Part shown: positions 1-64,000 of the stretch, piece after piece
How the letters are laid out: each line of letters starts with the position of its first letter
Numbering within the stretch: position 1 is the stretch's first letter
DNA from: Owenweeksia hongkongensis DSM 17368
GTDB lineage: Bacteria; Bacteroidota; Bacteroidia; Flavobacteriales; Schleiferiaceae
Assembly: GCF_000236705.1 (NCBI RefSeq)
Contig: NC_016599.1
Coordinates: 2,480,001-2,544,000, forward strand
Length of the DNA stretch: 64,000 nucleotides
Direction: 5' to 3'
The notes under the pieces: generated by a model
Databases searched by the model: none
The model's input: only the letters and a program-made list of their open reading frames with translations
What the model was told of the DNA's origin: nothing
Translations under genes and position numbers: made by a program

Positions 1-474
1 TGCGACATCATTTTGGGCAACGAAGAAGATGCTGAAAAGCACTTTGGCATTAAGCCCGAAGGATTGGATATTACCACTCAAGGCGAGCACGTAAAAGGCG
101 AAGCATTTTTATCGGTTTGCGACCAAATGCTGAAAAAATTCCCTCGCGCCAAAAAAGTAATTACCACATTAAGAGGTTCTATTTCTGCTTCTCACAACTC
201 GTGGGCAGGTGTTCTCTATGATGGTAAAACATTGTACGAATCTCCACAGTATCAAATCACCGATATCGTAGATCGTGTAGGTGGTGGAGACTCATTTATG
301 GGTGGACTGATTTACGGATTGCTGAAGTATGATGGTGATGACCAACAGGCACTAAACTTTGCAGTAGCTGCTTCATGTTTGAAACACACCATTAAAGGTG
401 ATGCCAACCTGGTAACCATCGCAGAAGTAGAAAAATTAATGGGTGGTGATTCTTCTGGTAGAGTTGCGAGATAA
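1..474 (+). CDS. kdgK: PfkB-family sugar kinase (2-keto-3-deoxygluconate kinase-like), 5' end missing
   Basis: The reading frame is open to the first base of the window, so only the C-terminal ~157 residues are present. The PfkB signature is visible as DRVGGGDSFMGGLIYGLL, where the GGGDS stretch supplies the anion hole and the catalytic Asp. The family phosphorylates sugars with ATP in the cytosol. The next gene, 9 bp downstream, is a KDPG aldolase, so the substrate is most likely 2-keto-3-deoxygluconate; the pair would turn KDG into pyruvate and glyceraldehyde-3-phosphate. The KDG assignment rests on this neighbour, whereas the PfkB family is clear from sequence. A different sugar acid kinase is possible. 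Confidence 0.85.
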   Translation, partial: CDIILGNEEDAEKHFGIKPEGLDITTQGEHVKGEAFLSVCDQMLKKFPRAKKVITTLRGSISASHNSWAGVLYDGKTLYESPQYQITDIVDRVGGGDSFMGGLIYGLLKYDGDDQQALNFAVAASCLKHTIKGDANLVTIAEVEKLMGGDSSGRVAR

Positions 475-483
475 TTTCCAATT

Positions 484-1137
484 ATGAAAAAAGAAGATGT
501 AATAGCCAAAATGGCGGAAACGAAAATAGTTCCGCTATTTTATAACGCTGATGCTGAAGTAGCTAAAAAGCTTGTAGACGCTTGCTTTGCTGGAGGAGCC
601 CGAGTAATAGAATTTACCAATCGTGGTGAAAAAGCAGTGGAGGTATTTGAAAATCTTTTGGCTTACTGCAATTCCAAGTACCCGGAACTTGCTTTGGGTA
701 TTGGTTCAATTTCTAGCGTGGATCAAGCCAAACAATTTATAGAAATAGGAGCTCACTTTTTGGTATCCCCTTTTATTAATGAAGATTTAGCAAAAACAGC
801 CAGTGCCAATGATATTTTTTGGACTGGAGGCTGTGGTACCATTACTGAAATGCAAACTGCATACAGTTGGGGCGTGCCTTTGTTAAAACTGTTTCCAGGT
901 AACATATATGGCCCAGCTATGATAAAAGGTGCAAAAGCTCCTTGTCCATGGCTGCAAATTATGCCCACCGGTGGCGTGGAACCTACTGAGGATAATTTGA
1001 ACAGCTGGTTTAGCGCTGGTGCAATGTGCGTAGGTATGGGTTCTAAGCTTTTTGCAAAAAAAGAAAACGGAGAATTTGACTACGATGCTATACAAGAAAA
1101 AGTCTCCATAAGTGTAAATATAGCATCGCACTATTAA
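484..1137 (+). CDS. eda: KDPG/KHG aldolase (2-dehydro-3-deoxyphosphogluconate aldolase)
   Basis: This is a class I aldolase that cleaves 2-keto-3-deoxy-6-phosphogluconate to pyruvate and glyceraldehyde-3-phosphate, as in the Entner-Doudoroff and uronate pathways. At 217 residues it has the normal length for the family. Visible hallmarks are the catalytic Glu in RVIEFTNRG, the Schiff-base Lys in LLKLFPG and the phosphate-binding GGVEPTEDNLNSW loop. It follows the kinase gene by 9 bp and shares its transcript, which is closed by a strong terminator at 1192-1235. The family assignment is firm; strict KDPG rather than hydroxyoxoglutarate specificity is inferred from the neighbouring kinase. Confidence 0.93.
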   Translation: MKKEDVIAKMAETKIVPLFYNADAEVAKKLVDACFAGGARVIEFTNRGEKAVEVFENLLAYCNSKYPELALGIGSISSVDQAKQFIEIGAHFLVSPFINEDLAKTASANDIFWTGGCGTITEMQTAYSWGVPLLKLFPGNIYGPAMIKGAKAPCPWLQIMPTGGVEPTEDNLNSWFSAGAMCVGMGSKLFAKKENGEFDYDAIQEKVSISVNIASHY

Positions 1138-1191
1138 GATTTACTAGCCTATTTAGGCAACAACATTAAAGTTTCACTTTAATTTTAGGCC

Positions 1192-1235
1192 AAGAGAGGG
1201 AAATGTCATTTGATGTTTCTCTCTCTTATTTTTTG
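1192..1235 (+). terminator. Rho-independent terminator after eda
   Basis: A 12-bp stem is formed by AAGAGAGGGAAA (1192-1203) and TTTCTCTCTCTT (1216-1227), with a single G-T wobble and a 12-nt loop. It is followed by the run ATTTTTT. Confidence 0.85.
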
Positions 1236-1306
1236 GGCATACCCTAAATACAGTATCGTATAAGTGAGCTCTTCGCTTTCACAAATTACATGGCTCTTAG
1301 TATGCT

Positions 1307-1332
1307 TAGTCTAAAACACCTAAATTAGACTA
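1307..1332. promoter_or_regulatory. Inverted repeat upstream of the 514-aa gene
   Basis: TAGTCTAA (1307-1314) and TTAGACTA (1325-1332) are perfect inverted arms separated by 10 bp, ending 24 bp before the start codon at 1357. No T-run follows, so it looks more like an operator or leader hairpin than a terminator. Function is unknown. Confidence 0.4.
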
Positions 1333-1356
1333 GCACAACCAAACCTCCAATCCATC

Positions 1357-2901
1357 ATGGCCTACGACCCTAACAACGTTGGCAAATACTACTACTGTAG
1401 AAACAGGTTTGCCGAGTCCTTTATTTCTATTGGAAACAAACCAGGACAGTGTATTCCGTTTTCTTCAAGATATTGGAATGGAACCCACCATGAACTCCGC
1501 TCTGGTGAAACAACCTTTACTCTGGGCACATACATTGCCTTTCTGGCCACTGAGTACCGTCTTTTTAAAAATTCAAACCTCAGCACTGAGCAAACAGTAA
1601 AAGAATTGTTCTACGCCTTGGACGCTTTAAACCGGCTAGATTATAATGCAGAAACATTTACGCAGATTCCAAACTCCAACCCACCAAAAAACTTTCCACC
1701 AAAACTGAGTGGGTACCTTGTAAGGCACGACATTGACTATTCTACTTTTTTAGAGGAGAATCCTAAAATCACCTCCGGGTTTCCAGACGTAAACGCAAGT
1801 GCAATCACAGGCTACATTAAAAATTCAGGGCTAACCACAACCATAAATAAAATTAGGGCAGCCTCTTACAAACCCGTATCACGTGATCATATTTTTAGAA
1901 TAATCTGGGGCTTGCTGCTCGCTACTAAATTGCTGGATGATGACTTACACTTTGCCCAAGAAAAGTTTATGGATGGAGAAAGTGATTTTAAAACAGAATG
2001 CCGGGCCATTCATAGGAGAGTCAAAAACTTCCTTTCTAAAAATGGCGGCAAAATACAGACACCAGATGGTACCGTGCCCATTGGTGGGAACATGGTTATC
2101 GACATGGCTGCCATTAAAAAGTCTTCAGAAAACATTACCGGCAACCCTCGAGGGTATAAGCTTCTAAGCCCATGGGCTGGTTTTATGTGGACAGGCTGGA
2201 TGAACGGGAGAATGTCTATGGAAAAGCAGTGTATTTCGGGCAACTACTATAAAGCGTGGAACCGAAGCTGGAAGTATGGTTATGAGTCTTTTTTCCTCTA
2301 CTATGGAAAGCTTGTTTACAATTGGCCAATGGGTTCATCGGCAGGTAAACGACAAAAGAGAGATGCCAAATTAAAAGCTACTACCGAATTCTACCTCAAC
2401 GTATTTCCCTGCCAAGGGAATTTTAACCATACTGATAGTGATTTCACTCCTTTTGGGTGGGCTATGCCTGATAGGTCAGAAAGATCAATAGCCGATGCTT
2501 ACTTTGGAATGCATGCCAAGGGCAACTTCAATTCACTGGATTTTCTCTTGATGCACAATTTTTATTATTTAAATCATTTTACAGAGCTGGGGCCATTTCC
2601 AGAAAATACAAATCAAGATTATGCTATAGACCCCAACTATATCGATAAGGAGGTAATGAAAACCGAACTGGCCCGAGTGCAAAAGCACATTGATCATCAA
2701 TCAGTAAATGACTACATGCGGTTTTACAAACACACAATAAGGGCAGGTTTAAAAAAGTACAACTCCGGACCAAGCAATTTTATAAGTTCCTTCTTACGAA
2801 AATCACGATGGGCACTCATTTCTTTCGGCTCTAGTTATAATCAGCTTAAAAAGGAGAGAAAGGAGTTTAAAGAGAAGCTTGAGGAAATGGGGAGGTTGTA
2901 A
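1357..2901 (+). CDS. Conserved-looking protein of unknown function, 514 aa
   Basis: I do not recognise this family. The ATG is the only start after an in-frame stop at 1321, and no signal peptide is visible, so it is probably cytoplasmic. The N-terminal third holds alternating amphipathic helices (for example RSGETTFTLGTYIAFLATEY, followed by a KELFYALDALNRLD helix), and residues 175-195 carry another hydrophobic helix. This arrangement resembles an all-alpha repeat or toroid fold. The middle is Trp/Tyr/Gly-rich (WAGFMWTGWMNGR), which is common in carbohydrate-active folds but proves nothing. The C-terminus is strongly basic and charged. It appears monocistronic, with an inverted repeat just upstream. 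Confidence 0.75.
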   Translation: MAYDPNNVGKYYYCRNRFAESFISIGNKPGQCIPFSSRYWNGTHHELRSGETTFTLGTYIAFLATEYRLFKNSNLSTEQTVKELFYALDALNRLDYNAETFTQIPNSNPPKNFPPKLSGYLVRHDIDYSTFLEENPKITSGFPDVNASAITGYIKNSGLTTTINKIRAASYKPVSRDHIFRIIWGLLLATKLLDDDLHFAQEKFMDGESDFKTECRAIHRRVKNFLSKNGGKIQTPDGTVPIGGNMVIDMAAIKKSSENITGNPRGYKLLSPWAGFMWTGWMNGRMSMEKQCISGNYYKAWNRSWKYGYESFFLYYGKLVYNWPMGSSAGKRQKRDAKLKATTEFYLNVFPCQGNFNHTDSDFTPFGWAMPDRSERSIADAYFGMHAKGNFNSLDFLLMHNFYYLNHFTELGPFPENTNQDYAIDPNYIDKEVMKTELARVQKHIDHQSVNDYMRFYKHTIRAGLKKYNSGPSNFISSFLRKSRWALISFGSSYNQLKKERKEFKEKLEEMGRL

Positions 2902-3057
2902 TCACAAAAAAAAGCCTCTCGAATGGTCGTTTTTATCCTTGCACAACATAACTCAAAAGCATTTTTTGCGGCCTTGGCTGGTGGTAAGTAAACCTTGAGG
3001 CTTTGCACGAATTGTAAATCCATGTTAACTTAGTAGCTGCTAAAATCAACGTCTTGT

Positions 3058-3264
3058 ATGAATATAGCAAAATCTCAAACTCGGCTAATGGACGACTTCA
3101 TTCTTTTTATCATCTTAAGCATTGCTGGCGCTTTTTCCAGGCTACTTTATAATCAATTGAGAAAAACCATTAATAAAGAACATCCACCTTCTAAAAAAAC
3201 TGAAACAAAGACTGCTAGCCAAAAAGAAGAACGCTATGACAAAACTTTGAAACCATATAGTTAA
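3058..3264 (+). CDS. Small single-pass membrane protein candidate, 68 aa
   Basis: A hydrophobic segment (FILFIILSIAGAFSRLLY) is followed by a Lys/Glu-rich hydrophilic tail, the layout of a small bitopic membrane protein with the charged part in the cytoplasm. A second Met at 3088 immediately precedes the hydrophobic stretch and may be the real start. There is no recognisable family and no promoter I can defend, so it could be a chance frame. It sits on the same strand as its neighbours. Confidence 0.4.
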   Translation: MNIAKSQTRLMDDFILFIILSIAGAFSRLLYNQLRKTINKEHPPSKKTETKTASQKEERYDKTLKPYS

Positions 3265-3342
3265 ATCATATCTCCCAAACCACCGATTTGCAATTGAAAT
3301 GTATTACTTTACTTTTAGATTAAACTCTACAATTATTTCCCG

Positions 3343-3879
3343 GTGAAACCACTCCTTCTTTCAATTTTTCTAATCTTGTGTAATTCATTATCCCTTGCAC
3401 AGGATACTAATGAGGAACTTACAAATAAAGACCCACTTAAAGGTCTAATCCTGCCTCATGGTTCTTTCCAAATTCTTTTCCATGATAGTGAAGGAAAACC
3501 ACCCTATTCAGAAAATTGTGACACAATCATAAATGATTCTTTTGAACACCTTTCTGACACACTCCTGCTGACAGGTATCATCTTGGATTTCTATAATGGC
3601 TCCTGTGGTGTATTCTGTAGTGGTGGGGTTGTCAAGTTTAAAGTCTCAAACCTTGAAGAAGTGGATACTTTGATTCTAATTATTCCATGCCTAAGAATTC
3701 CAAAAGAAGCTGATCTGAATGTCGAATTTAAACTTAAGGCTTCAAAGTTTACAGGAACCGAAGAAGAATGTTATTATCATGGATTCGATAGAACCTGTGA
3801 TCCTGGTATACCTGTCTATAAAATAAGCGAAAAATATGCATGGCCTATTGTTAAGTATTTCGCGGAAGAACAATACTAG
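3343..3879 (+). CDS. Secreted hypothetical protein, 178 aa, GTG start
   Basis: The start codon is GTG at 3343, chosen because it places a clean signal peptide at the N-terminus (KPLLLSIFLILCNSLSLAQ, cleavage after AQ). The mature protein contains several Cys residues (NCDTI, GSCGVFCSGG, EECYYHGFDRTCDPG), which suggests disulfides and a periplasmic or surface location. No family is recognised. It stands alone between the small ORF at 3058 and lysS. Confidence 0.65.
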   Translation: MKPLLLSIFLILCNSLSLAQDTNEELTNKDPLKGLILPHGSFQILFHDSEGKPPYSENCDTIINDSFEHLSDTLLLTGIILDFYNGSCGVFCSGGVVKFKVSNLEEVDTLILIIPCLRIPKEADLNVEFKLKASKFTGTEEECYYHGFDRTCDPGIPVYKISEKYAWPIVKYFAEEQY

Positions 3880-3972
3880 TTCATACTTAGTTATGACGGA
3901 TTATTTATAAGTCATTCCAAACATCTTCAATACCCCATTACCTAAAACCCTCGCCATAAACATTCCTATTAG

Positions 3973-3980
3973 TACCTTTG
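3973..3980 (+). promoter_or_regulatory. -7 promoter element of lysS (TACCTTTG)
   Basis: A perfect match to the Bacteroidota -7 consensus TAnnTTTG, ending 19 nt before the lysS ATG. Confidence 0.7.
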
Positions 3981-3999
3981 CGCAAATTTTTTCGTAGCA

Positions 4000-5724
4000 A
4001 TGAGCCAACATTTATCAGAACAGGAAATTCAAAGACGCGAATCGTTAAAAAAACTTCGCGACTTGGGCATTGAGCCTTATCCTGCAGCCGAGTATCATAT
4101 TACCCACACCACCGAGCAAATCAAAGCTCAATATCCAGAAAACAAGGAAGACGAGGCGTTTAAGTCTGTGTCTTTGGCTGGCCGCCTTATGAGCGTTCGC
4201 GTGATGGGAAAGGCATCTTTTGCCAACCTTCAGGATGCATCGGGTCGCGTGCAGGTTTATTTCAACCGTGATGTAATCTGTCCCGGAGAAGATAAATCGC
4301 TCTACAATGACGTATTCAAAAAGTTGCTGGACATCGGTGACTTTATCGGTATAAAAGGAAAAGTATTTACCACACAGGTTGGAGAAACTACCATTGAGGT
4401 AGAATCCTTTACTGTGCTGAGCAAAGCTTTAAAGCCTCTTCCAGTTGTAAAAACTGATGATCAGGGTAATGTGCATGACCGTTTTAACGACCCTGAAATG
4501 CGCTACCGCATGCGCTATGTTGACCTAGTGGTAAATGATGGTGTGAAAGAAACCTTTGTGAAACGCACCAAAATCATGAATGCCATGCGCGAGTTTTTCA
4601 ACGCCAAAGACTATTTGGAAGTTGAAACTCCAATACTACAGCCTATCCCTGGGGGAGCTGCTGCTCGTCCGTTTATTACGCATCACAATGCGCTGGACAT
4701 GCCTCTTTATCTGCGTATTGCCAATGAGCTTTACCTAAAAAGACTGATTGTTGGTGGTTTTGATGGTGTGTATGAATTTGCAAAAGACTTCAGAAATGAA
4801 GGAATGGACCGCACGCACAATCCGGAGTTTACCGTGATGGAAATTTACGTTGCCTATAAGGACTACTTCTGGATGATGGACTTTACCGAAAAGATGCTGG
4901 AGCACGTGGTGAAAACCGTAAATGGTGCCACAACGGTGAAAATTGGAGATAAAGAAATTAGCTTCAAAGCTCCGTTTAAGCGTATTAGCATGATTGATGC
5001 AATTAAGGAACATACCGGCATCGACATCAACGGAATGGACGAAAAGGAACTACTTGAAGTTTGTAAAAAACTACATGTGGAGACTGACGAAACCATGGGT
5101 AAAGGAAAATTGATAGATGAAATTTTTGGTGAAAAATGTGAGCCTCATTACATCCAGCCAACTTTCATTACCGATTACCCTGTAGAAATGTCGCCACTGT
5201 GCAAAAAGCATCGTGACAACCCAGAGCTTACTGAGCGCTTTGAACTGATGATAAATGGTAAAGAGGTAGCCAATGCTTACTCTGAGCTAAACGACCCGAT
5301 TGATCAACGTGAGCGTTTTGAAGCGCAGCTTACACTTTCTGAAAAAGGAGATGACGAAGCGATGTTTATCGATCAGGATTTCCTTAGGGCTTTGGAATAC
5401 GGAATGCCTCCGACATCGGGTATGGGCATCGGTATAGACCGTTTGACTATGCTCCTTACAGGACAAACTTCTATTCAGGAAGTCCTTTTCTTCCCACAGA
5501 TGCGTCCAGAGAAAAAACCAGTTCTTCCTAAGAAAGAAGACTTTGAAAAAGTTGGTGTTTCTAAAGAATGGAGCGCACATGTTATGGAAGTTTTTGGTAA
5601 TGTAAAAAAACTACAAGAAGCGAAAGCCACTCAAGTTCACCAGCAATTGAACGGATACCGCAAAAAGAAAAAGCTGGACATTCCTGCTTTACAATTGCCA
5701 GATGTAGAAAATTGGTTTGAATAA
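4000..5724 (+). CDS. lysS: Lysine--tRNA ligase (class II)
   Basis: Charges tRNA-Lys with lysine in the cytosol. The N-terminal OB-fold anticodon-binding domain lies at about residues 58-145 (VSLAGRLMSVRVMGKASFAN). The class II catalytic core follows, with motif 2 around the FRNEGMDRTHNPEFTVMEIY stretch and motif 3 in SGMGIGIDRLTMLLTGQTSI. The protein has 574 residues, longer than the ~500 of E. coli LysS because of a Lys-rich C-terminal extension of about 65 residues, an arrangement I associate with Bacteroidota enzymes. The start at 4000 fits both the OB-fold position and the upstream -7 element. The gene ends in a strong hairpin terminator. Confidence 0.97.
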   Translation: MSQHLSEQEIQRRESLKKLRDLGIEPYPAAEYHITHTTEQIKAQYPENKEDEAFKSVSLAGRLMSVRVMGKASFANLQDASGRVQVYFNRDVICPGEDKSLYNDVFKKLLDIGDFIGIKGKVFTTQVGETTIEVESFTVLSKALKPLPVVKTDDQGNVHDRFNDPEMRYRMRYVDLVVNDGVKETFVKRTKIMNAMREFFNAKDYLEVETPILQPIPGGAAARPFITHHNALDMPLYLRIANELYLKRLIVGGFDGVYEFAKDFRNEGMDRTHNPEFTVMEIYVAYKDYFWMMDFTEKMLEHVVKTVNGATTVKIGDKEISFKAPFKRISMIDAIKEHTGIDINGMDEKELLEVCKKLHVETDETMGKGKLIDEIFGEKCEPHYIQPTFITDYPVEMSPLCKKHRDNPELTERFELMINGKEVANAYSELNDPIDQRERFEAQLTLSEKGDDEAMFIDQDFLRALEYGMPPTSGMGIGIDRLTMLLTGQTSIQEVLFFPQMRPEKKPVLPKKEDFEKVGVSKEWSAHVMEVFGNVKKLQEAKATQVHQQLNGYRKKKKLDIPALQLPDVENWFE

Positions 5725-5748
5725 AAAATACTACCATTTTACAAAAAC

Positions 5749-5783
5749 AAACGGGGCGGCCTTTTTAGAAGGCCGCCCCGTTT
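5749..5783. terminator. Bidirectional terminator between lysS and the LruC gene
   Basis: A 13-bp perfect stem, AAACGGGGCGGCC (5749-5761) with GGCCGCCCCGTTT (5771-5783), and a 9-nt loop. T-rich sequence follows on both strands, so it can serve both convergent genes. Confidence 0.9.
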
Positions 5784-5812
5784 TACTTTGGGGTTAACTG
5801 TTATAAATACCC

Positions 5813-7258
5813 TTAGTATAATTTGCTGCTATCTCTATACCCTGGTAGGTCAAGATACCAATCAGGGAAAGAAGCTCCATTAGTACTTGCCCACTGCGCA
5901 AACTTAAGATGAGCTAATACTATATCTGTTTTCTCAATTGGGTAATCAAAAGTTTGAACAGGCGTATAAATCGCCCAAGGCTTGTTGGAGGAATTTACAT
6001 AATTGTTTCCTGGTCCATTTAGGTCTGAATCATCATCACCTGTATTAAACATACTTAAGTCTGCCAAATCTGTTGGTCCAAACCAAGGAAGGTGTACTTC
6101 TGTATTTCTCAGTCCATTTTTAATTAAGAATGGATCAAATGTCATATCCGACAACTCTTGTGGTGAAGAGAAAGTAATATGAATAGTTACCGTATCAGAG
6201 GTTCCTGGAGTTGCACTAGGCTCAGTATTAAAGTATCCTCCACTACCCCATGTTACGATATCCAACCAATCTTCCCACACAACAACCACAGCAGATGATT
6301 GACCAGCTTCAGTTCCATTCGCGTTTAGCACCGTATACTCTTCTGGGTTTACCGCACCTGTAACAGAAGCGATATCACTAGACGTAAGGTCAGGCATATT
6401 GATTGCAAACCCATTATGGTAACCAGCACCACCTGCTCTCAAGAAAAATTTGTGAACCACATCTATAACCTTACCGTTATTGTCCAATCCATAAGTACTA
6501 TAGCGATCCACTACTTTATCATTAAAGTCATAGTCTCCAGAATATGGCCATAAATCTTCATACGCCACTGTGTTGTAGGTATCCTTAGATGGCTCATAAT
6601 AGTTATCACATTTCGTAGGGTCGTTAGGGTAAGCATCTTCACTATCACAGCACCCATCACTATCCGCATCAGGACATGGGTTAGTTGGTCGGCACCAATT
6701 CCAAGGATCTGAAGCGTAAATTCCATCCATTGAAATGTCATCAATAACACCTCGACTAGATCCACCATATCCCAACCAATACCACTTAATGCGGTAAACA
6801 CCTGTCCACGTAACCGGAATAGTTTCCGTAATCACATTTCTAGGATCTCCATTTGGCTTATTATACTTATAAATATAAGTGTGATGAAAAATTTTGGGTC
6901 CTAAATTACCTTGATCGTCTATAAGGTAAGCCTGTAGGTATCTATACTTACCACTGGTGCTACTAAGCTTATGCTTAAATGTCACATTACCTGTTCCGTC
7001 ATAAGAAACATATGGTGAATAAAGCTTTGCTGTGCTATAGCAGCCCCACCAACCCTGTAGTTGTGAGGTTTGTGCCATTGGGCTTTCATTTGCTGGGTTA
7101 CACCCATAACTGCGGCTTCTTATATCAACATTACAAAAAGCCCAGCAGTTCATCCATGAATAGCACTCACTCCCATGGTTAAAATTTTCGGTTACTGCTC
7201 CATTCACCGAAAGTGACGCCACAAGAACTGTGGTCAATGATAGTATTAAATTTTTCAT
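5813..7258 (-). CDS. Secreted LruC (DUF4842) domain protein with a calcium-binding thrombospondin-type repeat
   Basis: A signal peptide occupies residues 1-21. Residues ~25-190 form a Cys/Trp-rich beta domain. Residues ~194-219 carry Asp-rich thrombospondin-3-like repeats (DADSDGCCDSEDAYPNDP) expected to bind calcium. The C-terminal half from ~230 is an LruC/DUF4842 domain, recognised by EDLWPYSGDYDFNDKVVD and the following AGGAGYHNGFAIN. The function of LruC proteins is not established; they are exported and probably surface-located. The gene overlaps its upstream partner, a lipoprotein, by ATGA (7255-7258), so the two are translationally coupled. Confidence 0.85.
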   Translation of the reverse strand: MKNLILSLTTVLVASLSVNGAVTENFNHGSECYSWMNCWAFCNVDIRSRSYGCNPANESPMAQTSQLQGWWGCYSTAKLYSPYVSYDGTGNVTFKHKLSSTSGKYRYLQAYLIDDQGNLGPKIFHHTYIYKYNKPNGDPRNVITETIPVTWTGVYRIKWYWLGYGGSSRGVIDDISMDGIYASDPWNWCRPTNPCPDADSDGCCDSEDAYPNDPTKCDNYYEPSKDTYNTVAYEDLWPYSGDYDFNDKVVDRYSTYGLDNNGKVIDVVHKFFLRAGGAGYHNGFAINMPDLTSSDIASVTGAVNPEEYTVLNANGTEAGQSSAVVVVWEDWLDIVTWGSGGYFNTEPSATPGTSDTVTIHITFSSPQELSDMTFDPFLIKNGLRNTEVHLPWFGPTDLADLSMFNTGDDDSDLNGPGNNYVNSSNKPWAIYTPVQTFDYPIEKTDIVLAHLKFAQWASTNGASFPDWYLDLPGYRDSSKLY

Positions 7259-7719
7259 TCTTCGTCAACTTTAATTAGTTCAACTTCAGGCTGAGGATTT
7301 TCCGAATCATCCATAATTCTTTCCTCATTGGCAGCAGGAACAAAATCAAAACTTGCCATGCCATTATTCACATCCACAAGCTTGGTAATAGCCCCATATT
7401 CTACCTTGATTTGCTTGTAGGCAATAGGTAGCTCAAATTGAATGTCAACATCCTCATTCATTCCTACATGACGTGAAAGGATAAGTCTGTCATCTTCAGT
7501 TTTAATAACAATAGGTCTCTTGCCAGTAAACATGGCGTCAGAACCTTCAATACGCAAGGTGGTTAACCTTGTCGTTTTCCAATCAAAGTCTTTTGGTACT
7601 ACCAAGTCGGCAGTACTGACTGCATTTACACTATTTTTGGACTTCACTTGATCCTTGTCTTTTTGACAAGAAGAAAGTGCCAGTACCAGCATAGTGCCTA
7701 AAAGCATAAGTTTCTTCAT
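7255..7719 (-). CDS. Lipoprotein, LruC partner
   Basis: The N-terminus KKLMLLGTMLVLALSSC is a lipoprotein signal with Cys at residue 18, followed by a charged linker (QKDKDQVKSK). The ~120-residue mature part looks beta-rich and acidic. It is the first gene of a two-gene unit whose second gene, for the LruC protein, starts inside its stop codon. I infer that the two form a cell-envelope complex. No named domain is recognised. Confidence 0.75.
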   Translation of the reverse strand: MKKLMLLGTMLVLALSSCQKDKDQVKSKNSVNAVSTADLVVPKDFDWKTTRLTTLRIEGSDAMFTGKRPIVIKTEDDRLILSRHVGMNEDVDIQFELPIAYKQIKVEYGAITKLVDVNNGMASFDFVPAANEERIMDDSENPQPEVELIKVDEE

Positions 7720-7887
7720 AGTTTAATAATTTGTTAAGTGATTACAACATGTATCTGATTTTTATGCCAAACGACAATCACTTGTGTATTAGTGGCTTAT
7801 GTTTATTTAATTTATTAAACTTGAACCAAATAGAAACCATCGTCTCATTTTGAGACTTTGTAAATTACCCTTTGGAATTATTTTTGA

Positions 7888-10089
7888 ATGGAATTATACC
7901 CGAATAATCTTTTAGAATCTCTCGACTTTAACTTCGTAAAAAAGGCTGTCAGCAATCATTGTAGTTCAACAGAATCAAAACGTAGAATTCTTGACCTTTC
8001 TCCTTTATCTGATTCTACTACCATATATCAGGAACTAGAAACCACTGACGAGATTCTAGCTTATATACTTTCTGATGAGAGTTTTCCCTCTACACAGTTT
8101 ACAGAAATCACCGAAACCGCAAACAGGTTAAAGATAAAAGGGAACGTTCCTGAGACAAAAGCTTTTGCCGAACTTCGCTCCACACTGTTGGTTTATGAGT
8201 CACTATTTACCTTCCTAAAAAAGAAAAAGGACAGGTTTGAAATACTATTTGGAACCATGGTGGAGCTTGAGCCAAATCCTTTTCTTACCAAAAGCATCGA
8301 TGAAAAAATAGATGAACGTGGCGAAATTCGTTCTAATGCTTCAAAGGAACTGGCCTCAATTAGAAACTCATTAAACAAAAGCCGAGCTGCAGCTGACCGC
8401 ATTTTTGCCAGAGCTGTAAAAAAGTATCGTGACCGTGGTGTGTTGGCCGAGTTTGACGAAACTATTTCTGAGAACCGAAGAGTCCTTGCCATTCAATCTG
8501 CGTATAAGGGACAGGTACCAGGAATTTTTCATGGGAGCAGCAGCAAAAGCTCTATAACCTACATAGAACCAGCCGAAACTGTGGAGGTGAATAATGAAGT
8601 TGCAAAACTTCAGGATGATGAAAAACAGGAAATACGAAGAATACTTAAAGAACTTAGTGAACAGCTTCGTCCCTTTGCAACTCCTATTCTTCAAATGGAG
8701 CAAAAACTTATCTATTTAGATTTTACTCGAGCCAAGGCACTGTTTGCTTATAAACAAGAATGTTGTCTTCCGGTGATTTCGGATGAAAAGAAAATTACTC
8801 TAATTGAGGCTTACAACCCTGTTCTTAAAATTCTGAATGACCAAAAAGGCAAGCCCACCATTCCTTTAAACTTAAAGCTAAACCAAGACCACAGAATACT
8901 TGTAATTAGCGGTCCCAATGCCGGTGGAAAATCTATAACCCTAAAAACCTTAGGGCTTTTAGATCTGATGCTTCAGTCTGGGCTTCTAGTTCCCGTACAT
9001 CCAGATAGCACCATGACCTTATTTTCTCGCATTTATGCAGATATTGGCGATAGCCAGTCTATAGAAAATGAGTTGAGCACCTACAGCTCTAAACTTCAAA
9101 AAATGAAGCACTTTTTAGAGTTTGCTGATGATGATACGCTTTTACTTTTGGATGAATTTGGCTCTGGCTCCGATCCCGAGCTCGGAAGCTCGCTTGCTCA
9201 AGTTTTTCTTGAAAAACTAAATTCCTTTAAAGTCTACGGAATTTTCACCACTCACTATAATGATATAAAGGCCTTGGCGGCAAAATTGCCCGGTGTTCAA
9301 AATGGAGCCATGCTTTTTGACAAGAAAAACCTAAACCCACAATATGTGCTTGAGGTGGGCAATCCTGGAAGTTCATACACCTTTGAGGTGGCTGGAAAAA
9401 GTGGCATCCCCCATCATATTATTAATGAAGCAAAAGGCAAAACTTCAAAGGAAACTTTGCAAGTAGATAAACTTTTGGTTCAACTTCAAGATGATAAACT
9501 GCACCTTGAAAAAAAGAAAAATCAGCTAAACCAAGAACTTACCAAGCTTAGAAAACTAGAAAGAGAGCGAAAGTCTACCATCGAAAAATTGGAAGAAAAA
9601 CTCAGCAAACAATCCCGTCAAAATGAAGAAAACGACCGGATTATTTATTGGGGGCAACGCTTTCAAAAGTTGGTAGATAGCTGGATGGACCAAACCGGAA
9701 AAAAAGATAAAAAAGAGGTCGTTTCCCGATTTATCGGAATTCTGAACCAGCGCAGCGGTGAAACAGAGCAGGAAGAGAAAAAAACCGTTAGCAAAGCCCA
9801 ATCCCGAAGGGCAAAGCAAATCAATGAACTAAAAGAAGCTCCAGTAAAGATAGGAGACCAGGTGAAGATAATTGAGAGCGGCATAAAAGGAAACATCATT
9901 GAAATAAAGCGCGACAAGTACACTATTTCGCTTGGCGCGAATATTTCCACCACGGTAAATCGTGAGCAGTTTATTCCGGCTACAGCAAAATTGGAGAATG
10001 CTCCCAAGGTGAAAAAACGAAAGAAAACCTTTGCTCCACAAAAAAAGAACTCACCTAAAAACCAAGGAGACAAACCCAGCAAATCTTAA
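7888..10089 (+). CDS. mutS2: MutS2-like DNA-binding ATPase without an Smr domain
   Basis: Core and clamp regions occupy residues ~1-310 and the MutS ATPase ~325-510, with Walker A GPNAGGKS (342-349) and Walker B LLLLDEFGSGSDPE near 418-431. A long charged coiled coil follows (~520-590), then a KOW-like beta segment (~652-697), then a Lys-rich tail. MutS2 proteins bind branched DNA, or stalled ribosomes in some Firmicutes. The canonical protein is about 780-800 residues and ends in the Smr endonuclease domain. Here the chain stops at 733 with KKNSPKNQGDKPSKS, with no Smr motif visible. Nicking activity is therefore not expected from this polypeptide. Confidence 0.9.
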   Translation: MELYPNNLLESLDFNFVKKAVSNHCSSTESKRRILDLSPLSDSTTIYQELETTDEILAYILSDESFPSTQFTEITETANRLKIKGNVPETKAFAELRSTLLVYESLFTFLKKKKDRFEILFGTMVELEPNPFLTKSIDEKIDERGEIRSNASKELASIRNSLNKSRAAADRIFARAVKKYRDRGVLAEFDETISENRRVLAIQSAYKGQVPGIFHGSSSKSSITYIEPAETVEVNNEVAKLQDDEKQEIRRILKELSEQLRPFATPILQMEQKLIYLDFTRAKALFAYKQECCLPVISDEKKITLIEAYNPVLKILNDQKGKPTIPLNLKLNQDHRILVISGPNAGGKSITLKTLGLLDLMLQSGLLVPVHPDSTMTLFSRIYADIGDSQSIENELSTYSSKLQKMKHFLEFADDDTLLLLDEFGSGSDPELGSSLAQVFLEKLNSFKVYGIFTTHYNDIKALAAKLPGVQNGAMLFDKKNLNPQYVLEVGNPGSSYTFEVAGKSGIPHHIINEAKGKTSKETLQVDKLLVQLQDDKLHLEKKKNQLNQELTKLRKLERERKSTIEKLEEKLSKQSRQNEENDRIIYWGQRFQKLVDSWMDQTGKKDKKEVVSRFIGILNQRSGETEQEEKKTVSKAQSRRAKQINELKEAPVKIGDQVKIIESGIKGNIIEIKRDKYTISLGANISTTVNREQFIPATAKLENAPKVKKRKKTFAPQKKNSPKNQGDKPSKS

Positions 10090-10094
10090 AATCC

Positions 10095-10102
10095 TATTTT
10101 TG
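10095..10102 (+). promoter_or_regulatory. -7 promoter element (TATTTTTG) of the DUF819 gene
   Basis: A perfect TAnnTTTG match 20 nt before the ATG at 10123, in the short gap after mutS2. It indicates independent transcription. Confidence 0.65.
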
Positions 10103-10122
10103 GCGCAAACACGCAATATTCT

Positions 10123-11535
10123 ATGGAAGAAGTAGTATCGGACATCCCCCTAATAACCAATGACGCTGTAGTTTTTGGAATCTTAATTTCACTGCTGTTG
10201 CTCATTTTTAAAACAACCGAGCTCAACGGTTTTAAAAAATTCTACAAGATTATTCCAGCACTTTTGCTGTGCTACTTTTTACCTTCTCTATTTAGCACCT
10301 TTGGCATAATCTCACCAAAGTGGATTGATATGGATGCAGCCATAGCAGTGCTTACTCAAAACGGCTATGACTTAAGCGGAATCACAAAATTCAAAGACTT
10401 CAAAAACTTTGTTCTGACCAATGAAGTGGACCCAGCATTACTAAGCCCTTTCATCGGAAAATCATATTTATACTTTGTGGCCAGTCGCTATTTGCTACCC
10501 GCCAGTTTAGTTTTGCTCACCCTGAGCATTAATCTAAAAGAAGTATTTAAGCTCGGCCCAAAGGCGCTTATCATGTTTGTAACCGGTACTATCGGAGTAG
10601 TCATTGGAGGCCCATTGGCAATTATGCTTTTTTCATCTTTTGCTCCAGATATCGTTGGTGGGGTGGCGCCCAATGAAGTGTGGCGAGGCATGACCACTAT
10701 TGCCGGAAGCTGGATTGGTGGAGGCGCTAATCAGTTGGCCATGTATGAGATTTTTAAAGAAGGAGATGCCAACCTTATTTCAGGAGGTCTCTTTAGCATG
10801 ATGATTACCGTAGACATTATCGTGGCTGAAGTTTGGATGTTTTTCCTATTACTTGGTGTGGGAAAAGCAGCTAAGATTGACAAGTTTTTTAAAGCTGATG
10901 CTTCTGCTGTGGAAACCCTTAAAAACCACATGCAGGAATTTAGCGAACGCACAGCACGCATTCCCAGCTTTACAGATTTAATGGTAATAATAGGTATTGG
11001 ATTAGGTTTTACAGGTCTTGCCCATTTGGGAGCTGACATCATTGCCCCTTGGGTAAATGTCAACGCCCCTTACCTGGCAAAAACATTCAGCTTGGGCTCT
11101 GGCTTTTTCTGGCTTATTGTACTCGCCACCACTTTTGGTATAATAATGAGTTTTACCAAAGTGAGAAATTACGAAGGTGCTGGCGCGAGTAAAATGGGTA
11201 GTGTATTCATTTATATATTAGTGGCTACTATTGGTATGAAAATGGACATCATGGCCATTTTTGACAACCCAGGAATTTTCCTCGTAGGCCTTACCTGGAT
11301 GACTGTTCACGTAGCACTGCTCGTTATTGTAGCAAAACTTATCCGAGCTCCTTTCTTCTTTTTAGCCGTGGGTAGTAAGGCAAACATTGGTGGAGCCGCA
11401 TCCGCACCGGTAGTTGCCGCAGCCTTCCATCCTTCCCTAGCTCCTGTAGGCGTATTATTGGCCGTACTAGGATATGCTCTTGGAACTTATGGCGCATTGA
11501 TTTGCGGTTATCTAATGCAAGCCGTGGCTCCTTAA
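10123..11535 (+). CDS. DUF819 (YjcL-like) integral membrane protein
   Basis: The protein has 470 residues and about 11 hydrophobic segments. Glycine-rich conserved stretches typical of DUF819 are GTIGVVIGGPLA, AGSWIGGGANQLAMYE and NIGGAASAPVVAAAFHP, with a closing VLGYALGTYGALICGYLMQ helix. The paired GG-rich half-repeats resemble inverted-topology secondary transporters, so a transport role in the inner membrane is plausible, but no substrate is known for the family. The T9SS gene begins 9 bp downstream. Confidence 0.88.
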   Translation: MEEVVSDIPLITNDAVVFGILISLLLLIFKTTELNGFKKFYKIIPALLLCYFLPSLFSTFGIISPKWIDMDAAIAVLTQNGYDLSGITKFKDFKNFVLTNEVDPALLSPFIGKSYLYFVASRYLLPASLVLLTLSINLKEVFKLGPKALIMFVTGTIGVVIGGPLAIMLFSSFAPDIVGGVAPNEVWRGMTTIAGSWIGGGANQLAMYEIFKEGDANLISGGLFSMMITVDIIVAEVWMFFLLLGVGKAAKIDKFFKADASAVETLKNHMQEFSERTARIPSFTDLMVIIGIGLGFTGLAHLGADIIAPWVNVNAPYLAKTFSLGSGFFWLIVLATTFGIIMSFTKVRNYEGAGASKMGSVFIYILVATIGMKMDIMAIFDNPGIFLVGLTWMTVHVALLVIVAKLIRAPFFFLAVGSKANIGGAASAPVVAAAFHPSLAPVGVLLAVLGYALGTYGALICGYLMQAVAP

Positions 11536-11544
11536 TTTTTTTTA

Positions 11545-13584
11545 ATGAGGACAACTTTACTTTTTATTCTTTCACTCTTTGTGATAGGAGCGTCTGCTCA
11601 ATTAAACGGAACATATACCGTGGGATCAGCTCCATCGGATTTTGCCACTCTTAATGATGCTCGCGACAGTATTTATTTTGGTGGCACCTCTGGCCCAGTA
11701 ACTCTCCTTATTAAACCAGGTGCCTATACTACTCCAATGATGTGGGGCAGCATAAATCCGGCAGATACAATAACGATTGAATCTCAGAGTGGTGACACCT
11801 CCAATACATCCTTGGTGTTTTCGATGATTTATGAATGTGAAAACATAAAAATTAAAAACCTGAAGCTTATACCCGTTACCAATACTAATACTGTATATAC
11901 TGACAAGGGAAGTGCCATTGAAAGATGTAAAAACATTATTATTGATAGTTGTCTTATTGTTGGTAAGCTTCAGAGGTATCACAACATAGGGTTTACCATT
12001 AGTGACTGCTACGGAGGCTTACAGATTTCCAACAATACTTTTCAGAGACTAAAGATGGGGGTGGTATTCTCAGCATACTCCTATTACAATTCTAAATATC
12101 ACATGGGCACCAAAGTCATTAGTGGCAATCACTTTATTAATATAGAAACTGCACTAAAGTTTGGTGGCTACTTTACGGACACTACAATCATTGCTCACAA
12201 TCGAATTGATGGTGGCGAAGTTGGAATACAGATGTATTATGTCAGCAACTCAAACCGCTTGGAACTCCGCAGCGGCCTAATGCTTATTGATGGAAACCTT
12301 ATAACTAACCCCTCTATCAAAGCTATCTTTCTAGATTTCATGGTACTCAATGCAGGAAATGTGGTTTTAAGAAATAACATGCTCTCCGGAGGTTATGAGC
12401 ATAATCATACTTTTAGTACTCCCGGACAATCGTTCGTGGTTTCTTACGTCAGAACCTTAGAAATAAACGCCACAGAAAACGTAGACCTTTACAACAATAG
12501 CATTTGGGGAGGACTGGTATTTGCAAATTTAGGAGCCAATACACGTATAAAAAACAATGCCTTTTATAGTGATAAACAAACTATAATACTATATGATATC
12601 ATCCCTTACATTTTTGAAAACAACTCCTTTTTTACTCCACACGGATCAGATTCGATCGGTTTTTCGACCAGCAACCAACAGTATCTGCATTTCTCTGATT
12701 TCTCCATTTATAAATACCATGTTTGGAAGAACCCTAACTTTATTTCTCAAACAGATCTGCACGCTTGCTCAGATGCGCTAGTAGGGGCCGGGAGAAATAC
12801 CGGAACCCTATTCGATTTTGATGGCGAATCTCGATCCGTCACCTCGCCCGATATTGGGGCGGATGAATTTAAAAACTCAAACATAGCACCTTGTGCATTT
12901 TATGCACAGACCTGCACAGACTCTAGCTCCACCCTTACCTTTACTGACAGCAGCCCTAGGTCTACCTCTTCCTTTTGGAAGTTTAGTGACGGCACTAGTT
13001 ACACAAGCAAATCTTTCTCTAAAACGTTTTCCGGTCAAGGAACGCATACATTTAAGCTAATAAGCTCTAATAGCTATGGCAGAGACTCGCTTGAAAGTAC
13101 AGTTGATTTTTCCAGCGTTGTGCAACAAACTATTTCTGTGCAACAAAACCAAGTTTCAATAGACACTGGATATTTTTATTATCAGTGGTATCGAGATACC
13201 ATTGCAATTTCTGGGGCAACCAAGTACTTCTACCAGGCAAGTACACCTGGCCATTATGGCGTTCAATATGAAAACGAATTTGGCTGTCTGGTATGGGCTA
13301 AAAACACACCATTCCTCACACAACCTGAATTATCGCTAACCCAACCGCGGAACATACAACTATACCCTAACCCAGCGTCCTCGGTAGTAAACCTTTCGTC
13401 CAAAGACAAAAGCATAAAGAATGTTGAAGTTATAGACCTTTATGGTAAGACTTTGAGCCATACAGAACTTAACGCTAAAACAGGTTTAATTACAGTTGAA
13501 GACCTTCCTAAAGGTATCTACATCTTTAGAGTTTGGCTAAAGGATCAAAACTACCCTCATGATCTTAAAGTTGAAATTTTATGA
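11545..13584 (+). CDS. T9SS type A cargo: right-handed beta-helix and PKD-like surface protein
   Basis: A signal peptide (residues 1-18, ending GASAQ) is followed by the motif GTYTVGSAPSDFATLNDA that commonly opens beta-helix proteins of this phylum. Degenerate Asn-rich beta-helix coils occupy ~60-440. A closing DIGADEF motif leads to a PKD-like domain at ~450-520 (FWKFSDGTS). A type A T9SS sorting domain forms the last ~75 residues (LYPNPASSVVNLSS ... LPKGIYIFRV). The protein is expected to be exported by T9SS and attached to the cell surface. The stop codon overlaps the start of the M28 peptidase gene by 4 bp. Confidence 0.85.
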   Translation: MRTTLLFILSLFVIGASAQLNGTYTVGSAPSDFATLNDARDSIYFGGTSGPVTLLIKPGAYTTPMMWGSINPADTITIESQSGDTSNTSLVFSMIYECENIKIKNLKLIPVTNTNTVYTDKGSAIERCKNIIIDSCLIVGKLQRYHNIGFTISDCYGGLQISNNTFQRLKMGVVFSAYSYYNSKYHMGTKVISGNHFINIETALKFGGYFTDTTIIAHNRIDGGEVGIQMYYVSNSNRLELRSGLMLIDGNLITNPSIKAIFLDFMVLNAGNVVLRNNMLSGGYEHNHTFSTPGQSFVVSYVRTLEINATENVDLYNNSIWGGLVFANLGANTRIKNNAFYSDKQTIILYDIIPYIFENNSFFTPHGSDSIGFSTSNQQYLHFSDFSIYKYHVWKNPNFISQTDLHACSDALVGAGRNTGTLFDFDGESRSVTSPDIGADEFKNSNIAPCAFYAQTCTDSSSTLTFTDSSPRSTSSFWKFSDGTSYTSKSFSKTFSGQGTHTFKLISSNSYGRDSLESTVDFSSVVQQTISVQQNQVSIDTGYFYYQWYRDTIAISGATKYFYQASTPGHYGVQYENEFGCLVWAKNTPFLTQPELSLTQPRNIQLYPNPASSVVNLSSKDKSIKNVEVIDLYGKTLSHTELNAKTGLITVEDLPKGIYIFRVWLKDQNYPHDLKVEIL

Positions 13585-14957
13585 CACGTATTTTTATTTG
13601 GCTTGTTTCTCTTTTTCCCTTTTTAATCTTTGCTCAAACAATTTCTCCTGCAACAGATGAAGAAACCCTAAAAGAAATCTACACCACTGCTTTAGTGAAA
13701 AACCAAGGCTACAAGTGGCTTGAGGAGCTCACCGAAATGGGACCTCGATTAACGGGCTCTGAGAATGCGACTAAAGCTGTTTATCACTTTCAAAAAATAG
13801 CGGACTCTCTTGGTTTTAAAACCTTTCTTCAGCCGGTAACTGTTCCGCAATGGGTAAGAGGAGAAGCCGAAGAAGCCAATTACAAGACCACAGAAGGAAA
13901 AATTGTTTTGAACCCCTGTGCACTCGGAGGTTCCATTGCCACTCCTAAAAATGGCCTTACAGCCCCTCTTTTTGAAATTACCTCTTTTGAACAATTAGAT
14001 ACAGTGACTACAGAGCTGGAAGGGAAAATCGCTTTCTACAACATTCCTATGAACCCTGCTTTTATAAACACCTTTTTTGCCTACTCCAGTAGCGCCAAAC
14101 AGCGTTATGTGGGTGCTTTGGAAGCTTCAAAAAAAGGAGCTGTAGGCGTAGTAATCCGTTCGCTTAGCGCCACGATTAATGACTTTCCTCATACCGGAAG
14201 TATGACTTATAAAGGTGCCGATGTGAAAATTCCAGCAATGGCCATCAGCACACTTGACGCTGAACAACTCAGCACAAACCTAAATGCAGACCCGTCCTTA
14301 GAGTTTTTCATGAAAATGAACTGTGAAGGTAAGGACAGCGTGACTTCTTACAACCTTGTGGCTGAAATAAAGGGCTCTGAAAAACCGGAGGAAGTAATTG
14401 TTCTTGGTGGTCATATCGACTCATGGGACTTAGGCACAGGGGCTCATGATGATGGTGCCGGCTGCGTGCATTCTCTGGAAGCTATTTGGCTTCTAAAGCA
14501 AATGGATCTTCTACCTAAACGCACCGTTCGCGTGGTTTTCTTTATGAATGAAGAGTTTGGGCTAAATGGTGCCAAAGTTTACGCCAAGGAAAGCAAAAAG
14601 GAAAACATAAATCACGTCATTGCCATTGAGTCAGATGCTGGCGGGTTTTCACCTAGAGGAATTAGCGTGGTAGCACCTGATAGTTTGGTGGCCCGTGTTC
14701 GCGAATTCAGATCTCTTTTTGAACCCTATGGCTTGCACCAATTTACTGAAACAGGTTCCGGAGCCGATATTTCACAACTATACAGCAAAGATCTGGTGAT
14801 GCTGGGTTTGCGCCCCGATAATCACCGTTATTTTGACATCCATCATTCGGCTGCAGATGTAATAGAATCTGTAAGTCCCCGTGAGCTGGAGACGGGCTCC
14901 GCAACTTTGGCGGCATTCATTTATTTACTTGATAAGTATGATGTAGTTGCCAAATAA
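13581..14957 (+). CDS. Secreted M28-family zinc metallopeptidase
   Basis: Signal peptide residues 1-19 (ending LIFAQ). A PA-type insert lies around residues 105-250. The M28 catalytic domain shows all zinc ligands and the general base: His278 (GGHIDSWD), Asp290 (AHDDGAG), Glu324/325 (NEEFG), Asp352 (IESDAGG) and His421/422 (DIHHSAAD). This is the layout of aminopeptidase or carboxypeptidase Q-like enzymes, which release residues from peptides outside the cytoplasm. ATGA overlap with the preceding T9SS gene implies co-translation. It lacks a sorting domain of its own, so it is likely periplasmic. Confidence 0.93.
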   Translation: MTRIFIWLVSLFPFLIFAQTISPATDEETLKEIYTTALVKNQGYKWLEELTEMGPRLTGSENATKAVYHFQKIADSLGFKTFLQPVTVPQWVRGEAEEANYKTTEGKIVLNPCALGGSIATPKNGLTAPLFEITSFEQLDTVTTELEGKIAFYNIPMNPAFINTFFAYSSSAKQRYVGALEASKKGAVGVVIRSLSATINDFPHTGSMTYKGADVKIPAMAISTLDAEQLSTNLNADPSLEFFMKMNCEGKDSVTSYNLVAEIKGSEKPEEVIVLGGHIDSWDLGTGAHDDGAGCVHSLEAIWLLKQMDLLPKRTVRVVFFMNEEFGLNGAKVYAKESKKENINHVIAIESDAGGFSPRGISVVAPDSLVARVREFRSLFEPYGLHQFTETGSGADISQLYSKDLVMLGLRPDNHRYFDIHHSAADVIESVSPRELETGSATLAAFIYLLDKYDVVAK

Positions 14958-15132
14958 GAAGTGAAATCAAGCCCTAAAAACAACCCTTATAAAAGTTTTT
15001 CCTGTTGATTATCAACATTCAAGTAAGATTTGTTAAAAAACTTTTATGCTTATCGTGAACTATTTGAAACAATAACCCGTTCTTTATACCGGTTAAGGTT
15101 TGGTTAATTGTTGTAATTAACTTTACAACAAT

Positions 15133-15160
15133 AAGGGAGGTGCTTACCTCCCTTTTCTTT
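15133..15160 (+). terminator. Rho-independent terminator
   Basis: A perfect 9-bp stem AAGGGAGGT (15133-15141) with ACCTCCCTT (15146-15154), GCTT loop, then TTCTTT. It lies 176 bp after the M28 gene, so it may end that transcript or a small RNA in the gap. Confidence 0.75.
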
Positions 15161-15423
15161 TTCCCTTCATTCCCTCCTAAAAATCCAGTTTGTTTCAGAA
15201 AAAGAGTGGTTTTCACAACCTACTCGTAAAGTTCAATTATTTTTTTGGCTTAAATACAATGTCTACTTAGCCTAAAAAATCTACAAATTCCAGATGTAGG
15301 AAAACCCTCTCACGCACGTCAAGCCGTGAAAATCACCAACATTGTCAATAACTTTTTCGACAAATCATTTATAGTTTTTTCTTTAGTCAAAAAATACCTT
15401 GTTGGTTTTTAGTTAATTAGAAC

Positions 15424-15453
15424 TTGTTATCTTGAAAAAGATTTCTATATTCG
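15424..15453 (+). promoter_or_regulatory. Promoter of the 55-aa ORF
   Basis: TTG (15424-15426), a 19-bp spacer, and TATATTCG (15446-15453), one mismatch from the -7 consensus TAnnTTTG. The ATG follows 34 nt later. Confidence 0.5.
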
Positions 15454-15487
15454 TTCGCCTTCAAATAAATTATTAACAAATCGAACA

Positions 15488-15655
15488 ATGCATACAATAA
15501 TTAATTTCTTGGAGCATTTACACGTTGATGTTCCGTTTGGAGGAGGGGGAAAATCTATTGATCTAATTAACTCACCTCAGGGAACATCATTAACAGTCAC
15601 GCCTAATAGACGTGAACTGTTTAAATGTTTTAATTATACTTTTAAGAATAATTAG
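15488..15655 (+). CDS. Small ORF, 55 aa, unknown
   Basis: The ATG is at 15488 and the TAG stop overlaps by 4 bp the 3' end of the convergent E1 gene. The product starts MHTIINFLEHLHVDVPFGGG and ends in an aromatic-basic tail (FKCFNYTFKNN). It has no signal peptide or clear membrane segment; the Gly run sits mid-protein. The frame follows a plausible promoter and a 34-nt leader in an otherwise gene-free region, the main support for its reality. I recognise no family. It could also be a chance frame inside a 3' regulatory region. Confidence 0.4.
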   Translation: MHTIINFLEHLHVDVPFGGGGKSIDLINSPQGTSLTVTPNRRELFKCFNYTFKNN

Positions 15656-17745
15656 TAAGCCAAAAGCTCACTTACCCTTTCAGCAACTTTTTTTCCGTTA
15701 GGAATCATTTCTTGTTCAAGCGTACTATTCAATGGAATAGCTGGCATATTTTCTGAGCCAATTACTTCTACAGGAGCATCAAGCTTACGAAAACATTCCT
15801 TTTGAATAAATCCAGCCAAGCCTTGAGCAAACGAATTTCTCACCGGTTCTTCGGTTACCACCAAACACTTACCATGCTTCTTTACTCGCTCCGTAATCAA
15901 ATCTTCGTCCAGAGGATAAAGCGTGCGTAAATCCACTACCTCTACCTGGCCTTGGTGCTGCTTCCAGGCTTCTTTTGCCCAGTATACACCCATTCCATAA
16001 GTAACTATGCAGCATGATTCACCATTTTCTATGGCTTCTTCATCCGCTTCGTATGCGATTCTTCCTTTGCCAAAAGGAACCACATAATCATCGGATGGCT
16101 CTACAGTTTTGGCATCTTCAGTACCTTTTATTTTACTCCAGTAAAGTCCTTTGTGCTCTAGCATTACTACCGGGTTGGGGTCATAATATGCGGCTTTCAT
16201 CAGCCCCTTCAAATCGGCCCCTGTACTTGGGTAAGCGATTTTAATTCCGCGAATATTAGTCAACACACTCTCAACACTACTAGAGTGATAAGGGCCTCCA
16301 GAACCATAAGCGCCTATTGGCACACGTAAAATCATACTCACTGGCCATTTACCGTTACTCAAATAGCAACTTCGTGAAACCTCCGTAAACAGTTGGTTCA
16401 AACCTGGCCAGATATAATCGGCAAACTGCACTTCTACGATTGGCTTCAAGCCAACAGCACTCATGCCCACTGTAGACCCTACAATAAATGCCTCCTGGAT
16501 GGGTGTATTAAATACACGGTCGTCTCCAAAAGTCTGCGCCAATGTAGCTGCTTCTCTAAAAACCCCTCCAATACGTGCACCTACATCTTGTCCATAAAGC
16601 AATGCTTCCGGGTGCTTGTGCATTAGTTCTTTGATGGCAAAAAGCGCTGAATCTACCATTACGGTTTTTTCTCTACCCTTTGGCTCGCGCTCACCTGTTT
16701 CCTCAGTAATGGAAGTAGGCGCAAAGTCATGCATATATAAATCTTCTGGGCGCGGATCTTCAGCTTTCAAAGCCTCTTTGTAATCTGACTCAACAGTTGC
16801 TATGGCGGCTGACTCAATCTCATTAATTTCAGCACCCGAAATCCCCGCAGCCTTCAACTCCTGAATCATTTTTGGATACGGATCACGGCTCCTTGCTTCT
16901 GCCAATTCGTCTTTATCGTGACGATAAAATTCCATCCTCACCCCAGAAGTATGGTGGTTTAGCAATGGCACTTTTGCGTGCACCAAAAATGGTCGTCTTT
17001 CCTTTCTCACAATAGTGATAACCTCTTCCATGGTTTTATAGCTTTCGCTAAAAATGGTACCATCTATGCTGCGGGTTTCTATCTTTTTAAACCCTTCGGC
17101 ATATTCTGCCGCGTTCATAGCACGAGTCTCCTTTTCGTTGGCTGAAATATCCCAGCCGTTGTCCTGAACCACAAAAATGATTGGCAATTGCTTTAAGGCC
17201 GCCATTTGCATGGCCTCAGAAATTTCTCCCTCTGTCATTGCCGCATCTCCAATAGAACAAACAACTACAGGCTTTTCTGCACCATAGTTTTCCCCCAAAT
17301 TATGGATTTCCTTTAAAGCAATTCCCATAGCCACACCTGTGGTAGGAATGGCTTGCATGCCCGTAGCCGAAGACTGGTGAGGAATTTTTGGCTTGTCCGC
17401 ATCATTCAAACTGGGGTGCGAATAGTAAGTTCTTCCACCAGAAAATGGATCATCGCGTTTCGCTAAAAGCTGTAACATTACATCGTAAGGACGCATACCT
17501 ATTCCCAGCAAAACAGAATCATCACGGTAGTATGGTGCAACCCAATCTTGTGGTTTCAAATGCATGGCCATTGCCAATTGAATAGCCTCATGCCCACGAC
17601 TGGTGGCATGCACATACTTCGCGGTAATTTCCTTATTTCCTTCGTAGAGCTCGGCCATACTCTTGGCTGTACTCATCAAGCTAAAGGCTTTTTTTAGAAT
17701 ATATTTCGAAATAGAAATTGACTGTGCTGTATTTGCGTCTTTCAT
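15652..17745 (-). CDS. Fused E1 alpha-beta component of a branched-chain/2-oxoacid dehydrogenase
   Basis: Decarboxylates a 2-oxoacid with thiamine diphosphate and passes the acyl group to a lipoyl E2. Residues ~15-350 are E1 alpha, with the TPP motif starting GDAAMTEGE (from 166) and ending QDNGWD. Residues ~375-697 are E1 beta (YGQDVGARIGGVFRE, VEVQFADYIWPGLNQ, GAYGSGGPYHSSS). In many bacteria these are two genes; the 697-residue fusion is frequent in Bacteroidota. No E2 or E3 gene is adjacent, so they must be encoded elsewhere. Branched-chain rather than pyruvate specificity is a family-level inference. A GATATTTG element (17775-17782), one mismatch from consensus, lies 29 nt upstream. Confidence 0.9.
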   Translation of the reverse strand: MKDANTAQSISISKYILKKAFSLMSTAKSMAELYEGNKEITAKYVHATSRGHEAIQLAMAMHLKPQDWVAPYYRDDSVLLGIGMRPYDVMLQLLAKRDDPFSGGRTYYSHPSLNDADKPKIPHQSSATGMQAIPTTGVAMGIALKEIHNLGENYGAEKPVVVCSIGDAAMTEGEISEAMQMAALKQLPIIFVVQDNGWDISANEKETRAMNAAEYAEGFKKIETRSIDGTIFSESYKTMEEVITIVRKERRPFLVHAKVPLLNHHTSGVRMEFYRHDKDELAEARSRDPYPKMIQELKAAGISGAEINEIESAAIATVESDYKEALKAEDPRPEDLYMHDFAPTSITEETGEREPKGREKTVMVDSALFAIKELMHKHPEALLYGQDVGARIGGVFREAATLAQTFGDDRVFNTPIQEAFIVGSTVGMSAVGLKPIVEVQFADYIWPGLNQLFTEVSRSCYLSNGKWPVSMILRVPIGAYGSGGPYHSSSVESVLTNIRGIKIAYPSTGADLKGLMKAAYYDPNPVVMLEHKGLYWSKIKGTEDAKTVEPSDDYVVPFGKGRIAYEADEEAIENGESCCIVTYGMGVYWAKEAWKQHQGQVEVVDLRTLYPLDEDLITERVKKHGKCLVVTEEPVRNSFAQGLAGFIQKECFRKLDAPVEVIGSENMPAIPLNSTLEQEMIPNGKKVAERVSELLAY

Positions 17746-17847
17746 GCGATTTTCTTTTTGTGAAAAGAGGGCTGCAAATATCGTAAACTATAAGGTAAGG
17801 GCATAACCAATTTGAAATGCCGTAATTTGAAATTAATCTACTGCGCT

Positions 17848-18516
17848 ATGAAATATTTTGATCGTGACTTTTTAGAGTTTTTTAAGGAGCTTGCCGCTAA
17901 TAATCACAAAGAGTGGTTTTATGTGAACCGCAAGCGCTATGAGAAGTCTGTAAAGAAACCCTTTGAAAATTTTATATCGGCACTACTGGAGGAGTCTCGT
18001 CAAATTGATCCTTCTATTTCAGCCCAAGCTAAAGACTGTATTTTTCGCATAAATCGTGATATCCGCTTTTCGCAGGATAAATCACCCTATAAATTGGATC
18101 GCTCAGCTATTATTTCTGAAAAAGGAAGAAAGGATCATTCTTCACCAGGCTTTTATATTTCGCTCGGCCCAGAACATATAAGCGTTGGCGGGGGTGCTTA
18201 TTTTTTACAAAAAAAACAATTGGCAGCTGTACGCCATAAAATTGCCGACAACCCCAAAAAAGTAAAGGCTTTACTAAATGATCCCAACTTTGTAAATTTC
18301 TTTGACGAATTAAAGGGAGAAGAAAACAAACGTCTACCCAAAGAGCTTACTGAGGCTGCAGAAAAACAGCCGTTGATTTATAAAAAGCAATTGTATTATA
18401 TGACTACGCTAGATCCAGCGTTAATAGAAACGGATGAACTTATGCCTATCGTCCTTGAGCACTTTTCGGCTGGTGCACCAGTAAGTGCCTTTTTGAAAAA
18501 CGCCATCTCAAACTAA
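17848..18516 (+). CDS. DUF2461 family protein
   Basis: Begins MKYFDRDFLEFFKELAANNH, the usual start of this family. I therefore chose the ATG at 17848 over the TTG 36 bp upstream. Diagnostic segments are NHKEWFYVNRKRYE, RINRDIRFSQDKSPYK and PGFYISLGPEHISVGGG. At about 222 residues it is full length. The function is unknown; the protein is cytosolic. It is followed 9 bp later by the type B T9SS gene. Confidence 0.9.
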   Translation: MKYFDRDFLEFFKELAANNHKEWFYVNRKRYEKSVKKPFENFISALLEESRQIDPSISAQAKDCIFRINRDIRFSQDKSPYKLDRSAIISEKGRKDHSSPGFYISLGPEHISVGGGAYFLQKKQLAAVRHKIADNPKKVKALLNDPNFVNFFDELKGEENKRLPKELTEAAEKQPLIYKKQLYYMTTLDPALIETDELMPIVLEHFSAGAPVSAFLKNAISN

Positions 18517-18525
18517 ATCTCATTT

Positions 18526-19998
18526 ATGAGATACTCGCTCCTCATACTACTATTACTACTTGGACTTTCATCCAAAGGCTCACATATTATTGGCGGAAAC
18601 TTTGAGGTAACTCAAAAAAGTGGAAACGAATTTAATGTGATGCTTACCATATTTAAAGATTGTAGCAGGGGCACCGCCAGACTTACAGACATGTATGTTT
18701 CAGCATTTGATGCTGCCACAGGCGCTGAAGTAGTGCGCGTATTAATAGCGATAAACCCCGGGGACACACTTGCCTTGGGAGATGAATGCTACTCGCCACC
18801 TTCGCTATGTGTGGAGGAATACAATTACCTTGATAGCATTACTCTTCCTAATAATCCCAATGGATATATTTTATCTGCCCAGCTCTGCTGTCGCAATGCC
18901 ATTATTGACAACATAGTCAACCCAGACCAAACGGGCATGACGTGGACAGTCAAGGTACCTGACCCTGCTATTGGCAATAGCACACCACGGTTGGGTCGAT
19001 ATCCCACGGCAGGCTTTTTATGCTTACAGCAGTTGCGCACGCTCGATCTCGGAGCTGTCGATCCTGATGGCGATTCACTATTTTACGAATTGGTAACTCC
19101 CTACACCAGCCCTTCGAGCCCACCGGGAAGCAATCCTGCAAAAGCACCTCCTTACAGCCCCATCAACTGGAATACTGGCTACTCCGCAAACAATGCTATT
19201 ATTGGTAATCCCTCCTTACAAATTGATGGCAACACAGGAGTTTTAACATGTAATGCGTCTCAAATTGGATTATATGTGTTTGCCTATTCTGTAAGTGAGT
19301 ATCGAGGTGGTGTAAGAATAGGTGAAGTGAGGCGGGATATGCAACTTCAAGTTTTACCCTGTGAAACGAATACTCTTCCCACATTTGTTGCACCTCAAAC
19401 TCTTAGCTATAATACTATCGTGCGCGAAGAAACCTGCATCTCTATTCTAGTAGTTGATTCCAATGAAACAGACTCCATTTATGTGACTTCAGAGTTTGCA
19501 GCTACACCAGGCTATGAAGGCAGTACCGCTCCTTCGTCAATAAAAAAAAATGGCTTTGGAAGTGTTCAGGGTCAAATTTGCTATACACCAAACTGCCTAG
19601 ATGTGAACCTGGTTAAAACTATGGCAATTAACCTTAAGGCTATTTCTTATAACTGCAGACACACAGACACCATCACAGAAAGTCTTGTCATAAACCTAGA
19701 ATCGATAAACCCTGATGTAGAGGAGTTGTTTCCCAATGTGTTTACCCCAAATGGTGATGGAGCAAATGATTTCTTTCAACTCACCGAACCCATTTCTATC
19801 CCGTGCTTAAATGATTTTGAGATCAGAATTTTTAACCGGTGGGGAACACTGGTTTATGAGCATCAAGGCTCCGACTTTAGTTGGGACGGGAACTATAAAT
19901 CACGCGAGACTGCAGATGGCGTTTACTACTTTATCATAAACGGGTCATACACCGATGAGCCTTTTACCTACAAAAACTTCCTTACCCTCATTAGATAA
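18526..19998 (+). CDS. T9SS type B (gliding-motility-associated C-terminal domain) surface protein
   Basis: Signal peptide (residues ~1-18, SLLILLLLLGLSSKGS), then a beta-sandwich ectodomain beginning HIIGGNFEVTQKSGN with a Cys-containing pattern. The last ~90 residues are a type B sorting domain: LFPNVFTPNGDGANDFF, IFNRWGTLVYE, WDGNYKSRETADGVYYF. Such proteins are exported by T9SS and retained at the surface. No catalytic domain is evident, so adhesion or a structural role is the best guess. Confidence 0.87.
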   Translation: MRYSLLILLLLLGLSSKGSHIIGGNFEVTQKSGNEFNVMLTIFKDCSRGTARLTDMYVSAFDAATGAEVVRVLIAINPGDTLALGDECYSPPSLCVEEYNYLDSITLPNNPNGYILSAQLCCRNAIIDNIVNPDQTGMTWTVKVPDPAIGNSTPRLGRYPTAGFLCLQQLRTLDLGAVDPDGDSLFYELVTPYTSPSSPPGSNPAKAPPYSPINWNTGYSANNAIIGNPSLQIDGNTGVLTCNASQIGLYVFAYSVSEYRGGVRIGEVRRDMQLQVLPCETNTLPTFVAPQTLSYNTIVREETCISILVVDSNETDSIYVTSEFAATPGYEGSTAPSSIKKNGFGSVQGQICYTPNCLDVNLVKTMAINLKAISYNCRHTDTITESLVINLESINPDVEELFPNVFTPNGDGANDFFQLTEPISIPCLNDFEIRIFNRWGTLVYEHQGSDFSWDGNYKSRETADGVYYFIINGSYTDEPFTYKNFLTLIR

Positions 19999-20002
19999 AA
20001 AA

Positions 20003-20028
20003 AGCGTAGCAACCGAGGTTACTACGCT
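20003..20028 (-). terminator. Terminator of the DUF3078 gene (bidirectional hairpin)
   Basis: AGCGTAGCAACC (20003-20014) pairs with GGTTACTACGCT (20017-20028), with one C-A mismatch. Read on the minus strand it is followed by seven Ts, so it mainly serves the minus-strand gene and may also end the plus-strand T9SS gene. Confidence 0.75.
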
Positions 20029-20055
20029 CTTCCATACTTTTAAAGTACGCTAAAT

Positions 20056-21000
20056 CTATTTTGGCTGGTAGCCAAAGTTATAGGCAAAACCTACTCCTAT
20101 TACTTCTTTAAACTGCGTACGAGGACCATCCATTATTCCATCATTGTTTGTGTCAAACAAAATATCATGATCATAAATAAGGTTAAGAGCAACACTAGCT
20201 GAAATAAAGTCGTTTACCTTCATGAAAAGTTTAAACTCACTGTTCACATCAATGTATTTATACTGTCCATCTAAGTAGTTTGAAAATAAGTCAAGCTTAA
20301 ACTGCATATCTACATTTTTTAGCAACTCTCTACGATAGGTCACATTTACGTATCCCCCAATTTCGTAGCGAAACTGCTTACCTGCAACATAAGCACCATT
20401 TACAGTATCCGCTGCTTCAACACCAAAAGAACCCGCATCAGCCAATACCTGATCCTGCACAAAAGTCATTTTTGAAGTTGCAGGAGATATGTAAACCGTA
20501 AAGTTTTCATTAGGCGCATACGTAGCTCCAAGACCTACTAGCAAATAACCAGGTGCCATAAAGCGTGAAATACGATCATCTACATCCTTGCTTCCTGCCA
20601 CGCTATACCCATCAGTTAATTGGGTTCTAAAGTTTAGCTCACCGCTCAAACTCCAGTTCTTACTAAGATGTCTATCTACTCGAGATACCAACTCAAATCG
20701 GTCGTCTGTCTTATTAAAAACATCTTCCTGAAGGTTCAAACCATAAGCCACGTCCAGGCTATTGGCCCAGCCCCAGTCTCCACCATTGTCATAGTTGGCA
20801 AAAACACTGAATATAGCATTACCTGCGACAGAATTCACACCACCCGCTTGCCAATTTTGGTAAGATGATTGCGCAAATTGAAGACCCATATTTCCTCCTA
20901 CTTTCCAGGCTGTGTCTTGTGCTGCTGTAGCTGAATCCGTTTGCCCGAAAGCGTATCCCCCAGCAAATAGTGTAATTAAAAGAATAGAAATTTTCCTCAT
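20056..21000 (-). CDS. DUF3078 outer-membrane beta-barrel protein
   Basis: Signal peptide MRKISILLITLFAGGYAFGQ. The mature chain opens with WKVGGNMGLQFAQSSYQNWQ and continues AGGVNSVAGNAIF, the DUF3078 hallmark. Alternating hydrophobic strands run to a C-terminal aromatic stretch (GVGFAYNFGYQPK), as in outer-membrane barrels. No function is established for the family. The gene is monocistronic with a terminator directly downstream. Confidence 0.87.
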   Translation of the reverse strand: MRKISILLITLFAGGYAFGQTDSATAAQDTAWKVGGNMGLQFAQSSYQNWQAGGVNSVAGNAIFSVFANYDNGGDWGWANSLDVAYGLNLQEDVFNKTDDRFELVSRVDRHLSKNWSLSGELNFRTQLTDGYSVAGSKDVDDRISRFMAPGYLLVGLGATYAPNENFTVYISPATSKMTFVQDQVLADAGSFGVEAADTVNGAYVAGKQFRYEIGGYVNVTYRRELLKNVDMQFKLDLFSNYLDGQYKYIDVNSEFKLFMKVNDFISASVALNLIYDHDILFDTNNDGIMDGPRTQFKEVIGVGFAYNFGYQPK

Positions 21001-21044
21001 AGTAGTGTTGATTAGGTTAATATATTGATTGAAAAAATAAGAAT

Positions 21045-21815
21045 TTACTTTGATTTAAAAGCGGCAATGGCATTTTTGGTAAAGTCAGAAAGCACCATTC
21101 TACCACTCAGTTCGGCTCTTTCGATCAGAAGATTGTCCCAATCGTCTGTACCTCTCCAAAACACTTTCTTTAATGATTCCATTGCATCAGGATTGGACTT
21201 GCGAAATTGCGCCACAAGCTTTTCTATTGCCTCGTCCATTTCCTCCACTGTGTCAAAAGTGTGATTATACAAACCACGACTTTCTGCCCATTGCGCATCA
21301 CGCCACTCGTTAGCATTTATCGCCAATTCACTCATTCCGCTAAGGCCAAGCTTGCGCTCTACAGCAGGCCCTACTACAAATGGGCCAATACCCACTGCCA
21401 ATTCTGAAAGCTTAACAGCGGCATGCTTAGTTGCAAAACAATAATCTACAGAAGAAGCCAGACCTACACCGCCTCCTACAGCTTTTCCTTGCACACGGCC
21501 AATAATCAACTTTGGGCATTTGCGCATTGCGTTGATGACATTGGCAAATCCGCTAAAAAATTTCTTTCCGGTATCAAAATCTTCAATAGACGTAAGCTCG
21601 TCAAAACTTGCTCCAGCGCAAAAAGCGCGTTCTCCTTCAGACTTTAACAAGATGACTTTTACCTCATCGTTGTTTCCTGCCTCGGTAATGCTTTCCGCCA
21701 ATTTGGCCAATAACTTTCCAGGAAGAGAATTACTCATGGGGTGAAAAAACTGAATGGTCGCCAAACCATTTTCTATGGATGTTTCAACATGTCCTTGTTG
21801 CGTTGGATCTTGCAT
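21045..21815 (-). CDS. Enoyl-CoA hydratase/isomerase family protein
   Basis: Crotonase fold of 256 residues. The oxyanion-hole segment is FCAGASFDEL, followed by GRVQGKAVGGGVGLA. Glu residues sit in the positions expected for catalysis (KLSELAVGIGPF and GMSELAIN), although the usual IPGAGG loop is replaced by GPFVVGP. It could serve beta-oxidation, or the PaaF step missing elsewhere in this window; its spacing from paa genes makes that a guess. It has its own -7 element (21846-21853). Confidence 0.85.
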   Translation of the reverse strand: MQDPTQQGHVETSIENGLATIQFFHPMSNSLPGKLLAKLAESITEAGNNDEVKVILLKSEGERAFCAGASFDELTSIEDFDTGKKFFSGFANVINAMRKCPKLIIGRVQGKAVGGGVGLASSVDYCFATKHAAVKLSELAVGIGPFVVGPAVERKLGLSGMSELAINANEWRDAQWAESRGLYNHTFDTVEEMDEAIEKLVAQFRKSNPDAMESLKKVFWRGTDDWDNLLIERAELSGRMVLSDFTKNAIAAFKSK

Positions 21816-21845
21816 ATTGAAGTTTTAGATTTTTAAAAATTTCGC

Positions 21846-21853
21846 CAAAAGTA
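21846..21853 (-). promoter_or_regulatory. -7 promoter element (TACTTTTG) of the enoyl-CoA hydratase gene
   Basis: A perfect TAnnTTTG match on the minus strand, 30 nt before the ATG at 21815. Confidence 0.6.
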
Positions 21854-21870
21854 TGGCTTCTAATTTATTG

Positions 21871-22941
21871 TCAGGTTTCCTTATTGTTTTGTTTGTCCAT
21901 TTTCAGGCCCATTCGGCTAGCTCTTTCACGCCATCTACCCCGAGCATACTCACGCATATCTGTAGTAGTATCAAACTCATCCATTATTTCCATCCCAAGC
22001 AATGTTTCAATAATGTCCTCCATAGTTACGAGGCCTGCGGTACCTCCAAACTCTTCCACCACAAGGGCTATATGCGCACTCCCTTCTACCATAAATTTGT
22101 AGGTGGTGTACAAGTTTTGATGTTGATCTACCACCGGAATGGTTCTACTAAGTTCTTTTAGTTGAGTATTGACATCACGTAACCCTTCGTCACCATTAAG
22201 CAGCACGTCATACTTATGTATAAAGCCTGTTATGTTATCTCTATTTACTTTATAAATCGGTATCCGCGAATAGCGCTGGTATTTTTTATCCGCCTGAAAC
22301 TGGCCGACTGTAGTGCTTTCTTCAGCAGCCACCATCACGGTGCGCGGAGTCATTATGTCTCTCACCGTAATCGATCTGAGCTTTATAATATTGGTGAGAA
22401 TTTTGGCTTCCTGGCTGGTAAACACGCCTTCCCTACGGCCAATTTCTGCCAAAGCCACCACTTCGCTTCGCTCTACTGTGGGTTCATCGCTGCGCTTTAT
22501 GGCTTTTGCTATAAGCTGCGAAAGCAACACAAATGGATACATTGGGATCATCAAAAACTGTAACGACTTGGTGGTGAAAAAAGTAAAACTTTTCCAAAAC
22601 CTAGCTCCCACCGTTTTTGGAATAAGCTCAGAAAACACCAATATCAGAAAGGTTAAAACCCCGGAAATTATTCCCATAGAAACACTCGAAAGCACTTTTC
22701 CTGCCTGAGCTCCAACACCTGCAGCACCAACTGTATGGGCTATAGTATTTAAAGATAAAATCGCGGCCAAGGGTTTATCAATGTCCTTTTTGTATTCAAA
22801 GGTTAGCTTAGCCCAAGCCTTGCCTTCATTAAGTTTTGACTCAATAAAGCTGGGAGTAATGCTCAATAGTACTGCTTCCAGCAAAGAGCAAAAAAATGAC
22901 ACCACCAGCGCCAATAAAAGATAAAATATGAGAAGACCCAT
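21871..22941 (-). CDS. CNNM-domain protein with CBS pair (hemolysin C/CorB-like)
   Basis: The N-terminal CNNM/DUF21 membrane domain has about three helices (LIFYLLLALVVSFFCSLLEA, LAAILSLNTIAHTVGAAG, IISGVLTFLILVFSELIPKT). A CBS pair occupies ~190-320 (RSITVRDIMTPRTVMVAAEE ... VVEEFGGTAGLVTMEDIIET). The protein ends at 356, without the C-terminal CorC/HlyC domain found in longer members. The family is linked to magnesium and divalent cation export. It sits in the inner membrane with CBS domains in the cytosol sensing nucleotide. Confidence 0.9.
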   Translation of the reverse strand: MGLLIFYLLLALVVSFFCSLLEAVLLSITPSFIESKLNEGKAWAKLTFEYKKDIDKPLAAILSLNTIAHTVGAAGVGAQAGKVLSSVSMGIISGVLTFLILVFSELIPKTVGARFWKSFTFFTTKSLQFLMIPMYPFVLLSQLIAKAIKRSDEPTVERSEVVALAEIGRREGVFTSQEAKILTNIIKLRSITVRDIMTPRTVMVAAEESTTVGQFQADKKYQRYSRIPIYKVNRDNITGFIHKYDVLLNGDEGLRDVNTQLKELSRTIPVVDQHQNLYTTYKFMVEGSAHIALVVEEFGGTAGLVTMEDIIETLLGMEIMDEFDTTTDMREYARGRWRERASRMGLKMDKQNNKET

Positions 22942-23025
22942 GTTATAAAGGTTTTATGCAAAGCAACTGCAAACCATTCTTTGTTCACGAGTTACAGCAA
23001 AATATTTCAGACTAAAATATTATCC

Positions 23026-23364
23026 TTACAACTGCTCTCCAAAAATATAACTGCTCTCCACTTTGCTTATCATGCTGTGGTAGTAAGCGTACCAGTCTTT
23101 GGCTTTGCCTTTTGCCTCCCCATGACGGCTGTCTACGCGCCATTTCTGTATGCTTTCTTCATCCTGCCAATAGCTAATAAAGATGCCTCCATCTGGCTTT
23201 GAAACAGAGCTATAGCCCAGGTAGCCTTCTTGCTGCTGAGCAAGCTCCATCATTCGGGCATCCATTTCTTCATAGCCTTCCAGGTTTTCTCCTTTGCGGG
23301 AAATGAAAATCACCGCGTAAAAAGGAGCGATAGGTGGGGTTTGGTTTTTCCAGGTAGTTGTCAT
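23026..23364 (-). CDS. Antibiotic biosynthesis monooxygenase (ABM)-fold protein
   Basis: 112 residues with the dimeric alpha-beta ABM pattern: FYAVIFISRKGENLEGYEEM, an EGYLGYSSV strand and an ISYWQDEESIQKWR helix. Family members include haem-degrading and quinol monooxygenases, though many have no known activity. The gene lies just upstream of a repeat-flanked GxxExxY gene on the same strand. Confidence 0.85.
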   Translation of the reverse strand: MTTTWKNQTPPIAPFYAVIFISRKGENLEGYEEMDARMMELAQQQEGYLGYSSVSKPDGGIFISYWQDEESIQKWRVDSRHGEAKGKAKDWYAYYHSMISKVESSYIFGEQL

Positions 23365-23382
23365 GTTAGAACGCGGGTTTAA

Positions 23383-23428
23383 GTTTCACGCAAAGTCGCT
23401 AAGTTTTTTCGCAAAGCGCACAAAGATT
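23383..23428. repeat. GxxExxY-associated repeat, copy 1
   Basis: Starts GTTTCACGCAAAG and ends TTCGCAAAGCGCACAAAGATT, touching the 3' end of the GxxExxY gene. It matches copy 2 (23816-23862) directly and copy 3 (23916-23967) in reverse. The core words are CACGCAAAG and CGCAAAGnncACAAA. Confidence 0.75.
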
Positions 23429-23804
23429 AAAGGTTATTAACCATTCTATGAATGCCTTCTTTTAATACGGGAACGTTAAAATTTATCAAGAGTGCTAATT
23501 TCTTATCGGCTAACTTCAAGTAAGTCAATGTCTGTGAGAAATGAACTGGCGCCAAATTTTCTACTGACTTTATTTCCACAATTACCTTTTGATTCACCAA
23601 AAGATCCATTCGAAAACCACGATCAAATTCCAGCTCTTTGTAAGTGAAAGGCAAACCCTTTTGTTGCTCCACTTGAAAATCCAGTTCTAAAAGGTCTCGA
23701 GCCAATGCCGTTTCATAAACACTTTCAAGCAAACCAGGACCTAAAGCACGGTGCAGTTCAATTGCCGCACCAATTATTTCATATGAAATTTCATTCTCGG
23801 TCAT
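23427..23804 (-). CDS. GxxExxY protein (PD-(D/E)XK nuclease-like fold)
   Basis: 125 residues with the naming motif GLLESVYE and a nuclease-like core FRMDLLVNQKVIVEIKSVE, where MD...EIK matches the PD-(D/E)XK arrangement. The biological role is unknown. Such genes commonly occur as solitary units among repeats. Here three copies of a 45-50-bp repeat lie around it: copy 1 at its 3' end, copy 2 just upstream, and copy 3 inverted and touching the paaZ stop codon. This suggests the gene and its repeats arrived as a module. Confidence 0.9.
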   Translation of the reverse strand: MTENEISYEIIGAAIELHRALGPGLLESVYETALARDLLELDFQVEQQKGLPFTYKELEFDRGFRMDLLVNQKVIVEIKSVENLAPVHFSQTLTYLKLADKKLALLINFNVPVLKEGIHRMVNNL

Positions 23805-23815
23805 AACAGATATCT

Positions 23816-23862
23816 ATTTCACGCAAAGCACGCAAAGGTTTTCGCAAAGGACACAAACCTTC
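23816..23862. repeat. GxxExxY-associated repeat, copy 2
   Basis: ATTTCACGCAAAGCACGCAA followed by AGGTTTTCGCAAAGGACACAAA, 11 bp upstream of the GxxExxY start codon. Same orientation as copy 1. Confidence 0.75.
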
Positions 23863-23915
23863 TTCAACATACTTTGTACCCCATCATGGTTTTAATACAT
23901 GCAAAACACGCTAAA

Positions 23916-23967
23916 CATTCTTTGTGCCTTTGCGAGCGTTTTCTTTTGTGCCCTTTGCGTGAACCTT
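23916..23967. repeat. GxxExxY-associated repeat, copy 3 (inverted)
   Basis: The reverse complement begins TTCACGCAAAGGGCACAAAA and ends CGCAAAGGCACAAAGAAT. It forms an inverted pair with copy 2 and directly abuts the paaZ stop codon at 23967. Confidence 0.75.
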
Positions 23968-26018
23968 TAAGAACTCTGATCTATCTTCTTTACCATGGTA
24001 AGAATAGTCGCCAAAGCTACGGTCTCACCGGTTTCATCATACACATCCACATTAAAGCGAACGATACCTTTTGCAATATCATCCTCGCTCTTTTTCTCCT
24101 GGTCTATTTTTTCCTTTACGGTGAATTTCACGCCAATGGTCATTCCGGGGTAAACAGGCTTAGTGAAGCGACATTCATCAAGACCATAGTTTAGTAAAAC
24201 CGGTCCTTTGCGGGGATCCACAAACATTCCCGCTGCTTTCGAAAGTACGTAGTAACCATGAGCTACTTTACCTTCAAAAATGGTCCCATCCAAAGATGTG
24301 GCATCCACGTGAGCATAGAAATTATCGCCACTTACCTGGGCAAAGCTGGCAATATCTGCATCGGTAACGGTGTGTTTATGTGTGTAAACTGTATCGCCCA
24401 CTTTAAGCTCTTCAAAATGCTGACGGAACAAATGCTTTTCAGATTCTGGACGAGATGCTCCCGGTTGGTAAACCTGAGTAATTTCCATAATAGTATCCGG
24501 GTGACCTTGAATGGCGGTACGCTGCAGGTAGTGCAATACACCACGCTTTCCGCCCATTTCTTCACCACCACCAGCGCGGCCTGGGCCACCATGCGTAAGC
24601 AATGGCATTGGCGAACCATGACCTGTGCTTTCTTTGGCAGATTTAGCATTAAGCACATGAATACGGCCGTGCATGTGAGCCGCTTCTACAACGTATTCAC
24701 GAGCAATTTTATCGTCAGCAGTAATGATAGATGATACCAAAGAACCTTTACCCATATTGGCAATTTCTACAGCATCCTCCAAAGTTTTGTACGGCATCAT
24801 GCTGGTCACGGGACCAAAGCACTCTACATCGTGTACATCTGTATTTTTGAATGGATCATTATTTCTGAAAAGGATTGGCGAAGCAAAAGCACCTTTAGAC
24901 TTATCAGCGCCTACCACATCAAAGTCGCGTAAGTCGCCATACACCACTTCCTGGCTTTTCATCAAACGTTCTACGTTTTCAACCAAGCGCTCCACCTGCA
25001 ATTTGCTGGCAAGCGACCCCATACGAACACCTTCTGTCTGAGGGTCTCCAATTACGGTTTTGCTCAAGCGGGAAGTAAGGGCCTCCTGAACAGCGTCCAT
25101 TTTATCTTCTGGCACCAAAACTCTGCGGACAGCGGTACATTTTTGTCCAGCTTTAGAGGTTACTTCGCGTTGAACTTCTTTTACAAAAAGGTCAAACTCA
25201 GGCATGCCCGGCTCCACATCAGGACCCAAAATGGCCGCGTTTAATGAGTCCGCTTCCAGATTGAAAGTAACTGAGCGATCTATAATGTGCGGAAGAGCCT
25301 GTAGCTTTTTACCCGTGGCGGCACTTCCCGTGAAAGTAACCGTGTCGCCAGTTTGTACGTGATCAATAATTCCACGGCCAAGGCCGGTTACTACTTGTAG
25401 TGCGCCTTCCGGCAAAATGTTGGAAGCTATGATTTCACGAACCATTAATTCGGTAAGAAATGAAGTGGACTCTGCAGGCTTCACCACAGCAGGAACTCCC
25501 GCCATTAGGTTCACGGCTATCTTCTCCAACATTCCCCACACAGGGAAATTGAAGGCATTGATATGAACGGCAACACCTCTTTTTGGCACCATGATGTGGT
25601 GACCGATAAAGGTTCCGTTTTTAGAAAGTGCTGCTGGCTGACCATCTACATAATAAGGTAGATCAGGAAACTGTCTGCGAAGAGAAGCATTGGCAAAAAG
25701 GTTTCCAATACCACCTTCGATATCTACCCAGCTGTCAATTTTGGTAGCACCAGTGGCATAGCTCAGTTCGTAAAACTTATCCTTAATAGAAACCAAATGA
25801 AGCGCCAAAGCCTTAAGCATACGACCACGTTCCTGAAAGGTCATTTTGCGCAAAGCGGCACCACCTTTTTTACGTCCGTAATCTAAAATAGCTTCGTAAT
25901 CTAAACCTGCGCTTGACACTATCCCTATGGCATCACCGGTAATGGCATTGGTGGCAACCAGCTCTTCGCCTTCGCCATTTACCCATTCGCCCATTACATA
26001 GTTCTGTATATTTTTCAT
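23967..26018 (-). CDS. paaZ: PaaZ: bifunctional oxepin-CoA hydrolase / semialdehyde dehydrogenase
   Basis: Opens the oxepin-CoA ring and oxidises the resulting semialdehyde with NADP. Residues ~1-520 are an aldehyde dehydrogenase with general base Glu255 (FNLEADS) and nucleophile Cys294 (KAGQKCTAV). Residues ~535-680 are a MaoC-like hydratase with Asp and His in FAQVSGDNFYAHVD. At 683 residues it matches the family length of about 680. It is separated from the other paa genes of the window by about 20 kb. A TATCTTCG element (26044-26051) sits 25 nt upstream. Repeat copy 3 of the GxxExxY module abuts the stop codon. Confidence 0.95.
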   Translation of the reverse strand: MKNIQNYVMGEWVNGEGEELVATNAITGDAIGIVSSAGLDYEAILDYGRKKGGAALRKMTFQERGRMLKALALHLVSIKDKFYELSYATGATKIDSWVDIEGGIGNLFANASLRRQFPDLPYYVDGQPAALSKNGTFIGHHIMVPKRGVAVHINAFNFPVWGMLEKIAVNLMAGVPAVVKPAESTSFLTELMVREIIASNILPEGALQVVTGLGRGIIDHVQTGDTVTFTGSAATGKKLQALPHIIDRSVTFNLEADSLNAAILGPDVEPGMPEFDLFVKEVQREVTSKAGQKCTAVRRVLVPEDKMDAVQEALTSRLSKTVIGDPQTEGVRMGSLASKLQVERLVENVERLMKSQEVVYGDLRDFDVVGADKSKGAFASPILFRNNDPFKNTDVHDVECFGPVTSMMPYKTLEDAVEIANMGKGSLVSSIITADDKIAREYVVEAAHMHGRIHVLNAKSAKESTGHGSPMPLLTHGGPGRAGGGEEMGGKRGVLHYLQRTAIQGHPDTIMEITQVYQPGASRPESEKHLFRQHFEELKVGDTVYTHKHTVTDADIASFAQVSGDNFYAHVDATSLDGTIFEGKVAHGYYVLSKAAGMFVDPRKGPVLLNYGLDECRFTKPVYPGMTIGVKFTVKEKIDQEKKSEDDIAKGIVRFNVDVYDETGETVALATILTMVKKIDQSS

Positions 26019-26043
26019 GCTTATCTTTTAATTTTTGGAAAGG

Positions 26044-26051
26044 CGAAGATA
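26044..26051 (-). promoter_or_regulatory. Probable -7 element (TATCTTCG) of paaZ
   Basis: One mismatch from TAnnTTTG, 25 nt before the paaZ ATG, the same spacing as other promoters in the window. Confidence 0.45.
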
Positions 26052-26101
26052 AGGGAACAAAATAGGTTGGAAAGTTGAAGGGTTTAAAGTTGAAAAGGAT
26101 A

Positions 26102-27685
26102 CTACTGTACATAGTAGCTGAACTCAAAAAACAGTTTTGCGAAAGTTCCCTCAAAGTGCTGGGCATTATCATTTATATACAATACAGCTTTTTTTCCCTT
26201 TCCCGAAAGGATTTGCTTCAGTCCTTGTATTTGTAGATCATTAAGCCCTGATAGGTTCTGTACAAATTGAACTGAGTTTTGATTTTTAAGAATATAAAAG
26301 GGTGGAACTCCAAAGCCCATTTTGCCTCTCCCATTATTTGCTTTAATAAAACTCCCCAGTAGCTTTTCTGTTTTCCTCTTTGCCGTTCCTGAAAAATAAT
26401 ATGTTGACTCCCGCATTTCCCACCCCACTCTATTGCTTATGGTAACCCCTATCTTAGGGGCATACTTGGAATTCCCTCCATCATCCATGCTTTCTATCCA
26501 ACTCGTGTCTCCTTCAGTAATGGTCAAAACAGGCCACTCATCTTGCTTTTCAAAAGAATAATCTAGCACTCTAACAACGGCCGAATCTTCATCAAGGTAA
26601 ACTCGCCTGATGTATGGAAATATCTCTGTGATCTGCCCTTTACCCCACTGCAACCCGTGAAAATAGTTTATCTCATGATAAAACGTATCTCTCTGTTCAA
26701 GGGTTTCTTCTACGCCATAATCACCATTGAGCATCTCCATGGAAGTTCGATAAATCAGATTTCCTTGAAGGTCAAATGATTTAGAAATTTCTAGACTATC
26801 CTCAAAATTATCAACGCTATAATAAAGTCCATCCTGCGAATTAACACTATACGATGAGTCCCCTTTTAATGAATGATACTGCTCACTACGGGCAACATAA
26901 TCTGCACCACTCCAATCTGCACAATAGTAAGTTGAATCCAGCTCTTTAAATTTTTTGGAAAAACTTTCATTTAGTAGAGTGTCACCATCCGGATTAATAT
27001 TAAATCTATAATTGTAGTTGGTGTCACGTTCATAGTATGTTTTAGAAAAAGTATAGTTGAAAGGATCTTCTCTTTGAGCAACATGAATTCGCTCTCCATT
27101 AGTCATATTCAAAACATAGCTCCACGCTTGCAACACACTGTCTGCATTGTATTCTCGAAAATACGATGAATCTGGATTTTCCTGAGTATAATTGACGAAC
27201 CAACGATTCTCCTGAATGGTGGTTGCTTCCTTTCCTTTTCCGCTTGTGCGGGTGACAATCTTTGCATCTTCACGAATCTCTTCCTTGTATTTTTCTGCCC
27301 CCATGGAGTCGTATCGGATTAGTTTTGAATAGTTGGATTCAGATAGGTTTTCTTTTTCAAAAAGAGGCAAACTATCAGACAAGCTAAGCCTAAAAACTCC
27401 TGACCTGTGTGGTAAAGAATATTGATACTCTACACTATCTTCAAAATAAATACAGCGTATTTCTTCGTCAAAAAATGTTGTGAGTGAACGCTTATCATTT
27501 GAACTGAAACTTGCCAAAGTATCACCTCTGTATACCAGCGCAAAGCCCTTTCCCTGCTCTACACCAAGAACATTTTGCACTTCACTAAAAGCTATGCTGG
27601 TTTGTGGAACCTTCTGGCCCAGTATTGACTTCGGTAAAAACCAAACGAGTAAAACTGAAAGGTAAAGCAGGGTTTTATTATTCAT
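26102..27685 (-). CDS. Secreted protein of unknown function, 527 aa
   Basis: Signal peptide of ~23 residues (LYLSVLLVWFLPKSILGQ). The rest is rich in Tyr, Ser, Asp and Glu, with repeated short strand motifs such as YFREYNADSVLQAW and YYSVDNFEDSLEIS. These resemble the MORN-like or antitoxin YwqK-like beta repeats of secreted Bacteroidota proteins, but I cannot assign a domain. No sorting domain is seen, so the periplasm is the likely location. It is divergently transcribed from the next gene. Confidence 0.65.
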   Translation of the reverse strand: MNNKTLLYLSVLLVWFLPKSILGQKVPQTSIAFSEVQNVLGVEQGKGFALVYRGDTLASFSSNDKRSLTTFFDEEIRCIYFEDSVEYQYSLPHRSGVFRLSLSDSLPLFEKENLSESNYSKLIRYDSMGAEKYKEEIREDAKIVTRTSGKGKEATTIQENRWFVNYTQENPDSSYFREYNADSVLQAWSYVLNMTNGERIHVAQREDPFNYTFSKTYYERDTNYNYRFNINPDGDTLLNESFSKKFKELDSTYYCADWSGADYVARSEQYHSLKGDSSYSVNSQDGLYYSVDNFEDSLEISKSFDLQGNLIYRTSMEMLNGDYGVEETLEQRDTFYHEINYFHGLQWGKGQITEIFPYIRRVYLDEDSAVVRVLDYSFEKQDEWPVLTITEGDTSWIESMDDGGNSKYAPKIGVTISNRVGWEMRESTYYFSGTAKRKTEKLLGSFIKANNGRGKMGFGVPPFYILKNQNSVQFVQNLSGLNDLQIQGLKQILSGKGKKAVLYINDNAQHFEGTFAKLFFEFSYYVQ

Positions 27686-27747
27686 TGTGTCAAAGTAGGT
27701 TTCTTTTATTTGACCTAGAAAAGTATCCTAGGTTGCTTGCGATATTT

Positions 27748-27755
27748 TATGTTTG
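27748..27755 (+). promoter_or_regulatory. -7 promoter element (TATGTTTG)
   Basis: A perfect TAnnTTTG match ending 27 nt before the ATG at 27783. It contains the TTG that would be the start of the longest frame, ruling that start out. Confidence 0.7.
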
Positions 27756-27782
27756 CAGCCTTCTAAAACTCAAAACAACGTT

Positions 27783-28817
27783 ATGCAAAAACTTTATTAC
27801 ACAGTTCTGCTTGCCGCCCTCACCGCTTCCCTTAATGCACAACTCATTGTAGGGGTGCCCGATAATAAAGTAATGAATGGAAAGGACATTAACCCTGAAA
27901 CAATGCTCCTTTTTAAAACAACGAAAACCGTCTTCTTTTACAGTGAAAAAGATGCACCATATTATGAAGAGTATGGTTCGAAAATAAAGAAGAACTGGAC
28001 TATTAACCAACTTATTTTGGCTCCGCTATCCGAAGCCAATGAATATTACAAATCACCTGAAGAATATAGTTTTTTGGGGTATAATATGAATACGGTAGTG
28101 AAAACCATGGACAACGGTGCACCGTATGTTGCTGCCGTAAGAATATACCTTGATCTTATTACCCATAATCTAGATGGTGAGTCAGAGATAATTACAAGAT
28201 TGGTGTTGGGGCCAGATATCAAAGACCTCATTTACCTTTATAGAAATTATCTGGACGACCCTACTATTGAAACAAACTTTTGGAAAGGCGATAAGCTAAG
28301 CTCAAAAAGCAAAAATGACCTTGCGTTATCTAGTAACTATATTTTTACTAAAGCAGAGTTTACCAACCTTTACCCCGGAACTTTAAGCATTTATTTGAAA
28401 CAAATAAGCGAATTACTCGAAGATGAGCAGACCTGTGGCGTGCTGGAAAAACCAGAAACTGAAAGCTTAGCAAAGCTAGCAACCAGCACATTAGTAATTC
28501 CAGAAGGAATTTTGACGGACTACAGTAGATGGACTCAACAATTCAGCGAACGGGATGAGGAAGATTTCTTTAAACATTATCACTATGATTACGAAATCCG
28601 TAGCATGGAAGAAATAAACAATATGATTCTTGAAGGTAAAAATGCTGAAGGAAGGTATATCCTCGTTCCGGCAATCTCAAATACGGATCAATACATGAAT
28701 GTATACTCTCCTAGTGGCGAATGGATTTATAAAAATATGGATGTGTTTGACAGAGATTACTCATCTAAAGACTTTAAGAAGTTATCTAAGGCAATTAAAA
28801 AAGCAGCAAAAGGCTAA
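27783..28817 (+). CDS. Secreted protein of unknown function, 344 aa
   Basis: The ATG at 27783 gives a clean signal peptide, MQKLYYTVLLAALTASLNAQ; the TTG 30 bp upstream lies inside the -7 element. The mature part is mixed alpha-beta with no Cys cluster, and I recognise no domain. It ends at a hairpin shared with the convergent DUF4625 gene. Confidence 0.65.
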   Translation: MQKLYYTVLLAALTASLNAQLIVGVPDNKVMNGKDINPETMLLFKTTKTVFFYSEKDAPYYEEYGSKIKKNWTINQLILAPLSEANEYYKSPEEYSFLGYNMNTVVKTMDNGAPYVAAVRIYLDLITHNLDGESEIITRLVLGPDIKDLIYLYRNYLDDPTIETNFWKGDKLSSKSKNDLALSSNYIFTKAEFTNLYPGTLSIYLKQISELLEDEQTCGVLEKPETESLAKLATSTLVIPEGILTDYSRWTQQFSERDEEDFFKHYHYDYEIRSMEEINNMILEGKNAEGRYILVPAISNTDQYMNVYSPSGEWIYKNMDVFDRDYSSKDFKKLSKAIKKAAKG

Positions 28818-28841
28818 ATGCTTCTCTAATCAATTATTGTG

Positions 28842-28870
28842 TTAAAGGGTGATGCCCTTCTACCCTTTAA
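28842..28870. terminator. Shared hairpin between convergent genes
   Basis: TTAAAGGGT (28842-28850) and ACCCTTTAA (28862-28870) form a perfect 9-bp stem with an 11-nt loop. The right arm includes the stop codon of the minus-strand gene. T-runs are weak, so it is a probable rather than certain terminator. Confidence 0.5.
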
Positions 28871-29622
28871 TATAAATCCACCAACTGCTCGTAAGCATTG
28901 TAATTGGATTCATTATCCAAAGCTGTGATTTTAACAACGTACGTTCCCACAGGAGTTGAAGCTGGAATTACAAAGTCTAACTGTCCATCAGTTTCAAAGT
29001 CCCAAACCTTATCGTCAAGATTATCCAGATCAATTTCCTCGTCCAATAGTTTTATACTGTTCGGGTATCCCGGCACATGCATCTTAATAATCAGTTTAAC
29101 TAGATCCTTATCATCCGTTATTTGTCCTCTAAAAGTTAAGGAGTCGCCTACTTTCCCTCCATTTAAAACTAAGTTTACCTGAGGCCTTGTAAGGTTTTCT
29201 ACTCTAAAATCGGGTGCCGTGTATTTTGTGGAATTACCCGCCTCATCCGTTACGTTAAAGAACACATGATAATTTCCTGGAGCCGTATTTGGAGGAATGG
29301 AAAAAGTCTCATTTACAGTATGCGATTTTCCCGATACCTGTATATGCCTACTTTCGTTCCACTTACGTGATGCGTTTACTCCATGTATGTGGCTTGAGTA
29401 ATTCTCATCTATCTCTATCACAGCATTTCCCAAACCTTCATTGTCGCTCAGTAAAGCGGAAATGTTGATATCCTTTCCCGCCAGTATAGTATCACCCGAA
29501 AGCGGTATTGCCCTGAAGTTGGTAACACCGGGCTCAACCGTATCTTTTTCCACTTCCTTTTTACAAGCCAAGAAAATGGTTAATAATGAACCGTAAATAA
29601 AGAGTTGTTTAGTAGTTTTCAT
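28867..29622 (-). CDS. DUF4625 domain lipoprotein
   Basis: Lipoprotein signal with lipobox LTIFLAC (Cys at residue 20), then an acidic linker. Two Ig-like beta domains follow, the second typical of DUF4625 (VWDFETDGQLDFVIPASTPV, then GTYVVKITALDNESN). His-rich stretches (SSHIHG, ESRHIQV) may bind metal. The family lies at the cell surface or periplasm and has no established function. Confidence 0.82.
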   Translation of the reverse strand: MKTTKQLFIYGSLLTIFLACKKEVEKDTVEPGVTNFRAIPLSGDTILAGKDINISALLSDNEGLGNAVIEIDENYSSHIHGVNASRKWNESRHIQVSGKSHTVNETFSIPPNTAPGNYHVFFNVTDEAGNSTKYTAPDFRVENLTRPQVNLVLNGGKVGDSLTFRGQITDDKDLVKLIIKMHVPGYPNSIKLLDEEIDLDNLDDKVWDFETDGQLDFVIPASTPVGTYVVKITALDNESNYNAYEQLVDLY

Positions 29623-29712
29623 AGTTGAGTTTTAACGATGCCAAAATACCCAAAAAATAAACCTCGAGTTAATGGCTGCTATGAGTCTTTACTTTTTTTC
29701 AAAAGCCATTCT

Positions 29713-29830
29713 TATTTTAGCTTTTGCCAAAATTTTAAAATAGCCTATCATCCTATTTTAAGAAACTAAAATAAAACTAGTTTTATTTTAGTTTTTGCTA
29801 GGTTTCTAAAATAAGGATTACCTTTGTTTT
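29713..29830. repeat. Upstream block of TATTTTAG/CTAAAATA boxes with a 32-bp palindrome
   Basis: Copies of the 8-mer lie at 29713-29720 (TATTTTAG), 29766-29773 (CTAAAATA), 29784-29791 (TATTTTAG) and 29806-29813 (CTAAAATA), with a variant at 29754-29762. Positions 29763-29794 are a perfect 32-bp palindrome whose left arm is AAACTAAAATAAAACT. The last box lies between the -33 and -7 elements of the fic promoter, as an operator would. A matching block follows the gene. Confidence 0.8.
29794..29826 (+). promoter_or_regulatory. Promoter of the fic gene
   Basis: TTTG (29794-29797), a 21-bp spacer, TACCTTTG (29819-29826; perfect TAnnTTTG), then the ATG 25 nt further on. A CTAAAATA box (29806-29813) sits within the spacer. 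Confidence 0.7.
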
Positions 29831-29851
29831 AGATATTAAACATATTCTAAA

Positions 29852-30982
29852 ATGAAAACTTTTGAATCAGGACAAATAATTTCACAGGGCCATTATAAAA
29901 GCTTTGAACCAAACCCAATAAACCGGCAATGGCTGATTGATGACCCAGAGATACAAAGCTTACTGAGCCAAGCCGACAGACAGCTTGGACGGCTGGACAT
30001 GTTTTCGGAATATGCTCCAAATATTGACCTTTTTATAAGTATGCATGTAGTAAAAGAAGCTACCAAAAGCAGCAAAATAGAAGGCACACAAACTAATATG
30101 GAAGAAGCACTGCTAGAAGAAAAAGATGTACCAGTCGAAAAGAAGGACGATTGGGAAGAAGTTCAAAACTACATCCGCGCTATGAACTATGCCGTGGAAC
30201 ATTTGCAGGAGCTGCCCTTTTCTACACGGCTTATCCGTGAGACCCATGGTGTACTGCTACAAGGGGTGCGTGGCAAAACTAAGCAGCCAGGTCAGTTTCG
30301 CACCAGCCAAAACTGGATAGGGGGCGCTGCCATAAGTGATGCCGCTTTTGTGCCTCCCGTATTTACCAGTGTTCCCACATTGATGGGAGATTTGGAAAAA
30401 TTTGCCCACAATACAGATGTTTATGTACCAGACCTTATCAAGATTGCCATCATTCATTATCAGTTTGAAACCATCCACCCTTTCCTGGATGGTAACGGAC
30501 GAATTGGACGATTGCTCATACCCTTCTTTTTGGTGAGCCGTGATATTCTTAAAAAGCCCATCCTTTATATGTCGGACTTTTTGGAAAAAAACCGCCAATT
30601 GTATTATGACAACCTAATGCGCACCCGCACACACCACGACATCAGGCAGTGGCTAAAATTCTTTTTGACAGGGCTTATAGAAACAGCCAAAAATGGGGTA
30701 AACACCTTTAATGCCATTTTACAACTTAAAAATGAGACCGAAGAAAAAGTGACCCAAAAACTTGGTGCAAGGGCACACAATGCGCAAAAACTCTTAAACC
30801 ACCTGTATGCCCGCCCCATTATAAGTGCGAGTCATGTGGCCCAGGCCACAAACCTCAGCATGGCTTCTGCCTACAAACTTATACATGACCTTGAGGAGCT
30901 TGGAATTTTAAAAGAGCTGACTGGAGAAAAAAGAGGCAGACTTTACAGCTTTGAAAGCTATTTAAACCTTTATCAGCGATGA
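29852..30982 (+). CDS. Fic family protein (AMPylator-type) with C-terminal winged helix
   Basis: Fic enzymes usually transfer AMP to target proteins. The motif HPFLDGNGRIGR (209-220) has the catalytic His and the anion-binding Asn-Gly-Arg. An autoinhibitory motif of the [S/T]xxxE[G/N] class is present N-terminally (Ser73, Glu77, Gly78 in SSKIEG), placing it in class II. Residues ~315-365 form a winged-helix DNA-binding region (ISASHVAQATNLSMASAYKL), so autoregulation through flanking boxes is conceivable. There is no antitoxin gene beside it, as expected for an intramolecularly inhibited Fic. It stands alone between the two repeat blocks. Confidence 0.92.
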   Translation: MKTFESGQIISQGHYKSFEPNPINRQWLIDDPEIQSLLSQADRQLGRLDMFSEYAPNIDLFISMHVVKEATKSSKIEGTQTNMEEALLEEKDVPVEKKDDWEEVQNYIRAMNYAVEHLQELPFSTRLIRETHGVLLQGVRGKTKQPGQFRTSQNWIGGAAISDAAFVPPVFTSVPTLMGDLEKFAHNTDVYVPDLIKIAIIHYQFETIHPFLDGNGRIGRLLIPFFLVSRDILKKPILYMSDFLEKNRQLYYDNLMRTRTHHDIRQWLKFFLTGLIETAKNGVNTFNAILQLKNETEEKVTQKLGARAHNAQKLLNHLYARPIISASHVAQATNLSMASAYKLIHDLEELGILKELTGEKRGRLYSFESYLNLYQR

Positions 30983-31018
30983 AAAAAATAGCTACTTGTT
31001 TTAGGTTTTGTTGAAATT

Positions 31019-31076
31019 CTAAAATAGGGTGTCTCCTTATTTTAGAAAACTAAAATAGCATTTAGCCCTATTTTAG
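31019..31076. repeat. Downstream block of CTAAAATA/TATTTTAG boxes
   Basis: Four copies in nested inverted order: CTAAAATA (31019-31026), TATTTTAG (31038-31045), CTAAAATA (31050-31057) and TATTTTAG (31069-31076). The outer pair extends to CTAAAATAGGG/CCCTATTTTAG. The inner pair forms TATTTTAG-AAAA-CTAAAATA. Confidence 0.8.
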
Positions 31077-31237
31077 ATTTTATAGGATTTATGAAATAAG
31101 GATAGGGTTTTTGTCCATTCACTTCCTTTAAGGGAAGCATCAATGTAAGGGTTGTATTTACTTAACTCAAAGAATATTTCAAGCGAATCTCTCTCTACTT
31201 ACTTTGCTCGCTCGGAGCCGAGCCACCATATGAAGCA

Positions 31238-31495
31238 CTAACGCATGGATGGAGGAGTTTCATCCTTTGAGAGGGCAAAACGCCCTACTAGCCCAATAAT
31301 TAACATTGCCCAGGGGCTGCCGTGCAACAGTAAATCAAACCAGTCATACCAAACCATACCAACTGCTCCATTGGCTACCCATTTTAATTTTTCCCATACA
31401 TGGGGTTCAGGGGCGAACGGTGCCAACCCAAGAGTAAGGCAAACCAGCGCTATCATTGTCAGATTTTTAGAAGAAAACTTGAGTAGTTTTTTCAT
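31238..31495 (-). CDS. Small two-helix membrane protein, 85 aa
   Basis: I chose the ATG at 31495 (MKKLLKFSSKNLTMIALVCL) rather than the longer frame because it places the first helix at the N-terminus. A first hydrophobic segment (MIALVCLTLGLAPFAPEPHV) and a second one (LHGSPWAMLIIGLVGRFAL) flank the conserved-looking WVANGAVGMVWYDWFDLL. Proteins like this are common in Bacteroidota and are sometimes labelled RND transporter, which the length makes implausible. Function is unknown. Confidence 0.7.
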   Translation of the reverse strand: MKKLLKFSSKNLTMIALVCLTLGLAPFAPEPHVWEKLKWVANGAVGMVWYDWFDLLLHGSPWAMLIIGLVGRFALSKDETPPSMR

Positions 31496-31561
31496 AGAGA
31501 ATAATTGATACCAAACACAGGTGTAAACTTCCTTTTGAAGCAGGAGAAACAAATGTTTCCA

Positions 31562-31996
31562 TTACTTTAGGGTACTACCAACAGCAGCCCACCATGGATG
31601 GATTTCCATCACTAATCTTCCGGCTTTCACTGCCGGGTCCATGGCGGCAAGTTCTTCTGCTTTTTCCTTATCAGAAACACGCATTACCAAAATACCACGT
31701 ACCTCCCCATCATCACCAAAAGGACCAGCAATATCTACATAACCCTGATCGGCCATCCAGCCAATATGTGCCAGGTGTTTCTTTTGTATTTCTGCAGATT
31801 CTTCAGGACTTTGTCCACGCTCAGGGCCGGCTTTTAAAAATACCATAAAGTACTTTTTCATGGTGCAAGTTGTATCTCCTTCCTGATAGCTGAAGGTTTC
31901 AAAACCATTCTCATCAGTTACTACCTCTTGACTAAACACATTTTGCGCCAAGCAAAAGAAAAATACGGTGATGGATAGGCTAAACTTTAGTTTCAT
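31562..31996 (-). CDS. Exported YciI-like protein
   Basis: The start at 31996 exposes a signal peptide (MKLKFSLSITVFFFCLAQ, then NVFSQ); the 30 residues upstream in the longer frame look non-coding. The C-terminal ~95 residues match the YciI ferredoxin-like fold: YFMVFLKAGPERGQ, the His in KKHLAHIGWMADQG and GPFGDDGEVRGILVM. Activity is unknown. Export of a YciI domain is less usual than the cytosolic forms. Confidence 0.82.
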   Translation of the reverse strand: MKLKFSLSITVFFFCLAQNVFSQEVVTDENGFETFSYQEGDTTCTMKKYFMVFLKAGPERGQSPEESAEIQKKHLAHIGWMADQGYVDIAGPFGDDGEVRGILVMRVSDKEKAEELAAMDPAVKAGRLVMEIHPWWAAVGSTLK

Positions 31997-32101
31997 TATC
32001 TCTACAATTTTATCCCAAAAGGATTTGGGCATCAGGCTCAAATAGCCAATAAATGTACTGTTTATAAGATTTAATCTAAATAGCAATTGGCTACAACTTA
32101 A

Positions 32102-32130
32102 TTGAAAGCTGACATTATGCGATACCTTTG
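32102..32130 (+). promoter_or_regulatory. Promoter of the ferritin gene
   Basis: TTG (32102-32104), an 18-bp spacer and TACCTTTG (32123-32130), a perfect -7 element 25 nt before the ATG at 32156. The TTG beginning the longest frame is the -33 element, not a start codon. Confidence 0.7.
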
Positions 32131-32155
32131 TGAAGAACCCACAAAAATTAATATT

Positions 32156-32683
32156 ATGATAGTTACCCCAAATAGATCTCTTAGCGAAGAAGTAGAAAAG
32201 CTACTGAACGAGCAAATAAAAATGGAAGGCAGATCATCTGCGTATTACCTGAGCATGGCAAGCTGGTGCGAAACTAAGGGATATACCAATTCTGCAAATT
32301 TTCTTTACAATCACTCTGATGAAGAGCGTGGGCACATGCTTAAATTATTTCGTTATATAAACGAAGCTGGCGGACACGCTATTCAGCCAGCATCTCATGA
32401 TATAAAACATAGCTTTAAAAGCCTTCGTGAAGTTTTTGAAAATGTACTTGATCATGAAATTCAAGTAACCAAATCTATTCATGACATTGTAGATCATTGC
32501 TTGAGCAATAAAGACTTTGCCACCTTCAACTTCCTTCAATGGTTTGTAATGGAACAGCGCGAAGAAGAAACCCTTGCGCGCAGAGTGATTGAAGTTTTTG
32601 ACATTATTGGTGAAGAAGGTGTTGGTCTTTGGACCATCGATCAGGAAATTGGCAAACTACACACTACTGCTCACGCTGGGTAG
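32156..32683 (+). CDS. ftnA: Ferritin (non-haem iron storage)
   Basis: The 175-residue product stores iron as a 24-mer cage in the cytosol. Ferroxidase-site residues are visible in EQIKMEGRSSAYYLSMA, in HSDEERGHMLKL and in the later Glu-rich helix WFVMEQREEETLARR. The ATG at 32156 is preferred because the promoter lies within the longer frame. It is convergent with the acyl-CoA dehydrogenase gene 9 bp away. Confidence 0.93.
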   Translation: MIVTPNRSLSEEVEKLLNEQIKMEGRSSAYYLSMASWCETKGYTNSANFLYNHSDEERGHMLKLFRYINEAGGHAIQPASHDIKHSFKSLREVFENVLDHEIQVTKSIHDIVDHCLSNKDFATFNFLQWFVMEQREEETLARRVIEVFDIIGEEGVGLWTIDQEIGKLHTTAHAG

Positions 32684-32692
32684 TAGGTTTGC

Positions 32693-34027
32693 TTATACAA
32701 ATGCACTGATCCCTGTGATGTCTCGACCTACAATAAGTGAGTTTACCTCTTTGGTACCCTCATACGTGTAGATCGCTTCAGCATCGGCTACAAAGCGGGC
32801 AATATCATGCTCAAGCAAAATACCGTTGCCGCCAAATATTTCGCGGGCTTTGCCTACAATTTCACGGGTATGGCGGCTACACGCCACCTTTGCTAATGAA
32901 GCTTGTTGGTCGGTCATACGGCCTTCATCCTGTAATTTAGAGAGGTGAAAAGCCATGCTTTGTATTGCAGTAAGGTCAGTTAGCATTTCTACCAAAAGGT
33001 CTTGTACAAGCTGAAAGGAGCCTATGGGTTTTCCAAACTGTTTGCGCGTATGCGAATAGTTGAGGGCTAACTCATAGGCTCCTCTTGCACAGCCTACAGC
33101 CTGCCAGGCTACCCCGGCTCGTGTGGCTTTTAATACCTTGGATGTATCTCTAAAGCTGTCACAATTTTGCAGTCTGTTTTCTTCTGAAACTTCGCAATCG
33201 GTAAGTGTAATCAAAGCGTTCTGCACAGTGCGTAGTGCCATCTTGTCTTCTTGTTTTTCTGCCTTAAAGCCTGCAGTACCCTTTTCCACAATAAAACCGC
33301 GAACCTCATTATCCTCTACATTCCTAGCCCAAATGATTACCAAATCAGCAAACGTAGCGTTACCTATCCATTTTTTCTGGCCGTTCAAAATCCACTTATC
33401 TCCTTCTTTTTTACAGGTAGTTTCCAACCCTCCTGCCACAGCGGAACCCACATTTGGTTCGGTTAGCCCAAATGCGCCAATCTTTTCAAGTCTCTGCATG
33501 GGTGGCAGCCATTTTTTCTTTTGCTCTTCGCTTCCGCAGAAATAAATACTGCCCATAGCCAAGCCACTTTGTACACCAAAAAAAGTAGAAATGGAAGTGT
33601 CCACCCGCGCCATTTCTACCGTAATAAACCCTTCTAAAAGGTAACTTCCCATTGGGCTGTTATAACCTTCATAGGTAAGCCCGGCAATATTTAGCTCCGC
33701 CATTTTGGGGATTATGTGCATGGGAAATTGTGCCTTATTCCAATACTCATTGGCAATCGGTTTTACATGCTCATTCATAAACTCTCGCACCTCCAGCTGC
33801 TTTTCTCTTTCCTCCTTGGTGAGAAGTCTGGCAAGCTGATAATAATCACCCTCAATCTCCGGAGCTTGATAAGGTTTGCTCTTCGACTTTATGATTTTCA
33901 TGATTTGGTAAAGCTCCGTACGGTCGAGCTTCCCAAGTGCTTCGATGGTGTCAGAAACATCAATTTGAGAGAAGAGGTTACTTAGCTTTTTGATATTGGA
34001 AAATATGGACATAGGAATGTTTTTCAT
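32693..34027 (-). CDS. Acyl-CoA dehydrogenase (glutaryl-CoA dehydrogenase-like)
   Basis: A FAD flavoenzyme that introduces the alpha-beta double bond in acyl-CoA. The FAD-binding region GAFGLTEPNVGSAVAGGLET and the catalytic Glu in TYEGTKEVNSLIVGRDITG are clear. The latter context and the GIYFCGSEEQKKKWLP-type segment resemble the glutaryl-CoA dehydrogenase branch. The longest frame starts at a TTG inside a GAACTTTG promoter-like element (one mismatch), so I moved the start to the ATG at 34027 (MKNIPMSIFS); ATG 34012 is an alternative. Confidence 0.88.
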   Translation of the reverse strand: MKNIPMSIFSNIKKLSNLFSQIDVSDTIEALGKLDRTELYQIMKIIKSKSKPYQAPEIEGDYYQLARLLTKEEREKQLEVREFMNEHVKPIANEYWNKAQFPMHIIPKMAELNIAGLTYEGYNSPMGSYLLEGFITVEMARVDTSISTFFGVQSGLAMGSIYFCGSEEQKKKWLPPMQRLEKIGAFGLTEPNVGSAVAGGLETTCKKEGDKWILNGQKKWIGNATFADLVIIWARNVEDNEVRGFIVEKGTAGFKAEKQEDKMALRTVQNALITLTDCEVSEENRLQNCDSFRDTSKVLKATRAGVAWQAVGCARGAYELALNYSHTRKQFGKPIGSFQLVQDLLVEMLTDLTAIQSMAFHLSKLQDEGRMTDQQASLAKVACSRHTREIVGKAREIFGGNGILLEHDIARFVADAEAIYTYEGTKEVNSLIVGRDITGISAFV

Positions 34028-34063
34028 TTTATAACCCAATCCATTGTGCAAAGTTCCGAGGCA

Positions 34064-34092
34064 TAAAAAAAGGCCACCCGAAGGCAGCCTTT
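34064..34092 (-). terminator. Terminator of the prolyl oligopeptidase gene
   Basis: On the minus strand AAAGGC-TG-CC, a TTCG tetraloop, GG-TG-GCCTTT and a run of seven Ts. Confidence 0.85.
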
Positions 34093-34116
34093 AGTTATCT
34101 AAAACTTTGACCAAGC

Positions 34117-36288
34117 TTATTTCTCAGCAACCTCTGAGTTTTCACTTGCCGAAGGCAATTTTTCATAGCCCATATTCCAGAACATGAAAGACCACTTATC
34201 GGCCTGCTCCTGAATTATTTTATCGGTTGGTTTTCCAGCTCCGTGTCCGGCATTGGTTTCAATTCTAATCAACACTGGATTATTTCCTGCATGGCAATGT
34301 TGCAGCTCTGCAGCAAACTTAAAGCTATGTGCTGGTACCACACGGTCATCATGATCTCCAGTAGTTACCATAGTGGCTGGGTACTCCGTTCCTTTCTTCA
34401 AATTATGATAAGGGGAATAGCCATACAAGTAGTCAAACATTTCTTTGCTGTCTTCTGCCGTACCGTAATCATAAGCCCACCCCGCCCCAGCGGTAAACTT
34501 ATTGTAGCGAAGCATATCCAAAACCCCAACTGCCGGGAAAGCTACTTTCATCAAGCTTGGACGCTGAGTCATTGTAGCTCCTACAAGCAAACCTCCGTTT
34601 GAACCACCCGCTACAGCGAGCTTTTCGGAACTGGTATACTTTTCAGAAATAAGATATTCAGCGGCAGCTATAAAATCGTCAAACACATTTTGCTTGTTCA
34701 TTTTTGTACCTGTAGTATGCCACTTCTCTCCATACTCACCACCTCCACGAAGGTTGGCGACAGCCATAATTCCACCATTTTCAAGAAGCACAATTGTAGA
34801 AGTGCTAAAGCTTGGCGTAAGACTTACATTAAAACCACCATATCCATAAAGGTAGGTTGGATTAGTTCCGTCCAATTTCAAACCTTTTTTGTGCGTAATA
34901 ATCATTGGTATTTTGGTGCCATCTTTAGAAGTATAAAATACCTGCTTTGACTCATAATTAGCTGGGTCAAACTTCACACCTGACTTTTTGTAAACTTCTG
35001 AAGTTCCATCAGCAATGTTGTATTTGAAAATAGTAGAAGGATACACATAGTTAGTAAAGCTGTAATACAGAACAGTGTCTTCCATACGGCCACCAAAACC
35101 ACCTGCGGAGCCCAGAGCCGGAAGTTCAATTTCCTTCTCCATTTTGCCATCAAGGCTATACTGATAAACACGGTCAGTAGCATCAATCATGTAGCTGGCA
35201 AAAAACTTACCTCCAGCAGAACCTACGCTAAGCACGTTTTCAGTCTCGGCAATTAAATCTTTCCAGTTAGCTGGAGAAGGATTGGCAATATTGGTTGTAA
35301 CCAAACGACCATTTGGAGCGTTCAGGTTTGTTTTGATAAAAATCTTATCACCTTCGGTGTGAATTACACTGTTGTTGTTTTCAAAATTATCAACCACATT
35401 CACAATCTTACTATCTGCTTTTCTAAGGTCTTTGATGTAAAGTTCATTTCCACTTGTAGAAGTGGCTGCGCTTATCACCAGATAATTATTGTCTTCTGTA
35501 ACATATCCTCCAATATATCTACGAGGAGTGATGTCTCCACCAAAAATCAACTCGTCAGTAGACTGCTCAGTTCCTAACTTGTGATAAAACAACTTGTGAT
35601 ATTGAGTAAGCCCTGAAAGAGCACTACCATCTTTTGGTTTGTCATAGCTGCTGTAGTAAAAGCCATCATTGTTTAACCAAGAAACCCCTGAGAATTTCAC
35701 ATCAATCAATGTGTCCTCAATTTGCTCTTTGGTTTCAGCGTTTAGTACAATCACTTTTCTCCAGTCAGATCCACCTTCAGAAATTTGGTAAGCCACCATG
35801 CTTCCATCTTCTGTAAAGCTAAGCCCCGCCAGAGATGTAGTGCCGTCTTCTGAAAATTTGTTTGGATCTAAAAAAACTTCTGGAGTTCCTTCTTCACCTT
35901 TTTGACGATATAATACTGACTGGTTTTGTAGCCCATCATTTTTGTAGAAATACGTGTACTCACCTCTTACAAATGGTGCAGAGTACTTTTCATAATTCCA
36001 AAGATCGGTAAGTCTATCATTGATATCCTTGCGGTATGGAATCTCTTTCAGGTAGTCAAAGGTCACTTTGTTTTCTGCCTTTACCCAAGCTTCTGTTTCG
36101 GCAGAAGTATCATTTTCTAACCAACGATAAGGGTCTGGCACTTTGGTGCCAAAATACTCATCCACTACTGTGGTGTCACGCATTGTATTAGGATAACTCA
36201 AAGCTGTTTCTTTTTTTTCAACTTGCTGATTACAGGCCATCAAAATAGAAGATGCCATAACTACAGAAAGTACTTTTTTTGTTTTCAT
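34117..36288 (-). CDS. Prolyl oligopeptidase (S9A) lipoprotein
   Basis: Cleaves peptides after proline. A lipoprotein signal ends SSILMAC (Cys19), so the enzyme is membrane-anchored in the periplasm or at the surface. The seven-bladed propeller spans ~75-430 and the alpha/beta hydrolase the remainder. The catalytic triad is Ser563 in GGSNGG, the Asp of GDHDDRVVP (645-650 region) and His682 in NAGHG. At 723 residues the length is normal. It is monocistronic with its own terminator. Confidence 0.95.
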   Translation of the reverse strand: MKTKKVLSVVMASSILMACNQQVEKKETALSYPNTMRDTTVVDEYFGTKVPDPYRWLENDTSAETEAWVKAENKVTFDYLKEIPYRKDINDRLTDLWNYEKYSAPFVRGEYTYFYKNDGLQNQSVLYRQKGEEGTPEVFLDPNKFSEDGTTSLAGLSFTEDGSMVAYQISEGGSDWRKVIVLNAETKEQIEDTLIDVKFSGVSWLNNDGFYYSSYDKPKDGSALSGLTQYHKLFYHKLGTEQSTDELIFGGDITPRRYIGGYVTEDNNYLVISAATSTSGNELYIKDLRKADSKIVNVVDNFENNNSVIHTEGDKIFIKTNLNAPNGRLVTTNIANPSPANWKDLIAETENVLSVGSAGGKFFASYMIDATDRVYQYSLDGKMEKEIELPALGSAGGFGGRMEDTVLYYSFTNYVYPSTIFKYNIADGTSEVYKKSGVKFDPANYESKQVFYTSKDGTKIPMIITHKKGLKLDGTNPTYLYGYGGFNVSLTPSFSTSTIVLLENGGIMAVANLRGGGEYGEKWHTTGTKMNKQNVFDDFIAAAEYLISEKYTSSEKLAVAGGSNGGLLVGATMTQRPSLMKVAFPAVGVLDMLRYNKFTAGAGWAYDYGTAEDSKEMFDYLYGYSPYHNLKKGTEYPATMVTTGDHDDRVVPAHSFKFAAELQHCHAGNNPVLIRIETNAGHGAGKPTDKIIQEQADKWSFMFWNMGYEKLPSASENSEVAEK

Positions 36289-36363
36289 AAAATTTTAAAA
36301 ATTGAGGTTCGCACAGTAGCAAAAGTCAAAGGACGAACAAATATACACCTTTGTATAAGTCAT

Positions 36364-36394
36364 AAAAAAACGCCCCAGCCAGATGACTGAGGCG
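36364..36394 (-). terminator. Terminator of the giant T9SS gene
   Basis: CGCCCCAG (36371-36378) pairs with CTGAGGCG (36387-36394) with one mismatch. On the minus strand a run of seven Ts follows. Confidence 0.8.
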
Positions 36395-36420
36395 CTTCCA
36401 TTTACCTATTTAAAAGGGGG

Positions 36421-39400
36421 TTACATTTTTGTTACTTGACGAACTACCATACCTCTATTTGTAAATACCTTAATGGTATAAACTCCTTTAGGCATCGCTG
36501 TCAGGTCAATAGTTGCTTTCTTCGTATCCTCAAACTCGGAACTAATTAGCAACTTTCCGCTAAGGCCATAAACCTGTACATTCATGTCTTTCATATCCTC
36601 TCCAGTCATCTCGATTGTAAGATTTCCAGATGTTGGGTTAGGATACATCACCAAGTTACTGGCTACGTAATCCTTAAGACCTACCGTACAATCTTCCACA
36701 TAAAGTGAAACCTCAGCACTATCCATACCGCAAGCATTGCTCACCACGTATCTCAGTACGTAAGATTGACCTGCTACTACAGCTCCTGGATTAAACATGC
36801 TACCTGACAGACCTCCTGACGCACTCACCTCTTTCCAAGTACCACCGGTTGTAGCAGTGGCGTCAAGCAAAGTATTAAGATCCAGAGGGCTGGCATCGTT
36901 ACAAATAGTATCATTGGCAAAAGTTCCCGCAGAAACACCCGCACTTACCACTACAGTTACAGTAGCACTATCAGCTGGACATATGCCGGCTGCAGTATAG
37001 TAGGTAAACCTGTAGGTACCTACGCTTACGCCTGATACAAAGAATGAATTTCCAACAAGTGCTCCTGAATTATCAACATCTATCCAAGAACCACCAGGGG
37101 CAGAACCAGGTAGCAATGGTCTAAGCGGTAGGGCTGTTTGCGAAGTACATGCACTTGCAGTAGTGTCCATACCAGCCGTATTAGGTGAAGCCACTGTTAC
37201 GGTAATCGTTGCACTATCACCAGGACATCCTGAAGCAGAAGGCAATGCATACGTAAAGTTATATACTCCAGTGCTTACCATGGAAGCATCAAACATACCG
37301 GAAGTACTCATGGCTCCAGTAGCATCATCATCGTACCATGTTCCGCCCATATCAAATGATCCTAAGTAGCTACTTAAATCTACCATAGTATTAGAACCAC
37401 AAACACTTACAGAATCGCTGGTTCCAGCATTTGTGCCAGAAACAATAACTCCAAAAGTAGAATCTGGAGCGCTTAAACATGCTGCACTTACCTTCATATC
37501 GTATAGATAATACAATCTGGTAGGCCCAAAATCCGAACTATCTACACTCAGAATATTTGGTGCTCCGTATGGGAAATTAGCTCCTGCTGTTGGCCTCCAC
37601 AAAATACCAGTTCCGCTAATTGGAATAGTATTTATAAAGTAGTTACCTGGACTTAGATAAATACCTATTTCCTTGGCAGATGTATCTCCAGCGGTGAAAC
37701 TAATCAGATTACTAACCTGAAGGGTATCGGTACGCTGTGCATCCTGAATAGCCACTACAAAATCAAGTGGTCCATTAACCGCAAATACTGCTGAGTCAAT
37801 TCTTACGTCCTGAGCAACACTAATGTATTGACCATTTGTAAAGTTGGCAGTGGGATATGCATTCACACTCAAGCTCTGAGAAGGACCAGCGGTTATGCTG
37901 GGCCCTGAGCTTAAAATTGCTTGAGCCACAAACTGCGTGGTAGCACTAATAGTGGTGCTCAATGTTGTACCATAACCTTCTACCCTATTTTGTGGATTAA
38001 ACCATACAATGTCGGTTCCAGACTGTGTTGCCATTAAGTTAACCACACCTGAGCCACAAATTGTATCTGGTGTTAAGGTAGGCGTAGTCAAACCAACGCA
38101 ACTTAAACAAGCCTGAATCTCTACTGTAAACAAGGCAGAGTCAGAAGGACAAGTGGCTGTAGCTACCGTAGTGTAGTAAACTTGGTAAGTACCTGCGGTA
38201 AGCAAAGTAGGGTCAAACATATTACCTGAAATGGCTGCCGATGCATTTGAAGAAACAAATGTTCCTCCTAGATCAGCCCCCTGAGAAAGGTAAGTTGTTA
38301 AATCCTCAGCCGAACCATTATCACATAAAATAAGCGACTGATCAGAACCTGCACTTAAACCTCTGATGTAAGACGTAGCTAAAACTGGAGCTCCAAGGCA
38401 AACTTTGGTTGCCACCAAGTCAAAGGTATAATAGATCCTTGCCTGACTTGAGAAGTTTGTACTGTCAATTGACATCAATCCAGCTAGAACATATGGATAA
38501 GAAGCACCGCCTGTCGCTCTAAACAACTGTCCCGTTCCTCCTGTAAATTCTACATTTATGAAATAACTTCCAGGCAAAAGCACAGCGCCTACAGATACTT
38601 GATAATCTCCAGTAGCTGAACCCGTGGTGAAAGTTTTGCCTCGCTGAACCAAAGTTCCTCCGTTTGCTGGATCATCTGTCCATATCCTAAGGTTTGCTTC
38701 CACCACCCCATTTGCATTCACGGTCATACTATCTATTCTCACAGTATCTAAAATGGAAATCCACTGACCGTTGCTGAAGTATCCGTAACCAGCGGTAACA
38801 ATACTTGAAAGAGGTCCAACATGGCCTGTAACAGAAGTTGGCGCAGCCTCAATTAGTGATAAGGTGGTATCTGAATTTGTGATTATACGAAGTGTATCTC
38901 CCGCATTTGTAATTTGACCTAGAGCTGTGTCTAGATAAACTACACTGCTTCCCGTATTACTGGTAAAACCAGTAAAGCCTGGAGCACAAATCGTATCGTT
39001 AGGAATATTAGATGTAAATGGGCTACAACCAGCAACCGCAGGTTGATAAATACTCACATTATCTAAAAAAGCGTTATCTCCATTTGCGGTACCAGTACCT
39101 ATGGCATACTTGTTAGCCCCCTGAAATTTCACAGAAAACATAGTACCGGTATAGGCCGAAATATCTATAGACATTCGTGCACAAACGTCTCCAGTACTGG
39201 CACTAGCATGATAGTCAGGAGTTACCTGATCCGTATCATTTATTAGTACTCTAAACCAGTTATACCCTTGACCATAAGAATATTCTTGGCGAAGGTCAAA
39301 CTCAAGCATTAGCGTCCCCGTATTTGCAGTAGCATCCACCAGTAGTAATGCTTGGCTATGCTTAGTGGTATTCACAACCCATGCCTGATTAACAGAGGTT

Positions 39401-42400
39401 CCAGTACTCGAAGAGCTTCCGCTCCAGCCCGCAGATGAACCTCCTGTAAACAGGATCGCGTTGGTACTAGCACAACCAAAAGTATCCACGGCAGCAAAGG
39501 CATCAGAGCCACTGCTAATGGCCATATCATTTGTAGCCCCCTCAAAATCTTCGGTATAGGGTACAGTCACCGGGACAGGGAATGTAATAAAAGATTCTGG
39601 CCCTGCCCATACACTCACATCAGTCAATCCACAACTATCTTGTAAGTAAAAATCGTAGGCAGTATTAGGAGTAAGCCCTGTAATAGTATAGAAAGTATCT
39701 ACCACTCCTGTAACTAATGTTCCTGTTCCTGCTGTAAACCCTGCTGTTCCATATTCTATATTATAATGTTGACCTGTTCCTGGGGTCCAGTATACCGTTG
39801 CACTATCCGCGTATACATTAGCCACCATAAGAACCGAAGAAGGGACACATGAAGCTGGGGCATATTCATCAGCACCTATATCCGGAGCTGTTAAGGAACG
39901 AACATCATTGTCAATATCGACCAACACTCCTACTGTAGCATCTCCTGAGTTATTCGCAATAGTTCCCAAGAGGTGCAGATCTGTTGCTCCGTAAAAAATT
40001 GGATCTCCTTCTATAGAATTAACATTCTTGGTAAGATCACCTCCCTGCCATAATGCTAAGTCTGCATATACAGTTGGTCCAACATCAAACGCATTTGCAC
40101 CTGTACTGAAATAAATATTGTAGTCTAATACATCTGTAGCGGTTAGAGCATCATCCGATTCAAATGCAAAATCACCGATAGACACAAAAATGTTATTTCT
40201 TACATCCAGATTAATTTGATCGTTTATTCGGATAGCTGGTTCTCCTACTACACTATTATGGTATACCTCTGTACTTTCAAAGTCATTTAGATACATACCG
40301 TAATCACCTGTACTAGTTATCATGTTATTTACCACCCGCGAATTGCTTGTAGGAGTAAAGCCATCGTTACCATCCACAATATAAAGGCCATAGTCGGGTA
40401 CATTTATTACATTTTCCTCAAATACAAAATTGTTTATATCAAATGTATAAAGTCCATCTGCTGCTGTACCTCGCGAGGTCTCCATAGTGTTACCAACGCA
40501 TGTAAAATCCTGAATTTCGTCAACATAAATTCCTGCAGCATAGAAGTTTCGAATCACTGTATTAGTAACATTATAATCCTTTGAGTAAGTTCCTGAACCT
40601 ACACCTTCAAAATTCATTGCGTAATACCCTCCAATAATAAGGCAGTTGTTGATTGTAAGTCCATCCACATCCGCTCCTTCTGTAAGGTCATTAATATAGC
40701 TATTAGATACCAATACCGCACTGACATCAGTGGAGGTTGAAGTTGAGTCCATAGCAATAATGCAATTATCTATGGTAACTGTGTCTGAGTTATCAATCAG
40801 CAATACACCCCATGCCTCTGAAGAAGCCTGATTTGCAATCAGCATATTTTGAAGGGTAACATGAGAAGTGTTTTCGATAATCACGGTTCCTTGCTCACCA
40901 TTGCCGTCCCATACAAGAGTGTCGCCTCCCACACCATTAAAAGTTATGGTGTTACTCACAGAAGTTCCTGGCACCCCATTTAAATGGAGTTGATCAACAT
41001 ACAGACCTGCTTGAACATTAAAGGTAACTGCTGATGATATACCACAATTATTAAGATCATATGCCGCTTCTGCAAATGTATTGTAGTTGGTGCCTCCTGT
41101 TGGCTGTGCTCCATTAATCGTATAAGTACCGGATAAAACGACAGCACATGGTGTCATAAAGGTATACGGGCCAACCCAACCACTTACGTCCCCAACAGCA
41201 CAGCTATCTCTCACATAAAATTCATAAGTAGTTAGCGAACTTAGACTCCCGATTGAAACTGTATCGTTTATAGCATTCACCATAGTTCCTGTGCCAGGTG
41301 TAAAACCCGTTGTACCGTACTCTACATTCCAATTGGAGGCACCACCAGTCGTCCAATACAAATCGGCACCCGTACTCGTTATATTCGTTGCGCCTAGTGC
41401 CGTAGGATTAGGGCAACTTATACATGCACTTACTTCTACTAAGTCTATTGACATATCTCCAGTAAACCCAGAAACACTATCCAATTGATGAAACTGGATA
41501 TATATTGTTTGACCAATATAAGCACTTAGGTCGGCCCCTATATTTACCCATGGATCGCTTCCGCTTGTTTGGTACTGGCCCGCCCAGGTAAACACCGGTG
41601 TAAAAGGACCTGTAGCTGATGTTCCCACACCTACGGTAAGCCTTCCCATATTAGCACCATAGGCATGCATCCAAAAAGATAGCTCAGCATCTCCCATTGC
41701 CGTAGTAAGATCAATCGCTGGTGATACCACCTGACCTGAACTTACTGATGTATTGGAAGCTTCAAAGTTCATAAAGCTTCCTGCAGGACCACTATGCTCG
41801 TCATCCGGCCCAGTGTTAGAGGAAGTAGGCGCACCTGGGATTTCCCAAGTATCATTGCCACCATTGATATCGCCCGTCCAACCATTAACTGCGTCAAATT
41901 CTTCAGTAAAAACCACAATAGGATTACCAACAGTACAGCTGAGCGGCATAGGTGGGGTGAACCCTGTCTTAAAGCCAAATGGCCCAACCCAACTACTCAC
42001 GTTTCCAACGGCACAACTATCTCGCACATAAAATTCGTAAGCGGTGGCCGCTGTAAGTCCACTTACAGATACGGTATCATTAGTGGCATTGGTCAGGGTA
42101 CCAGTGCCAGGTGTAAAACCACTAAGTCCATACTCTACATTCCAGTCTGTAGCGCCACCTGCGGTCCAATATAAATCTACACCAGTAGCAGTAGCATTAG
42201 AAACACCTAAGGCGCTAGGAGCGTTACATGAAACCAGTGTAAACGCGATTGAAAATTGAAATGGATCACTATCCCAACGATCATCCCACTCCAGATAGTA
42301 AGTCGTTCCATTTGTTACAGCAAGTCCAATCACGGCAGATGCAAATCCATCAGCTGAAGTACAAGCATCATCATCTGCCCCTACTTGGGTGAGCGAACCA

Positions 42401-43317
42401 CATGATCCATCGTAAACCCAAAGTCTAGTATCATTTCCCGAAAGGCCACATGCACTTATATCTAAAAGCCCATTACCTGGAGCTGTCCATTGATACCAGT
42501 TTGCATTTGTGGCAGTTCCACAGTTATTACACCCTCCTCCCGAAGTTGGGCCTGCAGCCCAATAAGTACCACCAGCTGTTAAAATAGTTGCTGTTGCACA
42601 AGTATTATTTAAACCAAAAACAATGGGACCCACCCAGCCTGAAGAATTTCCTACTCCACAACTATCACGAACATAAAATTCATAAACTGAGTTTGCGGTT
42701 AAACCTGTTAATGTAATTGAGTCGTTTGTTGCATTTACAATGGTGCCACTCCCAGGGGAAAAGCCAATTAAGCCATATTCAACATCCCAATTACTAGCAC
42801 CTCCAGAAGTCCAATAAATATCTGCTGTAGTAGCCGTATTGCTTTCTACCCCTAAAGCTGAAGGTGGTAAACAACTAACAGCGGTAAATGTGAAATTAAA
42901 CTGGAAAGCAGCAGTACTCCATCGATTGTCCCATTCCAAATAATACGTTGTTCCGTTTGTAATAGGAATAGCAGTGACAGCTGAAGCAAACCCATCAGAA
43001 CTTGTACACGCATCATCATCAGCGGCCACTTGGGTAAGACCTGCACATGTTCCTGAATACACCCAGAGCCTCGTGTCGGTAGCAGTCAGCCCGCAGGCGC
43101 TGACATCCAACAGTCCATCCGCTGTAGCGGTCCATTGATACCAGTTGGCATCGGTAGCAGAACCACAATTATAGCACCCCCCACCTGTGGATGGTCCCGG
43201 GGCCGATATTGTGCCGTTTGAAGTTATTAATGTTGCCGTGGCGCAAGTATTTTGCGCTACAATGACCTGACAATAGCTGATAATCAACATTGTCATTAGA
43301 AGTATTCTTCTCCTCAT
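36421..43317 (-). CDS. Giant T9SS type A multidomain surface protein, 2298 aa
   Basis: Signal peptide of 22 residues. Two near-identical Cys-rich modules (about 23-148 and 236-370; NWYQWTA, DTRLWVY, TYYLEWD) are each followed by a fibronectin type III domain (YWTSGGASNWDVEYG). Next come a MAM/jelly-roll-like domain (~455-640), another Fn3, a right-handed beta-helix (~730-1150; DIGADEYA at its end), a further Fn3 and a second jelly-roll. Two paired domains beginning CxGL/CxxF lead to four ~80-residue repeats (GGTWYDDDATGAM, CPxDSA) up to ~2215. A type A sorting domain closes it (LVMYPNPTSGNLTIEM ... MPKGVYTIKVF). It is probably a secreted adhesin or glycan-binding scaffold; no catalytic residue set was found. 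Confidence 0.88.
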   Translation of the reverse strand: MRRRILLMTMLIISYCQVIVAQNTCATATLITSNGTISAPGPSTGGGCYNCGSATDANWYQWTATADGLLDVSACGLTATDTRLWVYSGTCAGLTQVAADDDACTSSDGFASAVTAIPITNGTTYYLEWDNRWSTAAFQFNFTFTAVSCLPPSALGVESNTATTADIYWTSGGASNWDVEYGLIGFSPGSGTIVNATNDSITLTGLTANSVYEFYVRDSCGVGNSSGWVGPIVFGLNNTCATATILTAGGTYWAAGPTSGGGCNNCGTATNANWYQWTAPGNGLLDISACGLSGNDTRLWVYDGSCGSLTQVGADDDACTSADGFASAVIGLAVTNGTTYYLEWDDRWDSDPFQFSIAFTLVSCNAPSALGVSNATATGVDLYWTAGGATDWNVEYGLSGFTPGTGTLTNATNDTVSVSGLTAATAYEFYVRDSCAVGNVSSWVGPFGFKTGFTPPMPLSCTVGNPIVVFTEEFDAVNGWTGDINGGNDTWEIPGAPTSSNTGPDDEHSGPAGSFMNFEASNTSVSSGQVVSPAIDLTTAMGDAELSFWMHAYGANMGRLTVGVGTSATGPFTPVFTWAGQYQTSGSDPWVNIGADLSAYIGQTIYIQFHQLDSVSGFTGDMSIDLVEVSACISCPNPTALGATNITSTGADLYWTTGGASNWNVEYGTTGFTPGTGTMVNAINDTVSIGSLSSLTTYEFYVRDSCAVGDVSGWVGPYTFMTPCAVVLSGTYTINGAQPTGGTNYNTFAEAAYDLNNCGISSAVTFNVQAGLYVDQLHLNGVPGTSVSNTITFNGVGGDTLVWDGNGEQGTVIIENTSHVTLQNMLIANQASSEAWGVLLIDNSDTVTIDNCIIAMDSTSTSTDVSAVLVSNSYINDLTEGADVDGLTINNCLIIGGYYAMNFEGVGSGTYSKDYNVTNTVIRNFYAAGIYVDEIQDFTCVGNTMETSRGTAADGLYTFDINNFVFEENVINVPDYGLYIVDGNDGFTPTSNSRVVNNMITSTGDYGMYLNDFESTEVYHNSVVGEPAIRINDQINLDVRNNIFVSIGDFAFESDDALTATDVLDYNIYFSTGANAFDVGPTVYADLALWQGGDLTKNVNSIEGDPIFYGATDLHLLGTIANNSGDATVGVLVDIDNDVRSLTAPDIGADEYAPASCVPSSVLMVANVYADSATVYWTPGTGQHYNIEYGTAGFTAGTGTLVTGVVDTFYTITGLTPNTAYDFYLQDSCGLTDVSVWAGPESFITFPVPVTVPYTEDFEGATNDMAISSGSDAFAAVDTFGCASTNAILFTGGSSAGWSGSSSSTGTSVNQAWVVNTTKHSQALLLVDATANTGTLMLEFDLRQEYSYGQGYNWFRVLINDTDQVTPDYHASASTGDVCARMSIDISAYTGTMFSVKFQGANKYAIGTGTANGDNAFLDNVSIYQPAVAGCSPFTSNIPNDTICAPGFTGFTSNTGSSVVYLDTALGQITNAGDTLRIITNSDTTLSLIEAAPTSVTGHVGPLSSIVTAGYGYFSNGQWISILDTVRIDSMTVNANGVVEANLRIWTDDPANGGTLVQRGKTFTTGSATGDYQVSVGAVLLPGSYFINVEFTGGTGQLFRATGGASYPYVLAGLMSIDSTNFSSQARIYYTFDLVATKVCLGAPVLATSYIRGLSAGSDQSLILCDNGSAEDLTTYLSQGADLGGTFVSSNASAAISGNMFDPTLLTAGTYQVYYTTVATATCPSDSALFTVEIQACLSCVGLTTPTLTPDTICGSGVVNLMATQSGTDIVWFNPQNRVEGYGTTLSTTISATTQFVAQAILSSGPSITAGPSQSLSVNAYPTANFTNGQYISVAQDVRIDSAVFAVNGPLDFVVAIQDAQRTDTLQVSNLISFTAGDTSAKEIGIYLSPGNYFINTIPISGTGILWRPTAGANFPYGAPNILSVDSSDFGPTRLYYLYDMKVSAACLSAPDSTFGVIVSGTNAGTSDSVSVCGSNTMVDLSSYLGSFDMGGTWYDDDATGAMSTSGMFDASMVSTGVYNFTYALPSASGCPGDSATITVTVASPNTAGMDTTASACTSQTALPLRPLLPGSAPGGSWIDVDNSGALVGNSFFVSGVSVGTYRFTYYTAAGICPADSATVTVVVSAGVSAGTFANDTICNDASPLDLNTLLDATATTGGTWKEVSASGGLSGSMFNPGAVVAGQSYVLRYVVSNACGMDSAEVSLYVEDCTVGLKDYVASNLVMYPNPTSGNLTIEMTGEDMKDMNVQVYGLSGKLLISSEFEDTKKATIDLTAMPKGVYTIKVFTNRGMVVRQVTKM

Positions 43318-43445
43318 AGCAAAAATTAGTTTTAGATTAAATAGAAAATGGTCTATTAAAGTACGTTATAAATCAGCACTTCAATAAACCACCCTAATAA
43401 ATTTCGACTAACTGCACCATTAAGCAGTTGAACTACAACTGTCTG

Positions 43446-44042
43446 TCATTTTTTTCTGTCAGCACCCCAAGTTAAGTAAGAGGTTTGCTGCTTTGCGCGA
43501 TTCGGCTCGGCCACTCTAAGAGGTTCACATTCCCTCAATGAGTTAACGCATTGAGATGGCAGTTTTTGATACAACTTTGTTCCTTCGGTTTTCCAAGCTA
43601 TCATTTCATCACTTACTTGCTTTATCACCTTGCCGGGATTGCCCACAACCAAGCTCCTTGGCGGAATAATAGTATCCGCTTTTATAAAGGAAAGTGCTCC
43701 TACTATAGATTCTTCCCCAAGCTCCACATTATCCATCAAAACTGAATTCATTCCCACCAAGCAATTGCGACCGATTTGAGCTCCATGAATAATAGCCCCA
43801 TGGCCAATGTGAGCACCTTCTTGCAAACGGAGAGAAACTCCTGGAAACATGTGAATAGTGCAGTTTTCCTGAACGTTGCATCCATCCTCAATAACGATTT
43901 CTCCCCAATCTCCTCGAATAGCGGCTCCGGGTCCAACGTAAACATCTTTACCAATATGTACATTGCCAATCACTGAGGCAGTTTTGTGAATAAACGCGCT
44001 CTCGTGAATTACAGGCTTAAAGCCTTCAAATTCGTAAATCAT
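43446..44042 (-). CDS. paaY: PaaY-like hexapeptide-repeat thioesterase
   Basis: A left-handed beta-helix of the gamma-carbonic anhydrase class: GNVHIGKDVYVGPGAAIRGD, HMFPG, HIGHGAIIHGAQIGRN, with metal-binding His residues. The C-terminal helical extension after NPGKVIKQVSDEMIAWK (EGTKLYQKLPSQCVNSLREC, then EPLR) matches PaaY, not the shorter carbonic anhydrases. PaaY hydrolyses dead-end CoA adducts formed when the phenylacetate ring intermediates stall. It is the last gene of the run unknown-paaI-pseudogene-paaJ-ydeI-paaY. Confidence 0.9.
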   Translation of the reverse strand: MIYEFEGFKPVIHESAFIHKTASVIGNVHIGKDVYVGPGAAIRGDWGEIVIEDGCNVQENCTIHMFPGVSLRLQEGAHIGHGAIIHGAQIGRNCLVGMNSVLMDNVELGEESIVGALSFIKADTIIPPRSLVVGNPGKVIKQVSDEMIAWKTEGTKLYQKLPSQCVNSLRECEPLRVAEPNRAKQQTSYLTWGADRKK

Positions 44043-44051
44043 AATGTGGTT

Positions 44052-44657
44052 TTACTTTCTATACTTATCGTGTAAGCCCAAGCCTTGCTCCAGTAAAGTC
44101 AGTGATTTCTCTAACCTACGCTGTTTGGTTACATCTTGTTTGGCACTTTCTATGTGCTCCACATATTCGCGCTGATGCGAAGGTGGTAAGCTTTCAAAAG
44201 TCTTCCGAGCCGCAGCATTGTTCTTCAAGGCTTCGTTTAACAACTCTGACGAATCATACTTCTTATCACGCTGATTGAAACCCTCAACTTGCTCTCCAGA
44301 TTCGTTCTTTTCAATAGCTTCCAAAACTAAACCTCGAAGACCCTCTTCATCCAAATCTTCGATGCTAGAAACATTGTACTTCCGCATAGATTTGGTCGTT
44401 TCGGCTGTAGCCTCCAGAAGGTTTTTAGGATCATTGAAAAGAGCGCCTTTGTGAAACCACATGGCCGCAAAATTTTTGAAAGCAACCATGCTCATCATTA
44501 TACCTTTATACTCAAAAGTTGGTGCGCCCCACTTTATGGTTTCTTCAACCTGAGGTGCTGTTTCCAAAACAACTTTTCGCACACGAGTAAGTATCGGGTG
44601 AGCAAAGTTGCTCTCTAGCCGAGCCAGATATTCGTCCGTGTTTTTGGGCTTTGCCAT
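44052..44657 (-). CDS. DUF1801 / YdeI-OmdA family protein
   Basis: An N-terminal DUF1801 domain (APQVEETIKWGAPTFEYKG) is joined to a C-terminal YdeI/OmdA helical region (LPPSHQREYVEHIESAKQDV, then TKQRRLEKSLTLL). 201 residues is the usual length. Function is unknown. The 9-bp spacing to paaY suggests cotranscription, though no phenylacetate role is known for the family. The 76-bp gap on its 5' side carries AATATT-type repeats. Confidence 0.85.
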   Translation of the reverse strand: MAKPKNTDEYLARLESNFAHPILTRVRKVVLETAPQVEETIKWGAPTFEYKGIMMSMVAFKNFAAMWFHKGALFNDPKNLLEATAETTKSMRKYNVSSIEDLDEEGLRGLVLEAIEKNESGEQVEGFNQRDKKYDSSELLNEALKNNAAARKTFESLPPSHQREYVEHIESAKQDVTKQRRLEKSLTLLEQGLGLHDKYRK

Positions 44658-44733
44658 TTAGTAGTGAAAAATTAAAATTGAATATTCTAAACCTCATCAA
44701 TTTAAAATATTCAATCTTACATATTAAATACTT

Positions 44734-45942
44734 TTACGCTCTCTCCAAAACTACAGCATAACCTTGTCCAACACCAATACACATTGTACAAAGTGCGTAG
44801 CGCTTTCCAGTTTCCTGTAATTGAATTGCCGCGGTTTGAAGCAGTCTTGCACCGCTCATTCCCAGTGGGTGACCCAATGCAATAGCGCCTCCATTTGGGT
44901 TAATTCGAGGATCATTATCTGCCAAGCCCATTTTGCGGGTACAAGCCAAAACTTGTGCAGCAAAGGCTTCGTTCAGCTCTAAAATGTCCATTTGATCTAA
45001 AGTAAGACCTGCTTTTTTCAAAGCAATTTCAGAAGCATAAACCGGCCCTATTCCCATAATGCGAGGCTCCACACCCGCAACGCCCATTGATACAATTCTG
45101 GCCATTGGCTTAAGATTGTTCTTAGTCGCGCCTTCTTCAGAAGCTACCAAAAGTGCCGCTGCACCATCGTTAAGTCCCGATGCATTACCAGCAGTTACCG
45201 AGCCTCCTTCTTTCTTAAAAGCCGGACGAAGTTTTCCTAAAATTTCCAGTGTACTGGTAGGTTTTACAAACTCATCTTTAGCAAAAATGATAGGGTCTTT
45301 TTTCCTTTGAGGAATACTTACTGCTGCAATCTCTTTTGCCAATCGGCCATTATTCTGTGCTTCCTTAGCTTTCATTTGGCTCCAGTATGCAAACGCATCC
45401 TGATCTTCGCGGCTAATGTTATAAAGCTCCACCAGGTTTTCGGCTGTTTCGCCCATGGCATCGGTGCCATAACGCTTGTACATTTCAGGGTTTACAAAGC
45501 GCCATCCAAAACTTGAATCATACATTTTTGAATCTGTGCCATAAGCTTTGCTCGGCTTGCTCATTACGTAAGGTGCACGGGTCATGTGCTCCATACCTCC
45601 GGCTACAAATACATCGCCATCACCATTTCTAACTGCACGCATGGCTTGAGCTGTGGCACTCATTCCTGAGGCACAAAGTCTGTTCACCGTTTCGCCTGGT
45701 ACAGAAAAAGGTAACCCTGCCAATAGCGATGACATTCGAGCCACATTCCTGTTATCCTCACCTGCCTGATTGGCGCAGCCCATTATTACGTCTGCTATCA
45801 TTTCCCGATCCAAATCTGCGTTGCGAGCCATCAACTCTCTGATAACATGTGCTCCTAAATCGTCAGCTCTTACTGCTGATAATGTTCCACCAAAACTTCC
45901 AATTGGTGTACGTATTCCGTCTATTATATATGCGTCTTTCAT
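44734..45942 (-). CDS. paaJ: 3-oxoadipyl-CoA / 3-oxo-5,6-dehydrosuberyl-CoA thiolase
   Basis: Releases acetyl-CoA and succinyl-CoA in the last steps of phenylacetate breakdown. The nucleophilic Cys lies in [15 protein letters not shown], the His in [17 protein letters not shown] and the second Cys in [11 protein letters not shown]. The segment [20 protein letters not shown] is characteristic of the PcaF/PaaJ branch. 402 residues, full length. It lies between a broken four-helix-bundle gene and the ydeI-like gene. Confidence 0.92.
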
Positions 45943-45947
45943 TTCTT

Positions 45948-45974
45948 ATTTAATATTGAAAACTTAATATTTAA
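45948..45974. repeat. AATATT repeat at the 3' end of the pseudogene
   Basis: TTTAATATTGAAAACTTAATATTTAAG. Related AT-rich copies occur in inverted orientation at the other end of the pseudogene (46340-46378) and in the gap 44675-44725. Confidence 0.45.
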
Positions 45975-46339
45975 GATTTGCCCGAACCGCTTTGCATGCG
46001 TTTCCGCGTTGATGCAAATATGTTCGTCAATTCCTGCGCTTCCTTTTTTAATTCTTGTAATCCCTTCCTATCCTTTATTTCAAGCTCTTCCTCTAAAAGC
46101 TCTAACCAAAAAATGCTTTCATCAGCTTCCTCCAGTACAATGCTGATTTTTGCCGTAAAGGCGGGCCTACTTTGCGCCAAGCATGCTGCTCTATAATTTG
46201 CAGCCACAGAAGTTGAACATCTAATCAACTGGCCTTCGATATGTCAGAACAATTTGCTATTTCTACTTTCTGCAATCAACAGCTTTAAACACCCCTTTGC
46301 AAAGGCTTTAGTCCTGTCTTTTAACTCTTGGCTAGTCAT
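45971..46339 (-). pseudogene. Four-helix-bundle (23S rRNA intervening-sequence family) gene broken by an in-frame TGA
   Basis: The 3' part is a clear family match: QLIRCSTSVAANYRAACLAQ then EEADESIFWLELL. Reading upstream in the same frame, a TGA at 46244-46246 interrupts the sequence KLF-stop-HIEGQLIRC, and the frame continues to an ATG at 46339 (MTSQELKDRTKAFAKGCLKL). Full length with the stop would be ~121 residues, normal for the family. So one nonsense codon splits an otherwise aligned gene. A TTG at 46228 could allow an 85-residue remnant. AT-rich repeats flank both ends. An intact family member lies at 53503-53868. Confidence 0.85.
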
Positions 46340-46378
46340 CTATTAAATATTCCGTTTTAAATATTCAACATTAATTAG
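46340..46378. repeat. AATATT repeat upstream of the pseudogene, overlapping the paaI end
   Basis: CTATTAAATATTCCG followed by TTTTAAATATTCAACATTAA, roughly the inverse of the copy at 45948-45974. It runs into the paaI stop codon (46371-46373). Confidence 0.45.
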
Positions 46379-46781
46379 TCCACTCTTTCTTCGTTCTATA
46401 AACAGTTCCTTTAAAAAGCGCAACCACCTCATTATTTTGGTTCGTCACTTTTATATCATAAATGCCTGTAGCGTTTGTCAAATTTAGTTCAATGGCTTCC
46501 GCAATTAGGATGTCTCCAATATGCACGGCTTTGGTGTGAGAAATACTGGTTTCGATGCTCACAGCTTGGCGTCCATGGCTGTTGCTTGCAAAGGCCAGAG
46601 CGCTATCCGCCAAAGAGTAGGTAATTCCACCATGAGCGATTTTAAAACCATTGGTCATCTCCTCGCGAACCCTCATTTTTAGTTTGGAATACCCCGCCCT
46701 TTCCTCGATGCGTTCAATACCCAGCCATTGACTAAAAGCATCGCCATTGTACATTTTATCAACTATCGCTTTTCCTTCCAT
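46371..46781 (-). CDS. paaI: PaaI hotdog-fold thioesterase
   Basis: Hydrolyses hydroxylated phenylacetyl-CoA that escapes the pathway, recovering CoA. The hotdog fold shows KIAHGGITYSLADSALAFAS, with the HGG motif and catalytic Asp, preceded by FSQWLGIERIE. 136 residues is normal. It starts 3 bp after the stop of the upstream unknown gene, so the two share a transcript, and it precedes the broken four-helix-bundle gene. Confidence 0.92.
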   Translation of the reverse strand: MEGKAIVDKMYNGDAFSQWLGIERIEERAGYSKLKMRVREEMTNGFKIAHGGITYSLADSALAFASNSHGRQAVSIETSISHTKAVHIGDILIAEAIELNLTNATGIYDIKVTNQNNEVVALFKGTVYRTKKEWTN

Positions 46782-46784
46782 GGC

Positions 46785-47282
46785 CTACTTTTTTTCCATG
46801 GTAATGGAAACAGATCTTTCGATAATGGAAATAATCGTGTCCAATGCCACATTGAAATTTTGGCGATCCAGCTCATCACTATCTGCTGATTTGGTTTTAA
46901 ACACCGCTCGGGTTTTCAAATCTTCAAACACTAAAGGACTATCTGAAATTTTAATCATTTCGCCTTCAGGCAAACCCTCTACCTCTTTCGCTTTTTGCTC
47001 ATAGGCATCCATGCGGTCGTTGATCACCTCTTCCAGCATTTGGTGAGGAACCAGCTCTACCGGAATACCGGCTGAAATAAAGGCATTGATAAGGATCACG
47101 GCAGAATCTACCAAAGCTTCGTGCTCTTCGTCACTAAAATCATCGGCAAGGTTGGTGATAAAGCCCATCAAAATAGGCTGATCTTCCAATATCTGAACTA
47201 TCATTTTTCCTTGCTCTGCTTGGCTCATCGCTTCATAATCGGCAATGGCCACCGCTACAAAATCTTTTCTGGGTTGCTTCAT
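46785..47282 (-). CDS. Protein of unknown function upstream of paaI, 165 aa
   Basis: I placed the start at the ATG at 47282 (MKQPRKDFVAVAIADYEAMS); the longer frame runs through promoter-like sequence. The N-terminal half is helical and acidic (AEQGKMIVQILEDQPILMGF) and the C-terminal half has alternating strands. No family is recognised and there is no signal peptide. Its 3-bp spacing to paaI suggests a phenylacetate link. A perfect TACCTTTG lies only 5 nt upstream of the ATG, implying a near-leaderless mRNA. Confidence 0.7.
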   Translation of the reverse strand: MKQPRKDFVAVAIADYEAMSQAEQGKMIVQILEDQPILMGFITNLADDFSDEEHEALVDSAVILINAFISAGIPVELVPHQMLEEVINDRMDAYEQKAKEVEGLPEGEMIKISDSPLVFEDLKTRAVFKTKSADSDELDRQNFNVALDTIISIIERSVSITMEKK

Positions 47283-47287
47283 ATCAG

Positions 47288-47295
47288 CAAAGGTA
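47288..47295 (-). promoter_or_regulatory. -7 element (TACCTTTG) next to the start of the paaI-operon unknown gene
   Basis: A perfect TAnnTTTG match on the minus strand ending 5 nt before the ATG at 47282, much closer than the 18-34 nt seen elsewhere. Confidence 0.5.
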
Positions 47296-47432
47296 TTGTT
47301 TAGGGGAACAATACGAAAAAGATGTACTCTATTGGTTTGTTTACACTTATGTATTTTACACATAAATAATTTTGTCATCTTTACGTAGTAAGCAATCCAT
47401 AGTTTGCTCAACCATTATTAATACCTCAACCG

Positions 47433-48383
47433 ATGAAAATTTTTTTAGCCTTATTTCTAATCCCTGTCTTCTTTGCTCCTAGCCTATACAGCCAAACCCT
47501 TACAGATAGTCTTAAAGCTCATTACCCATTTGACAATAATCTTAGGGATGTAACACAGTACGGAAACAACCTAATGGTAAATGGCGGCATCAGCCCCTAC
47601 ATTTTGGTCGCGGGAAAGGACTCTGCTCTAAGTTTTAATGGTAACGATCGACTAACGTCTACCTCTACTTTTGACGCTTCATCATTTACTGAAATGGCCA
47701 TTTCTGTTTGGATTAAAACCTCCCACCTGACCACTACTTCTGATCAACTTATACTTCAAGGAGCAAATATTGGTTTTGGTTTGGGCATACAGCCAGTCAC
47801 CGGTAAATTGTTTGCTTCTTTTGATGGTTCCACAGCTGGCTCCCGAATCTCCACAAGCTCCGTGGTAGATAGCATTTGGCACAATATTGTAATGCAATCC
47901 AATGGCACTTCCACCAGTCTTTATCTTGATGGTGTATTTGATGGTAGCGTAAATGAAATCTTATACCCTTCTACAGGAGGTACTGATAATTTAATTTACG
48001 TGGGTGCTTCTACATTTAATACCCGAACTTTTACTGGGGTCATTAATGACCTTAGAATCTACAACCGGTTACTTAGCACAAGCGAAATTCAAACTCTTTA
48101 TACTAACTCATTATCTGTTTCAAAGGTATACGCTGGCCAAACCGTTACTTTCTCGGTGTTCCCAAACCCTACTACCAATGGCAGCTTTTCCATAATAGGG
48201 GAAAATTTAGAACCTGGATCAACTATAGAAATTACGGATATCACCGGCCAAATAGTGTTTCAGGATTTATGGCCTTCGAGTAAACAATACCAAGTTGAGC
48301 CTGCATTAAAATCCGGCATCTATATCATTAGTGCTATCGAAAATGGGGAAGTTAGGGCTTCAAGAAAATTAGTTGTTCAGTAA
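47433..48383 (+). CDS. LamG-domain T9SS type A cargo protein
   Basis: Signal peptide of ~21 residues (FLIPVFFAPSLYSQ). A laminin-G/concanavalin-like jelly roll spans ~25-225 (LKAHYPFDNNLRD, SIWHNIVMQSNGTSTSLYLD, GVINDLRIYNRLLS). A type A sorting domain forms the last ~72 residues (VFPNPTTNGSFSIIG ... LKSGIYIISAI). It is expected to be secreted and surface-bound; LamG suggests glycan or protein binding. Confidence 0.88.
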   Translation: MKIFLALFLIPVFFAPSLYSQTLTDSLKAHYPFDNNLRDVTQYGNNLMVNGGISPYILVAGKDSALSFNGNDRLTSTSTFDASSFTEMAISVWIKTSHLTTTSDQLILQGANIGFGLGIQPVTGKLFASFDGSTAGSRISTSSVVDSIWHNIVMQSNGTSTSLYLDGVFDGSVNEILYPSTGGTDNLIYVGASTFNTRTFTGVINDLRIYNRLLSTSEIQTLYTNSLSVSKVYAGQTVTFSVFPNPTTNGSFSIIGENLEPGSTIEITDITGQIVFQDLWPSSKQYQVEPALKSGIYIISAIENGEVRASRKLVVQ

Positions 48384-48458
48384 ACCTTTGGCACCCTTGC
48401 ACAGCCTTTGTGTCTTATTAAGACTAACTCAATATATTTAAATTACTTAGAGTGAAGC

Positions 48459-49178
48459 TCATTCCACCCTCACCTTCTTCACAAAAAACTCTTCCAACTC
48501 AGATAGCGTTTGCGAATTCGTTTCTATGTCTTTTACGATTTCACCATGATCAAGAATCACAATACGCTGGCAAAATTCCGTAACATGCCCTAAATCATGA
48601 CTGGAAATAAGCATGGTAATGTCGGTTTCTGCGTCCAGCTTTTTCAACTGGTCGCGCAGCTGGTATTGGGTAGACGGATCCAAATTGGCAAAGGGCTCAT
48701 CGAGTATCAAAACTTGTGGGTTTCCGATAAGGGCACCCACAATACCTACCTTCTTTTGGTTTCCCTTGCTCAAGTCGCGAATGTACTTTTTGCGACCACG
48801 CACCTCTCCTTTAAAAAAGTCTTCATAGCCATCCAAAAATGCACTTAGCAGTGAGGCATCTATATTATGAAGCTTGGCAATAAACGTGAAATACTCATCA
48901 GGGGTGAGGTAATCGATAAGGAAACCTTCGTCAATAAAACTACCCGTAAAGTTCTTCCAACTTTCATCGGTTGCCACCGGAATATTGTTGATCAAAACCT
49001 CTCCACCATCCGGTTGGATTAAATCTAAAAGGCAGCGATAAAGTGTGGTTTTACCCGCTCCATTATTTCCCACCAAACCAAACGATTTACCTGCCTCAAT
49101 ATTCAGCTCCGGAATGTTGAGAACAGTCTCTCCGTTGTAGGATTTTTTAAGGTTTTGAACTCTTAGAATTTCTGGCAT
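48459..49178 (-). CDS. ABC transporter ATP-binding protein
   Basis: 239 residues from the ATG at 49178; the longer frame begins at a TTG 18 bp upstream in the intergenic gap. Walker A GNNGAGKTTL, Walker B VLILDEPFANLD and the H-loop LISSHD are intact. The signature reads LSKGNQKK instead of the canonical LSGGQ. It powers the DUF5687 permease encoded immediately upstream, most likely as an exporter of unknown substrate. Confidence 0.93.
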   Translation of the reverse strand: MPEILRVQNLKKSYNGETVLNIPELNIEAGKSFGLVGNNGAGKTTLYRCLLDLIQPDGGEVLINNIPVATDESWKNFTGSFIDEGFLIDYLTPDEYFTFIAKLHNIDASLLSAFLDGYEDFFKGEVRGRKKYIRDLSKGNQKKVGIVGALIGNPQVLILDEPFANLDPSTQYQLRDQLKKLDAETDITMLISSHDLGHVTEFCQRIVILDHGEIVKDIETNSQTLSELEEFFVKKVRVE

Positions 49179-49196
49179 ATTATTTCTGTGTTTCAA

Positions 49197-50669
49197 TTAA
49201 GCTTCTCTAAACCCTGCTGCGTTTCGATACTTCTTTTCTTTAAAATTCTTGCTGATTTCTTTAAACCAATATTTGCTGAAAGCTAAGCTCAATAGGCCAG
49301 CTCCTGCCATTGTGGCCAGTCCATAATAAGGTTTATCAAAAATATTGAACGCCTGAAAAATAAGGATGGGCAGCACCAAAAGTGGAATAGCCACCAAAAA
49401 CTGAACAGCACTTGTACCTTGATAATTAAAAGGCGAGCCTTTGGTCAGGTCTATTCTTTTCTTTTGATAGGTACTGGCAAAAAGCAGAACAAAACTATTG
49501 ACTCCAATATTGTAAATAAAGCTAGCCGTATTAATCCACAAAGCATCCCAAGTAAAATAAATGTAGGCCAGAGAAATTACGTAGGTAATAACGCTACTGG
49601 AAACCAATAGCCAGAACTTAGCCCTAAAGAAAGATTCCATGGGATAGGCTCGCGTAAGGATTCCATCGAAATAAGCGCTTTCCCAACCTAACATAAACTG
49701 GCCATAGTTAATCATAAAAATGCCTGTTAAAAAAATACCCACAAACACTAGCCACCCCATGCCAGAATACTGCTCAGGTTGTGTATAAAATATTAACCCA
49801 TAAGCACCAAAAAGTGCAGTTATAATCAAAATGCTCTTGGTGCGCTTATTTCGTAAAATCAGCTTTAGCTCATTGGCCATCATTGTACCAATTGCACCTT
49901 TTGATTCCAAATAATCAAAATTTTGAGTGGATACGTTTCCGTCCTGTTTTTTCCATTTATCAATGTGGCTATTGGCCAAAAGAAAACGAAAGTTTACCAT
50001 ATAAACACCAAACACAACAGCCAAGACCACCAATGCAAACCACCAAGACCCCAAATTGCCAAACACAATGCCTGACCAGTCGTTTAAGGAAATCCACCCG
50101 AAAGCATTGGCCACAAAAACCAAGGCTACGATTGCCGCAAAAGCGATAAAAACCATCTGTTTTACTGCCGCAACTCTTTTGATATAAATGGCTAAAAAGT
50201 GATTTACCATTACCAACAAACACATTGTGACAAGCCAAGTAATACCGCCTGCCATACCTAGCTCAGGCATCGCCCCCCGAAAGGCAAAAGGCACAATAAA
50301 AAGTAATGGAAAAAGATTGAAGAAATTGAATATACTGCTTCCCAATAGGTAATTTATAACCTTACTCTTTTTGATTGGCTGAAGCAAATAATGCTGAACC
50401 GTAAGTACATTTAGGTCTTGCAAGAAGAAGCGCATCGCCAAATCTACCAGCACGTAATACAGTACAAATTGCCCAAATATTGGCGTGATAAGACTGGCTG
50501 CGGGGTTTGTTTCCTTTATTATTTCTGGCAACAAAAAGCCTAAGGCTAAAAAAGAGAGGCCAAAGTAAATCACTAAAAATCCGATAAGAATTTTCACCCC
50601 CCATCCTTGCGAAAAGGCTTTAGCACGTAGGGCTTTTTTGAACTGCTGCCGAAATAAAGTTGCGTACAT
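49197..50669 (-). CDS. DUF5687 family ABC permease
   Basis: 490 residues with roughly 10-12 hydrophobic segments (ILIGFLVIYFGLSFLALGFL, FALVVLAVVFGVYMVNFRFL, FLVAIPLLVLPILIFQAFNI) and a conserved-looking N-terminus MYATLFRQQFKKALRAKAFS. The ATP-binding subunit gene follows 18 bp downstream, so the two genes form the transporter. The substrate is unknown. Confidence 0.88.
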   Translation of the reverse strand: MYATLFRQQFKKALRAKAFSQGWGVKILIGFLVIYFGLSFLALGFLLPEIIKETNPAASLITPIFGQFVLYYVLVDLAMRFFLQDLNVLTVQHYLLQPIKKSKVINYLLGSSIFNFFNLFPLLFIVPFAFRGAMPELGMAGGITWLVTMCLLVMVNHFLAIYIKRVAAVKQMVFIAFAAIVALVFVANAFGWISLNDWSGIVFGNLGSWWFALVVLAVVFGVYMVNFRFLLANSHIDKWKKQDGNVSTQNFDYLESKGAIGTMMANELKLILRNKRTKSILIITALFGAYGLIFYTQPEQYSGMGWLVFVGIFLTGIFMINYGQFMLGWESAYFDGILTRAYPMESFFRAKFWLLVSSSVITYVISLAYIYFTWDALWINTASFIYNIGVNSFVLLFASTYQKKRIDLTKGSPFNYQGTSAVQFLVAIPLLVLPILIFQAFNIFDKPYYGLATMAGAGLLSLAFSKYWFKEISKNFKEKKYRNAAGFREA

Positions 50670-50823
50670 TCTTAGGTTTAAAAGGTTTAAGGATAATGGA
50701 TAAAGTACTTTCTGATAGGATGCAATTTAAGATTTTAGGGAAACTACATACACCTAAATTTTGGTCACTCAAAATCAGACTCATTATTTTCTAAATTAGA
50801 TTTCCAAATCAAACTTTAACAAA

Positions 50824-52212
50824 ATGAATAAACTAAACTATCCCCATCACCTTTCATGCTTCTTATTTTTCTCCCTATTTTTTTCCTTTACCACCTTTAG
50901 TCAAAGCTCCAATAGCCTCTCTTTTGATGGCTCAAATGATATAGTTACAGTACCTAATGCTTCCGCTCATATAGCCAACTCTACCTCTGGAATTAGCCTT
51001 AGCTGCTGGGTGTACGCAACCAATCCATCTCCAAACTATCCAAATTTTGACGGAATAGCTGGATTCAGAAATGATGCTTCTTGCGACTTCTACCTCCTCC
51101 ACCTCTCTGCAACCACAGTAGAGGCTAGGTTTAGAAATAGCTCAGGAACGGACTACACCCCTGTGATTACCGGTTTTCAGATAAACACATGGCAACATTT
51201 GGTAATGACCTATGATGGCAGCACCATAAAAACTTACCTAAACGGAGTGGCAAATGCTTCTATGCCCGCGAGTGGCTCTATCTCGTTGTCAAGCGAATCT
51301 CTGCATATTGGATATCTACCCTTTTCTCCTACCAACTTCCAGTTGGGAGGAAAGCTAGACGAAATAGGCCTTTGGAACAAAGCCTTAACACAATCTGAAA
51401 TTAGTTGCATGTACACTAATGGTCATGATAACTCAAGCCCCAATCTTAAACTCTTCTACAAATGTGACCAAGGCAGCCCTGGAGGAAGCAATACAACAAT
51501 CACAAAACTCATTGACGACAAAGGAAATATAGATGGCAACTTGAGTGGATTTAGCATGAGCGGATCAAGCTCCAATTTTGTTCAAGGAAAAGTATTGGGA
51601 AGCACGGTTTCAGCTACTATTTGCAAAGGTGACAGCGTTCAGTTTGGCAATGATTATTACAAAAATGCAGGTATTTACTCTGCTACTTTTCCAACTTCTG
51701 GATCGTGTGACTCAATTGTGCAACTAACCCTAAACATCGACTCGCTGGATACCGATGTTATTTGGTCAAACCCAACTACCTTGTTCGCCAAACTAGGTGG
51801 TGCGAATTACCAATGGATGAATTGTGATGATAAACAAATCATTCCAGGCGCGGTTCTTCAAACCTATTCGCCCACCCAAGGAGGCAACTATGCCGTGATA
51901 CTCACCAAAAATGGTTGCACCGATACGTCAGCTTGTGAGTTTACTGATATAGGACTTACTGAAAATAACCTTTCGCAGCTTAGCGTTTTTCCAAACCCCA
52001 CAAAAGGAAGATTCACCTTTTCTCAAGGAATGGATACCGAAGCAGGAACCTTATTTGTGATAAACCCAGCGGGTAAAATAGTCACGCAGATTGAAGTAGA
52101 AAATCAAGCCGAAACCGTAATTGACCTCAATCTACCAACGGGAGTTTATACTCTAAACTTTAGGAGAAACGATGGAAAAACAGGCTCTTCCAATCTTGTG
52201 GTGACGCCTTAG
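50824..52212 (+). CDS. LamG-domain T9SS type A cargo protein, larger
   Basis: Signal peptide ending TTFSQ (residue ~27). LamG jelly roll at ~28-215 (NSLSFDGSNDIVTVPNAS, TWQHLVMTYDGSTIKTYLNG, LDEIGLWNKALTQSEI). A Cys-containing middle segment (ATICKGDSVQFGNDYY) and an Ig-like stretch follow. The last ~72 residues are a type A sorting domain (VFPNPTKGRFTFSQG ... LPTGVYTLNF). A second LamG/T9SS gene lies 2.4 kb upstream on the other side of the ABC pair. Confidence 0.88.
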   Translation: MNKLNYPHHLSCFLFFSLFFSFTTFSQSSNSLSFDGSNDIVTVPNASAHIANSTSGISLSCWVYATNPSPNYPNFDGIAGFRNDASCDFYLLHLSATTVEARFRNSSGTDYTPVITGFQINTWQHLVMTYDGSTIKTYLNGVANASMPASGSISLSSESLHIGYLPFSPTNFQLGGKLDEIGLWNKALTQSEISCMYTNGHDNSSPNLKLFYKCDQGSPGGSNTTITKLIDDKGNIDGNLSGFSMSGSSSNFVQGKVLGSTVSATICKGDSVQFGNDYYKNAGIYSATFPTSGSCDSIVQLTLNIDSLDTDVIWSNPTTLFAKLGGANYQWMNCDDKQIIPGAVLQTYSPTQGGNYAVILTKNGCTDTSACEFTDIGLTENNLSQLSVFPNPTKGRFTFSQGMDTEAGTLFVINPAGKIVTQIEVENQAETVIDLNLPTGVYTLNFRRNDGKTGSSNLVVTP

Positions 52213-52233
52213 CGGAAATAATTTAGAGAGCAT

Positions 52234-52265
52234 AAAAAAAGTGAGCCGTTTCAGCAACAGCTCAC
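52234..52265 (-). terminator. Terminator of paaH
   Basis: GTGAGC (52241-52246) pairs with GCTCAC (52260-52265), 13-nt loop. On the minus strand a run of seven Ts follows, closing the paaH transcript; the plus-strand T9SS gene may share it. Confidence 0.8.
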
Positions 52266-52294
52266 CTTTATCTTTTTATAGAAGTCTTTTTACT

Positions 52295-53449
52295 CTAAAA
52301 GAAAGTCTGTCCTTCTCTTGCCATTTTTCTCAGCAATGGACTGCAACGGTAGCGATCTTCCCCATACTCAGTTTGCATTCTATCCAAAGTATCCACACAA
52401 TGTTGGATACCTTTTTCATCGGCCCATTTCAAAAGTCCTTTTGGGTAATTCACACCTTTGGTCATGGCCAAATCAATGTCTTCGCGGCTGGCAATATTTA
52501 AATACAAAGCATCTGCAGCTTCGTTAATAAGCATCACCAAAATTCTCCAAAGGATGTTTTCTCCCATTTCCTGATTAGTGCTTGGTTCTGGCTTTTCGGC
52601 ACCTTCGCTATAATCATAAAAACCACGACCAGTTTTTCGTCCAAGCCAACCTGCTTCTACCAACCGCTTCTGTGAGAAATTTGGTCGGTAGCGCTGATCG
52701 TAATAAAACGCCTCAAACACACTTTCGGTAACGGCATAATTCACATCATGACCAATAAAATCCATAAGTGTAAATGGTCCCATACGAAAACCTCCTAACT
52801 CGGTCATGGCCCAATCGATAGTTGCCGGATCTGCAAATCCTTCTTCATAAATACGCACGGCCTCACCATAAAATGGACGAGCGACACGGTTTACGATAAA
52901 GCCAGGCGTGTCTTTTGCCAAAACGGTTACTTTTCCCCAGAGGTCAATTATTTCTCTTGCCTTTTTTGTTGTTTCCACAGAAGTGGACACCGCAGGAATA
53001 ATCTCTACCAATGGCATCAAAGGTGCCGGATTAAAGAAGTGAATTCCGATTACTCGATCCGCCTTTTTTACAGAAGAACCAATGCTGGCAATAGAAAGTG
53101 ACGAAGTATTGGACGCCAAAATTGCATCCTCAGCAACAATGCCTTCCAACTCCTGAAAAATGGCTTTCTTAATTTCAATGTTTTCAATTACCGCTTCAAT
53201 GACCAAACCGGCATCTTTCAAATCGGCCATATTTGACGTATAGCTGATGCGCCCAACAATCTCCTTGTCCTCACCTTCAGCTAGTCGACCTTTCTCTACC
53301 AAGCGAGCCAATATCTTTTCATGTCCAGCCTTGGCTTTATCTAGTGCTGCCTCAAACTTATCGGTTAGATAAACTTCGTGACCTTTTTGCGCAGCTACTT
53401 GCGCTATTCCGGCACCCATGGCGCCAGCTCCTATTATTGCTATTTTCAT
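52295..53449 (-). CDS. paaH: 3-hydroxyacyl-CoA dehydrogenase (3-hydroxyadipyl-CoA)
   Basis: Oxidises 3-hydroxyadipyl-CoA with NAD. The Rossmann motif is [14 protein letters not shown], then [26 protein letters not shown] (catalytic His) and [15 protein letters not shown]. 384 residues is between the ~280-residue short forms and the ~500 of E. coli PaaH, with a C-terminal domain from ~285. It is transcribed in the paa direction; the four-helix-bundle gene separates it from paaG. Confidence 0.9.
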
Positions 53450-53477
53450 TGTGTAGTTAACTTGTTAAGTCGTGGAC

Positions 53478-53489
53478 TTGTTAATTAGT
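53478..53489. repeat. TTAATTAGT repeat at the 3' side of the four-helix-bundle gene
   Basis: TTGTTAATTAGT, sharing the word TTAATTAGT with the copies at 53902-53910 and, inverted, 53962-53970. Confidence 0.5.
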
Positions 53490-53502
53490 AAAAAAGTCCG
53501 TT

Positions 53503-53868
53503 TCAATTTTCTTTTCGTTTTTTGAGATAGGAGATATAGCCATTTAGCAAAGCAAGAATGGTATTATAATGCTTCTCATAATTTTCCAGCTGTTCTTGGG
53601 CAATGTACCTACAATCCAAAGCAGTGATTAAATGGTCTAAAGTTTCTTCCAAAGATCCTCTGGCAACCCTACAATACCGAATGTTTTCTTGATAGTGATA
53701 CCTTCCATGTCCTTCAGCTATAGCAGCTGTAATACCTCGTGAACTCCGTACAAGTTGATCAACTAACCTATAATTTTCTTCAACAGGAAATGACTTGGAT
53801 AACTCAAACATCAGATTGCGAAATACTCTCGCCTCCTTCCAGCAGTTCAAATCTCTAAAGCTTTGCAT
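53503..53868 (-). CDS. Four-helix-bundle protein (23S rRNA intervening-sequence family)
   Basis: The 121-residue product has the full family pattern: FRDLNCWKEARVFRNLMFEL, QLVRSSRGITAAIAEGHGRY, RGSLEETLDHLITALD. Homologues occur inside 23S rRNA intervening sequences and as solitary genes; the role is not established, though nucleic-acid binding is suggested. It lies between paaG and paaH on the same strand, bracketed by TTAATTAGT repeats, and looks inserted. Unlike the copy at 45971-46339 it is intact. Confidence 0.9.
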   Translation of the reverse strand: MQSFRDLNCWKEARVFRNLMFELSKSFPVEENYRLVDQLVRSSRGITAAIAEGHGRYHYQENIRYCRVARGSLEETLDHLITALDCRYIAQEQLENYEKHYNTILALLNGYISYLKKRKEN

Positions 53869-53896
53869 CTCTCTTAGTTGATTCGTTAAATGGTAT

Positions 53897-53971
53897 ACTG
53901 GTTAATTAGTGAAAGAGGGGGACGTTTATTTTGAATCAATAAACCTCTTATTTACGTTCCCACTAATTAAC
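53897..53971. repeat. TTAATTAGT inverted repeats between the four-helix-bundle gene and paaG
   Basis: GTTAATTAGTG (from 53901) faces CACTAATTAAC (53961-53971). Further ACTAATCC and CCAATTAAC words run right up to the paaG stop codon at 53995. Confidence 0.55.
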
Positions 53972-53994
53972 AAATCTACTAATCCACCAATTAA

Positions 53995-54774
53995 CTACTC
54001 CCCCTTAAACTCCGGTCTTCTCTTTTCTAAAAATGCTTTCGTTCCCTCAGCATAATCATAGCTCTGTCCACACTCCGTTTGGTACTTATCCTCCAGTGCC
54101 AATTGGTCTTCCAGATTATTAAGCGAAGAAGCATTGAGTAATTTCTTAGTTGCCGCCAAAGCTTTGGTTGGCATGTTGCTCAGTGTTTGAGCAATTTTCA
54201 TCGACTCTTCCGCAAAGGTTTCATCGCTAAAAACTTTGTAAATCATACCCATGCGCTCGGCATCCATAGCCGAAACTTTGTCGCCTATCATCATTAATGC
54301 AGAAGCTTTTTGCATTCCTATCAATCTCGGCAAAGTAAAGGTACCACCGCTATCAGGTATCAATCCGATTTTTGAAAATGCCTGAATAAAGCTTGCAGAC
54401 TCTGTTGCTACGCACACATCTGCTGCCAAAGCGATATTGGCTCCAGCACCTGCTGCCACACCGTTTACAGCTGCTACCACGGGCAGGTCAATGTTTCTGA
54501 TTGCTCCTACAATTGGATTATAATGTTCCGTTACGATTTTGGTCAACTCAGGGCCATTGGGATCGGTAGCTTCTGCTAAATCTTGCCCCGCACAAAATGC
54601 CTTGCCATTTCCCGTAAGGTAAATGCAGCGATTGCTGGGATCAGCTGAGGCTTTCTTCAGTTCATCTTGAAGAGCCAAAGCCATTTCACGCACAAAGCTG
54701 TTATACTTATCCGGACGATTGAGGTTTATTTTTAAGACTTTATCAATCTTTTCTACTTGTATAAAATCTGACAT
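53995..54774 (-). CDS. paaG: PaaG: ring-1,2-epoxyphenylacetyl-CoA isomerase
   Basis: A crotonase-fold enzyme that isomerises the epoxide to oxepin-CoA. The oxyanion-hole segment is AFCAGQDLAEAT, then GVAAGAGANIALAADVC, and PDSGGTFTLPRLIGMQKA carries the catalytic Asp where hydratases have Glu. The C-terminus KAFLEKRRPEFKG is typical. 259 residues. Its own TACTTTTG promoter (54792-54799) makes it the head of a transcript continuing to the four-helix-bundle gene and paaH. Confidence 0.9.
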   Translation of the reverse strand: MSDFIQVEKIDKVLKINLNRPDKYNSFVREMALALQDELKKASADPSNRCIYLTGNGKAFCAGQDLAEATDPNGPELTKIVTEHYNPIVGAIRNIDLPVVAAVNGVAAGAGANIALAADVCVATESASFIQAFSKIGLIPDSGGTFTLPRLIGMQKASALMMIGDKVSAMDAERMGMIYKVFSDETFAEESMKIAQTLSNMPTKALAATKKLLNASSLNNLEDQLALEDKYQTECGQSYDYAEGTKAFLEKRRPEFKGE

Positions 54775-54791
54775 GTTTTCTGGTTTTGGCC

Positions 54792-54799
54792 CAAAAGTA
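54792..54799 (-). promoter_or_regulatory. -7 element (TACTTTTG) of paaG
   Basis: A perfect TAnnTTTG match on the minus strand ending 17 nt before the paaG ATG. Confidence 0.6.
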
Positions 54800-54839
54800 A
54801 AAAGAAAGGGTGGGGAAAGGACAAAACCACTTGCCTGAT

Positions 54840-56144
54840 TTACTCCAAAGCTGAAGGGTCTGTTTGTATTACGAAATCCTTAATTTTATCAGTATAGTTG
54901 GCCTTACTTACAATTTTCCCGTCAGGGGCTATCAAAATAAAAGAGGGAAAAGCATCAACATTGTAAAGCTGTACCATTCCTCCACTACCATTTTCCTCCC
55001 ATGCATGCAGCCAATCCATTCCATGCTCCTCGATTAACTCATCAAAAGCTTCGCGCTTTGATTTCACCGCAATGGAAATTATTTCAAAAGGTTCCTCCTT
55101 TAGTTCTTCATGCAGTTTTACTAAGTCTGGAATTCCTTTAACACACGGACTGCACCATGTGCCCCAAAAATCAAGTAACACATACTTAGCTTGAAGGTCG
55201 CTGAGCTTCATTTCTTTCCCTGTATCCATTACTTCAAATTCGAAATCCGGGGCATAAAACCCAACAGTAGGACTGATGCTATCCTTTTCAAGATCTACCT
55301 TATCCAAAACAAGCTCCATGTTGGCCCTATCAAAATGACTTATTTCATACCAATCTCCAAAGTAATTTACCCTATCGCCCCGTTTGGCTTTTTCCCATTC
55401 GTGGGTCTTGATCTCATTGTTCAATTGAGTTTTTGTGCTTACCGTAAACGTACTAAAGTCAACCTTAGATGGTGTTACAACAAAGGTTTCATCCCCAAAA
55501 ATACCTTCAGAATATATTGGGAACGTGTAAGCAAGGTATTTTCCGTGTTTTTCTGATTCATTCGAGAAGGTCATAAAAGGAACGCTATCTCTCACTATCC
55601 TATTATTTACGAATAATTCATACTGCATATAAGGAACTTTCTTAATAGTAGATTCCAGACGCTTGACTACCGCGCCCTTTAATGGCTTATAAGATTCTTC
55701 ATCCGAAAAGTCACCATCGGCATCCGTATCCACCATATATTCTACTTTCCCATTATTTTTCTGCCGGTAGATTAGTGTACTAAAACAAGCAATTGGTTCT
55801 GAAGAATACTTGTTGCCTGCGGTATCAAGACCCATTTTTTGAAAGAGATCCGTAAATGTAGAATCTGTAATATTCCCTTCCTTATAATTCTGAAATATGA
55901 ATTGGTTTCTTTGGAACAGAATATCTTTCCTATAGTATTCATTCCAATCTTTTGGAATTCCCGTTAGCTTAGTGTTTGATATTGCCCAAGAGTTCGTTTT
56001 AGGCTGTTTAAAATAGGCGAAGCCCCAACCACCCGGGTAGCCATCTTTCCCAGCTTTCATCTCGGTTTTTACCCTAACCGTTTCTGATTGCGAAAAAGCG
56101 AAGGTTCCAAATAAGCAAAAGATTGCAATGATGATAGTTCTCAT
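54840..56144 (-). CDS. Secreted TlpA-like thioredoxin-fold protein, 434 aa
   Basis: Start at ATG 56144 (MRTIIIAIFCLFGTFAFSQ, a signal peptide); the longer frame begins at a TTG. The N-terminal ~270 residues are unrecognised and beta-rich. The C-terminal ~150 residues are a TlpA/ResA thioredoxin domain with the redox pair WCSPC after VLLDFWGT and the cis-Pro loop DAFPSFIL. It is likely a periplasmic thiol-disulfide reductant. It lies between paaG and paaD; no biochemical link to phenylacetate is evident. Confidence 0.85.
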   Translation of the reverse strand: MRTIIIAIFCLFGTFAFSQSETVRVKTEMKAGKDGYPGGWGFAYFKQPKTNSWAISNTKLTGIPKDWNEYYRKDILFQRNQFIFQNYKEGNITDSTFTDLFQKMGLDTAGNKYSSEPIACFSTLIYRQKNNGKVEYMVDTDADGDFSDEESYKPLKGAVVKRLESTIKKVPYMQYELFVNNRIVRDSVPFMTFSNESEKHGKYLAYTFPIYSEGIFGDETFVVTPSKVDFSTFTVSTKTQLNNEIKTHEWEKAKRGDRVNYFGDWYEISHFDRANMELVLDKVDLEKDSISPTVGFYAPDFEFEVMDTGKEMKLSDLQAKYVLLDFWGTWCSPCVKGIPDLVKLHEELKEEPFEIISIAVKSKREAFDELIEEHGMDWLHAWEENGSGGMVQLYNVDAFPSFILIAPDGKIVSKANYTDKIKDFVIQTDPSALE

Positions 56145-56244
56145 AAAAAGGGTTTTAAACCTCAATTATAAGACTTTTTAGACTACCTGTTTTTTTGATG
56201 AAAATATGTTTACCCAAGTGACATCTCACTTTGCTTAGGCCAAA

Positions 56245-56733
56245 CTAAATACATTTAAAATAATCAAATGGCTCTTTACAGTCCTCACACTTATACAGGG
56301 ATTTACAGGCTGTGGAGCCAAATTGGCTTATCATGGAGGTGTTGGTGGATTTACACTTGGGGCAAGTCACTTGCTTGGCTTTTCCAAATAAAACAGACTT
56401 ATCGGCAGAGCTTCCTTCGGGTGGGGCAATGCCAAATTCCTGAAGTTTTTTCTTGCCATTTTCGGTCATCCAATCGGTAGTCCATGCAGGGGAAAGAATA
56501 GTTTTTACTTCGATTGTCTCTAGGCCTTCTTCCTTTAGCTTTTTGCGAATATTCTCTTCGATTTCATTCATAGCCGGGCATCCACTATAAGTAGGAGTGA
56601 TGGTTACAATGGGATGGTCATGATTAATATCTACATGCCGCACCACACCCAAATCCACTACAGAGAGTACTGGAATTTCAGGATCGGAAACATCCTCTAG
56701 CCATTGCCATATTTGATTTTCGCTTAACACCAT
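56245..56733 (-). CDS. paaD: PaaD: phenylacetyl-CoA epoxidase maturation protein
   Basis: An N-terminal DUF59/MIP18 domain (VSDPEIPVLSVVDLGVVRHV, TYSGCPAMNEIEE) and a C-terminal zinc-ribbon-like tail (CPKCKS ... YKCEDCKEPFDYFKC). PaaD is needed for active PaaABCE, probably in iron or Fe-S supply. 162 residues, normal length. Unlike in enterobacteria it has its own promoter (56758-56765), because a lipoprotein gene and a terminator separate it from paaC. Confidence 0.93.
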   Translation of the reverse strand: MVLSENQIWQWLEDVSDPEIPVLSVVDLGVVRHVDINHDHPIVTITPTYSGCPAMNEIEENIRKKLKEEGLETIEVKTILSPAWTTDWMTENGKKKLQEFGIAPPEGSSADKSVLFGKAKQVTCPKCKSTNTSMISQFGSTACKSLYKCEDCKEPFDYFKCI

Positions 56734-56757
56734 GATTCTTATAGTTCAAATACCGTG

Positions 56758-56765
56758 CAAAGGTA
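56758..56765 (-). promoter_or_regulatory. -7 element (TACCTTTG) of paaD
   Basis: A perfect TAnnTTTG match ending 24 nt before the paaD ATG, just after the LRR lipoprotein gene. Confidence 0.65.
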
Positions 56766-56770
56766 GCCCT

Positions 56771-57526
56771 TTAAGGGCGCAATATTATTTGTAATCGCCT
56801 ATAAGAAGGAGCAGCAAAACATACCGGCACCACTGTGTTTCTACCTACAACTAATTCTTCCAAAGAAAGTGACTTGCACAACTCATCGGGAACATCTGTG
56901 GCAGTGCCACAATAAGCTACATTGAGCACCAGCAATTTTTGGCACCCAGCCAGCTCAGCCGGGATTTCTTCTAAATCATTACGCTCTAAATCCAGAATTT
57001 CTAGTTTTTCTAAATATTCAACCCCTAAAGGGAATTTCTTCAAATCATTAAAACTTAAGTAGAGATACTTTAAATTTTTGAGCAGCATTATTTCTTGTGG
57101 CAACTCTGTCAAGTTATTATAGGCCAGATTTAACGACTCCAGGCTCTCCAATTGTCCAATTTCCTTTGGCAAGGTTTTCAGATTATTGTGATGAAGGGAA
57201 AGCCTTTTTAATTTTTTAAGATTCCCTATTTCAGGAGGCAATGAGTCCAAGTGATTATTGCTCAACACCAGTTCTTCAAGTGAGTCCAGCATGCCTATTT
57301 CGGGGGGAATACTGTACAGATTACACTTAAAAACTCGCAGTTCTTTCAAATTGGCCAAGCGTGCAATATCTGGAGGTAGAACGCCAATCTTCTTTCGGTA
57401 GAGCACCAGTTTCTCTGTATTCTCTGCATCACGGTATGCTGAGTCAAGACTGTTATATGTCTTCATTTTACAGCCAGCAAGGAGAGCTATAGAACCTATT
57501 AATATCCAAGAGAAAAGTGACTTCAT
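56771..57526 (-). CDS. Leucine-rich-repeat lipoprotein
   Basis: Start at ATG 57526 gives a lipoprotein signal, MKSLFSWILIGSIALLAGC; the longer frame runs into the terminator at 57621-57655. Eight or so LRRs of 23 residues follow (LPPEIGNLKKLKRLSLHHNN, LPKEIGQLESLESLNLAYNN). It is probably anchored in the cell envelope and binds protein. Its place between paaC and paaD is unexpected; it is closed off by a terminator on one side and the paaD promoter on the other. Confidence 0.85.
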   Translation of the reverse strand: MKSLFSWILIGSIALLAGCKMKTYNSLDSAYRDAENTEKLVLYRKKIGVLPPDIARLANLKELRVFKCNLYSIPPEIGMLDSLEELVLSNNHLDSLPPEIGNLKKLKRLSLHHNNLKTLPKEIGQLESLESLNLAYNNLTELPQEIMLLKNLKYLYLSFNDLKKFPLGVEYLEKLEILDLERNDLEEIPAELAGCQKLLVLNVAYCGTATDVPDELCKSLSLEELVVGRNTVVPVCFAAPSYRRLQIILRP

Positions 57527-57620
57527 ATTATATATACAGACCGCCAATTTAGTTTTAGTTGCAAGCTTTTGAAACCATTCTTTAAACTTACGGAAATTGC
57601 GAGCTGTATAAGCCTCCAAC

Positions 57621-57655
57621 AAAAAAGGTCGAACCTAATTGGATCGACCTTTTTT
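57621..57655. terminator. Terminator after paaC (bidirectional)
   Basis: AAAAAAGGTCGA (57621-57632) and TCGACCTTTTTT (57644-57655), a 12-bp perfect stem with an 11-nt loop and T-runs on both strands. It ends the paaA-TA-paaB-paaC transcript. Confidence 0.9.
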
Positions 57656-57674
57656 AAAATTATACAAGCTTAGT

Positions 57675-58427
57675 TTACCAACTTGCCTCTGGGTACATTC
57701 TTGGCAAGTGCTGCATTTCGGCTAGCAAAAACCCGAGGTATTCGGTATGCTCTCCTTGCTTGCCTCCACTCTGAAACCAGTCAGCTTCTGGCTTTTCTAA
57801 AGTAGCCATGTCCAATATCATGCTTACTTTTTCGTGCCAGTCAGCTTTAATTTTATTTAAATCTGCACCAATTCCGGCTTTTAGCATCGCTTCGTCTATG
57901 GCGTCCATGGTAAACATTTCGCCTGACCATTCCCAAAGGTCATTGATGGCATTTTGGATACGCTCATGACTTTCTTCTGTTCCATCACCTAAGCGAATCA
58001 CCCACTCAGCACTCCATTGGGCATGGTATGTGATTTCTTTAATCGCCTTTTGCGCTACAGCGCGAATGTGATCATCCTTGCTGTTTAGTAATTCGGTGTA
58101 CAAAAAGTAATTGTAGGTATCAAAAAGAAACTGGCGGGCTATTGTTTTCCCCCAATCGCCATTCTCTAGTTCCAGCAACAATAAGTTGTTATACTCTGTC
58201 ACATCTCTAAAGAATGCCATTTTATCTTCAGTAGACTCGCTTCCTTTTAGTTCAGCCGCATACTGCATTAGCATTCGGGCTTGACCTAGCTGATCCAAAG
58301 CAATGTTTGAAAGAGCGATATCCTGCTCTAAAATAGGACCATGACCACACCACTCAGCTAATCGTTGACCAAGTATCAAAGCGTTGTCTCCAAGGCGCAG
58401 TGTATATTGTAATAATTCGTTTTGCAA
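57675..58427 (-). CDS. paaC: PaaC: structural subunit of phenylacetyl-CoA epoxidase
   Basis: Forms the heterodimeric core with PaaA. 250 residues with LRLGDNALILGQRLAEWCGH, ALDQLGQARMLMQYA and KEITYHAQWSAEWVIRLGDG. The start codon is TTG (58427): translation begins MQNELLQYTLRLGDN, exactly where the family starts, and no nearby ATG or GTG fits. It follows paaB after a 102-bp gap that contains a REP-like palindromic sequence, and is closed by a strong terminator. Confidence 0.95.
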   Translation of the reverse strand: MQNELLQYTLRLGDNALILGQRLAEWCGHGPILEQDIALSNIALDQLGQARMLMQYAAELKGSESTEDKMAFFRDVTEYNNLLLLELENGDWGKTIARQFLFDTYNYFLYTELLNSKDDHIRAVAQKAIKEITYHAQWSAEWVIRLGDGTEESHERIQNAINDLWEWSGEMFTMDAIDEAMLKAGIGADLNKIKADWHEKVSMILDMATLEKPEADWFQSGGKQGEHTEYLGFLLAEMQHLPRMYPEASW

Positions 58428-58449
58428 AACTTTACTTCTTTAACCGTTT

Positions 58450-58498
58450 GTTCTCGATTCCGCTCGAACTGACGTTTTTATATGTCACCCGAAGCGAA
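58450..58498. repeat. REP-like inverted sequence between paaB and paaC
   Basis: GTTCTCGATTCCGCTCGAAC followed by TGACG (58450-58474), then GTCACCCGAAGCGAAAC in inverse sense. It resembles the palindromic intergenic GTC-TTCGAGCGGA-type words often dispersed in Bacteroidota genomes. Confidence 0.4.
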
Positions 58499-58529
58499 AC
58501 CACAAACATTAAACTTAAAATGCCAAAGG

Positions 58530-58820
58530 CTACATGTGTCCCACTTCGTCCGGGATATCGTAAAATGTAGGGTGACGATATACCTTGTCATCTGCTGGAG
58601 TAAACAATGGCTCGCTCTCATCCGGGCTGCTGGCAGTGATTGATTCTGAAGGAACCACCCAAATGCTGATACCCTCACTTCTGCGAGTGTAAACATCGCG
58701 GGCATTTTTTATCGCCATTTCGGCATCAGGAGCATGAAGGCTTCCTACATGTTTATGACTCAAACCATTGCGGGAGCGGATAAACACTTCCCAAATTTTC
58801 CAATTGTCTTTATTGCTCAT
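58530..58820 (-). CDS. paaB: PaaB: phenylacetyl-CoA epoxidase subunit
   Basis: Bridges PaaAC heterodimers in the epoxidase complex. 96 residues, the normal length: WEVFIRSRNGLSHKHVGSLH, DVYTRRSEGISIWVVPS and the C-terminal YRHPTFYDIPDEVGHM. In most genomes it follows paaA directly; here a toxin-antitoxin pair of about 540 bp lies between them, and paaB starts 19 bp after the toxin gene. Confidence 0.95.
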   Translation of the reverse strand: MSNKDNWKIWEVFIRSRNGLSHKHVGSLHAPDAEMAIKNARDVYTRRSEGISIWVVPSESITASSPDESEPLFTPADDKVYRHPTFYDIPDEVGHM

Positions 58821-58839
58821 AAAATCTCTACTATCTTTA

Positions 58840-59133
58840 TTATTTCAACTCTTCGCTGGAGCGCATATCTATGAAATTGGTAACAATCAACTTCTCTTTG
58901 TCAAAATGATAAACCACCCTATAATAACTATATGGAAAGCTGTAACTACCTTGAGTAGGTCCAATCCTTGTTCCAATTTCAGGGTTTCTTGCCAGCTTCT
59001 TTACTATTCCATTTAGCTTGTCAAAAAATTGTGTTGCATGCTTTCCTTCCCAATTTTCCAGAAGATATAAAAGAACCTTGTTCAGCTTTGCTTGAGCTAA
59101 GCTTTCCCAGTATATTTCCCTATATCCTTCCAA
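58840..59133 (-). CDS. RelE/ParE-family toxin
   Basis: 97 residues with the family fold: [59 protein letters not shown]. Family members cleave mRNA on the ribosome (RelE) or poison gyrase (ParE); which applies here cannot be told. The start is probably TTG at 59133: an in-frame stop lies just upstream and no ATG or GTG fits. It overlaps the antitoxin gene by 37 bp and precedes paaB by 19 bp. Confidence 0.88.
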   Translation of the reverse strand: MEGYREIYWESLAQAKLNKVLLYLLENWEGKHATQFFDKLNGIVKKLARNPEIGTRIGPTQGSYSFPYSYYRVVYHFDKEKLIVTNFIDMRSSEELK

Positions 59134-59381
59134 ATATGCTCCATCACTTTATCATGAGGAATCAAGTTTTCCGGATTCTTAGAGCGCTCATATCCCTCAT
59201 TAATTTCACGTATCTCTTTTTCTGAAAACAAAGCCTGTTCTGCCATTGAAGCATCATTTGCAACTACTCTGGCCTCGTAACTTGCCAGCTCTTCTCGAAG
59301 TTGAACCAAGATAGTTTCATCCGCTTCATTCTCCAAAATGTAGTTGACTTTCTTCAGTATTTCTTTCTTTACAGAACTCAC
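59097..59381 (-). CDS. Probable antitoxin of the RelE/ParE pair
   Basis: 94 residues, acidic and helical ([40 protein letters not shown]), ending [17 protein letters not shown] infer the antitoxin role from its position directly upstream of and overlapping the toxin, and from its size and charge; I recognise no named antitoxin domain. The start is GTG at 59381, inside the paaA stop as the overlap GTGA, so its translation is coupled to paaA. Confidence 0.75.
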
Positions 59382-60334
59382 GCTGCGCTACTTTTCTTCT
59401 TTCTTCTTTCGGCTTCTTTTTCTGCGTAAGCATTGGCTGCTTCACGTACCCATGCACCATCGTCATGCGCTTTGTTTCGGGCTATAAGACGTTGCTTATT
59501 GCACTTTCCGTTACCTTTTATCACATTGTAAAACTCCTCCCAGTCAATTTCGCCATGCTCATAATGACCAGTTTCTTCGTTCCATTTCAAGTCTTTATCA
59601 GGAATAGTAAGACCTAAAAACTCAGCCTGAGGAACCGTTTTATCAATAAACTCCTGACGAAGCTCATCATTTGATTTACGTTTAATCTTCCACTTCATAC
59701 TCTGGGCAGAGTTTGGCGAAGCATCATCAGTAGGGCCAAACATCATTAGCGATGGCCACCACCAGCGGTTAAGCGCATCTTGTGCCATTTGCTTTTGAAC
59801 CGGACTGCCCTGAGCCAAAGTCATGGTAATTTCATACCCCTGACGTTGGTGAAAGCTTTCTTCTTTACAAATCTTAACCATTGCACGAGCATATGGGCCA
59901 TATGATGTACGGCATAGCATCACCTGATTGGCAATTGCTGCACCATCTACCAACCAACCAATAGCGCCTATATCGGCCCAGGTTGGGGTAGGATAATTAA
60001 ATATGCTTGAGTATTTCGCCTTTCCGCTAAGGAGGTCCTCTACCATATCCATGCGGTCGGCTGCTAAAGTTTCAGCTGCAGAATATAGATATAAACCGTG
60101 GCCAGCTTCATCCTGCACTTTGGCAAGTAGAGCAACTTTTCTTCTCAAAGAAGGTGCTCTTGTAATCCAGTTTGCCTCGGGCAACATACCTACTACTTCT
60201 GAGTGGGCGTGCTGGCTTATTTGGCGAATTAGTGTTTTTCGATACTTCTCCGGCATCCAATCTTTTGGCTCCACCTTGTTTTCTGCATCTACATATTGCT
60301 GAAAACGTTCTTCCAAATTCATTTCTTTCGTCAT
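59378..60334 (-). CDS. paaA: PaaA: catalytic di-iron subunit of phenylacetyl-CoA epoxidase
   Basis: Epoxidises the ring of phenylacetyl-CoA using O2. Iron-binding Glu/His are seen in [20 protein letters not shown] and [18 protein letters not shown]; the substrate-binding and C-terminal regions ([20 protein letters not shown]) are intact. I use ATG 60334 ([11 protein letters not shown]) rather than the GTG two codons upstream; ATG 60322 is possible. A perfect TATCTTTG promoter sits 24 nt upstream. It is followed by the translationally coupled antitoxin gene. paaE is transcribed divergently. Confidence 0.96.
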
Positions 60335-60358
60335 TGTCACACGGATATTAGTGATTTA

Positions 60359-60366
60359 CAAAGATA
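60359..60366 (-). promoter_or_regulatory. -7 element (TATCTTTG) of the paaA transcript
   Basis: A perfect TAnnTTTG match on the minus strand, 24 nt before the ATG at 60334. The imperfect palindrome GTGCAAATATTACAC (60369-60383) sits just upstream of it. Confidence 0.65.
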
Positions 60367-60431
60367 GGGTGCAAATATTACACTTCCATACTTAGCATAA
60401 AAAGGCTTGCGCAAGGTTTCTTTAAACAATA

Positions 60432-60463
60432 TTGAGCCATTACGTAAGGGGGTAGTATATTTG
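60432..60463 (+). promoter_or_regulatory. Promoter of paaE
   Basis: TTG (60432-60434), a 21-bp spacer and TATATTTG (60456-60463, perfect -7), ending 21 nt before the paaE ATG. Confidence 0.7.
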
Positions 60464-60484
60464 CTGCCCTGAAATTATACTATT

Positions 60485-61633
60485 ATGCTGAATTTCTTCA
60501 AGAAAGCAAAAGATAAAAAGGATTCACTCCTTACCAATGAAAAATCGTCACGCAGAGCTCGTTTTCATAGCCTTCGCGTTTCGGACATTACTCGCGAAAC
60601 TTCGGACTGTATCTCTGTAGCCTTTGATGTGCCCGAGGATTTGGTTGATGACTATAACTTTATTCCTGGCCAATACCTTACGCTGGAAAAGGAAATTGGT
60701 GGTGAGAAAATCAGACGTTCTTACTCACTTTGTTCAAGCCCTGTAGATGGCGAATTACGTGTAGCAATCAAGCAAGTTCCTGGTGGTAAATTTTCAACTT
60801 TTGCCAATCAAGAACTTACTGTAGGCACCGAAATAGATGTAATGACTCCCGAAGGGAAGTTCTACACAAAGCTAGATCCGGCCAACAAGAAAAACTATGT
60901 AGCTTTTGCTGCTGGTTCTGGAATTACACCCATCTTTTCGATTATAAAATCGGTAATGGCCATTGAGCCAGAAAGTACTTTCACTTTGTTTTTTGGAAAC
61001 AAAACTACCCAGTCTGTAATGTTCCGCGATGCTATTGATGCATTGAAAAATGAGCACATGAATAGACTTGAGGTTCACCATATTCTTAGCCGTGAAGATC
61101 AAGGTACAGATATGCTGAAAGGTCACTTGGATGAGGCGAAGTGTATCTCTTTCTCTCAAAAATTCTTCAACATCAATGAAGTTGATGAGTATTTCATCTG
61201 TGGACCAGAAGCCATGATTAACTGTATTAATGACAGTTTACTTAAGCTTGGTGCTGATAAATCTCACGTTCATTATGAACTATTTACTTCTCCTTCGCAA
61301 AACATTGCCCACAAAACCAAAGTGTCTGCTGAAAAGAAAAGCGATGCTTTAACAAGTGCTGTTACCATTATTCTTGATGGAGAAGAAACTCACTTTGACA
61401 TTGCTTCAAATGGCAAAAATGTGCTGGACGCTGCTCTTGATGCTGGTGCAGATGTACCTTATGCCTGTAAAGGTGCCGTGTGCTGTACTTGTCGCGCCAA
61501 GGTGCTTGAGGGTTCCGTAGAAATGGACATGAACTATGCCCTTGAAGATGATGAAGTAGAAGAAGGTTTTGTACTTACCTGCCAAACTCACCCAACCAGT
61601 GAGAAGGTGGTGATAAGCTACGATGAGCAGTAG
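60485..61633 (+). CDS. paaE: PaaE: reductase subunit of phenylacetyl-CoA epoxidase
   Basis: Passes electrons from NADPH through FAD and a 2Fe-2S centre to PaaA. FAD motif RRSYSLCSSP, NAD(P) motif AAGSGITPIFSIIKS, and a C-terminal plant-type ferredoxin domain with the cluster ligands in CKGAVCCTCRAKV and a distal Cys in VLTCQTH. 382 residues, slightly longer than the ~356 of E. coli PaaE because of a Lys-rich N-terminal segment. It is divergent from paaA, with a separate promoter. Confidence 0.95.
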   Translation: MLNFFKKAKDKKDSLLTNEKSSRRARFHSLRVSDITRETSDCISVAFDVPEDLVDDYNFIPGQYLTLEKEIGGEKIRRSYSLCSSPVDGELRVAIKQVPGGKFSTFANQELTVGTEIDVMTPEGKFYTKLDPANKKNYVAFAAGSGITPIFSIIKSVMAIEPESTFTLFFGNKTTQSVMFRDAIDALKNEHMNRLEVHHILSREDQGTDMLKGHLDEAKCISFSQKFFNINEVDEYFICGPEAMINCINDSLLKLGADKSHVHYELFTSPSQNIAHKTKVSAEKKSDALTSAVTIILDGEETHFDIASNGKNVLDAALDAGADVPYACKGAVCCTCRAKVLEGSVEMDMNYALEDDEVEEGFVLTCQTHPTSEKVVISYDEQ

Positions 61634-61636
61634 AGT

Positions 61637-62083
61637 TTAACTGGCTTCTAAAATCATATCTACATGCCAAATGCCCCAATCAGGGTATGGCTCCGAAATG
61701 GTTTTGAAATCAAAACTTGAATAAAATTCTTCCAGATAAATCTGCGCTTGAATTTTAATCTCTTGACCCGAGTAAAGCCTCTGAGCTTCTTCAAGAGCAG
61801 CTTTAAATAATATTCTTCCGAAGCCCATATTGCGGGCTTCTTTTTTTACCGCCACTCTGCCAATACTACTTTGGGTATACACTGTATCAGGCGGTAGCAC
61901 TCTGGCATAAGCTACCAGTTCATTTTGGCTGTAGCCTAAAATATGAGTAGCCACCTGATCAAAATTATCCAACTCCTCGTAGGCACATTCTTGCTCTACC
62001 ACAAAAATGTCAACCCTTAGCTTCATAAGCTCATAGAGCTGACTACCGCTTAATTCTTCAAATTTCTTTGCTTCAGTTGTCAT
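61637..62083 (-). CDS. GNAT N-acetyltransferase, ElaA-like
   Basis: 148 residues: LMKLRVDIFVVEQECAYEEL followed by DNFD, then SIGRVAVKKEARNMGFGRIL with the acetyl-CoA-binding pattern, and QAQIYLEEFYSSFDFKTISE. The pattern matches the ElaA branch; substrate unknown. Its start overlaps the end of the sulfotransferase gene by 11 bp, so the two are coupled. It is convergent with paaE, 3 bp away. Confidence 0.88.
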   Translation of the reverse strand: MTTEAKKFEELSGSQLYELMKLRVDIFVVEQECAYEELDNFDQVATHILGYSQNELVAYARVLPPDTVYTQSSIGRVAVKKEARNMGFGRILFKAALEEAQRLYSGQEIKIQAQIYLEEFYSSFDFKTISEPYPDWGIWHVDMILEAS

Positions 62084-62825
62084 TCAGGTATCCTAATTGT
62101 TCCAATTCCTTCTTAATATCCTTTGTCCAAAGTTTTTGTTCTTCCGTAAGCTCAGAAACTGGCCGCAGCCCTTTACCGGCATACATTTCTGGCATCATAC
62201 TATTTGATGGTCCTTTTAGCATATCCCTTTCAAATTGAACCCCCAAAAACTCGCAAATTCTACACAATTCTCCTTCTGGATTTTGCAGCAAGTCTTCATA
62301 TCTACACAAGTGAAGATTTACACCCTGTTTAGAAAATTCATTCAAAACCTTGGTGGAATACTTCCACCTCTGCAACGCTGTTTCATAGCCTTGACCGGTA
62401 CGCTTCATTTTAGACAATATGCAGTGTCGCCCATCACGTACTATAAAAATTACCTTTTGACTTCTAACTACCTTTCGTATAAACTCTAAAATACTTCCGT
62501 TCGGTGGAATATCCTGGCAATCTTCTAAAGCCAAAATTTGCTCTGTAGTTATTTTGTTTCCCCACAGGCCTTTGCTTAATACAGCTTCTTCCTTACAGCT
62601 TTTGTTAAAAGCTTCAAGCCTAGAGTTTATATCATTTTTATCCTCGCTCTCTAACTTTTCGCCAAGAAGAAAGTCAAAAGCAAATCGCTCAAAACCAACC
62701 TTCACCTTTGGGTGATAATCTATCATGGAAGCCAGTAAACTGGTTCCTCCGCGACCTGCTCCTATTAGCAAAAAATACTCAGGTTGCTTGATTTTAAGTG
62801 ATTCCAAAATTTTCAAAAACTTCAC
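62073..62825 (-). CDS. Sulfotransferase family protein
   Basis: Transfers sulfate from PAPS. The 5'-phosphosulfate loop is LIGAGRGGTSLLASMIDYHP and the 3'-phosphate motif VRDGRHCILSKMKRTG. The longest frame starts at 62885, but that ATG lies in the loop of the preceding gene's terminator (62870-62894) and upstream of a perfect TACATTTG promoter (62834-62841). I therefore place the start at GTG 62825 (MKFLKILESLKIKQPEYFLL), giving 250 residues. The acceptor molecule is unknown. Confidence 0.82.
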   Translation of the reverse strand: MKFLKILESLKIKQPEYFLLIGAGRGGTSLLASMIDYHPKVKVGFERFAFDFLLGEKLESEDKNDINSRLEAFNKSCKEEAVLSKGLWGNKITTEQILALEDCQDIPPNGSILEFIRKVVRSQKVIFIVRDGRHCILSKMKRTGQGYETALQRWKYSTKVLNEFSKQGVNLHLCRYEDLLQNPEGELCRICEFLGVQFERDMLKGPSNSMMPEMYAGKGLRPVSELTEEQKLWTKDIKKELEQLGYLNDN

Positions 62826-62833
62826 ATTTGCCA

Positions 62834-62857
62834 CAAATGTAAGTTCTGAACTTACAT
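62834..62857 (-). promoter_or_regulatory. Sulfotransferase promoter with an overlapping 21-bp palindrome
   Basis: TACATTTG (62834-62841) is a perfect -7 element. A perfect palindrome at 62837-62857, with arms ATGTAAGTTC and GAACTTACAT around a central T, overlaps it and extends upstream, the layout of an operator. Confidence 0.6.
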
Positions 62858-62869
62858 CAATGAAAAAAC

Positions 62870-62894
62870 CCTGCACAGAATTCATCTATGCAGG
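62870..62894 (-). terminator. Terminator of the outer-membrane protein gene
   Basis: CCTGCA and TGCAGG form the stem with a 13-nt loop. On the minus strand GTTTTTT follows. Confidence 0.75.
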
Positions 62895-62925
62895 ATCTAC
62901 CATATAAGAAACTAAAAAAAGAGGG

Positions 62926-64000
62926 TTATAATGTAAATCCAAGAGCTATTGAAGCCACTTGATAATCTGGACCTTTTCCATCCTTAAAGAAAGAATTGAG
63001 GTCATACTTGGCTGTGATTTTAAACGCGTCCCATCCTACTTGAGCCATCACGCCATAGCGAAACTGGTTGGTATTAAAATCTCCATCAATATCTTCTTTT
63101 ACCTTGCTATATTGTGGTGTGCTATATTTCAACACGCGACCTGCGCCCAGTCTTACACCAGCGTATCCGCCCACGCCTATGGTAAAAGATTCATCGATAT
63201 CGCCCACTTCGCTAAAGTCTAGCTGAAGCATAACCGGAATACTGAAATATGCGATTTTGTACTTTGATTTATCTACAGCTTTTCCTGTGTCCATCTTAAT
63301 AACCGCTTCACCAGTATTAGCATCTTTTTGTAGCGTATTGTTTTCTAAAAGTCTAAATCCATTGAAGCTAAACTCACCTCCCCACTTGATATAAAACTTG
63401 CTGTAAGGGGAACCAATGCGTGTCTTTCCTCCAAATCCAAAGTCAAAAACATGCGATCTCCAAAAGTCAAGTTCTTCAGGGCCATCGGTTATAAAATCGG
63501 TTCCTCCAGCTAACTGTTGATTAAATCCCCAATTGATATCAAAATAACCATTGGTACGATCTATTTTACTAGGTCTATCATTGGGCTCATCCTCATCAGT
63601 TTCATCTTCTTCATCAAACTTCCAGGCAAATGGCTCCTCTCCATTCTCACCCTGTTGAATGATAATACCTTCTTCGTTGATGATTATTTTTTGCCTTTTG
63701 CTGTCAGACTCGGGAACTGGCGCTCCAGCAGGTGGTAGCGGAGGCATTGGTGGTAATGGAGGCATCACAAAGTTTCCAGCTTCAGTTCTTGCTTCCATTT
63801 CAGCTTCCCAAGCTTCCATGCTCGCTTCATATTCATCACCCCAGGCTTCCATGCGCTCTTCATAGCTTTCGCCCCAGGCTTCCATCAATTCGCCTACCAT
63901 TTCCATACTTTCTTCAGTATGGTCATTTATCATATCGCGCATTTCTTCGGCTTGTTCAGCGGTAATTTCTCCATTAGCCTCCTGCTTATTTACCTGTGCT
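62926..64000 (-). CDS. Outer-membrane beta-barrel protein with acidic MEAW repeats (5' end off window)
   Basis: The frame is open to the end of the window, so the N-terminus is missing. The visible part starts with an acidic helical region containing three ~11-residue repeats (MEAWGESYEER, MEAWGDEYEAS, MEAWEAEMEAR), then a Pro-rich linker (VMPPLPPMPPLPPAGAPVPE) and an acidic segment. A ~200-residue barrel follows with PorT-like features (FDFGFGGKTRIGS, YFSIPVMLQLDF, IGVGGYAGVRLGAG), ending in aromatic GFTL. It is probably an envelope protein with a periplasmic or surface helical domain. Function is unknown. Confidence 0.8.
   Translation of the reverse strand, partial: AQVNKQEANGEITAEQAEEMRDMINDHTEESMEMVGELMEAWGESYEERMEAWGDEYEASMEAWEAEMEARTEAGNFVMPPLPPMPPLPPAGAPVPESDSKRQKIIINEEGIIIQQGENGEEPFAWKFDEEDETDEDEPNDRPSKIDRTNGYFDINWGFNQQLAGGTDFITDGPEELDFWRSHVFDFGFGGKTRIGSPYSKFYIKWGGEFSFNGFRLLENNTLQKDANTGEAVIKMDTGKAVDKSKYKIAYFSIPVMLQLDFSEVGDIDESFTIGVGGYAGVRLGAGRVLKYSTPQYSKVKEDIDGDFNTNQFRYGVMAQVGWDAFKITAKYDLNSFFKDGKGPDYQVASIALGFTL

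Follow-up and report, generated by a model that had tools for sequence, protein, structure and literature searches.

A putative self-operator array at a SoFic-like fic gene of Owenweeksia hongkongensis and its covariation with one residue of the predicted recognition helix

Class II Fic proteins form the largest Fic group, and their control is little understood (PMC9755527). Kinch et al. 2009 suggested that an HTH fused to a Fic domain may regulate expression of the fic gene (PMC2686095), and CccR, a Fic-HTH protein of Yersinia pseudotuberculosis, represses itself through two inverted 10-bp repeats (PMC9755527). CbFic2 of Coxiella burnetii joins a Fic enzyme to a winged HTH, and its (de)AMPylation activity is influenced by DNA binding (PMC10628234). 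SoFic of Shewanella oneidensis is known from the structures 3eqx and 3zcn, and a SoFic anti-phage system has been described (PMC12249575); DNA binding by SoFic had not been shown, according to PMC10628234. Restriction-modification units are known to duplicate about 100 bp of target DNA when they insert (PMC3874152).

The gene studied here lies in a stretch of 64,000 nucleotides from Owenweeksia hongkongensis DSM 17368, the whole of which was analysed and is called the window. The gene and the helix predicted to read DNA are placed as follows.

29852..30982, + strand: fic gene, 376 amino acids, with Fic_N at residues 37-116, the Fic domain at 122-227 and a C-terminal winged helix at 326-366
30860..30898, + strand: recognition helix of the winged helix, residues 337-349, from the AlphaFold model and covariation

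In Pfam the Fic domain scores 64.1 bits against a curated cut-off of 24, and Fic_N 97.1 against 26.7. The motif HPFLDGNGR is intact, its residues being invariant or nearly so among 30 sequences. N-terminal to it, SSKIEG at residues 73-78 has the [S/T]xxxE[G/N] form that defines the class II type of inhibitory motif, and S73, E77 and G78 are invariant among 30 sequences. The C-terminal winged helix proposed in the preliminary description is predicted in the AlphaFold model, with helices at 326-333 and 337-349 plus wing strands; the second of these, the recognition helix, has a mean pLDDT of 86.8, and residue 338 is its second residue. The Pfam HTH_13 match is weak and falls below its cut-off. 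The closest solved fold is SoFic 3zcn (TM 0.78), with which domain order is also shared, and the PADLOC SoFic model matches almost the full length of the protein (residues 12-374, 406 bits, E 3.7e-122). The two proteins differ in that identity is only ~26%, the NCBIfam SoFic equivalog scores 157.4 bits against a cut-off of 550, and no antitoxin-like small gene was noticed beside the Owenweeksia gene. From its sequence and model, the protein is predicted to be a SoFic-like Fic AMP-transferase of class II type that inhibits itself and ends in a winged helix, and it is probably an anti-phage toxin, its assignment to the SoFic system being by sequence. A phage origin was considered and rejected, as phage matches were limited to four distant ones at ~31% identity. 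The Owenweeksia genome holds a second Fic_N gene (L178, G000:C1:568416-569354), ~29% identical, at which no comparable box array is visible.

Short alternating boxes precede the fic gene and extend over its start codon.

29713..29854, unstranded: upstream array of 8 half-sites, putative operators, with spacings 22-19-12-18-22-19-22, spanning the promoter and the start codon
29713..29720, + strand: half-site TATTTTAG, exact copy
29735..29742, - strand: half-site TTAAAATA, imperfect
29754..29761, + strand: half-site TATTTTAA, imperfect
29763..29794, unstranded: perfect 32-bp palindrome containing the divergent half-sites 29766-29773 and 29784-29791
29794..29797, + strand: -33-like element TTTG
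29806..29813, - strand: half-site CTAAAATA, exact copy, between the -33 and -7 elements
29819..29826, + strand: -7-like element TACCTTTG, immediately 3' of the half-site, a placement common to most relatives that have the element
29825..29832, + strand: half-site TGTTTTAG, imperfect, overlapping the -7 element
29847..29854, - strand: half-site CTAAAATG, imperfect, overlapping the ATG

The -33 element was called from the Bacteroidota promoter consensus. The half-sites start at 29713, 29735, 29754, 29766, 29784, 29806, 29825 and 29847 in strict alternation, and a pair of them spans ~41 bp, near four helical turns. The preliminary description had counted eight exact copies of TATTTTAG/CTAAAATA, four on each side of fic, and all are in place: 29713 (+), 29766 (-), 29784 (+) and 29806 (-) upstream, 31019 (-), 31038 (+), 31050 (-) and 31069 (+) downstream. 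The perfect palindrome that it reported is also there, with two 16-nt arms that are 100% complementary and no loop, and so is the box that it placed between the promoter elements, which sits between TTTG and TACCTTTG.

This layout resembles that of CccR, which likewise combines a Fic domain with a C-terminal HTH and has inverted repeats in its own promoter near the -35 and -10 boxes. CccR is a dimer that represses this promoter, and repression by the Owenweeksia protein is predicted. The two differ in that CccR has a single pair of 10-bp repeats, 26 bp apart, while the Owenweeksia gene has 8 half-sites with a ~41-bp period and is also followed by a second array; CccR is moreover a secreted effector. 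CbFic2 shares the combination of Fic enzyme and winged HTH, but its DNA binding may be non-specific, whereas the Owenweeksia protein has a specific, predicted array. Self-repression by Fic-HTH proteins is already known; the multi-site array, the predicted one-residue code across phyla described below, and the second and orphan arrays are undescribed in the literature searched.

The array stands well above background. The single 8-mer occurs 13 times in the window against 5.3 expected, a count reached in 0 of 100 shuffles, and the 5 copies outside the fic locus amount to background. The pair CTAAAATA-N7..12-TATTTTAG has 3 copies in the 4,000,057 bases of the genome, all at the fic locus, and its reversed control has 0 copies in the same bases; elsewhere, the inverted box pair with a 12-bp spacer gave chance matches only. 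In a test of half-site spacing, both blocks exceeded all 60 dinucleotide shuffles (upstream 38 against a mean of 8.3, downstream 27 against 5.9). On the 8-mer shuffles, the uniqueness of the pair and the spacing test, AT-rich background is rejected as the source of the array. The refuting condition of the preliminary description, a box no commoner than background, gets a divided answer: it applies to the single 8-mer, with its 5 copies elsewhere in the window, and fails for the paired array, which is confined to the fic locus in the 4.0-Mb genome (3 of 3 copies).

A second array follows the gene.

30997..31098, unstranded: downstream array of 6 half-sites, direct copy of 29713-29813
31099..31159, unstranded: continuation of the downstream copy, which together with the array matches contiguously the single-array site of a same-genus genome (G001), 74% over 166 bp

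Its half-sites start at 30997, 31019, 31038, 31050, 31069 and 31091. The two blocks had been described as mirrored, but they align locally as direct repeats, with 73% identity over 109 bp, and the downstream block copies the first six upstream half-sites (spacings 22-19-12-18-22 upstream and 22-19-12-19-22 downstream). They appear mirrored because the half-site spacing is nearly palindromic. The alignment identifies the downstream block as a duplicate of the upstream array that has diverged from it. Between the two, boxes are identical at 43 of 48 positions and spacers at 34 of 56 (p 0.0008), a contrast that is indicative because the boxes were chosen by eye. The downstream array lies between convergent gene ends, with no gene placed for regulation behind it.

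We compared the locus with 80 relatives at about 54-70% identity, from Bacteroidota and several other phyla. A phylum-wide search later contributed 29 further loci, of which one is broken and a few are duplicates, and another 20 came from more distant relatives. Rows of alternating half-sites precede most relative fic genes, with box spellings that include TATTTTAG, TATTTAAG, TATTGCAA, TTATTTTAC, GCGAATATA and others; in several relatives the upstream array is weak or absent. By the spacing test, 78 of 104 loci exceed all 60 dinucleotide shuffles upstream, and 8 of 103 do so downstream. The element TANNTTTG occurs within 70 bp upstream of fic in 47 of 81 loci, against 5.5 expected, in many cases directly after a half-site, and the operator row therefore overlies the promoter. 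Array-like sequence is found only downstream in L126 and, by eye, also in L134, L140-L142, L144 and L164. In L123 the fic relative is broken by one in-frame stop, and the array is still there.

The box spelling follows the protein. For 82 loci, an array consensus was derived from spacing alone, without protein data, and each box position was tested for covariation with each variable protein column, 3048 pairs in all. The top pair is box base 3 with residue 338 (corrected MI 0.931, z 18.3), followed by box base 3 with residue 342 (0.432) and the next base with residue 338 (0.345); both residues fall within the predicted recognition helix. When the boxes were sorted into coarse classes instead, column 338 came out best of 373 (0.952 vs 0.332). 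Alanine at 338, the residue of the Owenweeksia protein, goes with CTAAAA, proline or valine with CTTAA, lysine with GTAAA, arginine with TTGCAA or GTATAA, and serine with TGC[AG]A. In a tree built from the Fic part only, the box switched at least 10 times and residue 338 changed at least 11 times; among 6 independent pairs that differ in box, residue 338 agrees in 5 and opposes in 0 (p 0.06 for this test alone). Loci added after the rule had been formulated mostly follow it: lysine with GTAAA in L143, L159, L161, L165 and L168-L173, serine with TGC[AG]A in L139, L158 and L167 (besides the earlier L076 and L080), and proline or valine with TTAA in L116, L118-L120, L124 and L128.

The code has exceptions in L166 (lysine with CTAAAATA) and L074 (proline with CTAAAAA), and lysine also occurs with an unrelated box in L079, L081, L084 and L129. 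Together with the two boxes of arginine, these cases indicate that neighbouring residues matter too. Two k-mer tests were weak: shared upstream 7-mers, as a class-free test, gave no signal at column 338, their top columns being driven by composition, and shared inverted 6- or 7-mers ranked column 338 12th of 190 and 8th of 180. The weakness arises because AT content confounds these tests, proline and valine share one box, and distant clades differ throughout; they were superseded by the base-level consensus in the spacing-defined frame. On the covariation evidence, Ala338 is the predicted specificity residue of the recognition helix. A large Fic family would thereby gain a predicted operator for most of its members and a simple residue-to-base code, making binding specificity predictable from sequence and testable by a one-residue swap (A338P, A338V, A338K and A338S against the boxes CTAAAATA, CTTAAATA, GTAAAATA and TGCAAATA). 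The repeated switches of box and residue also provide an unusual natural series for the joint change of a repressor and its operator.

Two genomes of the same genus bear on the history of the locus. G001 (92% complete in 340 contigs, contiguous at the fic site) has no matching Fic and carries a single array at the corresponding site, with all six half-sites identical to those of the upstream block. The site is flanked by orthologues of the Owenweeksia neighbours, a lipoprotein gene on the left and a 104-aa and a YciI-like gene on the right. Between the upstream array and this orphan array, boxes are identical at 48 of 48 positions and spacers at 48 of 55 (p 0.014, with the boxes picked by eye). 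The upstream array differs from the G001 array by <10% and from the downstream array by 27%. If rates were equal, this greater closeness to the G001 array than to its own downstream copy would date the array duplication before the species split and make G001 the genome from which fic disappeared, for which recombination between two array copies is the simplest route. The search for empty sites that had been proposed thus found one array without fic, with a divergence pattern that favours loss over a site never occupied. G002 lacks both the left neighbour and the array at the site, and therefore does not tell gain from loss.

From these patterns we infer that, very probably, the Fic protein itself uses the boxes as its operators, as the preliminary description had proposed. 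The proposal is strongly supported by the covariation of box and recognition helix over 82 loci, by the conserved layout of array over promoter and by the restriction of the paired pattern to the fic locus within the genome. Fic copies would bind the alternating half-sites cooperatively, about two per 41 bp and roughly on one helix face, the winged helix reading the third base of CT[X]AAATA mainly via residue 338. Bound protein would cover both promoter elements as well as the start codon and so repress fic, which would keep the amount of a potentially toxic enzyme small; loss of binding or titration of the protein would raise expression. The downstream array, which still has good boxes, may serve as an auxiliary or decoy site, and homologous recombination between the direct copies could delete fic and leave one orphan array, as in G001. 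As a whole, this combination of a self-repressing array, reading by residue 338, a downstream duplicate and recombinational loss is highly likely. The role of the downstream array is unexplained by repression, which counts against it.

Least probable among the alternatives, to the point of being very hard to sustain, is that the boxes are AT-rich background or sites of a host regulator unrelated to Fic: this would suit the single 8-mer at its background frequency outside the locus, but in 4 Mb the pair is found only at fic, box spelling varies with the Fic recognition helix, and fic genes of unrelated hosts have arrays as well. The second idea of the preliminary description, in which the boxes delimit a mobile single-gene cassette, is partly supported. 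Here the arrays would be a long direct target duplication made by a move or insertion, for which restriction-modification genes with duplications of ~100 bp give a precedent (PMC3874152); those units resemble the fic unit in being conflict-type genes with long, variable direct repeats and no transposase of their own, and differ in that the repeat at the Owenweeksia fic is the putative operator array itself. The single-array site of G001 speaks for mobility, as does an excess of significant direct repeats flanking fic within 1.5 kb, seen in 13 of 75 loci (4 of 104 among control genes of comparable size, Fisher p 0.004) and in 5 of 23 further loci. Inverted repeats show no such excess (5 of 75 against 5 of 104, and 0 of the 23). 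Several of the direct repeats look like long target duplications, since they copy the 3' end of lepA in L027, the terminal part of a convergent gene in L054, a gene end of 138 bp in L163 or, in L031 and L118, the 3' part of a tRNA repeated across the fic unit as at mobile-element integration sites. Direct array copies on both sides recur in L069, L076, L135, L158 and L173, fic is spread patchily over phyla, and more distant copies lie on plasmids. Transposon inverted terminal repeats with a short target duplication are rejected, the blocks being direct copies; fic is the sole gene between the arrays, and no transposase or recombinase was seen there or adjoining the unit. Repeat lengths run from 26 to >300 bp with inconstant ends, mixed-assembly contigs may contain artefacts, few relatives have two-sided arrays, and no clean empty site was found outside the genus (relatives of L118 have a single tRNA copy, with a differing other side). 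The array divergence, which suggests a duplication before the species split and a loss in G001, weighs further against the cassette, and we consider it rather unlikely. In broader terms, that fic was gained or lost by recombination, or is mobile, is plausible. More speculative still is the wider proposal that such fic genes are free-standing mobile units with their own array, entering genomes by long direct duplications in which the array may be included, the pairing shifting by one residue and one base and the array serving both as operator and as the sequence for loss and regain.

Two other readings concern the downstream array. It may be a functional auxiliary operator, looping to the promoter array, or a decoy that titrates the protein; this is conceivable though somewhat doubtful. 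Boxes are better conserved than spacers both between the two arrays and against the orphan array, and downstream arrays recur in L126, L135, L158, L164 and L173, but the half-sites were partly chosen for matching, which inflates the contrast, most relatives have no downstream array, and the orphan array would be without a ligand in a fic-less genome. The array could instead be the dead relic of a tandem array-fic duplication whose second fic was lost. L029:4659-7550, where two near-identical fic genes stand in tandem, each with its own array, shows such an arrangement, and the promoter end behind the downstream array has decayed. Against a relic, inspection by eye shows no trace of a fic gene behind that array, and its boxes stayed better conserved than its spacers; we consider this reading improbable. 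The operator reading with a duplicated array accommodates the orphan site, and orphan array and flanking duplications together offer a way to trace how a conflict gene is gained and lost.

The surroundings of fic gave further observations. Type I restriction-modification operons adjoin or enclose fic in L011, L020, L045, L079, L081, L126, L129 and L143, a context judged by eye from translations, with an hsdS-like end upstream and an hsdM- or hsdR-like start downstream. At the right edge of the Owenweeksia locus, a short imperfect repeat GAAGCA..GGATGG (31129-31150 and 31229-31250) surrounds a ~79-bp stretch that is absent from the same-genus genome and appears to be a further small insertion or duplication.

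What the first reader, a model, noticed from the sequence alone, without database searches (positions are those of the whole stretch)
58840..59381. Toxin-antitoxin pair wedged between paaA and paaB, with antitoxin start fused to the paaA stop
PaaA and PaaB belong to one epoxidase complex and normally have adjacent genes. Here a RelE/ParE toxin and its probable antitoxin (GTG start overlapping the paaA TGA as GTGA; toxin start 37 bp inside the antitoxin gene) separate them, and paaB follows 19 bp later, before any terminator. Antitoxin supply may thus depend on paaA translation, so falling paa expression could free the toxin and penalise loss of the pathway. Alternatively it is a passive addiction module that inserted without breaking paaA.
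Basis: partly seen in the sequence, partly recalled or inferred. Interest (0 to 1): 0.72.

Follow-up and report, generated by a model that had tools for sequence, protein, structure and literature searches.

The report
Toxin-antitoxin pair inserted inside paa operon
In one marine Bacteroidota genome a small toxin-antitoxin gene pair has landed exactly at the end of a phenylacetate-degradation gene, using that gene's last bases for its own start codon and apparently bringing no promoter; it is a clean new example of a known but poorly explained habit of such pairs, inserting between the genes of an operon.

Summary
On the minus strand, paaA (59378-60340), an antitoxin ORF (59097-59381, GTG start inside GTGA), a ParE-like toxin (58840-59133, TTG start) and paaB (58530-58820) follow each other. 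The pair is an insertion specific to this lineage. A congener with 99.4% identical PaaA and 100% identical PaaB has paaA and paaB adjacent, and none of 78 relatives whose junction could be measured has the pair there. DNA similarity to the congener ends at the first base of the paaA stop codon, so the antitoxin start codon borrows its first base from paaA; intact relatives of this antitoxin start with ATG. The insert therefore carries no leader or promoter of its own. The only consensus promoter box on that strand, conserved in most relatives, lies upstream of paaA. The pair is most likely expressed with the paa operon, the antitoxin by termination-reinitiation. The proposed penalty for losing the pathway is untested. 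The same TA family has done this at other junctions: AAA ATPase/VWA (empty in 16 relatives) and rhomboid/ispG. TA insertion between operon genes is already described (relA-mazEF-mazG, dinB-yafNO-yafP), so this is a new member of a known kind.

The parts
59378..60340 (-). paaA, phenylacetyl-CoA epoxidase subunit; its TGA stop (59380-59378) overlaps the antitoxin GTG (59381-59379)
   Evidence: TIGR02156 E 5e-161; 99.4% identical to PaaA of congener G001
60359..60366 (-). TATCTTTG, Bacteroidota -7 promoter box upstream of paaA; the only strict TAnnTTTG on the minus strand between 58400 and 60600
   Evidence: conserved at -36 to -49 from the same codon in nearly all close relatives
58840..59379 (-). 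inserted segment (left edge sharp; right edge anywhere from the toxin stop at 58840 to about 58825)
   Evidence: alignment to empty site of G001: similarity resumes only at 58824; spacer comparison cannot fix the right edge
59097..59381 (-). antitoxin ORF, 94 aa, GTG start of which the first base (59381) is a conserved paaA base; homologous to antitoxins carrying an N-L-I-x-H-E-x-V-M motif
   Evidence: own E 2.3e-25 to a profile that includes it; single-sequence tblastn to G198 3e-6
58840..59133 (-). ParE-like toxin ORF, 97 aa, TTG start, overlaps antitoxin gene by 37 nt
   Evidence: PF05016 E 2.2e-9; 37% identity to toxin of G266 (E 7.5e-10); profile matches solved ParE toxins
58530..58820 (-). 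paaB, phenylacetyl-CoA epoxidase subunit, 19 nt after the toxin stop
   Evidence: TIGR02157 E 3e-43; 100% identical protein in G001
57675..58427 (-). paaC
   Evidence: TIGR02158 E 1e-90
56245..56733 (-). paaD
   Evidence: TIGR02159 E 1.6e-61
60485..61633 (+). paaE, divergent from paaA
   Evidence: TIGR02160 E 2e-138

Best explanation
A horizontally acquired type II toxin-antitoxin pair (ParE-like toxin with an uncharacterised Bacteroidota antitoxin) inserted at the paaA stop codon after this lineage split from its nearest sequenced congener (shown). The inserted DNA begins inside the antitoxin start codon, so the pair has no leader, promoter or operator of its own (shown for the DNA; that no promoter lies inside paaA is inferred). 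It is transcribed from the paaA promoter as paaA-antitoxin-toxin-paaB (inferred). Ribosomes finishing paaA re-initiate at the overlapping GTG to make antitoxin; the toxin, with a UUG start in a poor context 37 nt before the antitoxin stop, is made at a lower rate and stays neutralised (inferred). The pair persists as a small selfish module that rides on the operon. Whether a fall in paa expression ever frees the toxin is unknown.
For: Empty site in congener G001: 99.4% PaaA, 100% PaaB, gap-free DNA match up to base 59380, resuming at 58824. The TA genes are absent from all 149 relatives searched except the window's own genome (antitoxin; toxin only as 22-29% identical distant homologues). None of 78 measured paaA-paaB junctions holds the pair. 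ParE identity by Pfam and by profile against solved structures. The same antitoxin-toxin pairing occurs in other Bacteroidota. Relatives of the antitoxin start with ATG, the only exceptions being truncated remnants. A promoter box stands only before paaA and is conserved in position. Of 53 antitoxin genes scored as free-standing, 14 carry the box within 80 nt upstream, against about 5% expected by shuffling. The antitoxin start has the favourable A at -3 and the toxin start has T (PMC6847099 for the rule). Overlaps of 1-4 nt couple translation, and about 20 nt of spacing abolishes it (PMC10666635). Parallel insertions with empty sites exist at other junctions.
Against: No expression or toxicity data. 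Absence of a strict promoter box in about 2.2 kb of one strand is weak evidence, since about one is expected by chance (63 in 128 kb of both strands) and other sigma factors exist. Both start codons are weak (GTG, TTG), which also fits a decaying pair. Termination-reinitiation rules come from E. coli and Haloferax, not Flavobacteriales. The donor is unknown: no close relative was found in the genome, viral or plasmid collections.
Confidence: 0.72

Rival explanations
1. One reading: the pair is a conditional penalty. Because antitoxin supply depends on paaA transcription and translation, falling paa expression or loss of the operon frees the stable toxin and selects for keeping the pathway on.
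For: Leaderless insertion and GTGA overlap tie antitoxin production to paaA. The general addiction logic of type II systems is established knowledge.
Against: The toxin lies on the same transcript, so its synthesis falls together with the antitoxin. A catabolic operon that is normally switched off would make such a pair costly. In E. coli, operons with and without embedded TA pairs both work, and no functional link was found (PMC7167474).
Confidence: 0.15
2. The pair is inactive or decaying: after insertion it lost its ATG starts and its own regulation and is tolerated as a harmless passenger.
For: GTG and TTG starts, poor initiation context of the toxin. Decay of the same family is seen elsewhere: G554 keeps only the antitoxin's C-terminal half and G442 has a stop inside the toxin frame.
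Against: Both frames are intact over their full length and keep the residues invariant among relatives.
Confidence: 0.22
3. The two ORFs are an old, functional part of paa operons that the congener and others lost.
For: None beyond their position inside the operon.
Against: Absent from all 78 measured junctions across the family and order, and no remnant in G001: its spacer aligns to the insert no better than shuffled sequence.
Confidence: 0.02
4. The pair arrived as a gene cassette or on a transposon.
For: TA pairs are common cargo of such elements (general knowledge).
Against: No target duplication or terminal inverted repeat above chance, no transposase or integrase next to it, and coding sequence starts at the very edge of the insert.
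Confidence: 0.05

Closest known systems
Operon-embedded type II TA pairs of E. coli: mazEF in relA-mazG, yafNO in dinB-yafP, ccd in folA-apaH (reviewed in PMC7167474)
   Same: TA pair present between two co-oriented genes in some strains, with the undisturbed junction in others; neighbours functionally unrelated; route of insertion unknown.
   Different: Here the insert begins inside the antitoxin start codon, takes its first base from the upstream gene and overlaps its stop by 4 nt, so no TA promoter or operator was brought in. Different toxin and antitoxin families, different phylum.
ParE toxins of parDE systems (PF05016; solved examples 3kxe, 5cw7, 8c24)
   Same: Sequence family and position after an antitoxin gene.
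   Different: Partner is not a recognisable ParD; target (gyrase or mRNA) is untested.
Putative addiction module component TIGR02574
   Same: An antitoxin of the same family in G198 matches it weakly (E 0.002).
   Different: Below the curated cut-off, and the window's antitoxin does not match at all.

Membership tests
Type II toxin-antitoxin pair | Small toxin gene of a known toxin superfamily next to a small antitoxin gene, same strand | tested here: met
Type II toxin-antitoxin pair | Toxin inhibits growth, antitoxin neutralises it by binding | not testable with these tools
   No expression data
Type II toxin-antitoxin pair | Own autoregulated promoter (usual, though not strictly defining) | tested here: inconclusive
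   Insert starts at the start codon and no strict promoter box stands before the pair, so it looks absent; a promoter of another type inside paaA is not excluded
ParE toxin (PF05016) | Score above the curated cut-off | tested here: met
   38.2 bits against 23
ParE toxin (PF05016) | Poisons DNA gyrase (ParE) rather than cutting mRNA (RelE) | not testable with these tools
   Profile prefers solved ParE toxins, which is only a lead; the single-sequence fold was too poor to use (pLDDT 50)
TIGR02574 addiction module component | Score above the curated cut-off | tested here: not met
   Window antitoxin no match; relative in G198 18.1 bits against 31.9
Intercistronic TA insertion (relA-mazEF-mazG type) | Undisturbed gene pair in close relatives | tested here: met
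Intercistronic TA insertion (relA-mazEF-mazG type) | Transcribed together with the neighbours | not testable with these tools
   Only sequence evidence
Transposon or integron cassette cargo | Terminal repeats, target duplication or recombinase | tested here: not met
   no such gene in the paa region

The most novel reading that the evidence does not exclude
One Bacteroidota TA family repeatedly inserts, start codon to stop codon, at tight junctions between co-translated operon genes (paaA/paaB; AAA ATPase/VWA; rhomboid/ispG), giving up its own promoter and making its antitoxin by re-initiation from the host gene, so that the host operon, in one case with the essential isoprenoid gene ispG, cannot be silenced or cleanly lose the pair without risk.
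Probability: 0.15. Interest if true: 0.7.

Novelty: new member of a known kind. Interest (0 to 1): 0.42.

Why it matters
How TA pairs move and choose insertion sites is stated to be unresolved (PMC7167474). This locus gives a filled and an empty site with a sharp left edge, plus two further sites of the same family, one with a near-identical empty sister and one with present, absent and decayed versions among close species. That makes insertion, maintenance and loss at operon junctions directly comparable. It also offers a natural case of a TA pair with no sign of an autoregulated promoter.

Tried and rejected
Scans of genome and viral contigs with the antitoxin, of genome contigs with the toxin, and of plasmid records with both found no close relatives, so the donor is unknown. 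A toxin alignment was too diverse for a pattern scan. The idea that the insert went in exactly before an ancestral TAA, leaving TAAAGATAGTAGAGATTTT as the old spacer, was tested against the congeners' spacers and is not supported beyond chance (P 0.17 against G003). The idea that G001 carries a deletion remnant of the pair was tested and rejected. Repeats or target duplications at the edges: only chance-level matches. Single-sequence structure prediction of the toxin failed (pLDDT 50), so no fold search was made. Enrichment of the family at operon junctions cannot be claimed: three independent junctions are tight on both sides, most other family members stand free, and no proper background was computed.

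Full report
What is there. The window is part of a single 4,000,057-base contig; that length equals the published Owenweeksia hongkongensis type-strain chromosome (PMC3570807), so the identification is very likely but rests on length. On the minus strand the order is paaA (59378-60340), antitoxin ORF (59097-59381), toxin ORF (58840-59133), paaB (58530-58820), paaC, an LRR protein gene, paaD, with paaE divergent.

It is a TA pair. The toxin passes the Pfam cut-off for ParE_toxin and a profile of it with its relatives matches solved ParE toxins best (E 1e-6). The antitoxin alone matches no curated family, but in other Bacteroidota ParE-like toxins are preceded by homologous antitoxins with a shared motif near the C-terminus (NLIPHEQVM in G198 and G409; NLIPHDKVM here). 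A profile search found such antitoxins in 58 of 396 genomes of the phylum. The residues invariant in the toxin alignment are all kept here.

It is an insertion. Congener G001 has PaaA 99.4% and PaaB 100% identical and nearby DNA about 90-92% identical, with 43 bases (stop codon included) between the last paaA codon and paaB. The gap-free match ends at base 59380, the T of the paaA stop; 59379 is the first foreign base. G001 reads GCG TAA, the window GCG TGA GTT. The G that starts the antitoxin GTG (59381) is therefore the conserved third base of the last alanine codon of paaA. Every intact relative of the antitoxin starts with ATG, so the GTG is most simply a by-product of the junction. The right edge is not fixed: it lies between the toxin stop (58840) and about 58825, and comparison with the congeners' spacers is not significant. 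Across the family and order, 78 junctions were measured in distinct genomes (86 loci, eight of them duplicates). 76 have 114 nt or less. The two longer ones hold unrelated ORFs: a four-helix-bundle 23S rRNA intervening-sequence protein in G123 and an unidentified 133-aa ORF in G092. The TA genes are absent from G001 and all other relatives searched (only 22-29% identical distant toxin homologues appear).

How it is probably expressed. The only strict Bacteroidota promoter box (TAnnTTTG; consensus from PMC6847099 and PMC9723704) on the minus strand from 58400 to 60600 is TATCTTTG at 60359-60366. It is kept at the same distance from paaA in nearly all close relatives. About one box is expected by chance in that length, so the absence elsewhere is weak evidence alone; its conserved place is the stronger point. 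Among free-standing relatives of the antitoxin gene, 14 of 53 have such a box within 80 nt upstream, against about 5% expected by shuffling. The automatic free/tandem label in that call misfiled a few loci, G198 and the window among them. The paa copy cannot have brought one, since the insert starts in its start codon. A 4-nt overlap is the classic arrangement for termination-reinitiation, and about 20 nt of spacing abolishes it in tested species (PMC10666635). In Flavobacteria, A at -3 favours initiation (PMC6847099): the antitoxin has it, the toxin (TTG, T at -3) does not. This predicts more antitoxin than toxin. All of this is inference from sequence.

Not a one-off. The antitoxin's best relative (G198) lies in a second operon wedge: 29 nt after an AAA ATPase gene and, through its toxin, 3 nt before a VWA-domain gene. 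Sixteen family members with a cleanly measured junction have -1 to 77 nt there and no TA. The nearest, G390 (94% identical ATPase), has the two genes overlapping as TGATG. In a third group (f61) the pair sits 5-17 nt after a rhomboid gene and directly before or overlapping the start of ispG. It is present in six genomes of two genera, absent in seven (gap 2-62 nt), and reduced to half an antitoxin in G554; in G442 the toxin frame holds a stop. Gain and loss order there was not resolved on a tree. Most other members of the family stand free, so no preference for operon junctions is claimed.

Comparison with the known. TA pairs between operon genes with undisturbed counterparts in other strains are described for relA-mazEF-mazG, dinB-yafNO-yafP and folA-ccd-apaH, with no functional link to the neighbours and an unknown route of insertion (PMC7167474). 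The paa case works like these and meets the test of an undisturbed junction in close relatives. It differs in bringing no leader and in taking its start codon from the host gene. The toxin is on the same transcript, and the well-studied parallels argue for a passenger.

Noticed in passing
L040/L158 (G198), TA between AAA ATPase and VWA genes: Same TA family inserted into a junction that in sister G390 is a TGATG overlap; 16 relatives lack it.
   Followed up: yes
L045, L182-L197 (family f61), rhomboid-ispG junction: Same TA family present in six genomes of two genera, absent in seven, decayed to half an antitoxin in G554; the toxin stop abuts or overlaps the ispG start.
   Followed up: partly
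L108:992-1339 (G123): A 23S rRNA intervening-sequence (four-helix bundle) protein gene lies between paaA and paaB in another member of the order, so this junction has taken other inserts.
   Followed up: partly
L117:1080-1481 and L113:895-1491: Unidentified ORFs (133 aa and 198 aa) directly after paaA in G092 and G139; no Pfam match.
   Followed up: no
window 54840-56165: Thioredoxin-like secreted protein gene between paaD and paaG; G001 has about 2.0 kb of unalignable DNA at this place, so content differs between close relatives.
   Followed up: no
window 56771-57622: Leucine-rich-repeat lipoprotein-like gene between paaC and paaD, shared by the three congeners and one other genus.
   Followed up: partly
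L067 (G000:C1 near 232400): Another TA-like pair of the same genome (ParE-family toxin, YefM-like upstream ORF) has its own leader with GTACAGGATGCTGTAC palindrome and TATCTTTG box, a contrast to the leaderless paa pair.
   Followed up: no
L076 and L077 (G004, G016): paaA stands alone next to a DNA ligase-like gene with no paaB beside it.
   Followed up: no
L003, paaA-paaB spacer of G001: Spacer of 40 nt after the stop contains CCCCAAGGGG and resembles neither the window nor the other congeners.
   Followed up: partly
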